In this document: in pieces, positions 1 to 38,417 of the stretch
How positions within the stretch are numbered: position 1 is the stretch's first letter
Layout of the letters: every line of letters starts with the position of its first letter
Made by a program: the position numbers and the translations under genes
NCBI GenBank assembly: GCA_016206155.1
Contig: JACQSC010000005.1
Span: forward strand, 1-38,417
Length of the DNA: 38,417 nucleotides
Reading direction: 5' to 3'
From: Candidatus Uhrbacteria bacterium
GTDB lineage: Bacteria > Patescibacteriota > Patescibacteriia > JACQRZ01
The notes under the pieces: model-generated
What the model was told of the DNA's origin: nothing
Databases searched by the model: none
Seen by the model: the letters and a program-made list of their open reading frames with translations, nothing else

Positions 1-25
1 CCCTAACCCCTAACCCCTAACCCCA
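1..25. repeat. CCCCTAA heptanucleotide array before rpsC
   Basis: Tandem CCCCTAA units run from the window edge to 3 bases before the rpsC start codon. The same unit recurs before rpsE, recO, the YbaK-like gene and scpA, so it is a dispersed intergenic repeat and not a replicon end. No Shine-Dalgarno sequence is visible between it and the ATG. The array may continue to the left of the window. Confidence 0.9.
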
Positions 26-27
26 GT

Positions 28-687
28 ATGGGTCACAAAGTACATCCTCGAAGTTTTCGCACGGCAATTTTGTTTGGCTGGGACTCGAAATGGTTCGCAA
101 CCAATGCTGTCTTTCGCGGGAACTTAAAAAAAGATATCCAGATCAAAAAATTTCTGCGCACAGAGCTTGCGAAAGCTGCCGTGTCTAAGATAGAAATTGA
201 GCGTACGACTCATGTGGTAACGCTTACTATCCGCACAGCAAAGCCGGGCGTCGTGATCGGACGGCAAGGCGCTGGAATAGAAGAGATTAAGAACAAGTTG
301 CGAAAGAAATTTTTCGGTTCAGAGAAAGTGACGCTCCATCTCAACGTGATAGAGGTTGAGCGTCCGACACTTGACGCTCAACTCGTCATGCAGGGAATGA
401 TTGAAGAACTTGAAAAGCGCACTCCCTATCGTCGTGTTATGCGGGCTGCGCTCGAACGCGTGCAAAAAGCGGGCGCTCAAGGCGTTAAGGTACGCGTTGG
501 CGGCCGATTGAACGGGGCAGAAATCGCAAAAACAGAAAGTCTGATCGTTGGAAATGTTCCACTGCACACACTGCGCGCCAATATTGATTATGCCCGCGGC
601 GCCGCACGGACCCTTTCGGGGGCTATAGGTGTGAAGGTTTGGATTTATAAAGGGCTGCATTTCGGCGAACACACCGAACGATCATAA
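28..687 (+). CDS. rpsC: 30S ribosomal protein S3 (uS3)
   Basis: S3 binds the head of the 30S subunit and lines the mRNA entry tunnel. The 219-aa product starts MGHKVHP, as S3 normally does. The KH-type RNA-binding region carries the [15 protein letters not shown] loop near residue 75, and the C-terminal domain carries the usual GRLNGAEIA motif near residue 160. Length is normal for the family. It is the first complete gene of a ribosomal cluster read in the standard bacterial order, with rplP 8 nt downstream. The region upstream of its ATG is a CCCCTAA repeat, not a recognisable ribosome binding site. Confidence 0.98.
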
Positions 688-695
688 ATGACCAT

Positions 696-1130
696 ATGTT
701 ATTTCCCAAGAAGGTAAAACATCGCAAGTGGCAACGAGGCCGTGGAAGAAACCAGGGACGCATTTCTGCGCGTACCGTTCATATCGCTTTTGGGGATTAT
801 GGATTGAAGGCGCTTGAGGAGGCATGGATTACCGCTCGCCAAATTGAGGCGGCGCGTCGCGCAATAACCCGCTCGGTAAAGCGTGGCGGCAAAGTCTGGA
901 TTCGCATTTTTCCCGATCGTCCGGTTACCTTCCATGGAAACGAGAATACTATGGGGGGCGGCAAAGGCGCCGTCGACCATTATGTTGCGGTCATCCGTCC
1001 CGGTGCGGTGCTGTTTGAAATGTCTGGCGTGACGGAGCCGATTGCGCGGGAAGCGCTACGGCTTGCGGGCCATAAGTTTTCAGTTAAGACGACGTTTGTT
1101 AAAAAGGAGGAATGTATGCCCCGCACTTAA
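696..1130 (+). CDS. rplP: 50S ribosomal protein L16 (uL16)
   Basis: L16 sits near the A site and the base of the central protuberance of the 50S subunit. The N-terminus [16 protein letters not shown] is typical and the length (144 aa) is near normal. The last four residues, MPRT, and the stop codon are encoded by the left end of an inverted-repeat element starting at 1119, so the native C-terminus has been overwritten. The RBS-like AAGGAGG at 1104-1110 lies in the 3' end of this gene and was presumably the ribosome binding site of rpmC before the element separated it from that start. Confidence 0.97.
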
Positions 1131-1252
1131 CTCTGATTGCTGCTATTAATCATCCGTCCTATGATATATACTACACACAGCTTATTCATCATTACTTCGA
1201 TTTTCTCTGCTGCCGTGTCGCAGCATAAGGATGATCAGAGTTAAGTGCGGGG
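1119..1252 (+). mobile_element. 134-bp inverted-repeat element, copy 1
   Basis: The ends are a perfect 19-bp inverted repeat starting CCCCGCACTTAACTCTGAT (1119-1137 with 1234-1252). Directly inside, GCTGC (1139-1143) can pair with GCAGC (1220-1224). The element is flanked by TATG on both sides (1115-1118 and 1253-1256), which looks like a 4-bp target duplication, and the right TATG contains the rpmC start codon. It has no coding capacity. Its interior shares CTTATTCATCATTACT and GTGTCGCA with the copies at 3011 and 3822, in the same orientation. It is most likely a MITE-like non-autonomous element. Confidence 0.85.
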
Positions 1253-1253
1253 T

Positions 1254-1448
1254 ATGAAGATCGCCGAATTGCGAGAAAAAACAGAGAAGGAGCTTGAGGC
1301 ACTGTTGGCAGAATCCCGGCGTGCGCTGAGGCAGGCGCGTTTTAAGGTTGCATTCAAACAGCTGAAGAATGTTCGGGAATTGAGGGTACAAAAAACAACG
1401 ATCGCAAGAATTTTTACGCTCACCAAACAAGGAAAAAAGCAATCATAA
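1254..1448 (+). CDS. rpmC: 50S ribosomal protein L29 (uL29)
   Basis: L29 is a small helical-hairpin protein near the exit tunnel of the 50S subunit. The 64-aa product starts MKIAELREKTEKELEALL and has the expected helix with an ELRVQKTTIARI C-terminal half. I start it at the ATG directly after the inverted-repeat element. An upstream in-frame ATG at 1245 lies inside the element's stem and is less likely. The original RBS seems to be stranded 134 bp upstream, so translation must rely on coupling or on the weak GCGGGG in the element's end. rpsQ follows after 3 nt. Confidence 0.95.
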   Translation: MKIAELREKTEKELEALLAESRRALRQARFKVAFKQLKNVRELRVQKTTIARIFTLTKQGKKQS

Positions 1449-1451
1449 TAT

Positions 1452-1718
1452 ATGGACCAAAAAAAGAACCGGCCGCGCACATTTCACGGCACCGTTGTCA
1501 GCGATCAGATGGAGAAGACGATTCTGGTACGTGTTGATCGCACAACGATGCACCCGAAATATAAGAAACGATATACCGTATCGCGGCGGTATCCGGTGCA
1601 TGATGAACACAACCAATACCACGTTGGAGATGAAGTTGTGTTCTGCGAGACGCGTCCGCTGAGCCGTCACAAGCGCTGGCGGGTGACAGGATACTGGAAG
1701 AAAGGAGAGAAGGTATGA
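1452..1718 (+). CDS. rpsQ: 30S ribosomal protein S17 (uS17)
   Basis: S17 is a primary 16S rRNA binder with an OB fold. The 88-aa product contains the family motif [16 protein letters not shown], followed by HPKYKKRY and the [19 protein letters not shown] region. Length is normal. Its stop overlaps the rplN start in the sequence ATGA, so the two are translationally coupled; AAAGGAG near the end of the gene serves rplN. Confidence 0.97.
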
Positions 1719-2086
1719 TTCAACATCGCACAATGCTTGCGTCGGCTGATAACACGGGCGCGCGGCGCATTCAGTGTATTCGCGTTCTGGGCGGATATCA
1801 AAAGCGCTATGCACGCATCGGCGATGTTATTACGGTAACAATCAAGGAAGCGCTTCCGCATACCTCGGTAAAGAAAGGGGATGTTGCGCACGGGGTTGTC
1901 GTGCGAACGCGGAAAGAGACGCGCCGCAAAGATGGGACGTATGTTCGGTTTGATGACAATGCAGTCGTGCTGATTGATAAGAAAACAAAGGAACCGCGCG
2001 GATCGCGCATCTTTGGACCGGTGGCCCGCGAGCTGCGCGCCAAGGGATTTACGAAAATTATTTCTCTTGCTCCAGAAGTATTGTAG
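1715..2086 (+). CDS. rplN: 50S ribosomal protein L14 (uL14)
   Basis: L14 lies at the subunit interface of the 50S, next to L19. The 123-aa product shows the conserved start [17 protein letters not shown], the [11 protein letters not shown] segment and the late [13 protein letters not shown] motif. Length is standard. The start codon overlaps the rpsQ stop and is preceded by a good AAAGGAGAGAAGG ribosome binding site. rplX follows after 3 nt. Confidence 0.98.
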
Positions 2087-2089
2087 TAT

Positions 2090-2404
2090 ATGAAAATAAA
2101 AAAGAACGATACGGTAAAAGTGCTTGCAGGAAAAGACCGCGGAAAGACCGGTAAGGTGTTGCGCGCCTATCCATCCGAAGAACGCGTCGTTGTTGAGGGT
2201 GTAAATCTGATCGTAAAGCATGTTCGCGCCCGACGTTCCGGTGAACGAGGACAGCGAATGTATCTTCCCGCGCGCATGCCGATAGGGAAGATTCAGCTGG
2301 TCTGTCCGGGCTGTGGCGCGGCGACCCGCGTCGGTACACGCCGTGCGGAAGGGGCGCGCCAAAAAAGAGAACGCGTTTGTAAGAAATGTAATACAGTGAT
2401 CTAG
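2090..2404 (+). CDS. rplX: 50S ribosomal protein L24 (uL24)
   Basis: L24 is an assembly initiator protein with a KOW motif, seen here as DTVKVLAGKDRGKTGKVL at residues 6-23. The 104-aa product has the RHVRARRSGERG-type middle. The C-terminal third carries CPGC and CKKC pairs (about residues 68 and 97), which suggests a zinc ribbon as in many L24 proteins outside the Proteobacteria. A heptanucleotide array follows before rplE. Confidence 0.96.
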   Translation: MKIKKNDTVKVLAGKDRGKTGKVLRAYPSEERVVVEGVNLIVKHVRARRSGERGQRMYLPARMPIGKIQLVCPGCGAATRVGTRRAEGARQKRERVCKKCNTVI

Positions 2405-2412
2405 ATGTACGA

Positions 2413-2456
2413 TTTGAAAATCTGAAATCTGAAATCTGAAATCTGAAATCTGAAAT
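2413..2456 (+). repeat. TCTGAAA heptanucleotide array before rplE
   Basis: About five tandem TCTGAAA units, with slightly degenerate edges, fill the gap between rplX and rplE and end 5 bases before the rplE ATG. Because the unit is 7 nt long and contains TGA, three consecutive units present a stop codon in all three forward frames. A degenerate relative occurs before rpsH. Confidence 0.9.
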
Positions 2457-2461
2457 TGTTT

Positions 2462-3004
2462 ATGATACATCCATTTGAAGAACGCTACAAAACAGTCGTC
2501 GTTCCCGAACTCAAAAAAAAGTTCGGGTATACAAACCTGTACCAGGTTCCCAAGATTGTGAAGGTTACACTGAATGTCGGATTGGGTCGTGCGTTGAAGG
2601 ACGCTGAGTATAGCGAGGTTGTTGCGGACTCGTTGACGCGCATTACGGGGCAGCGTCCAGTCAAAACGCGCGCAAAGAAATCAATTGCAGGCTTTAAAAT
2701 CCGAGAGGGTCTAGTGATTGGGATGAAGGTAACGCTTCGCAAGGCGCGCATGCTTGACTTTTTGCAGAAAGTGGTTACCTTTGCATTGCCTCGCGTTCGC
2801 GATTTTCGCGGACTCGATCTCAAGGCAGTCGACCAGAAGGGCAACCTTTCGATCGGTTTTCGCGAGTCCTCCGCGTTTCCTGAGGTGAAATCTGATGAAC
2901 TGGAAAAAATGCATGGACTTGAAGTGACGATTACGACGAATGCGAAAAGCCGTGAAGCAGGCATCGCATTATTTGCATTATTAGGATTTCCGTTTAAAAA
3001 ATAA
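2462..3004 (+). CDS. rplE: 50S ribosomal protein L5 (uL5)
   Basis: L5 binds 5S rRNA in the central protuberance and contacts P-site tRNA. The 180-aa product begins MIHPFEERYK, has the VPKIVKVTLNVGLG segment, the ITGQRPVKTRAKKSIAGFKIREG motif region and the C-terminal TTNAKSREAGIALFALLGFPF. I use the ATG at 2462; the in-frame TTG at 2456 lies in the repeat array. No Shine-Dalgarno sequence is evident. Confidence 0.97.
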   Translation: MIHPFEERYKTVVVPELKKKFGYTNLYQVPKIVKVTLNVGLGRALKDAEYSEVVADSLTRITGQRPVKTRAKKSIAGFKIREGLVIGMKVTLRKARMLDFLQKVVTFALPRVRDFRGLDLKAVDQKGNLSIGFRESSAFPEVKSDELEKMHGLEVTITTNAKSREAGIALFALLGFPFKK

Positions 3005-3010
3005 TGTATG

Positions 3011-3145
3011 CTCCGCACTTAACTCTGATTGGTGCTCTGAAATTTCCACATTTATGATCACAATAAACCACTCTTATTCATCATTACTCGCTTCGTCTTA
3101 CTGTGCGTGTCGCACCAGGGGGATGAATCAGAGTTAAGTGCGGAG
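3011..3145 (+). mobile_element. 135-bp inverted-repeat element, copy 2
   Basis: The ends are a perfect 20-bp inverted repeat starting CTCCGCACTTAACTCTGATT (3011-3030 with 3126-3145). GGTGC (3031-3035) pairs with GCACC (3112-3116) inside it. TATG flanks both sides (3007-3010 and 3146-3149), and the right one contains the rpsN start codon. Compared with copy 1, paired positions have changed together (CTCC/GGAG against CCCC/GGGG, and GGTGC/GCACC against GCTGC/GCAGC). The interior is nearly identical to copy 3. Confidence 0.87.
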
Positions 3146-3146
3146 T

Positions 3147-3341
3147 ATGGCAACTGTTGCGCAAATTGTTAAATCACGACGCTCGCTTACCAAGCCTAAA
3201 TATTCAACGCGCATTGTGCGACGCTGCTGGCGTTGTGGGCGCAATCACGGCTATCTTCGCAAGTTTGATCTCTGCCGTATTTGCTTCCGCGAGCTTGCTC
3301 AGAATGGAGCGATTCCAGGAGTGCGCAAAAGCAGCTGGTAA
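3147..3341 (+). CDS. rpsN: 30S ribosomal protein S14 type Z (uS14)
   Basis: S14 binds 16S rRNA in the head of the 30S subunit. The 64-aa product is the short zinc-binding form. It has CWRCGR and CRICFR pairs about residues 27-45, followed by the conserved C-terminal [10 protein letters not shown] start it at the ATG touching the right end of inverted-repeat element copy 2. Gene order (after rplE, before rpsH) is standard. Confidence 0.97.
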
Positions 3342-3431
3342 AAATAATTTCAAATTGCAAATTTTTCATTGCAAAATGTAAATCATCCTCAATCATAAAT
3401 CTGAAATTTGAAATTTGAAATCTGAAATGGT
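3342..3431 (+). repeat. Degenerate TTTGAAA/TCTGAAA repeats before rpsH
   Basis: The 90-nt gap between rpsN and rpsH is AT-rich. It ends in a run of imperfect heptamers (TCTGAAA, TTTGAAA, TTTGAAA, TCTGAAA, about 3392-3428), 3-4 bases before the ATG. It resembles the array before rplE but is more diverged. AATTTGCAATTTGAAAT-like short inverted words earlier in the gap may be further decayed units. Confidence 0.75.
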
Positions 3432-3821
3432 ATGACAGATCCAATAGCAGACATGATATCCCGCGTTCGAAACGCAAGCATTGTTCACAAAGAACGCGTG
3501 ACGATGCCCACATCCCGCCTAAAGACGGCGATTGCCGGCGTGCTCAAGGAAGAGGGATATATCGAAGACTATTCCGTGACGGAGGGCGCGCGCGGCGAGC
3601 TGTCGATTACCCTTCGCTATACGGCGAACCGCATTCCGGCAATCCATTCATTGAGGCGTGTGAGTAAGCCGGGAAGCCGAATGTATGCGAATACCGAGTC
3701 GTTGCCGGTTGTACAGCAGAATATGGGTATCGCAATCCTTTCGACATCGAAGGGAGTGATGAGTAATCGAGAAGCGCGCGAGCAGCGTATTGGCGGCGAA
3801 GTTCTTATGTTTGTCAGTTAA
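3432..3821 (+). CDS. rpsH: 30S ribosomal protein S8 (uS8)
   Basis: S8 is a primary binder of the 16S central domain. The 129-aa product starts MTDPIADMISRVRNAS and ends with the family signature GIAILSTSKGVMSNREAREQRIGGEVL. Length is normal. Its TAA stop (3819-3821) directly touches the left end of inverted-repeat element copy 3. Confidence 0.98.
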   Translation: MTDPIADMISRVRNASIVHKERVTMPTSRLKTAIAGVLKEEGYIEDYSVTEGARGELSITLRYTANRIPAIHSLRRVSKPGSRMYANTESLPVVQQNMGIAILSTSKGVMSNREAREQRIGGEVLMFVS

Positions 3822-3956
3822 CCCCGCACTTAACTCTGATTGGTGCTCTGAAATCTCCACATCTATGATCACAATTAACCACTCTTATTCATCATTACTC
3901 GTTTCGCCTTCCTGTTCGTGTCGCACCAGGGGGATGAATCAGAGTTAAGTGCGGGG
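3822..3956 (+). mobile_element. 135-bp inverted-repeat element, copy 3
   Basis: The ends are a perfect 20-bp inverted repeat starting CCCCGCACTTAACTCTGATT (3822-3841 with 3937-3956). GGTGC (3842-3846) can pair with GCACC (3923-3927). It fills the whole gap between rpsH and rplF, and the rplF ATG begins one base after its right end. The left flank is TTAA and the right flank TATG, so the target duplication seen for copies 1 and 2 is not evident. It differs from copy 2 at only a handful of interior positions. Confidence 0.86.
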
Positions 3957-3957
3957 T

Positions 3958-4509
3958 ATGTCACGTATTGGAAAACAATTGATCCCCATTCCTAACGGCG
4001 TACAGTTCACGGTGAGTGAGCAGGAGGTGCGCGTGAAGGGACCGAAAGGTGAGCTCGTTCAAGCGCTTCATCCGTTGGTGCGTTGCATGCAGGAGAACGG
4101 AACAATTTTTGTATCTGTTCTCAATCCAGACGAAAAAAATCAGCGCGCGCTCTGGGGGCTGTTCCAGCGCCTTGTGGCTAATATGGTGCAGGGGGTAACG
4201 GTAGGATTCTCGAAATCTCTTGAAGTAAACGGTGTCGGATTTAAAGTGGCGGTGTCGGGCAACCAGCTTACGCTTTCGCTAGGGTTCTCGCATCCGGTGA
4301 CCTTTGTCCTTCCTCAGGGTGTTATCGGGATGGTCGAGAAAAACGTGATTACCGTGAGTGGCGCGGATAAGCAAGTTGTTGGAGAAACCGCCGCTCGCAT
4401 CCGTGCACTGAAAAAGCCGGAGCCATACAAGGGAAAAGGAATCAAATATACCAACGAATCAATCCGCCGTAAAGCAGGAAAGGCAGGCAAAGCCGGCGGT
4501 AAGAAATAA
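3958..4509 (+). CDS. rplF: 50S ribosomal protein L6 (uL6)
   Basis: L6 lies near the factor-binding region of the 50S subunit. The 183-aa product begins MSRIGKQLIPIPNGV and ends with the L6 signature PEPYKGKGIKYTNESIRRKAGKAG. Two L6 repeats are recognisable. I start it at the ATG right after inverted-repeat element copy 3; the in-frame ATG at 3949 lies inside the element's stem. rplR follows after 6 nt. Confidence 0.97.
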   Translation: MSRIGKQLIPIPNGVQFTVSEQEVRVKGPKGELVQALHPLVRCMQENGTIFVSVLNPDEKNQRALWGLFQRLVANMVQGVTVGFSKSLEVNGVGFKVAVSGNQLTLSLGFSHPVTFVLPQGVIGMVEKNVITVSGADKQVVGETAARIRALKKPEPYKGKGIKYTNESIRRKAGKAGKAGGKK

Positions 4510-4515
4510 GGCGAT

Positions 4516-4866
4516 ATGAAACAGACGACAAACAAGCAATCACGAAAAGCGCGCATACGAGCAAAAATTTCAGGTACCGCAGCGCGTCCTCGCCTCTCGG
4601 TGAGCCGCGGGAGCGCGACAACACTTCTTCAGCTTATTGATGATACTCTTGGGCGCGTTCTTGCAAGCGCGTCAGAGCGAGAACTTCCTGCATCGGAGAA
4701 AAAAAAGACAAAGACTGAACGCGCTTACGCTTTGGGTCTTCTGATCGCACAGAAGGCATCGACAAAAGGGGTTGCCGCCGTTGTATTTGATCGTGGCGGC
4801 AATGCCTATCATGGGCGTGTGCGTGCGGCTGCGGATGGTGCGCGAGAGGGAGGACTTAAATTCTAG
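4516..4866 (+). CDS. rplR: 50S ribosomal protein L18 (uL18)
   Basis: L18 attaches 5S rRNA to the 50S subunit. The 116-aa product has the expected basic N-terminus, the RPRLSVSRGSATTLLQLIDD segment and the C-terminal VVFDRGGNAYHGRVRAAADGAREGGLKF. Length is normal. After the gene comes a 68-nt gap with a G-rich stretch and a CCCCTAA array before rpsE. Confidence 0.97.
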   Translation: MKQTTNKQSRKARIRAKISGTAARPRLSVSRGSATTLLQLIDDTLGRVLASASERELPASEKKKTKTERAYALGLLIAQKASTKGVAAVVFDRGGNAYHGRVRAAADGAREGGLKF

Positions 4867-4867
4867 C

Positions 4868-4930
4868 TTATAGGGATTAGGGTCTAGGGACTAGTTTTAC
4901 TAACCCCTAACCCCTAACCCCTAACCCCTA
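4868..4930 (+). repeat. G-rich arm plus CCCCTAA array before rpsE
   Basis: The array of about four CCCCTAA units (4900-4930) ends 4 bases before the rpsE ATG. Uniquely among the arrays, it is preceded by a partly complementary G-rich stretch (TAGGGATTAGGGTCTAGGGA, near 4871-4890) and the short spacer CTAGTTTTAC. In RNA or single-stranded DNA the two could fold into an imperfect hairpin directly upstream of the start codon. Confidence 0.85.
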
Positions 4931-4934
4931 TAGT

Positions 4935-5507
4935 ATGGCTGACGAAAAAAAACAAAAACCAGAAGAGCGAGATCAACGAGGGCCGCGGCGCGGAAGGCGC
5001 GACGCCCGTTCCACCCCTGAGGAAAAAGAATTTGACCAGCGCATTATTGATCTTGCGCGCGTGACGCGCGTGATGGCAGGCGGGAAGCGCATGCGATTTC
5101 GTGCCTGTGTTGTGGTTGGAGACAAGAAGGGACGTCTCGGTTACGGCTTAGGCAAGGGCGCCGATGTAACGATGGCGGTCCAGAAAGCCGCAAACAGAGC
5201 GCGGCGCGATGTCATCGCCGTTCCCATTGTTAAAGAGACGATCCCACATGAGTTGCGCGTAAAGGTTAAGGCGGCGCGGCTTCTTCTCAAGCCTGCGCCA
5301 AAAGGAACGGGTGTCGTTGCCGGCGGCGCCATTCGCCAAGCTCTTGAACTGTCCGGTGTTGGAAATATTGTTGCAAAAGTGTACGGCTCAAAAAACAAGA
5401 TTAACAACGTCCGCGCATTGTTTGCCGCATTAAAAAAGCTGACCGAATCGATGGAGAAGCGCACCCTCTTGCCCGTTCGACACAAGAACGCCACACCATC
5501 AACATAG
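4935..5507 (+). CDS. rpsE: 30S ribosomal protein S5 (uS5)
   Basis: S5 acts in decoding fidelity and lines the mRNA entry site. The 190-aa product has a charged N-terminal extension of about 33 residues, then the double-stranded-RNA-binding-like domain (VTRVMAGGKRMRFRACVVVGDKKGRLGYG) and the C-terminal domain with AGGAIRQALELSGVGNIVAKVYGSKN. It is followed by rplO with no rpmD (L30) between, which is unusual for bacteria outside the CPR and a few other groups. Confidence 0.97.
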   Translation: MADEKKQKPEERDQRGPRRGRRDARSTPEEKEFDQRIIDLARVTRVMAGGKRMRFRACVVVGDKKGRLGYGLGKGADVTMAVQKAANRARRDVIAVPIVKETIPHELRVKVKAARLLLKPAPKGTGVVAGGAIRQALELSGVGNIVAKVYGSKNKINNVRALFAALKKLTESMEKRTLLPVRHKNATPST

Positions 5508-5514
5508 AACATAT

Positions 5515-6012
5515 ATGGAGCTTCACACCCTCAAACCGTTTAAGGGATCAAAAAAAACAAGGAAGCGCATTGGCCGCGGGCTCGGCTCTGGCCACGGCGC
5601 CTATTCAACGCGAGGTATTAAGGGGCAGCGCGCGCGCAGCGGCGGATCAAAAGGGCTCAAAGCGCGGGGATTGAAAATGTTTTTGCTTCGCGTTCCAAAA
5701 AGCAGAGGATTCAAGAGTATTCACGAGAAATCGGTTGGTATCAACCTTGATGTTCTCGAGAAGCATTTTGACACGAATGCTACTGTTTCCCCCGACACAC
5801 TGGTGGGTAAGGGGATTGTTCGCCTTAAGGGCTCCAAGCGGAAGGGGACGCCGCCCGCCATAAAAATTCTTGGCAATGGAACGCTCTCCAAAAAGCTTAC
5901 GCTTTCCGGGCTGATGATATCTGCATCAGCGCGCAAAAAGGTTGAGACCGCAGGCGGAACCATTGAAATGCGAAGCCCTAAAGAAAAGCCAAAAAAGAAA
6001 AAGAGCGCCTAG
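5515..6012 (+). CDS. rplO: 50S ribosomal protein L15 (uL15)
   Basis: L15 is a late-assembling 50S protein with an extended N-terminus. The 165-aa product begins MELHTLKPFKGSKKTRKRIG and has the glycine/arginine-rich GRGLGSGHGAYSTRGIKGQRAR segment. The C-terminal globular domain ends in a lysine-rich tail. It sits directly between rpsE and secY, the usual place apart from the missing rpmD. Confidence 0.96.
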   Translation: MELHTLKPFKGSKKTRKRIGRGLGSGHGAYSTRGIKGQRARSGGSKGLKARGLKMFLLRVPKSRGFKSIHEKSVGINLDVLEKHFDTNATVSPDTLVGKGIVRLKGSKRKGTPPAIKILGNGTLSKKLTLSGLMISASARKKVETAGGTIEMRSPKEKPKKKKSA

Positions 6013-6016
6013 TGAT

Positions 6017-7288
6017 ATGTGGAAAAAACTGTTTTCAATCTGGCAGCTTCCTGACTTGCGAAACAAAATTCTCTTTGTTCTTGCAATGCTTGTGATATTC
6101 CGCGTTGCGGCGGCCATTCCTATTCCCGGTGTTGATACGGCAAACCTCAAGAATTTTTTTCAGGACAGCCAACTCTTTGGTTTGCTGAATATTTTTTCAG
6201 GCGGAGGGCTTGAGCGATTTTCGATTGTCGCAATGGGTGTCGCGCCCTATATTACCGCATCGATCATTTTCCAGCTTCTTGTTATGATCGTTCCAAAGCT
6301 TGAAGCATTGCAAAAAGAAGGTGAGTACGGCCGCCAGAAAATCAATCAATATACCCGATACCTCACGGTGCCGTTAAGTCTTCTTCAGGCTTACGGACTT
6401 ATTGCCCTTCTGCGCCAATCACCCAAGCCGGTTTTTGGCAGCCTTGATCCTTTTGCCATGGCGCTCATGATTCTTACGCTTACGGCAGGTACGGTTTTCT
6501 TAATGTGGATTGGAGAGCTTATATCAGAGAAGAAGGTCGGGAATGGCATCTCGCTCTTGATTTTTGCCGGCATTATCGCCGGCTTGCCGTCGGCGCTGCG
6601 CACATTTGAGGTTCTTGATCAATCGCAGCTATTCAACCTTGCCGCGTTTTTTGTTGTGGGGCTCTTGACCATCGTGCTTGTTATTATCATGACGGAGGGC
6701 CAGCGGAATATTCCCGTGACCTATGCCCGACGCGTACGCGGCATGAGTATGGGGGGTGTTGATACGCATCTCCCAATCCGTGTGAGCCAGGCGGGTGTGA
6801 TCCCCATTATTTTTGCGATCTCTGTCATTCTGTTCCCTCCGACGCTCGCGCAGTTTTTTATCGGCGCAAAAACGCAATTTATTGCAGACGGCGCGCGCGC
6901 GGTGATCGCATTTTTTAACGATACCACAGCCTATGGCGTCTTGTATTTCCTCTTAGTGATTGCGTTTACGTACTTCTATACGACCGTTATTTTTAAGCCG
7001 GACCAGATCTCGGAAAATCTTCAAAAGCAAGGCGGGTTTATTCCGGGCATCCGTCCCGGCAGGCCTACCGCGGAATTTTTACAACACACCTCCCATAAAC
7101 TGATCTTTCCGGCAGCTATTTTTTTCGGCGGCATTGCCGTGCTGCCTCTCGTTGTGCAAGAATTCACCGGCATTACGTCCCTTGCAGTGGGTGGTACGAG
7201 CCTTTTGATTGTCGTTTCGGTTGCCATTGAGACATTCAAGCAGATTGAAGCACAGCTGACCGCGCGCGATTACGAAGAGTTTCTGTAG
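6017..7288 (+). CDS. secY: Protein translocase subunit SecY
   Basis: SecY forms the protein-conducting channel in the cytoplasmic membrane, together with SecE and SecG. The 423-aa product has ten predictable hydrophobic segments. It begins MWKKLFSIWQLPDLRNKI and shows the family segments FRVAAAIPIPGVD (plug and first periplasmic region), GVAPYITASIIFQLL, the cytoplasmic loop QRNIPVTYARRV, and the C-terminal KQGGFIPGIRPGRPTAEFL. I use the ATG at 6017, since upstream in-frame starts lie within rplO. A terminator follows; adk, often next to secY, is absent. Confidence 0.97.
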   Translation: MWKKLFSIWQLPDLRNKILFVLAMLVIFRVAAAIPIPGVDTANLKNFFQDSQLFGLLNIFSGGGLERFSIVAMGVAPYITASIIFQLLVMIVPKLEALQKEGEYGRQKINQYTRYLTVPLSLLQAYGLIALLRQSPKPVFGSLDPFAMALMILTLTAGTVFLMWIGELISEKKVGNGISLLIFAGIIAGLPSALRTFEVLDQSQLFNLAAFFVVGLLTIVLVIIMTEGQRNIPVTYARRVRGMSMGGVDTHLPIRVSQAGVIPIIFAISVILFPPTLAQFFIGAKTQFIADGARAVIAFFNDTTAYGVLYFLLVIAFTYFYTTVIFKPDQISENLQKQGGFIPGIRPGRPTAEFLQHTSHKLIFPAAIFFGGIAVLPLVVQEFTGITSLAVGGTSLLIVVSVAIETFKQIEAQLTARDYEEFL

Positions 7289-7306
7289 AGATCCAGGAAG
7301 AAAATG

Positions 7307-7332
7307 ATCCTTGTGTAAGCAGGGATTTTTTT
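7307..7332 (+). terminator. Rho-independent terminator after secY
   Basis: ATCCTTG (7307-7313) pairs with CAGGGAT (7320-7326), with one G-U pair in RNA, and a run of Ts follows. It closes the ribosomal protein/secY operon before the independently promoted toxin-antitoxin pair. Confidence 0.75.
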
Positions 7333-7368
7333 GTACCCTGAATAGGATCTCTGCTGATGGGCGGTGGA

Positions 7369-7406
7369 TTGACAAAGGAACAAGAGTAATATATAATAGT
7401 ATTATA
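7369..7406 (+). promoter_or_regulatory. Consensus sigma70 promoter with palindromic operator for the TA pair
   Basis: TTGACA (7369-7374) and TATAAT (7392-7397) are separated by exactly 17 nt, a perfect consensus match. The -10 box forms the left half of the perfect palindrome TATAATAGTATTATA (7392-7406), and further AT-rich near-palindromic sequence follows. This is the expected layout for autorepression by an RHH antitoxin. Confidence 0.85.
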
Positions 7407-7425
7407 AATTATTATATTTTTCTCT

Positions 7426-7644
7426 ATGAGTCTTTTAACCGTGCCGCTTGATGGGCTGTTAACTGAAAAAATTGAGGAACTCATTGGTCGCGGAAGAGCC
7501 GCCAATAAAGCCGATTTTGCCCGACGCGCATTACAGCACTATATTGAAGAACAGGCAATCTTAGATGTGTTGAGCGCCGAACAAGAGGTGTCTGAAGGCA
7601 AGATACTGTGTGGCGATCTAGACGAACTGGCGGCAAAGATATGA
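7426..7644 (+). CDS. RHH-type antitoxin (ParD-like)
   Basis: Predicted antitoxin and autorepressor of the downstream toxin. The 72-aa product opens with a beta strand (SLLTVPLDGLLTEKIEELI), then helix-turn-helix-like residues ANKADFARRALQHYIEE, which is the ribbon-helix-helix fold. The C-terminal tail, about residues 45-72, is acidic, as expected for the toxin-binding part. Its stop overlaps the toxin start (ATGA), which is typical of TA pairs. The pair sits between secY and map, a place normally held by housekeeping genes, so it was probably inserted there. Confidence 0.8.
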   Translation: MSLLTVPLDGLLTEKIEELIGRGRAANKADFARRALQHYIEEQAILDVLSAEQEVSEGKILCGDLDELAAKI

Positions 7645-7898
7645 CGGTGAGCTTCGCGCCTTCCTTTGTGCGGACATATAAGAATCTGCCAGAACAGCTC
7701 AAACAAGAAGTGAGGGAGAAGATTGCGCTTTTCGAACAAAACCAAAAACATCATTTTCTCAGAACGCATAAACTCAAAGGGAGATTAAAGGGTCGGCAGA
7801 GTTTTTCGGTGAATTATAAATATCGGATCGTTTTTATCACCCAGTCGAGAACGGAGGCAATATTGTTGGCCGTAGGCGATCACGATGTATACGCATAG
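7641..7898 (+). CDS. RelE/ParE-family toxin
   Basis: The 85-aa product has the RelE/ParE/YafQ pattern. It starts with a strand (MTVSFAPSFVRTYKNLP), then helices with LKQEVREKIALFEQN, then HKLKGRLKGRQSFSVNYKYRIVF and a final strand ILLAVGDHDVYA. RelE-type members cleave mRNA on the ribosome and ParE-type members poison gyrase. The sequence alone does not settle which applies, but the C-terminal GDHDVY and central YRIVF are closer to the YafQ/RelE side. It overlaps the antitoxin gene by 4 nt. Confidence 0.8.
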   Translation: MTVSFAPSFVRTYKNLPEQLKQEVREKIALFEQNQKHHFLRTHKLKGRLKGRQSFSVNYKYRIVFITQSRTEAILLAVGDHDVYA

Positions 7899-7902
7899 TA
7901 CT

Positions 7903-8676
7903 ATGATCTCACTAAAAACATCAGAAGAAATTGACATCATGCGGCGGGGTGCGCGGATTCTTGTTGCTGCATTAACGGCAGCACGTGATGCGGTTCGACC
8001 CGGCGTATCGTTAAAGGAGCTTGATGTCATTGCCCGCGATACAATTCTTGCCTGTGGAGGCGAGCCGGCGTTTTTTGGTTATGGTCAGCGAAAAGGTCAG
8101 ACAGGATTTCCTGCAACGCTCTGCGCCTCTGTTAATGATGAGGTGGTACACGGAATCGGATGCCGCGATATTCTTTTGAAAGAAGGGGATATCGTTGGAT
8201 TTGATCTGGGGGTGAAGTATGAAAAGATGTACACCGATATGGCAGTGACGGTTGGTTCTGGAACGGTGTCGCCGCAGTCGCAGAAATTAATAGACGTCAC
8301 GCGCGAGGTTCTTTCGCGCGCGATCGCTCTTGTGCGTCCCGGAGCACATACGGCAGATATCTCAAAAGAGATCCAGAATTATTGCGAAGGAAATGGATTT
8401 GGCGTTATTCGCGATCTCTCCGGTCATGGGATTGGATACAATCTCCATGAGGAGCCATCAATTTTTTGTTTTGACGATCCGCGTAATCCCGATGTAGTTC
8501 TGGAAGAAGGCATGGTTATTTGTATCGAACCAATGGTGGTAACGGGAGACTGGCGCGTCACAACCGATGAAGATTGTTGGACGATTCGCACAGTCGATGG
8601 CGGCGCTGCTGCGCACTTTGAACATACCATCGCCGTCACGCACGATGGGTATGAAGTGCTAACACTCGGATTATGA
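7903..8676 (+). CDS. map: Type I methionine aminopeptidase
   Basis: Removes the initiator methionine from nascent proteins. The 257-aa product has the complete dinuclear metal site: D101, D112, H175 (in GHGIG), E209 (in IEPM) and E240. The substrate-pocket region also looks normal. I use the ATG at 7903, which starts after the toxin stop; an in-frame ATG at 7885 would overlap the toxin. The stop overlaps the ruvX start as ATGA, so the two genes are coupled. map commonly follows secY (and adk) in bacterial ribosomal clusters. Confidence 0.96.
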   Translation: MISLKTSEEIDIMRRGARILVAALTAARDAVRPGVSLKELDVIARDTILACGGEPAFFGYGQRKGQTGFPATLCASVNDEVVHGIGCRDILLKEGDIVGFDLGVKYEKMYTDMAVTVGSGTVSPQSQKLIDVTREVLSRAIALVRPGAHTADISKEIQNYCEGNGFGVIRDLSGHGIGYNLHEEPSIFCFDDPRNPDVVLEEGMVICIEPMVVTGDWRVTTDEDCWTIRTVDGGAAAHFEHTIAVTHDGYEVLTLGL

Positions 8677-9119
8677 GATATCTCGGCATTGACTACGGAT
8701 TACGGTATGTGGGGTTGGCGCTTGGAGATGATGAGACGCATATGGCGATGCCGTATAAAACGATCGATCAAACACATGAACACATTTTTGATGCGCTAAA
8801 AAAAATAATCCTCGACGAGCATGTCGAGGCGCTTGTTGTTGGTATGCCATTTTCTCAAGGCGCCTCGCGCGAACAAGAAAAAATTGGGTCAAAGGCTTCA
8901 GTTTCGCGGAGCGAATCTGTGCCTGACCCCATTTTTCAAGCGTTTATTAAGCAGCTAAAAAGTGAAGTTACCATGCCCATTCATGAGCAGAATGAGCAAT
9001 TCACGTCGCAAGAAGCGGCTAAGCGATTACGCGAGGGAGGCGGGGGAGACGATCACAGCGTCGCGGCGATGCTCATCCTCCAGGGATATTTAGACTATAC
9101 CCTAACCACTAACCACTAA
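8673..9119 (+). CDS. ruvX: Putative pre-16S rRNA nuclease / Holliday junction resolvase-like (YqgF/RuvX)
   Basis: YqgF proteins have an RNase H-like fold and mature the 5' end of 16S rRNA. The 148-aa product starts with the first acidic motif MRYLGIDYGLRYVGLALGD, has ALVVGMPFSQGA, and the last acidic motif DDHSVAAMLILQGYL. The usual DERLT-type motif reads NEQFTS, so an expected aspartate is asparagine. Residues about 69-88 come from an in-frame REP-like hairpin insertion (8877-8936); without it the protein would be about 130 aa. The final TLTTNH and the stop are encoded by the heptanucleotide array that follows. Confidence 0.85.
   Translation: MRYLGIDYGLRYVGLALGDDETHMAMPYKTIDQTHEHIFDALKKIILDEHVEALVVGMPFSQGASREQEKIGSKASVSRSESVPDPIFQAFIKQLKSEVTMPIHEQNEQFTSQEAAKRLREGGGGDDHSVAAMLILQGYLDYTLTTNH
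8877..8936 (+). repeat. REP-like palindrome inserted in frame in ruvX
   Basis: Imperfect outer arms (AAAAAATTGGGTCAAAGGC and GCCTGACCCCATTTTT) enclose an inner TTCGC-GGA-GCGAA hairpin. The GGGGTCAGG-type arm is the same kind seen in the RAYT-derived elements at 24506 and 27324. The insertion keeps the ruvX frame open and adds roughly 16-20 residues (GSKASVSRSESVPDPI). Confidence 0.75.
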
Positions 9120-9132
9120 CCCCTAACCCCTT
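9099..9132 (+). repeat. CCACTAA/CCCCTAA heptanucleotide array before recO
   Basis: Tandem CCACTAA and CCCCTAA heptamers run from inside the 3' end of ruvX to 4 bases before the recO GTG. The ruvX stop codon is a TAA of the array. Confidence 0.88.
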
Positions 9133-9136
9133 CCAC

Positions 9137-9664
9137 GTGACCTACAAAACGCAAGGAATTATTATCGGAAAAAAAGACTATCGCGACGTTGATCGTCTTT
9201 TTACGTTGTATACCTTTGAGCATGGAAAGATACAAGCAGTAGCCCAAGGGACGCGCAAGATAGAGAGCAAGCTTGCGGGGAGTCTTGAATTGTTGAATCA
9301 TTGTTCATTTACCTTTGCAAAAGGAAAGAAGCTCGATCGCATTGCCACGGTTGACGTTCATGAAACATTCGAAACAATCAAGGGAAATCTTTTTTCACTG
9401 TCTGCCACACTCTACGGTGTCGATATTTTTAATCAATTGATTAAGTGGGGTATGTGTGATGAGGCACTTTTTTTGCTGTTGGTTGATTTCCTTGAGTCTG
9501 TTCAAAAGAGCGCACGCCAATCGGCTCAGAGCGCGTGCGTTGATACGTTTTTATCAAAATTGTCCGCGCAATTAGGATATGGAGAGGCGCTGCCACCACT
9601 TGATACAGACCCGCCTTCCCGCGCGTATTTCGATCTTCTATTCAAAGAAAAAGTAACAGTCTAA
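9137..9664 (+). CDS. recO: DNA repair protein RecO
   Basis: RecO loads RecA on SSB-coated DNA and anneals strands. The 175-aa product starts at GTG with MTYKTQGIIIGKKDYRDVDRLFTLYTFEHGKIQAVAQGTRKIESKLAG, the N-terminal OB fold. It then continues into the helical domain (LEPF-like LLNHCSFTFAKGKKLDRI, then LYGVDIFNQLI). It is shorter than the roughly 240 aa of typical RecO and lacks an evident cysteine zinc site, which is common in reduced genomes. A terminator follows. Confidence 0.88.
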   Translation: MTYKTQGIIIGKKDYRDVDRLFTLYTFEHGKIQAVAQGTRKIESKLAGSLELLNHCSFTFAKGKKLDRIATVDVHETFETIKGNLFSLSATLYGVDIFNQLIKWGMCDEALFLLLVDFLESVQKSARQSAQSACVDTFLSKLSAQLGYGEALPPLDTDPPSRAYFDLLFKEKVTV

Positions 9665-9684
9665 AAGCGAGTCATGTGGTGCTG

Positions 9685-9709
9685 CCCCTTGCAGAAAGGG
9701 GTTTTTTTG
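9685..9709 (+). terminator. Rho-independent terminator after recO
   Basis: CCCCTT, loop GCAGA and AAGGGG form a stem followed by seven Ts. It ends the map-ruvX-recO unit. Confidence 0.85.
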
Positions 9710-9741
9710 TGTACGATACAATCATGATTATCTAAAAAGAT

Positions 9742-9770
9742 TCAATGGCTAAGTCGGTTTAGCCATTGAG
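9742..9770 (+). repeat. TCAATGGCTAA hairpin before aspS
   Basis: TCAATGGCTAA pairs with TTAGCCATTGA (11 bp) around a short GTCGGT loop, 14 nt before the aspS ATG. A near copy in reverse orientation lies at about 26261-26288 in the hairpin-rich gap of the accessory region. It could be a small palindromic repeat or a leader structure; it lacks a T-run, so it is not a typical terminator. Confidence 0.7.
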
Positions 9771-9784
9771 GTATTGTATTGCCT

Positions 9785-11584
9785 ATGTTAAGAACACATA
9801 CCTGCGGCGAACTAAAAAAAGAAGATGTCGGAACATATGTGACACTTTGTGGCTGGGTGCAATCGCGCCGTGATCACGGCGGTCTGATTTTTATTGATCT
9901 GCGTGATCGCTATGGCACTACGCAGGTCGTATTCAATCCCGAGAAACAAAAAAGGAGCTTTGATATCGCCGACACCGCACGATCCGAATATGTTGCGCAG
10001 GTTGAGGGTACGGTTTTGGGGCGACCGGATGAAATGGTTAATCCCAACCTGACAACAGGCGCTATTGAGGTTGAGGGACAGGCAATTACCGTATTAAACG
10101 AATCCCAAACTCCGCCATTCGAAATTGAATCAGACCAAGAAGCGGAGCGCGCGATCAATGAGGAGCGGCGACTAACTTATCGGTATCTCGATCTGCGTCG
10201 TCCGCGCGTGAAGCGCAACATTGTCGTTCGCCATGAAATGGTTCGTTTTATCCGTAATTTTTTGAGCGACCGAAAATTTCTTGAAGTTGAAACGCCGCTT
10301 CTGACCAAGAGCACGCCTGAGGGCGCGCGCGATTATCTCGTGCCAGCGCGCCAACACCCCGGCACGTTCTATTCATTGCCGCAGTCGCCTCAGCAATACA
10401 AACAACTTTTGATGGTTGGCGGCATTGATCGTTATTTCCAGATTGCGAAATGTCTTCGCGATGAAGACAGCCGCGGCGATCGGCAGGCTGAATTTACTCA
10501 ACTTGACCTTGAAATGTCCTTTGTCGAGCGGGATGATGTGTTGGATCTGGTAGAAGAAATGATGATAACGCTGATTGAGCATCTCAATGAAAGGGGATAC
10601 ATCAAAAAGCGCATACTTCAAAAACCAATTCCGCGGCTTGCGTACGATGATGTGATGTTGCGCTATGGTATTGATAAACCGGACCTGCGATTCGGGCTTG
10701 AGATTTCCGATATCACAGAGATGGTGAACGGGTGTGGATTTGCCGTCTTTGCCGATGCGGTGAAAAAGGGGGGAGTGGTGCGCGCGCTCAACGCGCGGGG
10801 AGCAGGGGATGTTTTGTCGCGTTCCCATATCGATGAATTGACGGAATTGGCGAAAAAACATCGGGCGAAAGGCCTTGCATACATCAAAGTAAAGGATGGT
10901 GGCGAACTCGACTCGCCGATTGTAAAATTTCTCGGCGACGAGCTCTCAGGCGCGATTGTAAAGAAACTTGGCGCGCACGCAGGAGATATCATTTTCTTTG
11001 GCGCCGACCATCATCTCATCGCTGAAGAGGCGCTTGCATATGTTCGGCTCGATCTTGGCCGGCGCTTGAATATGATTGACCCCGAGGTCATTGCGCTCTC
11101 GTTCACGATTGATTTTCCGCTCTTTGAACCGGAGATGGTTGATGGCCACTATGCGCCGATGCACCACATGTTTACCATGCCGCGCAAGGAAGACATCTCG
11201 CTTCTTGATACGGATCCGCTCAAAGTCAAGTCATGGCAGTATGACCTTGTTATCAACGGGAATGAGACGGCCGGAGGAAGCATCCGTATTCATGTGCCTG
11301 ACATTCAACAGAAGATATTCGACCTTATCGGATTTTCAGAAGAAGACGAAAAGAATTTTGCCCACATGCTCGAGGCATTCCGCTATGGCGCACCGCCGCA
11401 TGGTGGTATGGCGCCAGGTATTGATCGCATCCTTATGCTCTTGCTTGATGAGCCCAATATTCGCGAGGTGATGGCATTCCCAAAGACCGGTGACGGAAGC
11501 GACCTTGTTATTGGCGCCCCAGCCTTCGTCGATCCAAAGCAATTAAAAGAACTGGGCATCCAATCCCTAACCCCTAACCCCTAA
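9785..11584 (+). CDS. aspS: Aspartyl-tRNA synthetase, bacterial type
   Basis: Class II synthetase charging tRNA-Asp, and probably also tRNA-Asn in an organism with GatCA. The 599-aa product has the anticodon-binding OB fold (residues 1-110, VTLCGWVQSRRDHGGLIFIDLRD), then the class II core with FLEVETPLLTKSTPEGARDYLVP, the bacterial GAD insertion about residues 290-420, and motif 3 APGIDRILMLLL near the end. I choose the ATG at 9785 over the TTG at 9779. The last residues SLTPNP and the stop are encoded by a CCCCTAA array. Confidence 0.97.
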   Translation: MLRTHTCGELKKEDVGTYVTLCGWVQSRRDHGGLIFIDLRDRYGTTQVVFNPEKQKRSFDIADTARSEYVAQVEGTVLGRPDEMVNPNLTTGAIEVEGQAITVLNESQTPPFEIESDQEAERAINEERRLTYRYLDLRRPRVKRNIVVRHEMVRFIRNFLSDRKFLEVETPLLTKSTPEGARDYLVPARQHPGTFYSLPQSPQQYKQLLMVGGIDRYFQIAKCLRDEDSRGDRQAEFTQLDLEMSFVERDDVLDLVEEMMITLIEHLNERGYIKKRILQKPIPRLAYDDVMLRYGIDKPDLRFGLEISDITEMVNGCGFAVFADAVKKGGVVRALNARGAGDVLSRSHIDELTELAKKHRAKGLAYIKVKDGGELDSPIVKFLGDELSGAIVKKLGAHAGDIIFFGADHHLIAEEALAYVRLDLGRRLNMIDPEVIALSFTIDFPLFEPEMVDGHYAPMHHMFTMPRKEDISLLDTDPLKVKSWQYDLVINGNETAGGSIRIHVPDIQQKIFDLIGFSEEDEKNFAHMLEAFRYGAPPHGGMAPGIDRILMLLLDEPNIREVMAFPKTGDGSDLVIGAPAFVDPKQLKELGIQSLTPNP

Positions 11585-11603
11585 ACCCTAAACCCTAAAC
11601 CCT
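11565..11603 (+). repeat. CCCCTAA/CCCTAAA array after aspS
   Basis: About five heptamers, changing from CCCCTAA to CCCTAAA, overlap the last codons of aspS, supply its stop codon and end 7 bases before the ATG of the next gene. Confidence 0.9.
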
Positions 11604-11610
11604 GTATTCT

Positions 11611-12177
11611 ATGTCTCTCCCAAAGAAGCTTGTCTCTTATTTGGAGAAAAACAAAGTGCGGTACGATATTCTCAAACACCGCATTGCCTATACCGCATAT
11701 GACCTGGCCGCGACGCTTCGCGTTCCTGAGGTCGGCGTTACAAAGGCGCTGCTGCTCAAGACAGAGCAGGGGCTCGTCCTTGCCTTGCTTTCAGCGGCGC
11801 ATCAACTGGATCTTGCGCGCGTGCTAAAAGTCCTGAAGGCGAAGAAGGCACGTATTTTAAAAGAATCAGAAATGGTCAAGGCTCTCAAATTGGGGAGAAA
11901 GCCGCTCCATGCGTTTTCAAAGCTCTACAAGATTCCCGTGGTGATGGAGCGAGCGCTATTAAAAAACAAAAGCCTCATTCTTCCATCCGGAGCTTTTACC
12001 GAATCATTGAAGCTTTCCATAAAAAGTTTCCTTACGCTTGAGAATCCGATCGTTGGCACCTTTGGTGTTCGCCGGAAGAGTAAAGCAGCGAAACAAAAAA
12101 AGAAAAATGGAACCACGTCAAAAAAGAAACGTGCGCCAATACGACGAATCATGAATCATGGCTTTCCTAAACCCTAA
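11611..12177 (+). CDS. YbaK/ProX-like aminoacyl-tRNA deacylase domain protein
   Basis: Members of this family hydrolyse mischarged aminoacyl-tRNAs, for example Cys- or Ala-tRNA-Pro. The 188-aa product begins with the family-like VSYLEKNKVRYDILKHRIAYTAYDLAATLRVPEVGVTKALLL, in which a histidine-then-K-T pattern precedes the substrate pocket. The middle section has LALLSAAHQLDLARV and the C-terminal half has LPSGAFTESLKLS. A 35-residue lysine-rich tail is unusual and could bind RNA. The last residues FPKP and the stop come from the next heptamer array. Family assignment is fairly sure; substrate is unknown. Confidence 0.75.
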   Translation: MSLPKKLVSYLEKNKVRYDILKHRIAYTAYDLAATLRVPEVGVTKALLLKTEQGLVLALLSAAHQLDLARVLKVLKAKKARILKESEMVKALKLGRKPLHAFSKLYKIPVVMERALLKNKSLILPSGAFTESLKLSIKSFLTLENPIVGTFGVRRKSKAAKQKKKNGTTSKKKRAPIRRIMNHGFPKP

Positions 12178-12203
12178 ACCCTAACCCCTAACCCCTAAAC
12201 CCT
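12166..12203 (+). repeat. CCCTAAA/CCCCTAA array before scpA
   Basis: Five heptamers of mixed CCCTAAA and CCCCTAA type, overlapping the 3' end of the previous gene and supplying its stop. They end 6 bases before the scpA GTG. Confidence 0.9.
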
Positions 12204-12209
12204 GCTTTC

Positions 12210-13502
12210 GTGTTTTCTGTTAAACTTGAACACTTCGAGGGGCCCTTGGATCTTCTTCTTCATCTTATTGAAGATGAAAAGCTTGATATCACCGAGGTGT
12301 CGCTTTCGCGTGTTGCGGATCAGTATCTGATGAGCCTCGCGCAATTTTCAGACGAGCATCGACTCGACGAGCTTGCTGATTTTATTGTTATCGCCGCAAA
12401 ACTCCTCCTCATAAAGTCCCGCGCGTTGGCGCCGCTCCTTGCGCCGGAAGAAGAGGAAGAGATTCAAGAACTCGAACGCCAGTTAAAGCTCTATCGCGCG
12501 TTTGTCGATGCCGCAAAAAAAATCGACGCGCTCTATCGCTCACTGCGCGTTGCATTTCCTCGCCGTGCGCAGCTCCTGCCGGATGGCGGTTTTGTCCCAC
12601 CGCAATCAGTGTCGCCGCAGATTCTGCACGATACCTTTGTTCGGATGCTGAAGGACATCCGTGTCAGCACGGAACAGCCGCGAGAAATTATATTTCCGGC
12701 GCGCGTGAGCATCAAAGAAAAAATTCAACATATCGTTACCATGCTTTCACAGCGCGCACGATTTCGATTTCGCGACATGCTCGAGGGCGCCTCGTCAAAG
12801 GCCGACATTGTCGTAAGTTTTATGGCGTTGCTTGAGCTCGTAAAACAGCGAAGCGTGGCGGTGTCGCAACGAGCTCTTTTTGACGAGATTGTCATTTCTA
12901 AAAGTCCCGCGCCTGTGCACAGTCAGCGCGGGTCAACATTGATTGAGGTTATGATCGCATTGGTAGTGATTGCTGTCGGTCTTTTGGGGGCGCTGTCTCT
13001 TGCGACAAGCAATGTGCGCAATCAGGGGATTGGCCTTTCGCGTCTTATTGCCAACAATAGCGCGCGGGAGGGCATTGAGCTTGTGCGGAATATTCGCGAC
13101 TCCAACTGGCTTTCGGGCCCTTCGCGCGCGTGGTATGACGGGATCGCGGGGAGCACGGCATGCGCCGTCATCAGAGATGCGCGCGTTGCGACTCTTGATT
13201 TTATTCAATGTCCCGCGGGCGCGGATTTTTTTACCGATAAGTATCGTCTTGTAAAAAATGAAACGGCAATCGCCGATGTTTTTCTGCAGCAGGGGAACCA
13301 GGCAAGCGTTTCCGGATCGCCAACCGCATTTTATCGCAAACTTGAATTAAAGCCGCTGTGTCTTGTTGCCGGCGCGGAAACGCTGACGGGGTGTACGATT
13401 GCAAGCGCGATCGGTATGCGGGTGACCAGCGAAGTCTCGTGGAAACAGAGTGGACAGGATCGTATGGTGCGATTGCGCGAAAATCTTTATAACTGGAGGT
13501 AG
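12210..13502 (+). CDS. scpA: ScpA-type condensin subunit fused in frame to a PilV-like prepilin
   Basis: One uninterrupted 430-codon frame. Residues 1-235 are ScpA, the kleisin of the SMC complex: EHFEGPLDLLLHLIEDEKLDI at the start, FIVIAAKLLLIKSRALAP and a C-terminal winged-helix-like ELVKQRSVAVSQRALFDEI. Residues 236-430 are a type IV minor prepilin with the processing motif QRG-STLIEVMIALVVIAVGLLGAL (cleavage expected after G241) and a PilV-like soluble domain with a cysteine pair. An in-frame GTG at 12915, directly before the pilin part, could start the pilin separately, but no ribosome binding site is visible there. pilW- and pilX-like genes follow, so the second half belongs to the pilin operon. 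Either a true fusion or two reading frames that lost the stop between them. Confidence 0.8.
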   Translation: MFSVKLEHFEGPLDLLLHLIEDEKLDITEVSLSRVADQYLMSLAQFSDEHRLDELADFIVIAAKLLLIKSRALAPLLAPEEEEEIQELERQLKLYRAFVDAAKKIDALYRSLRVAFPRRAQLLPDGGFVPPQSVSPQILHDTFVRMLKDIRVSTEQPREIIFPARVSIKEKIQHIVTMLSQRARFRFRDMLEGASSKADIVVSFMALLELVKQRSVAVSQRALFDEIVISKSPAPVHSQRGSTLIEVMIALVVIAVGLLGALSLATSNVRNQGIGLSRLIANNSAREGIELVRNIRDSNWLSGPSRAWYDGIAGSTACAVIRDARVATLDFIQCPAGADFFTDKYRLVKNETAIADVFLQQGNQASVSGSPTAFYRKLELKPLCLVAGAETLTGCTIASAIGMRVTSEVSWKQSGQDRMVRLRENLYNWR

Positions 13503-13507
13503 GCAAG

Positions 13508-14177
13508 ATGTCAACTTTCAACTTTCAACTTTCAACTTTCAAAATTCCTCGTGGGTTTACCCAGCCCAAGCGCCGTGGGGCTGGGTTTACCCTCGTGGAG
13601 ATGCTCGTTGCGGTCAGTATATTTTCCGTGCTCGTCGTCGTGTCAATGGATGTGTTTATCCGTGCGCAGCGCGCACAGCGCGAAGCCGCAGCGCTTGAGA
13701 AGGTGCAGGATGTGACGCGGTTTATCCTAACGCGCATGGCGCAGGAATTCCATACAGGGCACATTGATTATGACTATTATAAAACAGCGCTGCCGAGAAC
13801 CATTTCCGCTACTGCAATCACCTCTGATACGCTTGCATTAAAAAACAGCGAGGATACGACGCTGCTCTTTAGAAAAGAAGAAAGCGGCATATGCGGCACG
13901 GGTGGTGCAACGTCGCCGTGCATGGCAATGATTCTGGATCCGGGCGGCACCAATCAGTCAGAGATGGTAACGCCGGATGGTTATACGGTAGAGAAGTTTA
14001 CTGTTGTTGTTACGCCAAGCGCAGACTCGCTCACGGTTGACCCCACGCCCACGCTTAATGATTACCCCTTTGATCTGCAGCCGCGCATCACAATCATGAT
14101 GACCGTCAAAGGAACGGTTGCCGGTCTTCGCAGGCCAATTACCGTTCCTATCCAAACGACTCTATCATCACGTGAAT

Positions 14178-14188
<11 letters not shown>
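13508..14188 (+). CDS. PilW-like minor type IV prepilin
   Basis: Minor pilins prime and cap type IV pili in the cell envelope. The 226-aa product has a long leader of 25 residues. Most of its start is translated from a CAACTTT heptamer array. The prepilin motif G-FTLVEMLVAVSIFSVLVVVSMDVFIRA follows, with predicted cleavage after the glycine of GAGFTLVE, then the helix RAQREAAALEKVQDVTRFILTRM typical of PilW-like proteins. A GxCGTGG...SPC cysteine pair may form a disulfide. An initiation codon nearer the pilin motif is possible. Its stop overlaps the next pilin gene. Confidence 0.82.
13511..13541 (+). repeat. CAACTTT heptanucleotide array at the start of a pilin gene
   Basis: Four tandem CAACTTT heptamers begin 3 bases after the ATG and are translated as the pilin leader (STFNFQLSTF). 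The unit has no stop codon in the forward direction but contains TGA on the other strand, unlike the arrays before rplE and rpsE. Confidence 0.9.
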
Positions 14189-17182
<2,994 letters not shown>

Positions 17183-17187
17183 TAAAA

Positions 17188-17219
17188 AAATGCCGCTCGA
17201 ACACTTTGCCGAGCGGCAT
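17188..17219 (-). terminator. Terminator hairpin between ligA and a minus-strand gene
   Basis: ATGCCGCTCG pairs with CGAGCGGCAT around a 10-nt loop. On the minus strand it is followed by a run of Ts, so it is best as the terminator of the small minus-strand gene. It can also stall plus-strand transcription from ligA. Confidence 0.75.
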
Positions 17220-17224
17220 AACCA

Positions 17225-17416
17225 TTACGCTCCCGTCCACGGTTTGGGACGTCTACCCCCCTGCAGAAACGCCCCGTGGACGCCAGGCGGGAAGATTATT
17301 CTCAACCCGCCCGACGACGATGCGACTTGCAGGACAAGCGCTACCAGCGCAAGTCCTGCAAGGACGATGGCGCCACCGAGAACGAGGAGCGCAACAATGA
17401 TGACGTTCATCATCAT
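17225..17416 (-). CDS. Small membrane protein, unknown function
   Basis: A 63-aa product beginning MMMNVIIVALLVLGGAIVLAGLALVALVLQVA, one clear hydrophobic segment of about 27 residues, followed by a short polar tail. Reading-frame support comes from context. GGAGG (plus strand 17421-17425) lies 4-10 nt before the run of three ATGs, TGTGATAAT further upstream looks like an extended -10 box, and a terminator hairpin follows directly. Any of the three ATGs may be the true start. Function not recognised; one of few genes on this strand. Confidence 0.65.
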   Translation of the reverse strand: MMMNVIIVALLVLGGAIVLAGLALVALVLQVASSSGGLRIIFPPGVHGAFLQGGRRPKPWTGA

Positions 17417-17515
17417 AGCACCTCCATTATCACAACTCTAACACTTTTTTCCCATATTTCAATTCCCTCGGCGCCCTCTTTTCTTTTTTCGAAAATCATA
17501 TAGGATGAGGAGACT

Positions 17516-17809
17516 ATGGCACTGACCAAACAAGACATCGAACACATCGCACGCCTTGCGCGGCTTGAACTCTCCGAAGAGGAGAAGGAGCGATTCAGCT
17601 CACAGCTTTCTTCTATTTTGGATTACGTGGGCCAGCTCTCAGAGGTGGACACGAAGGGTGTTGAATACCACTATCACGTCGAAGGACTTTTTAACGTGAT
17701 GGCTCCCGACGAGATTGGTGCCACCGGTCAAACGGCGCGCGATGCGCTTCTTGCCGCAATGCCCGATCGGACGGGGGATTTATTGAAAGTGAAGAGTGTT
17801 TTTCAGTAA
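17516..17809 (+). CDS. gatC: Asp-tRNA(Asn)/Glu-tRNA(Gln) amidotransferase subunit C
   Basis: GatC wraps around GatA and links it to GatB in the complex that amidates mischarged Asp-tRNA-Asn or Glu-tRNA-Gln. The 97-aa product starts MALTKQDIEHIARLARLELSEEEKERFSSQLSSIL, the full N-terminal family pattern, and ends with a looser MPDRTGDLLKVKSVFQ. GATGAGGAG is the ribosome binding site 5 nt before the ATG. gatA follows after a palindromic repeat. Confidence 0.95.
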   Translation: MALTKQDIEHIARLARLELSEEEKERFSSQLSSILDYVGQLSEVDTKGVEYHYHVEGLFNVMAPDEIGATGQTARDALLAAMPDRTGDLLKVKSVFQ

Positions 17810-17821
17810 TAATGTCGCAGT

Positions 17822-17850
17822 TGTCATTCCCGCGAAGGCGGGAATCCAGT
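17822..17850 (+). repeat. ATTCCCGC palindromic repeat before gatA
   Basis: ATTCCCGC, loop GAAG and GCGGGAAT (17826-17845), framed by GTC and CCAG. It is one of three related palindromes in the window (also at 20986 and 38188), each ending a few bases before a start codon. Similar palindromes are dispersed in many bacterial genomes. Confidence 0.85.
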
Positions 17851-17862
17851 CCATGAAATGAT

Positions 17863-19335
17863 ATGTCATTACATCAACTTACCATTACCGAGGCGCATGA
17901 AGGCTTGCGAAAAAAAGATTTCTCCGCACGCGAATTGACCGACGCATGCCTGGAGCATATCAACGCGGTAGACGGTGATGTGCATGCCTATCTGAGCGTA
18001 CACGATGAGAGCGCGCGGGCGCATGCACAATCGGTAGATGAGAAAATCGCGCGGGGAGAAGAAATCGGGATCATGGCAGGCATTCCTTGCGCGATAAAGG
18101 ATGTGCTTCTTATTGAAGGTACACGCACAACAGCAGGATCAAAGATGCTAGAACACTATCAGGCAAGCTATGACGCGACGGTAATTAGCAAGCTGAAAAA
18201 GCAAGGGACTGTTTTTTTGGGAAAAACAAACCTGGATGAGTTTGCCATGGGAACTTCGACCGAGAACTCTGCGTATGGTCCGACGCACAATCCGTGGGAC
18301 CTCTCGCGTGTTCCGGGTGGTTCTTCAGGCGGTTCCGCGGCAGCCGTTGCGGCAAGCGAATGTATTGCCGCGCTGGGATCTGACACCGGCGGATCTATTC
18401 GTCAACCCGCGGGCTTTTGCGGTGTAACGGGCTTGAAGCCGACCTATGGCGCTGTTTCCCGCTACGGCCTTATCGCCATGGCATCTTCGCTTGACCAAAT
18501 TGGTCCCTTTGCAAAAACCGTTGAAGATGCCGCGCTTTTTTTTGACGCAATCAAAGGCCCCGATCCTCATGATTCAAGCTCAGCCGCCGCTCGCACAGAG
18601 CAAACCCATCAATCTCTAAAGAACCCAATCGCGGGTATGAAGATCGGAATCCCTAAAGAATGTTTTATTGACGCTCTTGATCCCGTTATTGAAAAGAGTG
18701 TGCGAGACGCACTCGAGGTTCTCAAGAGTCTCGGCGCCGACGTGGTTGATATAGAATTGCCAACGACACCGTATGCGCTTTCCGTCTACTATATTATCCA
18801 GCCAGCAGAAGTCAGTGCGAACCTCGCACGCTTTGACGGCATGCGCTATGGTACGCGCGCGGCATGGACAAAAGACCTGGCTGAGATGTACAGCAAGTCG
18901 CGTCAAGAGGGGCTTGGCGCAGAGACACGCCGTCGCATTATTTTAGGCACTTATACACTTGCCGCAGGGTATTATGACGCGTATTATAAGAAAGCGCAGG
19001 CGGTTCGTGAGTTGGTGCGCAGAGATTTTGCGAATGCATTCAGAACCGTCGACTGCATAGTGACGCCCACATCCCCGAGCCTTGCGTTTCACATTGGCGA
19101 GAAATCAAGCGACCCCCTTCAATTATATCTTGAAGACGTGTTCACGGTTTCCGCAAACATTGCCGGCGTTCCTGGGCTGGCCGTTCCTTGCGGGTTCGCA
19201 GAGAAAGATGGGGCGCATCTGCCCATTGGTATGCAGTTTCTCGGCAGACATTTTGACGAGGAGACAATCCTTCGCGCTGGCTATGCCTACCAGCAGGCGA
19301 CGGACTGGCACACACAAAAATCTCCGTTATCATAA
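17863..19335 (+). CDS. gatA: Asp-tRNA(Asn)/Glu-tRNA(Gln) amidotransferase subunit A
   Basis: GatA is the glutaminase of the amidotransferase: it releases ammonia from glutamine and channels it to GatB. The 490-aa product has the complete amidase-signature triad. K79 is in CAIKDVL, the cis-serine S154 is in PGGSSGGSAA and the nucleophile S178 is in SDTGGSIR. Length and numbering match known GatA proteins closely. It lies after gatC; gatB is not in this window. No strong Shine-Dalgarno sequence: the ATG follows a palindromic repeat by 12 nt. Confidence 0.97.
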   Translation: MSLHQLTITEAHEGLRKKDFSARELTDACLEHINAVDGDVHAYLSVHDESARAHAQSVDEKIARGEEIGIMAGIPCAIKDVLLIEGTRTTAGSKMLEHYQASYDATVISKLKKQGTVFLGKTNLDEFAMGTSTENSAYGPTHNPWDLSRVPGGSSGGSAAAVAASECIAALGSDTGGSIRQPAGFCGVTGLKPTYGAVSRYGLIAMASSLDQIGPFAKTVEDAALFFDAIKGPDPHDSSSAAARTEQTHQSLKNPIAGMKIGIPKECFIDALDPVIEKSVRDALEVLKSLGADVVDIELPTTPYALSVYYIIQPAEVSANLARFDGMRYGTRAAWTKDLAEMYSKSRQEGLGAETRRRIILGTYTLAAGYYDAYYKKAQAVRELVRRDFANAFRTVDCIVTPTSPSLAFHIGEKSSDPLQLYLEDVFTVSANIAGVPGLAVPCGFAEKDGAHLPIGMQFLGRHFDEETILRAGYAYQQATDWHTQKSPLS

Positions 19336-19384
19336 CAGTAGTTTTATTCGTATATTCGTTATAATTTATAATTCGTAGGAGGGT

Positions 19385-19999
19385 ATGAATAAAAAAATAC
19401 TTGGCATCACGCTTGGCGCCATTCTCCTCATTGCGGGCATTGCGCTTATTATTGTCGGCGTGCAGGAAATAATGAGCGCAAAACAAGGGGCCTCCTTGGT
19501 GCCAAAAAATGATCTCGCGGCCGCAGTTAACGAATCTCAAAAAGAGCTTGTTTCGTACGAACACCCCGCAACAAAGATGAAGATGAGCTATCCGAAAAAT
19601 TGGACGCTCACAAACGATGAGGAGGGGGGCGGTGTTTCATTTTCCTTTTACGGTGGCGCAGTAAATCTCCGCTTCGTATCTGATGATTTTTCAAAGAATA
19701 AAGACCCTGTTACACTTGATGAATATACGCAGGTACTTATGGCGCAGGGACGAGAGGAGGCTGCAAAACAGCAAGTGACTATAAGCCCTATAAGCGACGG
19801 TCCGGCGACGCTTGCGGGAAGTCCCGGACATGAGTGGCAATATACGGTGACGATTGGGGATGTTGAGGGCAGTGGCATGCAGGTGTGGACGATAAAGAAC
19901 AATCGGAGCTATGTTTTTACATATACCGCCGCCGGCGAGCTCTTTAACGCGTTTACACCGGTTGTTCAAAAAATGTTTACAAGTATCGCACTCCCTTAA
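19385..19999 (+). CDS. Membrane-anchored PsbP-like protein, unknown function
   Basis: The 204-aa product has one N-terminal membrane segment (residues 5-28, ILGITLGAILLIAGIALIIVGV) and an extracytoplasmic domain starting with SYEHPATKMKMSYPKNWTLTND. The segment reading YP.NW and the later AGSPGHEWQYTVT, with a final FTYTAAGELFNAFTPVVQKMFTSI, resemble the PsbP/MOG1-type fold of small lipoproteins and membrane proteins. AGGAGGG lies 3 nt before the ATG, and TATAAT at 19360-19365 may be its -10 box. Role unknown. Confidence 0.7.
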   Translation: MNKKILGITLGAILLIAGIALIIVGVQEIMSAKQGASLVPKNDLAAAVNESQKELVSYEHPATKMKMSYPKNWTLTNDEEGGGVSFSFYGGAVNLRFVSDDFSKNKDPVTLDEYTQVLMAQGREEAAKQQVTISPISDGPATLAGSPGHEWQYTVTIGDVEGSGMQVWTIKNNRSYVFTYTAAGELFNAFTPVVQKMFTSIALP

Positions 20000-20006
20000 A
20001 TTTTTG

Positions 20007-20036
20007 TTGACACGCAGAGCTTTAATCATCTATACT
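20007..20036 (+). promoter_or_regulatory. Promoter for the DsbA-like gene
   Basis: TTGACA (20007-20012), an 18-nt spacer and TATACT (20031-20036), about 35 nt before the ATG. A good sigma70-type match. Confidence 0.75.
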
Positions 20037-20070
20037 AATCCCTGTACCTTAATCGCTAATCACTATTGTT

Positions 20071-20892
20071 ATGGAACACGAATCACACGAACACGGGCAA
20101 CATGATCATGCGCCACATCACGCAAAGAATGAGCAGGGCGGCATAACATTTACTTTGAGTGCGCGCACCTTGTTTTTTGCCGGTCTTATTCTTGGTCTCT
20201 TGATAATGGCAATTCCGGCAACATTTTTTGCTACCCGCGCATCAACCGGATCTGCCGCTCCTTCAGCAGCCCCGTTCGTTGCCGGCGCACCTGACGGAGG
20301 CGGAGCCGCTCCCGCTCCAACCGCGCCCCCTGGTCCGGTGAAACCAGTATCAAAAGAAGATCATGTTCGCGGTGATGCGAACGCGAAGATAACCCTTATT
20401 GAATACTCCGACCTTGAATGTCCATTCTGCCAGCGGTTTCATCCGACCGCAAAGAAAGCACTCGATGAGTACAAGGGTAAGGTGAACTGGGTCTATCGCC
20501 ACTTCCCGTTGAGCTTTCACGCAAACGCCCAGAAGGAAGCCGAGGCATCAGAATGTGCCGCAGCCGTTGGTGGAAATGACGCATACTGGAAATATATTGA
20601 CACTATTTTCGAGCGCACCACTGCAAACGGTACCGGCTTTGCGCTTGACAAGCTCGTTCCGCTCGCAAAAGAGCTCGGTATCGATGAGGGAAAGTTTAGA
20701 GAATGCCTGGATGGCGGTAAAATGGCAGAGCGCGTTGGAAAGGATTTCTCCGAAGGCCAGTCAGCTGGCGTTGATGGCACGCCAGGAAATATTCTCCTTA
20801 CAAAGAGCGGCAAATCCGTTATTGTTCCCGGAGCCGTTCCCTACGAGACGCTCAAGAGCCAAATTGATCAGCTCCTGGCGCAAGAGAAGTAG
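20071..20892 (+). CDS. Membrane-anchored DsbA-like thiol oxidoreductase
   Basis: The 273-aa product has a cytoplasmic, histidine-rich start (residues 1-20, seven His), a membrane segment at about 33-54, a proline/alanine-rich linker to residue 95 and a DsbA/thioredoxin domain. Its motif is CPFC at 117-120, in LIEYSDLECPFCQRFHP, and the cis-proline is in VDGTPGNIL. Likely catalyses disulfide formation or reduction outside the membrane, possibly serving the cysteine-containing pilins and surface proteins encoded nearby. The His-rich start may bind metal. A terminator follows. Confidence 0.88.
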   Translation: MEHESHEHGQHDHAPHHAKNEQGGITFTLSARTLFFAGLILGLLIMAIPATFFATRASTGSAAPSAAPFVAGAPDGGGAAPAPTAPPGPVKPVSKEDHVRGDANAKITLIEYSDLECPFCQRFHPTAKKALDEYKGKVNWVYRHFPLSFHANAQKEAEASECAAAVGGNDAYWKYIDTIFERTTANGTGFALDKLVPLAKELGIDEGKFRECLDGGKMAERVGKDFSEGQSAGVDGTPGNILLTKSGKSVIVPGAVPYETLKSQIDQLLAQEK

Positions 20893-20917
20893 CTCGAATC
20901 GGTAAACATGATACAAT

Positions 20918-20942
20918 AAAAGGCGGTGTTATGCCGCCTTTT
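20918..20942 (+). terminator. Rho-independent terminator after the DsbA-like gene
   Basis: AAAAGGCGG pairs with CCGCCTTTT around TGTTATG and is followed by GTTTTG. Because this hairpin covers the ATG at 20931, that ATG is rejected as the start of the DUF218 gene. Confidence 0.85.
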
Positions 20943-20985
20943 GTTTTGTCTTTAACTTCCGCGCTTTTCATCTCATCCATACCAT

Positions 20986-21016
20986 TGTCATCCCGGCGGA
21001 GGCCGGGATCCAGTCT
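20986..21016 (+). repeat. ATCCCGGC palindromic repeat before the DUF218 gene
   Basis: ATCCCGGC, loop GGAG and GCCGGGAT (20990-21009) between GTC and CCAGTCT. Its stem differs from the copy at 17826 by paired substitutions. The repeat ends 4 bases before the ATG at 21021. Confidence 0.85.
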
Positions 21017-21020
21017 AAAT

Positions 21021-21638
21021 ATGCGCTTCCTCCTTATTATCATAACCCTTTTTGCTGCCGCAGTCTTTGGCACCTATGCCAGTATTCAATATACCTATTC
21101 CAAGCGTATTGTGTCATTTGATGGGGTGCCTGACCCCGTCCCGGATGTTGCTCTCGTACTGGGTGCAAGCATTAAGAGCCGAAAGCCAAATAGCGTTCTT
21201 CAAGAGCGCCTGGACATCGCCGCACAGCTCTACGAAGCGGGGAAGATTAAAAAACTCCTTCTGTCTGGCGATAACAGGACAGTAGACCACAACGAACCGC
21301 AAGCGATGAAAGAGTATCTGATGGAGAAGGGGATACCCGAGCAAGATATGGTACTTGATCATGCGGGCCGTCGCACCTATGACAGCTGTTACCGCGCGAA
21401 GGAGATTTTTCAAATTGAATCCGCGCTCATCGTAACGCAAGGATTCCATCTCCCGCGTGCGCTCTATCTCTGCAATCGGCTTGGCATTGAAGCGCTCGGC
21501 GTCGCCGCGGATACGCAGTATCCCATGCGATGGCTCCAATCATATATTCGCGAGATTCCGGCAACAATCAGAGGCTGGATCGATATCACGCTTCTAAAGC
21601 CAACCCCGGTCCTTGGAAATCCGGAAAAAGTGTTCTAG
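21021..21638 (+). CDS. DUF218 (SanA/YdcF-like) membrane protein
   Basis: The 205-aa product has an N-terminal membrane segment (RFLLIIITLFAAAVFGTYA) and the DUF218 pattern: VPDVALVLGASI, LQERLDIAAQLYEAGKIKKLLLSGDN, then EPQAMKEYLMEKGIPEQDMVLDHAGRRTYDSCYRAKEIF and LIVTQGFHLPRALYLCNRLGI. SanA-type members affect envelope permeability. The biochemical role is not settled. I use the ATG at 21021, right after the palindromic repeat. The GVAADTQYPMRW...REIPATIRGWIDI tail is typical. Confidence 0.88.
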   Translation: MRFLLIIITLFAAAVFGTYASIQYTYSKRIVSFDGVPDPVPDVALVLGASIKSRKPNSVLQERLDIAAQLYEAGKIKKLLLSGDNRTVDHNEPQAMKEYLMEKGIPEQDMVLDHAGRRTYDSCYRAKEIFQIESALIVTQGFHLPRALYLCNRLGIEALGVAADTQYPMRWLQSYIREIPATIRGWIDITLLKPTPVLGNPEKVF

Positions 21639-21652
21639 CCTCCAGTTGTTTG

Positions 21653-21661
21653 TGGTATAAT
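21653..21661 (+). promoter_or_regulatory. Extended -10 promoter upstream of the homing endonuclease remnant
   Basis: TGGTATAAT is an extended -10 box with no clear -35; GGAGG (21663-21667) lies shortly after and could serve the ATG at 21684. Confidence 0.5.
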
Positions 21662-21683
21662 AGGAGGAGCGGCAGAATGCTTT

Positions 21684-22503
21684 ATGAATACAAATAAAAA
21701 AAGGGTCATTTTTCCTAAAGGGGAGCAGCACCAGTTCCTTGAAAAAGCGCAGGCGCTACTACGCTATTCGAGAACCGAGATATCAAAAATACGGAAGTAT
21801 TGGTGACGAAGAATATCGAAAGAAGAAATGGTTTGAGTGGTGGGATAAGAAGGGAAGATTTCAATTATCTCAAAATCAGCCCCGACCCATGCAGTGTCCG
21901 CCTCGCTCCGAAGAACTCGCAGAATTTGTTGGTATTATGCTTGGAGACGGCGGAATGACGTCATTTCAAATTTCTATCACTCTTGGCTATAAAAGCGATC
22001 GGGAATATAGTGTATTTGTTTCGGCGTTACTCAAAAGGCTTTTCCTTGTTGCACCTTCAATATATGAAGGTGATCAATCAATTATTGATATAAGGATATC
22101 TCGAAAGGTACTCGTGAATTTTTGTGTTTCTCTTGGTCTTTGTATTGGCAATAAGATTCGAAACAAGGTAGATATTCCGCACTGGATTAAACAAAATAAA
22201 ATCTTTTTAACGGCGTGCGTGAGGGGTATGATGGATACGGATGGATGTATTTTCCAAGAGTGCCATGCCATTGGTGAAAAAAAGTATTGCTATCCCAGAA
22301 TAGCTTTGGTAAGCTACTCAAATACCTTGCGGCTATCAGTTTTTGAAGGGCTGAAAAAGTTGGGTTTTAGTCCAAAAGAACGCAATGGTAGGAGTATCAA
22401 CCTCGAGAATAAAGGAGAGATACAAAAGTATTTTTCTTTGGTTGGTACGCATAATCCAAAGCATCAAAAGCGTTTTGAGGAATTCATCTGGAGAGGTGCG
22501 TGA
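21684..22503 (+). pseudogene. LAGLIDADG homing endonuclease-like gene, frame broken near its start
   Basis: The frame from the ATG at 21684 (MNTNKKRVIFPKGEQHQFLEKAQ) gives a typical helix-turn-helix start of CPR LAGLIDADG-type proteins but ends at a TGA at 21804-21806. The homologous continuation, IREPRYQKYGSIGDEEYRKKKW, is in another frame, open from about 21739. That second frame (254 codons from a TTG) contains both LAGLIDADG-like motifs, LAEFVGIMLGDGG and CVRGMMDTDGCIF. The part that should join the two is missing, so an internal deletion with frameshift between about 21770 and 21780 is likely. The 3' end overlaps the tRNA-Ser gene by 14 nt. Probably inactive, unless the second frame is translated alone from the TTG. 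Confidence 0.75.
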
Positions 22504-22576
22504 GCGGTTGAAACGACCACTCTTGAAAAGTGGCAGACCTGCAAGGGTCTCGAGGGTTCGAATCCCTCCCTCTCCG
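22490..22576 (+). tRNA. tRNA-Ser (anticodon UGA)
   Basis: The acceptor stem GGAGAGG (22490-22496) pairs with CCTCTCC (22569-22575), with discriminator base G at 22576. The anticodon stem CCACT/AGTGG surrounds the loop CTTGAAA with anticodon TGA (22524-22526). A long variable arm and the T arm GAGGGTTCGAATCCCTC follow, as expected for class II tRNA-Ser. CCA is not encoded. The 87-nt gene overlaps the end of the homing endonuclease frame, and an 81-bp direct repeat begins at its last three bases. Confidence 0.95.
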
Positions 22577-22654
22577 AATTATTTATTACCACTATTCTAT
22601 GACGCAATCAACAATACACATCATCATAACCGGCGGCACTATTGATGCGGTTTG
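22574..22654 (+). repeat. 81-bp direct repeat, left copy
   Basis: Runs from the last three bases of tRNA-Ser into the first 19 codons of an asparaginase-like frame. It matches 26668-26748 with only two differences over 81 bp. The two copies bracket about 4.0 kb of accessory DNA, so they mark a duplication or insertion boundary. Confidence 0.9.
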
Positions 22655-22721
22655 TGGGGAATCGGTGTCAGGAATAGTTTTTGAGAATTCGATCCAATGT
22701 TCATTGCAAAACTATTCCTGA
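22599..22721 (+). pseudogene. Truncated 5' copy of the asparaginase-like gene
   Basis: Starts MTQSTIHIIITGGTIDAV, identical to the start of the intact gene at 26693. After about 19 codons it leaves homology and runs into a REP-like palindrome, ending after 40 codons. It lies directly after tRNA-Ser. Probably the ancestral position of the gene before the intervening DNA arrived. Confidence 0.85.
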
Positions 22722-22725
22722 CACC
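22664..22725 (+). repeat. REP-like palindrome at the truncated asparaginase copy
   Basis: GGTGTCAGGAATAGTTTT (22664-22681) is perfectly complementary to AAAACTATTCCTGACACC (22708-22725). It breaks the asparaginase copy. A related half, GGGGTCAGGAGCAGTTTTT, follows near 22756, and a tandem ACCATTTCGC lies between. The GTCAGGA core matches the ends of the RAYT-derived MITEs. Confidence 0.85.
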
Positions 22726-22781
22726 ATTTCGCACCATTTCGCCGGGGGAAACGGGGGGTCAGGAGCAGTTTTTCCAGTTTT

Positions 22782-22858
22782 TTCTTTTTCTTTCAAGGAA
22801 TTGACAGTTTAACAAAAAGAAGAAGCATATAAAAATCCTTTATTTGAAAGAAAAAGAA
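22782..22858 (+). repeat. 15-bp inverted repeat upstream of the ATPase promoter
   Basis: TTCTTTTTCTTTCAA (22782-22796) is exactly complementary to TTGAAAGAAAAAGAA (22844-22858). Each arm is followed within a few bases by TTGACAG, giving two candidate -35 boxes (22801 and 22860). No gene is seen in 22722-22919. Confidence 0.7.
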
Positions 22859-22859
22859 C

Positions 22860-22914
22860 TTGACAGGTTTTGCTTATTCAGTATAATGAATAAGTAGGTA
22901 TACTTACTTATTCA
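22860..22914 (+). promoter_or_regulatory. Consensus promoter with repeated TTATTCA operator
   Basis: TTGACA (22860-22865), a 16-nt spacer and TATAAT (22882-22887) lie directly before the ATPase gene. Around the -10 box are the half-sites TTATTCA (22874-22880), TGAATAA (22887-22893) and TTATTCA (22908-22914). The last two are the ends of a 28-bp near-perfect palindrome (22887-22914) with one mismatched pair. A dimeric repressor is expected to bind here; no obvious DNA-binding regulator is next to it, so the ATPase itself or another protein may control it. Confidence 0.75.
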
Positions 22915-22919
22915 ATACA

Positions 22920-24359
22920 ATGATAAAGCCAAATACGGTAGCAGTTAATTATATCCAACAGCAAATGAGCAGAGGAAAAGCTCGTTTACTTCCGTATGTC
23001 TTTAAAGCGCCTTCTTTTGCCTACCCCAAAAGGCACCTTGTGTTCAGAATAGAAAAATACGTTAAAGATTTTTTGAAAGGTGAAAGGGACGTGCGCTGGG
23101 TTGTTATCCCTGGGTTGCGCGGTGTTGGCAAAACAACGGTTATGGCGCAAGTATTTGTTGGAGCGATAGAAACAAAGACATCGGCAACCGCACACTTTTT
23201 GTATCTTTCAGCTGATGATTTACTACCTCGTGGGTTGACCCTTACAGACGCACTCGATGCGTATGAATATATTCTCGGCACTCCGTTTGAAAAACTTGAT
23301 CAGCCAACGTTCATTTTTATTGACGAAGTGCAACAGAGCGCGGACTGGGCGCGCGTATTAAAATCGCTTTATGACCGCGCGCGGAACATCTTTATCGCAA
23401 GCACCGGATCATCGGCCGTTTCGCTCCAGTCCAATCCTGATGTTGCGCGTCGCGCGAAATTTGAAAAACTTTTCCCGTTAAGCTTCGGAGAATACGAGAT
23501 GATAAAGAATAACGTTTTCCCGCAGGCAGGCCTTAAGGATCAGATAAAGACGGCAGTGTATGGGGCACATACGGCGGACGAAGCATTTCAGAATCTTAAA
23601 AATCTTGAATCAAGCGTTGCACAACAATGGTCATGCTTTGAGCGCGCGGACATTGATGACTATCTTATGAACGGCACCTTGCCGTTCACTTTGAAGGACA
23701 TTGCCCCATCGGCGTATGATAGTTTGAACATCCTCATTGACCGCATCATTGATAAAGATATAAAAGATCTCGGACAATTCGATGCGCAAACCTTGAGTGC
23801 CGCAAAAAGATTGCTCTTTATCATGGCGGACAGCAATGAGCTGAATATCAATAAAACAAAAGATATTATTCAATTGAGCTACAACACAACACTCGCGGTT
23901 CTTGACGCATTTGAAAAGGCGGAACTCGTCACTCGTATTCCGGCAAAAGGATCGAGCGCCGCAAAAACAAAAAATCCCGCAAAATATTTTTTTATGAGTC
24001 CTGCTATTCGTGCGGCGCTTCTCGGAGTAAGCGGCATTCCGGAAACATTTTTAATGCGTAGAGGGAAGTTTTTTGAAGACATCGCCGTTCTGCATTTCTA
24101 TCGCGAATTCCTTTCAACGGGCATCGGCGCTTTGTCATTTGACGCCGCACAGGGCGGCGCGGATTTCATTTTTCAGATAGCGGATAAAAAGCAAATTGTG
24201 TGTGAAGTTGGGGTCGGGCGCAAAGGATACGACCAGGCAAAAAAAAGCATGGAGCGTTTTCGTGCGGATTTCGGACTGGTGATTTGCGATACGGACGTAA
24301 TGATTTCAAGGGAAGATAACGTAGTGAAGGTTCCCCTTGATTTTTTTCTATTGATGTAG
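22920..24359 (+). CDS. AAA_14-like ATPase with C-terminal DUF4143/nuclease-like domain
   Basis: The 479-aa product has a P-loop ATPase domain, with Walker A GLRGVGKTT at 65-73, Walker B FIFIDEVQQ at 131-139 and a sensor-like IASTGSSAVSL. A helical/winged-helix segment with LNINKTKDIIQLSYNTTLAVLDAFEKAELVTRIP follows. The C-terminal part has GADFIFQIADKKQIVCEVGVGRKGYDQAKKSMERF, the acid-x(n)-EVx pattern of the PD-(D/E)XK-like DUF4143 tail. Such ATPases are frequent in mobile parts of CPR and archaeal genomes; their role is unclear, and defence or membrane attachment has been suggested. Driven by its own promoter. Composition looks like the surroundings. Confidence 0.8.
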   Translation: MIKPNTVAVNYIQQQMSRGKARLLPYVFKAPSFAYPKRHLVFRIEKYVKDFLKGERDVRWVVIPGLRGVGKTTVMAQVFVGAIETKTSATAHFLYLSADDLLPRGLTLTDALDAYEYILGTPFEKLDQPTFIFIDEVQQSADWARVLKSLYDRARNIFIASTGSSAVSLQSNPDVARRAKFEKLFPLSFGEYEMIKNNVFPQAGLKDQIKTAVYGAHTADEAFQNLKNLESSVAQQWSCFERADIDDYLMNGTLPFTLKDIAPSAYDSLNILIDRIIDKDIKDLGQFDAQTLSAAKRLLFIMADSNELNINKTKDIIQLSYNTTLAVLDAFEKAELVTRIPAKGSSAAKTKNPAKYFFMSPAIRAALLGVSGIPETFLMRRGKFFEDIAVLHFYREFLSTGIGALSFDAAQGGADFIFQIADKKQIVCEVGVGRKGYDQAKKSMERFRADFGLVICDTDVMISREDNVVKVPLDFFLLM

Positions 24360-24369
24360 AGAAAATTTT

Positions 24370-24537
24370 ATGAACGCGCTCAATCGGGTGAAAACAGTAT
24401 ATTCCTTTTGGGGGCGATGGCCCTTGTTGTATGGCGCGCAAGATTATATTACGTTCATGGGCAGGCCGGGGCGTATCAGGAGAAGGGCTGTCGAAAAGCT
24501 TCACATGGTAATGGGGTCAGGAGCCATTATTTTTTAA
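24370..24537 (+). pseudogene. N-terminal stump of a class I SAM methyltransferase
   Basis: The frame starts MNALNRVKTVYSFWGRWPL and continues YGAQDYITFMGRPGRIRRRAVEKL, the region before the SAM-binding motif in UbiE/type-11-like methyltransferases. It then runs into the left end of MITE copy A, where the frame stops. The glycine-rich SAM motif and everything after it are missing. Identification rests on the pattern of the first 45 residues only. Confidence 0.55.
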
Positions 24538-24679
24538 GTTATGATATGCTATAATCATGCCGCGAACTATACGATCTGATATTGCCGACATGAGCTATTA
24601 AGCGTTTTAAGTTAGAATCACCTTTCGGTCTGTCGGGGAGGCCGTGGGATAAAAATAATGGCTCCTGACCCCATTACCA
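24506..24679 (+). mobile_element. 174-bp RAYT-derived MITE, copy A
   Basis: A perfect 29-bp terminal inverted repeat starts TGGTAATGGGGTCAGGAGCC (24506-24534 with 24651-24679). Inside, TATAAT (24550-24555) is followed by ATG and 14 codons reading MPRTIRSDIADMSY. After the stop, the frame ending at the TGA at 24666-24668 reads RFKLESPFGLSGRPWDKNNGS. These match the two ends of REP-associated tyrosine transposases. The catalytic centre is deleted. It sits exactly between a methyltransferase stump and an hsdR tail. Confidence 0.85.
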
Positions 24680-24682
24680 CAC

Positions 24683-24940
24683 TATGGTTTTTCAGAGGAG
24701 TACATTAAGGAACAAAAGACTGGCACGCTTGTCGAATACGCAAAAGAGCTTGGCGCATGTCTGGACGATGTGCTTGAACCGCTGTGGCAGGATTCATCGC
24801 GACGAGAGGATTTACTGAAGGACATCAAGCGACAAATCCAGCAGATGATTTTGCGTGACTATAAAGATCGGTTGGCAGTGAAGGATTTTTCAAAATATCT
24901 CAATCGTCTCGTTGATATTATTCTGAAAAAATGGATGTGA
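24683..24940 (+). pseudogene. C-terminal fragment of a type I restriction enzyme R subunit (HsdR)
   Basis: An open frame of 85 codons without a plausible start, directly after the MITE: YGFSEEYIKEQKTGTLVEYAKELG...LLKDIKRQIQQMILRDYKDRLAVKDFSKYLNRLVDIILKKWM. Helical, charged C-terminal regions of this kind end HsdR proteins. The following gene, a DUF45 peptidase, is a frequent partner of hsdR. The motor and nuclease domains are gone. Identification is by pattern and context. Confidence 0.6.
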
Positions 24941-24941
24941 T

Positions 24942-25496
24942 ATGAAAAAAGTGATCCGTACCCATGAGCGGATAATTCTCTATACGCTTCGGAAAAGCAA
25001 GCGCGCAAAACATGTGCGAATTTCCGTGAATTGCGATGGCGCCGTGCTGGTAACCCAACCGATGCGCGTTCCGTTTGATCGAATCGAAGGGATCGTCGCA
25101 AAGAAGCTCGGATGGATTATCGGTAAAATTGATTTTTTCAAGCAGTTTGTTTCGTCTCGAAAAAGATCGCTTGCGGAATATCAAAAATGCAAAAAAGACG
25201 CGCTCGATCTCGTGCAATCACGCATTGAGTATTTTAATAGTTTTTACGGATTCACTATTGGGCGAATAGCAATACGTAATCAACGTACGCGCTGGGGAAG
25301 CTGCTCGAAAAAAGGGAATTTGAATTTCAATTATCGTATTACCCAGCTTACACCAGGGCTTATTGACTATATTGTTGTCCATGAGTTGTGTCATTTGGCA
25401 GAGTTGAATCACTCGAAAAAGTTTTGGCGGCTTGTTGAACGAACAATGCCGAAGCACAACGAGTTGCGGCAATTACTGAAGCAGAATAGTTTGTAA
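24942..25496 (+). CDS. YgjP-like (DUF45) zinc metallopeptidase
   Basis: The 184-aa product has the family motifs: QRTRWGSCSKKGNLNFNYRITQL (residues 114-136), and the zinc site HELCH at 147-151 with a third ligand in ELNHSKKFW. Length is slightly short for the family. Such peptidases are commonly encoded next to hsdR in type I restriction-modification loci, as here, one base after the hsdR remnant. It appears intact although its neighbour is not. Its biological role is not known. Confidence 0.88.
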   Translation: MKKVIRTHERIILYTLRKSKRAKHVRISVNCDGAVLVTQPMRVPFDRIEGIVAKKLGWIIGKIDFFKQFVSSRKRSLAEYQKCKKDALDLVQSRIEYFNSFYGFTIGRIAIRNQRTRWGSCSKKGNLNFNYRITQLTPGLIDYIVVHELCHLAELNHSKKFWRLVERTMPKHNELRQLLKQNSL

Positions 25497-25566
25497 TGGC
25501 TTGATAGTTTTTCACTGCGAAGAAATTATTGGAGTATAATGAAAGCAAGAGAGGAATGCGAATAGT

Positions 25567-25878
25567 ATGATTGAGGTGAGCATATTTTTGTTTGGATTGT
25601 TGATCGGCGCACTAGTCGTTTATTTTGTGATGTCCCGTAAGACGACAACCGGAATCGCCGCGCACGCGAAGAACCAGCAAAATGAGAAGCAATCACGGAA
25701 AGACAAAATTCTTGAGATATTGCGAGAGCGCAACAGCCTAACTAACGATGATATTGAAAAAGTTCTTGGCGTGTCAGACGCATCCGCGACGAATTACCTT
25801 CAAGAGCTAGAACGTGAAGGAAAGATCGAACAGGTGGGCGAGCGTGGGCGGTTCGTATCGTATCGGCCTAAGAAATAA
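25567..25878 (+). CDS. Membrane-anchored winged-helix protein
   Basis: The 103-aa product has an N-terminal membrane segment (residues 3-22, EVSIFLFGLLIGALVVYFVM) and, after a polar linker, a winged-helix domain: KDKILEILRERNSLTNDDIEKVLGVSDASATNYLQELEREGKIEQVGERGRFVSYRPKK. The second part looks like a DNA-binding or protein-binding wHTH. TATAAT at 25535-25540 and GAGAGGAA before the ATG support a separate transcript. Could be a membrane-tethered regulator; target unknown. Confidence 0.7.
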   Translation: MIEVSIFLFGLLIGALVVYFVMSRKTTTGIAAHAKNQQNEKQSRKDKILEILRERNSLTNDDIEKVLGVSDASATNYLQELEREGKIEQVGERGRFVSYRPKK

Positions 25879-25900
25879 ACTCAGCCATAACTTGCACTTT

Positions 25901-26179
25901 ATGGATCAGTCACTTTTATACCCAGTCATTTTCGGCGCACTTGGCGGATTCGTTCGCGCGCTTGTTGGCATCGCGAAGTATTTTGAGAAGAATAAACGTG
26001 AGCAGAAACTACGGCTTCCATATGTTCTCTATTCCATTTTCGTTGCCGCTCTTGTCGGTGGCATCGCTGGCATTTTCGCGAATGGCGACTGGAAACTCGC
26101 TCTCATCGTAGGTTATGCAGGTTCCGATTTTCTCGAGGGACTCTACAAAATCAAGAAGGCCCAAGGGTTTGAAATATAA
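25901..26179 (+). CDS. Small membrane protein, two or three segments, unknown function
   Basis: The 92-aa product starts MDQSLLYPVIFGALGGFVRALVGIAKYFEK and has a second hydrophobic stretch, VLYSIFVAALVGGIAGIFA, and a third weaker one. The GGxxRALVG pattern and size recall small phage or mobile-element membrane proteins. I start it at the ATG at 25901; an earlier in-frame ATG overlaps the winged-helix gene. No homologous family recognised with confidence. Confidence 0.6.
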   Translation: MDQSLLYPVIFGALGGFVRALVGIAKYFEKNKREQKLRLPYVLYSIFVAALVGGIAGIFANGDWKLALIVGYAGSDFLEGLYKIKKAQGFEI

Positions 26180-26667
26180 AGAAAAGGGAGTAACATTACT
26201 TTATTCTCTTGCCCGCGCACGGGTGGGCGGGGAAAGGGCAAGATCAAACAATAAATTCCCCCAACGGCTAAACCGTCTTAGCCATTGAAATCAGCAATAG
26301 GCGAGAGACGGAAATGGCAAGAAAAAGGGGTGTGGGAAAAATGAATTGCCATTTCCGTCTCTCGCCTCCGTCTCGAAGGCACCCAAACGGAAGCGGCGGT
26401 TGGCGATCCTTTCGCCCCATTCATTAAGAGTGGGGAAGAAATGGTGGGGGCGAAAGGAGCGACAACAATAAAATTCCTAAAATTTTCCCATCCTATTGGG
26501 TTTCCGCCTGCGGCGGATTTGAATGGGGCGCGCGCAAAAGATTAAGAAAAAAATGAAGGGGAAAATTTTAGGGATTTTGTACTCCGCACCGCGGAGTCGC
26601 CGCTGGGGAGTTAGGGTTCAAAATCGGGATTCTCCTCGAAAAAGCTTCGAACTTTGTTTGAGAAACA
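26180..26667. other. Gene-free stretch with at least six stacked hairpins
   Basis: No convincing gene lies here. Inverted repeats, in order: TCTTGCCC/GGGCAAGA (26207-26214, 26236-26243); GGCTAA/TTAGCC (26266-26283); a 21-bp perfect pair starting GGCGAGAGACGG (26300-26320, 26346-26366); TCCTTTCGCCCC/GGGGCGAAAGGA (26407-26418, 26447-26458); a 19-bp pair with one mismatch, AAATTCCTAAAATTTTCCC (26471-26489, 26559-26577), enclosing TCCGCC/GGCGGA (26503-26517); and ACTCCGC/GCGGAGT (26581-26597). The sequence could be a structured RNA or nested palindromic repeats. No flanking promoter or terminator was identified. Confidence 0.7.
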
Positions 26668-26748
26668 CCGAATTATTTATTACCCCTATTCTATGACGCA
26701 ATCAACGATACACATCATCATAACCGGCGGCACTATTGATGCGGTTTG
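26668..26748 (+). repeat. 81-bp direct repeat, right copy
   Basis: Matches 22574-22654 except for two positions. It contains the upstream region and first 18-19 codons of the intact asparaginase-like gene. Left of it, the sequence is not tRNA. Confidence 0.9.
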
Positions 26749-27232
26749 GGATGGCAAAAAAGACACTGCCGTGATTGGCGAAGGACTTGCGACTGCATCC
26801 TCGCTTCCGGATTATTTTTCTCGCCTGATTCTGTATGCCGATGTTCAATTTACCGAGGTATACATGAAGGACAGCCGATCCCTGACGAGCACTGATATTG
26901 AACATATCGTGAAGGAGGTCGAGGACAGTTCCAGTACGCGCATTCTTATCACACACGGCACGTATACCATGCCTGATACCGCGAAGTATCTTAAAGCGCA
27001 TCTGAAGCGGCACGATCAGACGATTATTTTGACCGGTTCCATGGTGCCCCTGCGGGGATTTTCCGGCGAGTATTCCGATGCGGCGTTTAATCTTGGTTAT
27101 GCCATCGCGAAAGTAGAGGATCTCGGACCAGGCATCTATCTTGCGATGAACGGGCGCGTGTTTACGCCAGACGAGGTAGTAAAAAATTTAGCGGAAGGAA
27201 AATTTTATTCCGTCTTTGACCGCCACGCATAA
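26693..27232 (+). CDS. Asparaginase N-domain-like protein
   Basis: The 179-aa product has the L-asparaginase type I/II N-terminal domain: the first catalytic threonine in ITGGTIDA (residues 10-17), then a HGTYTM motif and LTGSM. Full asparaginases have a second domain of about 130 residues, which is absent; single-domain forms of this length occur in CPR genomes. Whether it hydrolyses asparagine is unknown. The promoter region and start are duplicated downstream of tRNA-Ser at 22574. Confidence 0.8.
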   Translation: MTQSTIHIIITGGTIDAVWDGKKDTAVIGEGLATASSLPDYFSRLILYADVQFTEVYMKDSRSLTSTDIEHIVKEVEDSSSTRILITHGTYTMPDTAKYLKAHLKRHDQTIILTGSMVPLRGFSGEYSDAAFNLGYAIAKVEDLGPGIYLAMNGRVFTPDEVVKNLAEGKFYSVFDRHA

Positions 27233-27323
27233 TTTCCTCCATAGGGATTTCCTCATTCGCGACTGGCAAGCGAAAGTGAAAAAATAACTGTCCGCATGGT
27301 AATGGGGTCAGCATGGTAATGGG

Positions 27324-27497
27324 TGGTAATGGGGTCAGGAGCCATTATTTTTTAAGTTATGATATGCTATAATCATGCCGCGAACTATACGATCCGATAT
27401 TGCCGACATGAGCTATTAAGCGTTTTAAGTTAGAATCACCTTTCGGTCTGTCGGGGAGGCCGTGGGATAAAAATAATTGATCCTGACCCCATTACCA
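27324..27497 (+). mobile_element. 174-bp RAYT-derived MITE, copy B
   Basis: Same length and nearly the same sequence as copy A: one difference in the interior and two in the right inverted repeat (TTGATCC in place of TGGCTCC). It keeps the MPRTIRSDIADMSY start and the LESPFGLSGRPW end; a stop now lies earlier in the end part. Immediately upstream, 27296-27323, lie two further partial left ends (ATGGTAATGGGGTCAG and ATGGTAATGGG), as if earlier insertions or excisions had happened at the same place. Confidence 0.85.
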
Positions 27498-27539
27498 CCA
27501 AGTCGAAACCGCCAATGACTTTACCGCACTCAAACACAT

Positions 27540-28100
27540 ATGAAAAAAATACCGGATAATCAATTGCCCTCCCGCCAATCGCAAATAGTTATCTATAAAG
27601 ACCCACGCGGTAGTGTGAAGATTGATGTGCGTTTTGACGGCGATACGGTGTGGCTCACGCAGGACGCTCTTTCTGAACTGTTTGAAAAAGGTCGATCTAC
27701 TATTACGGAACATATTCAAAATATCTTTACCGAGGGCGAGCTTACCGCCGATTCAGTATGTCGGGAATTCCGACGTACTGGGACAGATGGAAAGGAATAT
27801 CTTGTAAAATATTACAATTTGGAGCTTATCATAGCTGTTGGGTATCGAGTAAAATCACCGCAAGGCATGGCTTTTCGTACGTGGGCGACGGCACGACTTT
27901 CAGAGTATATCGTGAAGGGCTTTGTGATAGACAGCGATAGGCTCAAAAACCCCGATGCCCCGTTTGATTATTTTGAAGAACTCGAGCGCACTATCGCGGA
28001 TATTCGTTCCAGCGAAAAAAGGTTTTATCGAAAAATTACGGATATCTATGCAACGAGTGTGGACTATGACCCGAAAAGCTATCGAGAGTGCACAAGTTAG
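27540..28100 (+). pseudogene. Truncated RhuM-family protein
   Basis: The first 180 residues fit the RhuM family: QIVIYKDPRGSVKIDVRFDGDTVWLTQDALSELFEKGRSTITEHI, KYYNLELIIAVGYRVKSPQGMAFRTWAT, and KVTDIYATS-like KITDIYATSVDYDPK. RhuM proteins are about 330-350 aa; here the frame ends at 186 aa, right after that motif, with a likely one-base insertion near 28077. Full-length RhuM genes often sit in type I restriction loci, fitting the hsdR remnant nearby. Probably non-functional or reduced to the N-terminal DNA-binding-like part. Confidence 0.75.
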
Positions 28101-28177
28101 AAAAAATAAAAAGAAATAACTGTCCGAGGTCCGACCTTTGGCGAAGATTTGAAATTTTTGTTCAACATGTTAACGGT

Positions 28178-29065
28178 ATGAAAATTGTATTGGTCATTAC
28201 AAATTTTCGAGGAAAAAAAACAGCTTTTATTTCACAGGAACTTCGCACGTATCCGCTCGAGCAGGCAGTAACGTTGGCGCGTGAAGGAAAAATTGAAGAC
28301 GCCCATGTTGTTCATCGCGGTACAACGTCATATATCCGCACTAATACCAACGTACCCAAAGACGATGAGTTTGATACAATTTCCATTACGGCGCGCAATC
28401 TTTTATTATATGCCCAAGGGCATGGAACGAAAGCGCTTCCACTGCTTGATGCTTTTGTTACGCTTTATCGAGCTCGTTTGAAGAAAAAAGGACGGCTGAT
28501 AACGCCGGTTGGGCAACCAAGTGTGCTTTTGTCAGGTGTTTTAATAGACCTTCGAGAAGTTAAGCGCTTTGTTTTTAATGCTGCCAGGCGATTTGACATT
28601 GATCCCTATCTCCTCGGAGCGATTTTGATAGACGAGATTGCGCGTCTGAAACCGTTTGAGGAAATCATTGATGCCCTTGGCGTTCATGTCGTAGGCCGCA
28701 ATGTGTCTGTTGGCATTGGACAGGTAGAGATAGATACCGCCAATAACATCATAAAAATTGGACTGTATCATCCAAATCCAAACGATCAACAATTGCCTTT
28801 TCGTCGGCTCGATCGGGAATCGCGGACGCATCTGTACGGATATCTTATTGATTCGAAACATAATATCTTTTTCGCTGCGGCAGTGATCAAAGACATTATC
28901 GTCTCTTGGACGCCCGCCGCCGGAGATAAAATGACCTCCGCAGTTATCGCCACGCTCTATTCAAAAGGTGGAATGCCGCATCCCAACCCCGCCTCAAACA
29001 AGAGGGGAGACCAGATAGCTGGTGAGTTTTATGATCTTGCGAGAAGTATCATAAAAAATTCATGA
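28178..29065 (+). CDS. DUF3892-like plus lysozyme-like two-domain protein
   Basis: The 295-aa product has an N-terminal domain of about 70 residues with a DUF3892-like pattern (VITNFRGKKTAFI, then HRGTTSYIRTNTNVPKDDEFDTI). From about residue 110 there is a helical domain, FNAARRFDIDPYLLGAILIDEIARLKPFEE with E153 as a candidate catalytic residue, followed by NVSVGIGQVEIDTANNIIK. That spacing of a glutamate and an S-x-G-x-x-Q segment is the pattern of lysozyme/transglycosylase folds. It could cut peptidoglycan, but no signal peptide is seen. I start it at the ATG at 28178. Stop overlaps the next start. Confidence 0.45.
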   Translation: MKIVLVITNFRGKKTAFISQELRTYPLEQAVTLAREGKIEDAHVVHRGTTSYIRTNTNVPKDDEFDTISITARNLLLYAQGHGTKALPLLDAFVTLYRARLKKKGRLITPVGQPSVLLSGVLIDLREVKRFVFNAARRFDIDPYLLGAILIDEIARLKPFEEIIDALGVHVVGRNVSVGIGQVEIDTANNIIKIGLYHPNPNDQQLPFRRLDRESRTHLYGYLIDSKHNIFFAAAVIKDIIVSWTPAAGDKMTSAVIATLYSKGGMPHPNPASNKRGDQIAGEFYDLARSIIKNS

Positions 29066-29568
29066 GCACCGACACTCAACATGTGGGAAGAATCACCCCC
29101 TTGATTATTGGAGGACTAACTCTTGCAACACTTCTCATCGCCTTTCCATTTGCGCGAGATATGGCATATAATGAGATCAAGCTTATATCCCTCAAAAAGA
29201 GAATGCGGGCATATCAACACCCAGTGGACTCACAATTAGTGCGGGAACTCTCACTGATTGGCAACCTTGCTCCAGCTTCAAACCAATGTGGATTCGTCGT
29301 TGCCCAAGTGCGTACAACCACGCGCGCGCCGGATGACGTACGCGCTTTCTACGCTCCTGTTATCATTGATTCATCTGGCGCAGAGCCGCCCTATCAGACA
29401 GTCAGTCTTTTTATGATACCTGATGAAGAGAGTTCAGAACGCATTGATATATCATATTCAGAAATCTCCGAGCAGATCATAAAAGAAAAGCTTGTCGGAG
29501 CTGGAACATATTTGTTTATGATTTCGGAAACGGGTTATCCGCCGAATAATGATCCACGATGTCATTGA
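29062..29568 (+). CDS. Membrane-anchored protein, unknown function
   Basis: The 168-aa product has one membrane segment (residues 11-30, TPLIIGGLTLATLLIAFPFA) followed by an extracytoplasmic region of about 135 residues with two cysteines (positions 75 and 167) that could form a disulfide. No family recognised. It overlaps the previous stop by 4 nt (ATGA) and the following gene, so the three form a coupled unit. Confidence 0.65.
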   Translation: MSTDTQHVGRITPLIIGGLTLATLLIAFPFARDMAYNEIKLISLKKRMRAYQHPVDSQLVRELSLIGNLAPASNQCGFVVAQVRTTTRAPDDVRAFYAPVIIDSSGAEPPYQTVSLFMIPDEESSERIDISYSEISEQIIKEKLVGAGTYLFMISETGYPPNNDPRCH

Positions 29569-29597
29569 TCTATGCAGAAGGGATTCTTTATCGTTTT

Positions 29598-31481
29598 ATG
29601 AACATTCTTATATTTTCTCTCCTTGGTTTGTACGCGATGTTTACCCTCGCGCTTGGTGTCGTTGTTGGTGCGTTTATTCTGTTGTGGCTGTCAAAAAAAT
29701 GGAAGCTCTCTCACGCGACATTCAAAACATCACTATTCATTATCCTCATTGTCTCCGTTGTTGGAGTGGTGTTTCTTGCGGGGAATGACGCTCTGGCGCT
29801 GCATACGACAGCGCGTATTGATGACGGATTTCCAGGCGTGCAGGACAGCGGCGCATTGGATTTGATTAGCCAGGAGGTAACGGCAACAACCGCCACGATT
29901 ACCTGGAAGACGTTTGAACCATCGCCGACATGGCTGCAGTACGGGATAACCATCGCGTTTGGCGGGGAATATAAAGATGAGAACGAAAAAAAAGAACATC
30001 GCGTTACATTACGTGATCTCGAGCCCGGAAAAACCTATCAGTACACGGTATGGGTGAAGGATTCCAAAGGCCTTCGACGGTATCATCAGCGGATGGAAGG
30101 CATGAAGATGATTAACTATTATAGCAGCCCTTCGTTCACGACTCTGACGCGTGCGCAGGAGGAAGAGGAAGCGCGCAAGCAGGCAGAAGCAGCAGCAAGC
30201 GGAAAGTCATTGCTCACATTCCGTTTTTATGGCGACGCGATTGAGCGAGCGCCTTTTTTTTATCCAATTTTTAAAGACACAACAACGTTTGATTTTTCCG
30301 CACCGCGCATAACATCAATGACGCTTCGCGGAAATTCATCGCAGGCCGAGCTTCTCTGGACAACGGAACGGGATATGTCAGAAAGCTACATCGGCTATGG
30401 GCCTGACACGTCGCATGGTTTTTGGAGACATAGCGGCTGTACCGAAAATTGTACTTCACACACAGCCATCCTTGATGGGCTTGTTCCCGGTCAAGAAATT
30501 CACTTTAAGATACGAATGCGGGGGCGATACAATGAGGAAAAAACATCGTCAGGGTATTCCGTGATTGAGACGCCGGACCTTTCCTTTGTGGTGCCGCTTT
30601 TGTCATCACAAACAGTGAATATTCCGTTGCGGCAATCGGATATCACCGCTCCGGCCATTACTGACATTCGTAGTGCGAAGGTGGCAGGGGAAAATCGCCG
30701 CGCATCGCTTTTTTTTGACATTCCCAAGCGCGGAGAAATTACGGTTACATCCGACGAGCCCGCGCAGGCGACCGTTGAACTTCTTCATATTAAAGGCGGA
30801 GCGTATAGCATAGGCGACGTTGTGAAAACGGAAACGATTTCGTCGTCGGGTTTTAATACCACAACAACACTTTCGTTTGAGCCGTTGCTTGACGCCGAGC
30901 GCGATTACGCGTATCAGGTTACTGTGCAGGATGCGGCAGGCAATAGGCACACATCGAGATATTTTGCATTGAACGTTCGTGGATCCATGCAGGAAACGTC
31001 TCAAATGATAGGCGCGCTTCCATCATTTTCACAATCAGCGCCGCAGACATCACAGTCCCAGATGGGAGTCACTACACAACAATCACCGACTGTTCTTGGC
31101 AAAAAACTTTTAGGCCGTATTCTTCTCCAGGTCCAGGGAAGCGGTGAAGCATGGTATGTCCATCCGAAAACAGCGCAGCGCCATTATCTTGGACGCCCGA
31201 GCGATGCGCTCCGGGTCATGCGTGAACAAGGAGTGGGGGTGAGTAATGCCGACCTCTCTCGTATCGCGCGCTCTGGAGATGCGAATAGCGGAGATGGCGC
31301 TTTTGCAAAAAAACAGGCGGGTCGTATTCTTCTTCAGGTTCAATCTCATGGCGAAGCGTGGTATGTGAACCCGCTTGATGCCAAGCGTTATTACCTCGGC
31401 CGTCCCTCAGACGCGCTTGCCATCATGCGGACGCTCGGGATTGGCATTAGCAATGCTGATTTAGCGGCCATTTCACTATGA
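29598..31481 (+). CDS. Surface protein with fibronectin-III-like and repeated C-terminal domains
   Basis: The 627-aa product has two N-terminal membrane segments (residues 1-25 and about 40-63). Two or three beta-rich fibronectin-III-like modules follow: ATTATITWKTFEPSPTWLQYG and LRDLEPGKTYQYTVWVKD; then SQAELLWTTERDMSESYIGYG and LVPGQEIHFKIRMRG; then a third domain after residue 350. After a Ser/Gln-rich linker come two C-terminal repeats of about 45 residues (GRILLQVQG.GEAWYV, then RYYLGRPSDALRVM and GISNADL), known from CPR surface proteins. Probably a cell-surface adhesin or wall protein. An alternative start at 29559 would add 13 residues. Confidence 0.7.
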   Translation: MNILIFSLLGLYAMFTLALGVVVGAFILLWLSKKWKLSHATFKTSLFIILIVSVVGVVFLAGNDALALHTTARIDDGFPGVQDSGALDLISQEVTATTATITWKTFEPSPTWLQYGITIAFGGEYKDENEKKEHRVTLRDLEPGKTYQYTVWVKDSKGLRRYHQRMEGMKMINYYSSPSFTTLTRAQEEEEARKQAEAAASGKSLLTFRFYGDAIERAPFFYPIFKDTTTFDFSAPRITSMTLRGNSSQAELLWTTERDMSESYIGYGPDTSHGFWRHSGCTENCTSHTAILDGLVPGQEIHFKIRMRGRYNEEKTSSGYSVIETPDLSFVVPLLSSQTVNIPLRQSDITAPAITDIRSAKVAGENRRASLFFDIPKRGEITVTSDEPAQATVELLHIKGGAYSIGDVVKTETISSSGFNTTTTLSFEPLLDAERDYAYQVTVQDAAGNRHTSRYFALNVRGSMQETSQMIGALPSFSQSAPQTSQSQMGVTTQQSPTVLGKKLLGRILLQVQGSGEAWYVHPKTAQRHYLGRPSDALRVMREQGVGVSNADLSRIARSGDANSGDGAFAKKQAGRILLQVQSHGEAWYVNPLDAKRYYLGRPSDALAIMRTLGIGISNADLAAISL

Positions 31482-32137
31482 TCAAAAAAATAATCGGCGG
31501 AATGTTCATCGTCTTTGAGGGAGGAGAGGGGAGCGGGAAAACCACGCAGGCCAAGATGCTCGGTGAATGGTTGACCGCGCGTGAGCACGATGTTTTATTG
31601 ACAAAACAGCCAGGCGGTGATGAAAGTGTATGCAAACAGATTCGTTCGCTGGTGCTTGACCCCCAGTACTTTGGCAAGATTTTTCCTCGTACGGAATTTC
31701 TGCTCTTTATGGCAGACAAGGCACAGCACCTGGATTCTGTTGTGCGTCCAGCACTTGCAGAAGGGAAGATCGTGATCTCTGATCGCTACATTGCGTCAAC
31801 GTTTGCCTATCAAGCAGTTGCGCGCACGAGCTGCACTCGTGAAGAGTTCGATTATGTATCGCGCTATGCAGTGCAGGGGCTCCAACCACATCTGACGATT
31901 TGGCTCGATGTCGATCCGGCGCTGGGTATGCAGCGCAATCGCGGGGTACCCTCACAACAACTGCGATTTGAAAAAGAGACTCTTGAATTTCACCAGCGCG
32001 TACGCGAAGGATATGAAGAATATCTCACCAAACATACCGACCCCACCCGCGTTCTCCGCGTCGACGCAAACCAGTCCGTTGAACAAAATCACACAGCGAT
32101 TGTCGCTGGGATAAAACATCTTTTGTCGTCAACGTGA
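31478..32137 (+). CDS. tmk: Thymidylate kinase
   Basis: Phosphorylates dTMP to dTDP. The 219-aa product has the P-loop FEGGEGSGKTTQ, the substrate motif DRYIASTFAYQ and a LID region RGVPSQQLRFEKETLEFHQRVREGY. The usual TREPGGT motif reads TKQPGGDE, so the arginine and last threonine differ; the effect is unclear. The start at 31478 overlaps the previous stop (ATGA); an internal ATG at 31502 gives the more usual MFIVFEGGEGSGK start and may be the true one. Confidence 0.9.
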   Translation: MIKKIIGGMFIVFEGGEGSGKTTQAKMLGEWLTAREHDVLLTKQPGGDESVCKQIRSLVLDPQYFGKIFPRTEFLLFMADKAQHLDSVVRPALAEGKIVISDRYIASTFAYQAVARTSCTREEFDYVSRYAVQGLQPHLTIWLDVDPALGMQRNRGVPSQQLRFEKETLEFHQRVREGYEEYLTKHTDPTRVLRVDANQSVEQNHTAIVAGIKHLLSST

Positions 32138-32155
32138 AAACAGTTAGAACGCTCT

Positions 32156-32719
32156 ATGCAAAAGCTGTATTGCTACGTCGACGAGTCAGGGCAGGATGAT
32201 CGATCTCAATATTTTACCGTTGTTGTCATCATCTGTTTTGGTGATCGGGATATTATCCGTCAGCAGCTTATTGATATCGAGCATATTACAAAGACATATG
32301 GTTTAAAGTGGCACAAAACAAAGCATGATCGTCGAATGCACTATCTTGCGGTGGCATGCAAAAGCGATGTCGGAGCAGTAACAACTTATTACGGCATCCA
32401 TAAAAAACCACTTCCTTATTTCTTCCCAATGAGCGATACTTTGGAGAGAGCAATAAAAAAAGCATGTACGGGGAAGTACTCGGCAACTGTTTATGTCGAT
32501 GGAATTGATAGAACAATAGCAAAGAAACTTACAAATATATTACGCTCACGAGGCGTTCAACTCAACTTGGTAAAAAGCAGAAGAGATGAAAGTGAGCCGA
32601 TTATTCGCCTTGCAGATATGTGGGCGGGCTGCATTCGAGGGATGCTTCTTGGCGGAAAAGAGAGTAAAGCTATTTTTGAACACGCAAAGGCAAAAGGTCA
32701 CCTGACGGATGTTAACTGA
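32156..32719 (+). CDS. DUF3800 protein, copy 1
   Basis: DUF3800 proteins are predicted to have an RNase H-like fold; function is not established. The 187-aa product starts MQKLYCYVDESGQD with D9 and E10, has WHK at about 52-54, VYVDGIDR with D115, SRRDESEPI with D144, and the conserved RLADMWAGCIRGM with D154. These acidic positions are the likely metal site. It lies 18 nt after tmk without its own visible promoter, and is followed by a terminator-like hairpin and a structured RNA. A paralogue with the same start is at 33964. Confidence 0.85.
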   Translation: MQKLYCYVDESGQDDRSQYFTVVVIICFGDRDIIRQQLIDIEHITKTYGLKWHKTKHDRRMHYLAVACKSDVGAVTTYYGIHKKPLPYFFPMSDTLERAIKKACTGKYSATVYVDGIDRTIAKKLTNILRSRGVQLNLVKSRRDESEPIIRLADMWAGCIRGMLLGGKESKAIFEHAKAKGHLTDVN

Positions 32720-32725
32720 GATCAT

Positions 32726-32751
32726 AAAAACCTCGTTGAAACGAGGTTTTT
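32726..32751 (+). terminator. Hairpin with T-run after DUF3800 copy 1
   Basis: AAAAACCTCGTT pairs with AACGAGGTTTTT around GA, 6 nt after the stop codon. Strong intrinsic terminator shape; the corresponding hairpin after copy 2 has another stem sequence. Confidence 0.85.
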
Positions 32752-32759
32752 ATGAAGTT

Positions 32760-32822
32760 CCTTGGCTAGTTTCTCTCATGTGAGAAACAATTCCCTGCCA
32801 TACGGCCAGACCTTCGCCAAGG
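32760..32822 (+). ncRNA. Structured RNA associated with DUF3800, copy 1
   Basis: Three paired elements form a three-way junction. P1 is CCTTGGC/GCCAAGG (32760-32766 with 32816-32822). P2 is GTTTCTC/GAGAAAC (32769-32775 with 32782-32788). P3 is CTGCC/GGCCAG (32795-32799 with 32804-32809). Copy 2 at 34534 has the same layout with a different but still paired P2. TTGATA and TGGCA follow both. Structured RNAs next to DUF3800 genes have been reported from comparative genomics (the DUF3800 RNA motifs); whether this is one of those or a new class cannot be said from here. Strand is not certain. Confidence 0.75.
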
Positions 32823-32879
32823 CTTGATAACCGTATTATGGCATGTTATGGTACACTTGTCAATATCAGTAGAACCGTA

Positions 32880-32990
32880 AAACAGACTGGCTGCCTAGGG
32901 CCCGATTCTCACCCCCAAAAATTTTGGGGGAGTAGCCTCACGCTTTGGTGAGGCGGGCACACTAGGTCCTTACACTCCAATCTGTTTACT
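32880..32990 (-). ncRNA. Candidate structured RNA on the minus strand
   Basis: A long closing stem, AAACAGACTGG with CCAATCTGTTT (32880-32890 and 32977-32987, one mismatch), encloses CCTAG/CTAGG (32894-32898, 32962-32966), GCCCG/CGGGC (32900-32904, 32954-32958) and two hairpins, CCCCCAAAAATTTTGGGGG (32912-32930) and GCCTCAC/GTGAGGC (32935-32941, 32948-32954). A minus-strand promoter predicts a start within a few bases of the closing stem, and TGTTTTA follows its far side. The layout recalls compact housekeeping RNAs, but I do not recognise SRP, 6S, RNase P or tmRNA signatures. Confidence 0.6.
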
Positions 32991-32997
32991 TAATCTT

Positions 32998-33025
32998 AGC
33001 ATAGCATGGATAAACCAATTGTCAA
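32998..33025 (-). promoter_or_regulatory. Minus-strand promoter for the structured RNA
   Basis: Read on the minus strand: TTGACA (33025-33020), a 16-nt spacer and TATGCT (33003-32998). The predicted transcription start near 32991 falls just before the closing stem of the RNA. The plus-strand AEC gene begins 10 nt from the -35 box. Confidence 0.65.
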
Positions 33026-33034
33026 GGTGAAGAA

Positions 33035-33958
33035 ATGATACACGTATTTCTTGCCATTGCACCACTGTTCCTCATTATCTTCGCAACCGCTGCGCTGCAG
33101 CGGTGGAAGCATATCGACAAGCATTGGTCGGAGGTGCTCAACGAATTCGCGCTCAAGATTGGTCTGCCGGTGCTGATTTTTTCCGCGCTTGCAAAATCGC
33201 CATTCGCGCTTGCCGATCATGCCGGTGTCATTTTTGTCAACTCGCTGTTCTGCGTGATTCTTTTTTTCTGCACCCTTGCTTTGTGCAGAATGTTCCGCTT
33301 GAGTGCGGAGATGACGCGTACGATTATTGCCGGTCTCATGTTTGGCAACATTGCGTATCTTGGCATTCCTATCCTGACGCAGATTTATGACGCATCAATT
33401 CTTCCGAGGGTCAGCGTTATTATCGCGACATGGTTTTTCTGGTTTTTTACGCTTGTCACCGGGTATGTTACGATGTCGCGCCAAAGAAAAGGAGATGGTG
33501 TGTTCGCGCGAACATGTCAAGCGCTTCTGGGAAATCCACTCCTGATTGCCGTTGCGCTTGGACTCTTGTTTGCGAGTTTTTCTCTTTCACTGCCATCGGT
33601 TGTCGTAACAGCGCTTGATATGGTTTCCGCGTCAGTCACGCCAACGGTCCTCATTGTCATCGGGCTTTTCATTGGAAAGTCTCCGCTGGGTTCATTCAAT
33701 GACTGGATCCCCGCATTTGCGCTTTCCGCACTGACCCTTCTGGCCCTGCCCGCCGGAATGTATTTCGGACTTCAGCTCTTTGGACTCTCGCCGCATACCT
33801 ACGCAATCTCAATTATTGAGATTGCGATGCCCTTTGCGATTACCCCATTTGCCCTTGCCGACGAGTATGGATTGAATAAAGCATGGATCTCCCGTTCCAT
33901 TGTCCTTTCCACAATTCTTTCGGTGCTCACACTCCCGTTCTGGATTTCGATTCTATAA
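33035..33958 (+). CDS. AEC family transporter (auxin efflux carrier-like)
   Basis: AEC proteins transport organic anions such as malate in bacteria and auxin in plants. The 307-aa product has about ten hydrophobic segments, starting MIHVFLAIAPLFLIIFATAAL, with the family pattern FALKIGLPVLIFSALA near residue 40, GLMFGNIAYLGIPI near 110 and a second half with TPTVLIVIGLFIG and MPFAITPFALADEYGL. Substrate is unknown. The DUF3800 copy 2 gene follows after 5 nt. Confidence 0.85.
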   Translation: MIHVFLAIAPLFLIIFATAALQRWKHIDKHWSEVLNEFALKIGLPVLIFSALAKSPFALADHAGVIFVNSLFCVILFFCTLALCRMFRLSAEMTRTIIAGLMFGNIAYLGIPILTQIYDASILPRVSVIIATWFFWFFTLVTGYVTMSRQRKGDGVFARTCQALLGNPLLIAVALGLLFASFSLSLPSVVVTALDMVSASVTPTVLIVIGLFIGKSPLGSFNDWIPAFALSALTLLALPAGMYFGLQLFGLSPHTYAISIIEIAMPFAITPFALADEYGLNKAWISRSIVLSTILSVLTLPFWISIL

Positions 33959-33963
33959 GTGAT

Positions 33964-34503
33964 ATGCAGAAATTGTATTGTTATGTCGATGAATCAGGAC
34001 AAGACCCATCGTCACGGTTTTTTGTTGTCGCGGTAATAGTTTCTGCCAGTGATCAGCAAATGATTCGGGAAGAATTGGAACAGCTAGAGCGAGTGTCTGG
34101 AACGGGGCATAAAAAATGGCACAAGGTACGACAGAAAAATAGAATTGCTTTCCTGGAGCGTGCATTGGGTGAAGGAATCGCACATGGTTTAGTGTATGTC
34201 GCTTGGTATAGGAAACCGGCATTATATTTTTTTACAATGCTCGACGCGATCGAAAAAGCAATTCGCACATCAGTACAAGCTGACTATCAGGCACGTATTT
34301 ATGTGGATGGTATCGATCAACAAAAGGCGCTTGAACTGACAAGCGCACTTCGTATCCGAGGAATATCTCTTCGATTGATTCAAGGTAGTCGAGACGAGAG
34401 CGAACCACTGATTCGTTTGGCGCTCCTCGAAAATAAGGAGTCATCTCGACTCCTTGATAATGCCAGGAAGAAGGATTATCTTAGAGTGATTTTTGAATCA
34501 TAA
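33964..34503 (+). CDS. DUF3800 protein, copy 2, lacking the C-terminal LAD motif
   Basis: The 179-aa product is a paralogue of 32156. It starts MQKLYCYVDESGQD and has KKWHK, IYVDGIDQ (D115) and SRDESEPLIRLA (D144). Where copy 1 continues DMWAGCIRGM, copy 2 has nothing and joins directly to LLENKES; 10 residues, including D154, are missing without a frameshift. The C-terminus also differs (RVIFES). If D154 is a metal ligand, copy 2 is catalytically impaired. It is placed 5 nt behind an unrelated gene, like copy 1, and is followed by the same hairpin-plus-RNA arrangement. Confidence 0.83.
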   Translation: MQKLYCYVDESGQDPSSRFFVVAVIVSASDQQMIREELEQLERVSGTGHKKWHKVRQKNRIAFLERALGEGIAHGLVYVAWYRKPALYFFTMLDAIEKAIRTSVQADYQARIYVDGIDQQKALELTSALRIRGISLRLIQGSRDESEPLIRLALLENKESSRLLDNARKKDYLRVIFES

Positions 34504-34525
34504 AACCCCGCTAAAACGGGGTTTT
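34502..34525 (+). terminator. Hairpin with T-run after DUF3800 copy 2
   Basis: AAAACCCCG pairs with CGGGGTTTT around CTAAAA; it starts inside the stop codon of the DUF3800 gene. Same position as the hairpin after copy 1, but a different stem sequence. Confidence 0.85.
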
Positions 34526-34533
34526 ATGATATA

Positions 34534-34596
34534 CCTTGGCTATTCTTCGTTGCCGAAGACCAATCTCTGCCAAAAAAGGGCAGGCCTTCACCAAGG
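34534..34596 (+). ncRNA. Structured RNA associated with DUF3800, copy 2
   Basis: P1 is CCTTGG/CCAAGG (34534-34539 with 34591-34596), P2 is TCTTCG/CGAAGA around TTGC (34544-34549 with 34554-34559) and P3 is CTGCC/GGCAG (34567-34571 with 34579-34583). Unpaired words shared with copy 1 include CTA after P1, CAAT between P2 and P3, and CCTTC before the 3' strand of P1, then TTGATA. It has the same length (63 nt) and a different P2 sequence, which supports selection on structure. Confidence 0.75.
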
Positions 34597-34658
34597 ATTG
34601 ATATAATCATATTGGCACGCTACAATTATTCTGTCAATAGCATGACCGTGGCCTTTTT

Positions 34659-34802
34659 ATGAAAACCTGCGGGCAGTGCAAACTGGAATTTCAGATTTTT
34701 GACGAGGATCGGGAATTCTACAAAAAGATCAACGTGCCGGAGCAGATATGGTGTCCGGAGTGCCGCACTATGCACCGCTGTTACGAACAAACGATCAGCT
34801 GA
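34659..34802 (+). pseudogene. Truncated zinc-ribbon protein
   Basis: A 47-codon frame, MKTCGQCKLEFQIFDEDREFYKKI, then VPEQIWCPECRTMHRCY. Two CxxC pairs form the zinc ribbon that opens a much longer protein type seen repeatedly in CPR genomes. The frame stops inside the tail of the converging minus-strand gene, so the 3' part is lost. It could also be a small zinc-ribbon protein in its own right. Confidence 0.55.
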
Positions 34803-36534
34803 TGTTCAAGAAATGTGGAATATTTTTGGGGTTGTATCCTTTTGCCATAAAGGGAAAGAGCGCAATGGTTTCGCGGTTTGGTCCGGCAAGGGTCCAGACA
34901 GGAATCAGGCGGCCGCTCAAGAGGCCTTCGGTCGCGGATTGACCGGGCCGATAGAGTTCAATTGCCCGTTCGCGAAGCGTGTTGATGAGTTTTTTTATAT
35001 GCTCCGGAATGCCGGCAACAATACTATCGAGAGATGAAAAGAATTGGTACTTGGACATAGTCATCCAATCATTTGTCGCTGACAGTGTTGACCAATCCGC
35101 GCTGCGCAGCTTGTGAACAAGCTCGGGGCTTGGCTGTTCATCGCCATTCTCAATGCGTTCGAAGAAGAAAACAAGTACAGGATTTCCAACATGTTCACGT
35201 CCATCTGCGCCATACAGCGCGCGTACGGCATTCTTCTCTGGCTCTGACATATCGCCTCGTGTTCGATTGTCTCGGATAATTCCTTCCTCGAAAATGATAA
35301 CTTCCGAGATTTTAGGGCTCCGTGGATCATCGTTAAACGCGCGGGCGGCCGCGTACGGGCCCTTCTCGCTTCGGGTAATGACAATAACACTTTCATCATG
35401 GACGCCATAGGGATAGGGTTTCTTTGAGTCATCATCATGATAGTTATGAAGGAACGCAATAAAAGTGTTTGTGAGGAGAATAAGCGCGCGTTCTTTGCGC
35501 TCTTCACTCTTTCCTTCTGATTTGAGTTCCGGAAACACAGCGGTAAGCTTTTTTTCAATAAGCGGGAGAGCGTCGTGAGACATGCCCTGCAGTTTTGTCC
35601 AGAGTCGAAGCGTGTCGTGAGCATACCGGCAAGCAAGATCCATATCAAAAAAATACGTTGAAAGAAGGGCGCGAATGTGCGGATCATCGAGCAGAAGCTG
35701 TGTGGAAATAATTTTTCCTTCGCTTGCAAGCTCATGAAGAAGCGGCTCAGTATAACCATTTTGTACTACCCGCGCGTCATTGATCACTTCATTTTTTTCA
35801 AGACCCATAAAAAGAAAACCTGAATGAGGATCAAACGAGGTATGGATTGGTATAACATATTTGCCCGGGTGATTGACAACACAGTATTCGGTCATTGCCC
35901 GGGCGATGCGCTTCTTTTTTAATACATCATCGCGGAGCCCATTGTCGGCGGGCGATACGCGGATTTTTTCTTGTACGCGTGATCGGGCTGCCGCGCAGCC
36001 ACTATGGCTATCAAGAATTTCAATGACAACATCTTGCGATGCAAACGCTCGATCAAGCATTTTTGCAAATTCCCCGCCAGATTGTACAAACAGGGAGTCC
36101 CCTGGTTTTTCACTTGGAAGGAAATCAATGTCATTATCTCCCGCTGGTGTGCGAAACGAACCCTCGTGAAGGCCGGCGAGTAATTTAAGGCTTACACGAA
36201 CATCAATGCAGATTGATCCTTTAGGAATACCGCGCGGATACAACTCTCGTTGCAGCGATTCAGCATTTTTGATGTCTTCTGATTGCATCTCTTGAAATCG
36301 CGCTTCGCGCGTCGCAAACCATTGTATGAGTTTATAATGCGTCATCGCGTATGCGCGTGGGTCCCGTTGTGCTTCGCGCAGGCGATCAAGATGAAGACAG
36401 GCATTGAGATAGTCATGAACGAGTTTTTCAAATGATTGCTCAACTTCCGGCAGTTCAAGATGTTCCAAGAGTTCTCGGTAAACATCTGACACACATGATG
36501 GCTGTGGGGTTGTATCCACTGTATTTTTATCCAT
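34795..36534 (-). CDS. Large protein with a beta-carbonic-anhydrase-like motif set
   Basis: The 579-aa soluble product has no family I recognise overall. Residues 107-190 carry the motif set of beta-carbonic anhydrases: C109-x-D111-x-R113 (SICIDVRVS), then RTPAG at 128-132 and HSGCAA with H177 and C180. In the true enzymes Cys, His and Cys bind zinc and the Asp-Arg pair is catalytic. The spacing is similar to the family. The remaining 390 residues are mostly helical with a C-terminal domain of unknown kind. Promoter on the minus strand: TTGACA (36584-36579), 17 nt, TTAAAT (36561-36556). Enzymatic activity is inference. Confidence 0.65.
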   Translation of the reverse strand: MDKNTVDTTPQPSCVSDVYRELLEHLELPEVEQSFEKLVHDYLNACLHLDRLREAQRDPRAYAMTHYKLIQWFATREARFQEMQSEDIKNAESLQRELYPRGIPKGSICIDVRVSLKLLAGLHEGSFRTPAGDNDIDFLPSEKPGDSLFVQSGGEFAKMLDRAFASQDVVIEILDSHSGCAAARSRVQEKIRVSPADNGLRDDVLKKKRIARAMTEYCVVNHPGKYVIPIHTSFDPHSGFLFMGLEKNEVINDARVVQNGYTEPLLHELASEGKIISTQLLLDDPHIRALLSTYFFDMDLACRYAHDTLRLWTKLQGMSHDALPLIEKKLTAVFPELKSEGKSEERKERALILLTNTFIAFLHNYHDDDSKKPYPYGVHDESVIVITRSEKGPYAAARAFNDDPRSPKISEVIIFEEGIIRDNRTRGDMSEPEKNAVRALYGADGREHVGNPVLVFFFERIENGDEQPSPELVHKLRSADWSTLSATNDWMTMSKYQFFSSLDSIVAGIPEHIKKLINTLRERAIELYRPGQSATEGLLSGRLIPVWTLAGPNRETIALFPFMAKGYNPKNIPHFLNIS

Positions 36535-36555
36535 ACATTTTTTTTAATTTCCTTC

Positions 36556-36584
36556 ATTTAACGCCATCTTTGCCGTTCTGTCAA
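36556..36584 (-). promoter_or_regulatory. Promoter for the carbonic-anhydrase-like gene
   Basis: Minus strand: TTGACA (36584-36579), 17-nt spacer, TTAAAT (36561-36556); the start codon follows about 20 nt later. The gene pair with the riboflavin kinase is divergent. Confidence 0.7.
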
Positions 36585-36613
36585 CGCGTCTTCCCAAAAA
36601 AGGGAGAGTGTGC

Positions 36614-36686
36614 TATAATTAAGTCATGAGGACACCAAAAGAGGTGCGCCAAGTTTTGTATTCGAAAAGCCCCTTTGTGGGCTTTT
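36614..36686 (+). promoter_or_regulatory. -10 box and leader hairpin upstream of riboflavin kinase
   Basis: TATAAT (36614-36619) places a transcription start at about 36626, which coincides with an ATG. In the leader lies AAAAGCCC/GGGCTTTT (36665-36672, 36679-36686), a terminator-like hairpin 8 nt before the kinase start at 36695. It could act as an attenuator. No FMN riboswitch consensus is seen in this short leader. Confidence 0.6.
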
Positions 36687-36694
36687 ATTATAAC

Positions 36695-37087
36695 ATGGAC
36701 AATACATTTGTTTTGTACCGTATTCAAGGAACAGTAGAGCAGGGAAGTGCGCAGGCGCGGAGGTCGGGATATCCGACGGCGAATCTCGCACTTTTAGAGT
36801 TGCCAGACATTCCGGAGGGCATCTATTGTGCGTGGACGGCGATTGACGAGGAAGTGAAACGCATTCCCAGCGTTGTTTTTTATGGCATACCGCATTCATT
36901 GCCCCGCGCGGTCGAACCACGCTTTGAGGTGCATCTGTTTGAGCAGAATAGGGATCTCTACGGTAAAACGTTGAACGTTGAGCTGTGTGTTTTTATTCGT
37001 GAGAATAAAAAGTTTGAAGATTTTGAAAGTTTGCAAGAAGCTATTCAAGATGATATTAAGAAAGCAAAAGAATATTTCAATTTTTGA
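36695..37087 (+). CDS. Riboflavin kinase (single-domain)
   Basis: Converts riboflavin to FMN. The 130-aa product covers the flavokinase barrel: IQGTVEQGSAQARRSGYPTANLAL, with the PTAN motif that binds ATP and magnesium, then PEGIYCAWTAID, and VEPRFEVHLFEQNRDLYGKTLNVELCVFIRENKKFEDFESLQEAIQDDI. The N-terminal FAD synthetase half of bifunctional RibF is absent. The frame extends upstream to the ATG at 36626, which would be a leaderless start adding 23 residues, but homology begins at the internal ATG. Riboflavin synthase follows. Confidence 0.85.
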   Translation: MDNTFVLYRIQGTVEQGSAQARRSGYPTANLALLELPDIPEGIYCAWTAIDEEVKRIPSVVFYGIPHSLPRAVEPRFEVHLFEQNRDLYGKTLNVELCVFIRENKKFEDFESLQEAIQDDIKKAKEYFNF

Positions 37088-37130
37088 CTTTTAAAGTTTA
37101 AAGTCGCACGTTTCAAGTAGAAAGTTGTGT
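37086..37130 (+). repeat. Degenerate ACTTTAAAG-like repeats before riboflavin synthase
   Basis: ACTTTTAAAGTTTAAAGTCG and GTTTCAAGTAGAAAGTTG are imperfect words related to the CAACTTT and TTTGAAA heptamers. They fill the gap up to the ATG, as elsewhere in the window. No clear Shine-Dalgarno sequence. Confidence 0.5.
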
Positions 37131-37724
37131 ATGTTTAGCGGGATTATCAAAAATATCGGGACTATTGTTCGCGTGACAGAAAAGCAGGGTGGACGCGAAT
37201 ATGAGATCCGCACGTCGCTTCGTCGATCATTGAACATGGGCGAGAGTGTTTTGATTGCCGGTATCTGTTCAACGGTTATAAAAAAAACACCAACAACAAT
37301 TACGGTGTTTCATATGCCCGAAACGCTTGCTAAAACAACATCGACAGAATGGAGAAAAGGAACACTGGTAAACATCGAACCCTCTCTTCGTGTAGGCGAG
37401 GACATTTCCGGTCATGTCGTGAGCGGACATGTGGACGGGAATGCGCGCGTATCTGAGATTAGAGAAGAGGGCGTGTGCAAATGGGTTTCGTTCTCTCTTT
37501 CAAAAGATCTTGCGAAATATATGATTCCAAAGGGATCGGTTGCGGTTGACGGCGTAAGCTTGACCGTTACTGACGCGCGAAAGCAGTCGTTTTCTGTCGC
37601 GCTTATTCCCTATACGCTCTCTCATACAACACTTGGCATAATAAAAAAAGACGATCCGGTCAACATCGAAGTTGATCAGGTCGCGAAGTATATTGAGCGT
37701 TTTGCTTCCCGCGGAAAAAAATGA
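37131..37724 (+). CDS. ribE: Riboflavin synthase alpha chain
   Basis: Makes riboflavin from two molecules of 6,7-dimethyl-8-ribityllumazine. The 197-aa product has the two tandem lumazine-binding barrels: MFSGIIKNIGTIVRV with MGESVLIAGICSTV in the first, and GHVVSGHVDGNARV with SVAVDGVSLTV in the second. Both MFSGI and the GVSLTV motif are typical. The following kinase-type order (kinase before synthase) makes a short flavin operon; ribBA, ribH and ribD are not in the window. Confidence 0.92.
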   Translation: MFSGIIKNIGTIVRVTEKQGGREYEIRTSLRRSLNMGESVLIAGICSTVIKKTPTTITVFHMPETLAKTTSTEWRKGTLVNIEPSLRVGEDISGHVVSGHVDGNARVSEIREEGVCKWVSFSLSKDLAKYMIPKGSVAVDGVSLTVTDARKQSFSVALIPYTLSHTTLGIIKKDDPVNIEVDQVAKYIERFASRGKK

Positions 37725-37741
37725 AAAGGCGCTTCAAGAGA

Positions 37742-38089
37742 CTACTTGGGGGATGATTTTGGCGCCTGAGAGAAATGGGGTAATTCGGCGGCGCCAGTGT
37801 GAGGCGGAGCAGATTTTATTGTCGTTGATTCACGGAGGTGCGCGCGCGCTGCTGCGTCAGTAGCTGCTCTTTCCTGTTCTTCAATTTCTCTCAAAGCTGC
37901 CGCTTGCGCTCGTTGGTCTTCCCGCATATCAGGATCTCCGCCTTCATGTGTAGGATGAGGTCTGTCACTATCCGACCAGAGAGAGCGTTGGTCATCGACT
38001 GATTGGGTAGTTGCGTTGGGATCAACTCCGCGTTCCGCCAAGAACCCAGGTATTTCTTCCGGTTTTGGTTTATCAAAATTATCTGGCAT
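37742..38089 (-). CDS. Charged hypothetical protein
   Basis: A 115-aa, hydrophilic product starting MPDNFDKPKPEEIPGFLAERGVDPNATTQSVDD. It is rich in D, E, P and A, with one helix-prone stretch (EDQRAQAAALREIEEQERAATDAAARAHL). No cysteines, membrane segments or motifs. An in-frame ATG at 38101 would add four residues. No family recognised; a converging arrangement with ribE. Moderate confidence that it is a gene. Confidence 0.5.
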   Translation of the reverse strand: MPDNFDKPKPEEIPGFLAERGVDPNATTQSVDDQRSLWSDSDRPHPTHEGGDPDMREDQRAQAAALREIEEQERAATDAAARAHLRESTTIKSAPPHTGAAELPHFSQAPKSSPK

Positions 38090-38187
38090 AGTCTTTATCA
38101 TGATGAATTAGCTCTCTTTACCATAACAGAACTACGACGATTTGCAATTTTTTAACACAACCGTATACTGGGAGAAGCATAAATCAT

Positions 38188-38218
38188 AGTCTGGATCCCG
38201 GTCTTCACCGGGATGACA
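38188..38218 (+). repeat. ATCCCGG palindromic repeat before the glutaredoxin gene
   Basis: ATCCCGG, loop TCTTCA and CCGGGAT (38195-38214), framed by CTGG and GAC. Compared with the copies at 17822 and 20986 it lies in the opposite orientation. It ends 5 bases before the ATG. Confidence 0.8.
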
Positions 38219-38223
38219 CTAAT

Positions 38224-38417
38224 ATGGCACAGGTAACACTGTATACAACTCCAACGTGTGGCTACTGCAAGCTCGCGAAGGCATTTTTTAAGGAGAACAA
38301 TATTGAATACACCGAGAAGGATGTGGCAGTTGATGAAGCGGCTCGCGAGGAGCTCTTTTCCCGCGCAAAAGCAAAAGGCGCGTCTGCAAGCGGCGTACCG
38401 GTTATTTTCGTAGACGA
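38224..38417 (+). CDS. Glutaredoxin-like protein, 3' end outside the window
   Basis: The visible 64 residues start MAQVTLYTTPTCGYCKLAKAFFKENNIEYTEKDV. The redox motif CGYC is at 12-15 and the conserved cis-proline in SGVPVIFVDE near the window end. This is the small NrdH/glutaredoxin-like type. No Shine-Dalgarno sequence is visible: a palindromic repeat lies directly upstream. Partial at the right edge. Confidence 0.9.
   Translation, partial: MAQVTLYTTPTCGYCKLAKAFFKENNIEYTEKDVAVDEAAREELFSRAKAKGASASGVPVIFVD

What the first reader, a model, noticed from the sequence alone, without database searches (positions are those of the whole stretch)
34393..34440. DUF3800 copy 2 has lost the conserved LAD motif in frame
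Alignment by eye shows the two paralogues match until RLA; copy 1 continues DMWAGCIRGM and copy 2 skips straight to LLENKES. The missing 30 nt remove a conserved aspartate that is probably part of the RNase H-like active site, yet the frame remains open and the rest of the gene and its RNA are kept. It may be a catalytically inactive partner, for example an RNA-binding regulator of copy 1.
Basis: partly seen in the sequence, partly recalled or inferred. Interest (0 to 1): 0.65.

Follow-up and report, generated by a model that had tools for sequence, protein, structure and literature searches.

The report
DUF3800 nuclease broken, partner RNA intact
One of two related nuclease genes in this small bacterial genome has lost ten amino acids carrying an invariant active-site-type aspartate, while the small structured RNA encoded beside it is intact, and relatives show the same RNA surviving next to broken or missing nucleases, which suggests the RNA has a role of its own.

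Summary
The deletion is real in this assembly. DUF3800 copy 2 (33964-34503) matches relatives up to A153, lacks ten codons (D154-M163 of copy 1), then continues in frame to a stop with the same tail length as its nearest relative. D154, G158 and R161 are invariant in 25 of 25 aligned intact relatives. AlphaFold2 gives an RNase HII-like fold; in copy 2 the C-terminal helix shrinks to a stub. Loss of catalysis is therefore likely.

Nothing supports a regulator of copy 1. No other genome found pairs an intact copy with an in-frame D154 loss. The one other copy missing this region (G446) is frameshifted. Both flanks of copy 2 are deletion-prone.

Each copy carries a convergent 65-nt, three-helix RNA gene, strongly covarying and absent from Rfam. 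Of 20 such RNA loci, ten have a nuclease with its catalytic residues, five a broken one (copy 2 included), and five none nearby. RNAs of the last two groups keep 97% of base pairs. Copy 2's RNA scores second best in the family.

Best reading: copy 2 is a nuclease in decay whose RNA still works, possibly as an inhibitor of DUF3800 nucleases (inferred). Assembly error cannot be excluded without reads.

The parts
33964..34503 (+). DUF3800 copy 2, 179 aa, lacking ten residues of the C-terminal catalytic-type helix
   Evidence: ORF and translation; Pfam PF12686 34.7 bits, profile 1-138 of 149; alignment
34422..34423 (+). Junction of the 30-nt in-frame deletion (A153 | L154), equivalent to loss of copy 1 D154-M163
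   Evidence: Alignment with copy 1 and 22 further relatives; same tail length as nearest relative
34534..34598 (-). 65-nt three-helix RNA gene convergent with copy 2 (RNA 2)
   Evidence: Covariance model R1 82.7 bits; model R2, built without it, 81.1 bits
34500..34527 (.). Symmetric terminator-type hairpin shared by copy 2 (its stop codon overlaps) and RNA 2
   Evidence: Inverted repeat ATAAAACCCCGCTAAAACGGGGTTTTAT read in sequence
34609..34637 (-). Promoter-like site of RNA 2: TTGACA, 17 nt, CAATAT (weaker -10 than RNA 1)
   Evidence: Read in sequence; the -10 falls below the threshold of the consensus scan
32156..32719 (+). DUF3800 copy 1, 187 aa, all conserved acidic residues present (D9, E10, D115, D144, E145, D154)
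   Evidence: Pfam PF12686 38.1 bits; AlphaFold2 pLDDT 92.4; RNase HII-like by Foldseek, best E 1.1e-6
32615..32644 (+). The ten codons of copy 1 (DMWAGCIRGM) that have no counterpart in copy 2
   Evidence: Alignment
32760..32824 (-). RNA 1, convergent with copy 1
   Evidence: Model R1 68.2 bits
32835..32863 (-). Promoter-like site of RNA 1: TTGACA, 17 nt, CATAAT (11 of 12 matches)
32884..32983 (-). Third RNA, like Rfam DUF3800-III, with its own promoter-like site (33025-32998) and no cognate DUF3800 gene here
   Evidence: RF02962 42.6 bits (gathering 43.8), E 1.7e-7; in G034 the same RNA is convergent with a DUF3800 gene

Best explanation
The window holds two compact units, each a DUF3800 gene (RNase H-type nuclease fold) followed by a convergent gene for a 65-nt structured RNA. 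In copy 2 a 30-nt in-frame deletion took out the invariant D154 and half of the C-terminal helix. The protein can probably still fold in part, but most likely cannot cut. It is best read as a nuclease gene in early decay: the rest of the frame is not yet eroded. The RNA gene next to it is intact and probably still doing its job. The likeliest job, by inference only, is to bind and restrain DUF3800 nucleases (an antitoxin-like or guard RNA), which would explain why RNAs outlive nucleases at so many loci, in this window included. Shown: the deletion, its position on an invariant helix, the intact RNA, and the repeated survival of the RNA without an intact nuclease. Inferred: loss of activity, and the RNA's role.
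For: D154/G158/R161 invariant in 25 of 25 intact relatives and absent only in copy 2. The lost segment is in helix 148-164 of a confident RNase HII-like model; copy 2 keeps a 5-residue stub and confidence drops to 67 around residues 11-20, just after beta-1. Copy 2 is not accelerated on the tree (end branch 0.79 against a 0.96 path for copy 1 from the same node) and keeps D9, E10, D115, D144 and E145, so the loss is probably late. RNA 2 scores 81.1 bits in a model built without it, second best among the loci scanned with it. Other lesions with the RNA kept: L023 and L025 (N-terminus with D9/E10 gone), L026 = L074 (frameshift), L079 (C-terminal fragment only), and in the sister subfamily L010 (stop plus D to N) and L012 (split frames). 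RNA with no nuclease within the fetched flank: L069, whose genome G035 has no DUF3800 at all, L077, L078, L080, L081. These RNAs keep 96.9% of pairs with 12 of 18 pairs doubly changed, against 96.6% for RNAs beside intact genes. The region is deletion-prone: the gene after RNA 2 is a 47-aa remnant of a 566-aa gene in G008, and G008 in turn has lost most of the transporter gene.
Against: Loss of activity is not tested; D144 and E145 remain and could in principle serve as the fourth carboxylate, as an RNase HII alignment would place it. An in-frame lesion in an otherwise clean reading frame is also what a retained pseudoenzyme would look like. No toxicity, binding or transcription data exist. 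RNA pair counts on model-fitted alignments lean towards the structure, and some compensatory changes may predate loss of the nuclease. The set A10 includes the copy 1 RNA as one of 11 rows.
Confidence: 0.62

Rival explanations
1. Copy 2 is a maintained pseudoenzyme: it binds its RNA or copy 1 without cutting and regulates copy 1.
For: Frame open, conserved start and beta-strand motifs kept, ordinary branch length; RNA 2 intact.
Against: Only one such case known; the other loss of this region (L093, G446) is out of frame; the copies belong to different branches of the subfamily rather than being a duplicated pair; lesions of many kinds are common. No near orthologue of copy 2 exists to test for selection.
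Confidence: 0.17
2. The deletion is an assembly or sequencing artefact and the living copy 2 is intact.
For: The genome is a draft of 10 contigs and no reads are at hand; no second assembly of the species was found.
Against: An exact ten-codon loss with clean sequence on both sides is unusual for an error; there are no near-identical repeats around it to collapse, and copies 1 and 2 are too different (45%) to be mixed up.
Confidence: 0.09
3. Copy 2 is still an active nuclease, using D9, E10, D115 and D144/E145 in an RNase HII-like arrangement; D154 is structural.
For: The profile alignment with RNase HII puts the fourth catalytic Asp at D144; Foldseek still finds RNase HII for copy 2, best E 1.1e-6.
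Against: D144 is not conserved in all DUF3800s whereas D154 is; R151, D154, G158 and R161 share one helix face; the helix itself is shortened. A published structure prediction also speaks of a catalytic rearrangement in DUF3800 (PMC10910872).
Confidence: 0.12

Closest known systems
DUF3800 proteins with associated RNAs (Rfam DUF3800 RNA families, e.g. RF02961 DUF3800-II, RF02962 DUF3800-III)
   Same: DUF3800 gene with a small structured RNA beside it; here always convergent, each RNA with its own promoter-like site.
   Different: The RNA of copies 1 and 2 matches no DUF3800 family of Rfam 15 at E up to 1 (relatives); copy 2 lacks the invariant D154.
RNase HII / RNase H2 (PF01351)
   Same: Fold; DE at beta-1 and D at beta-4 line up.
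   Different: Only DUF3800 matches at the Pfam level; the conserved Asp of the last helix sits ten residues later; no evidence for action on RNA-DNA hybrids.
Type III toxin-antitoxin systems (ToxIN)
   Same: Ribonuclease-type protein paired with a structured RNA; a possible analogue of the logic (PMC5086642 and PMC8860590, titles and abstracts).
   Different: Different protein fold; single RNA unit, convergent with its own promoter, not tandem repeats upstream of the toxin; toxicity and neutralisation untested.
DUF3800 effectors of defence systems (PADLOC DUF3800_VII and RT-DUF3800_VII-A1; accessory DUF3800 in some V-A2 and VI-F CRISPR loci)
   Same: Same protein superfamily used as an accessory or effector nuclease.
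   Different: Only weak, partial matches (E about 0.001-0.03); no reverse transcriptase or CRISPR genes recognised around the copies.

Membership tests
DUF3800 (PF12686) | Match above the curated Pfam cut-off (21 bits) | tested here: met
   Copy 1 38.1, copy 2 34.7 bits
DUF3800 (PF12686) | Conserved N-terminal DE(S)G on beta-1 and D115-G116 on beta-4 | tested here: met
   Present in both copies
DUF3800 (PF12686) | Conserved C-terminal helix R-L-A-D-x-x-x-G-x-x-R | tested here: not met
   Met by copy 1 and the 24 other intact relatives; copy 2 lacks D, G and R. Copy 2 is a family member by descent, but not by this feature.
RNase H-type nuclease | RNase H fold | tested here: met
   Models of both copies match RNase HII, best E about 1e-6
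RNase H-type nuclease | Metal-dependent cleavage | not testable with these tools
   Needs purified protein
DUF3800-associated structured RNA (known Rfam families) | RNA 1 / RNA 2 reach the gathering score of an Rfam DUF3800 RNA family | tested here: not met
   No DUF3800 family at E up to 1 at these places
DUF3800-associated structured RNA (as a kind) | Covarying structure next to DUF3800 genes | tested here: met
   95.4% of cells paired, 12 of 18 pairs doubly changed, 0 of 500 shuffles as high; beside every R1-subfamily gene examined
Type III toxin-antitoxin | RNA antitoxin in tandem repeats upstream of and co-transcribed with the toxin | tested here: not met
   Single convergent RNA with its own promoter-like site
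Toxin-antitoxin logic in general | Protein toxic alone, neutralised by its RNA | not testable with these tools
   Only indirect: RNAs survive without nucleases

The most novel reading that the evidence does not exclude
The 65-nt RNA is an RNA inhibitor of DUF3800 nucleases, a new class of nuclease-RNA toxin-antitoxin or guard unit in Patescibacteria. Solitary RNAs and units with dead nucleases, such as copy 2, protect cells against the nucleases of other units.
Probability: 0.25. Interest if true: 0.78.

Novelty: new variant of a known kind. Interest (0 to 1): 0.45.

Why it matters
The function of DUF3800 proteins and of their RNAs is open. The pattern found here (nuclease lost or broken at ten of 20 loci, RNA structure kept) says which partner natural selection keeps. 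It makes a direct prediction: the RNA acts without its neighbour's catalysis, most simply as a restraint on the nuclease. Copy 2 supplies a natural inactive variant for binding experiments.

Tried and rejected
(1) Sister deletion in other genomes: none in frame; L093 in G446 lacks the same region but is frameshifted. (2) Selection on copy 2: leave-one-out departures (4 of 54 otherwise invariant columns, against 4 for L006 and 5 for L021) and branch length show no clear relaxation; no close orthologue, so dN/dS was not attempted. (3) Slippage between short repeats: the nearest relative has a 4-nt repeat exactly 30 nt apart at this place, others 0-3; suggestive only. (4) Collapsed repeat as cause: no direct repeats near the junction. 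(5) Phage or plasmid carriers: no relatives in IMG/VR, phage or plasmid collections. (6) Weak istR, rimP and RsmY Rfam matches near the terminators rejected: far below their gathering scores. (7) Solved relatives by sequence: none. (8) Active-site distances could not be measured, because coordinates of the models are not given out.

Full report
What is there. The window is contig C2 of a 914-kb draft genome; several of the nearest named relatives of its DUF3800 genes are Candidatus Uhrbacteria. Two DUF3800 genes lie on either side of a transporter gene: copy 1 at 32156-32719 and copy 2 at 33964-34503, both on the plus strand. A third, distant DUF3800 lies at C5:89375 and has a DUF3800-II-like RNA (36.2 bits, below the 43.2 gathering score) at its 3' end.

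The deletion. Copies 1 and 2 are 44-46% identical. They align without a gap problem up to R151-L152-A153. Copy 1 then has DMWAGCIRGM and copy 2 continues directly with LLENKES. The missing piece is exactly ten codons, and the tail after it has the same length (26 residues) as in the nearest relative, G038/L018. In 24 aligned relatives copy 2 alone lacks D154, G158 and R161; without copy 2 these positions are invariant in 25 of 25 sequences, including the DUF3800-II-linked subfamily.

What the lost piece does. AlphaFold2 models (copy 1 pLDDT 92.4, copy 2 88.8) show an RNase H-type fold, best matched by RNase HII/H2. D9 and E10 lie on beta-1, D115 at the end of beta-4, and D154 on the last long helix (148-164). 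In copy 2 this helix is a stub (148-152) and confidence falls at residues 11-20. R151, D154, G158 and R161 lie on one face of the helix. A profile alignment to RNase HII proteins of related genomes (E 0.0023, probability only 12.6%) pairs D9/E10, D115 and D144 with the four RNase HII carboxylates and puts D154 ten residues further on. D144 is replaced in some DUF3800s (for example Q in L003) while D154 never is in the intact set. This agrees with the published remark that DUF3800 has an RNase H fold with a catalytic rearrangement (PMC10910872). Loss of D154 and half of the helix therefore most likely ends catalysis, but this remains an inference.

The RNA. Downstream of both genes, on the opposite strand, is a 65-nt RNA: a 7-bp closing helix, a hairpin CUGCC...GGCAG and a variable hairpin, with conserved GAAGGC and AGAUUGG joins. 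A TTGACA-type promoter site precedes it, and a symmetric hairpin shared with the gene's 3' end follows it. In 12 sequences 95% of cells pair and 12 of 18 pairs show changes on both sides. No Rfam family matches it. A model built without RNA 2 gives RNA 2 81.1 bits, second only to the G038 RNA in that scan. The -10 of RNA 2 is weaker than that of RNA 1. In this genome only these two copies score above noise.

Nuclease against RNA across genomes. I counted 20 distinct loci with this RNA. Nine have a complete nuclease with all conserved acidic residues; G008 has the catalytic residues but a shifted C-terminal tail. Five have a broken nuclease: copy 2; L023 and L025 (N-terminus with D9/E10 missing); L026 = L074 (frameshift); and L079 (C-terminal fragment, near a contig end). 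Five have none in the fetched flank: L069 (G035, no DUF3800 in the whole genome), L077 and L081 (G654), L078 (G577) and L080 (G609, near a contig end). RNAs of the broken and absent groups are as well paired as those beside complete genes (96.9% and 96.6%; the first set includes the copy 1 RNA as one of 11). In the sister subfamily, L010, L012, L041, L043 and L093 are broken too. The nuclease is thus often lost and the RNA often kept. The window itself has another example: the DUF3800-III-like RNA at 32884-32983 has no cognate gene here, whereas in G034 the same RNA faces a DUF3800 gene.

Local history. In G008 the site of copy 2 (same flanks) holds a copy-1-type gene and RNA; homology between the copy 1 unit and the G008 unit runs from the start codon to just past the RNA promoter, 32155-32868, and stops there. 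The gene-RNA pair thus behaves as one unit of about 0.7 kb. The gene after RNA 2 is a 47-aa remnant of a 566-aa gene in G008, and the next 1.8 kb is 94.6% identical to G008 against 68-76% for most neighbouring blocks. The surroundings of copy 2 are thus deletion-prone and recently rearranged.

Reading. Copy 2 is most likely an inactivated nuclease in early decay (about 0.62). A maintained inactive regulator is possible (0.17) but has no positive support beyond an open frame. Residual activity through D144/E145 (0.12) and an assembly error (0.09) remain. The role of the RNA as an inhibitor of DUF3800 nucleases is the simplest account of why it outlives them, but there is no experimental evidence here.

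Noticed in passing
window 32884-32983 (-): DUF3800-III-like RNA (42.6 bits, just below the gathering score) with a TTGACA/TATGCT promoter-like site and no cognate DUF3800 gene; in G034 (L097) the same RNA is convergent with a DUF3800 gene.
   Followed up: partly
window 34659-34802 (+): A 47-aa remnant of a zinc-ribbon protein gene that is 566 aa in G008 (L095 5739-7439); the loss is about 1.55 kb, directly after RNA 2.
   Followed up: partly
window 34779-36584: Block 94.6% identical to G008 while most neighbouring blocks are 68-76%: a sign of recent exchange between the two lineages.
   Followed up: no
L077 and L080: The copy 1/2-type RNA is followed head to tail by an RNA like those of the sister DUF3800 subfamily; in L077 Rfam tRNA matches lie in the 240 nt upstream. 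Composite RNA genes without a nuclease.
   Followed up: no
L095 5001-5684 (G008): The DUF3800 frame of G008 appears shifted shortly before its expected stop and runs on through the terminator into the antisense of the RNA.
   Followed up: no
L019 and L047: Closely related DUF3800-RNA units in a record labelled Omnitrophica and in a genome of the window's own class: horizontal transfer or a mis-binned contig.
   Followed up: no
window 21739-22577 (+): An ORF with a weak LAGLIDADG match ends inside a tRNA-Ser (TGA) gene at 22489-22577; possible homing endonuclease gene inserted at a tRNA.
   Followed up: no
window 31478-34503: Both DUF3800 genes start within a few bases to about 20 bases after the stop of the upstream gene (thymidylate kinase; transporter), so they are probably translated by coupling.
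   Followed up: no
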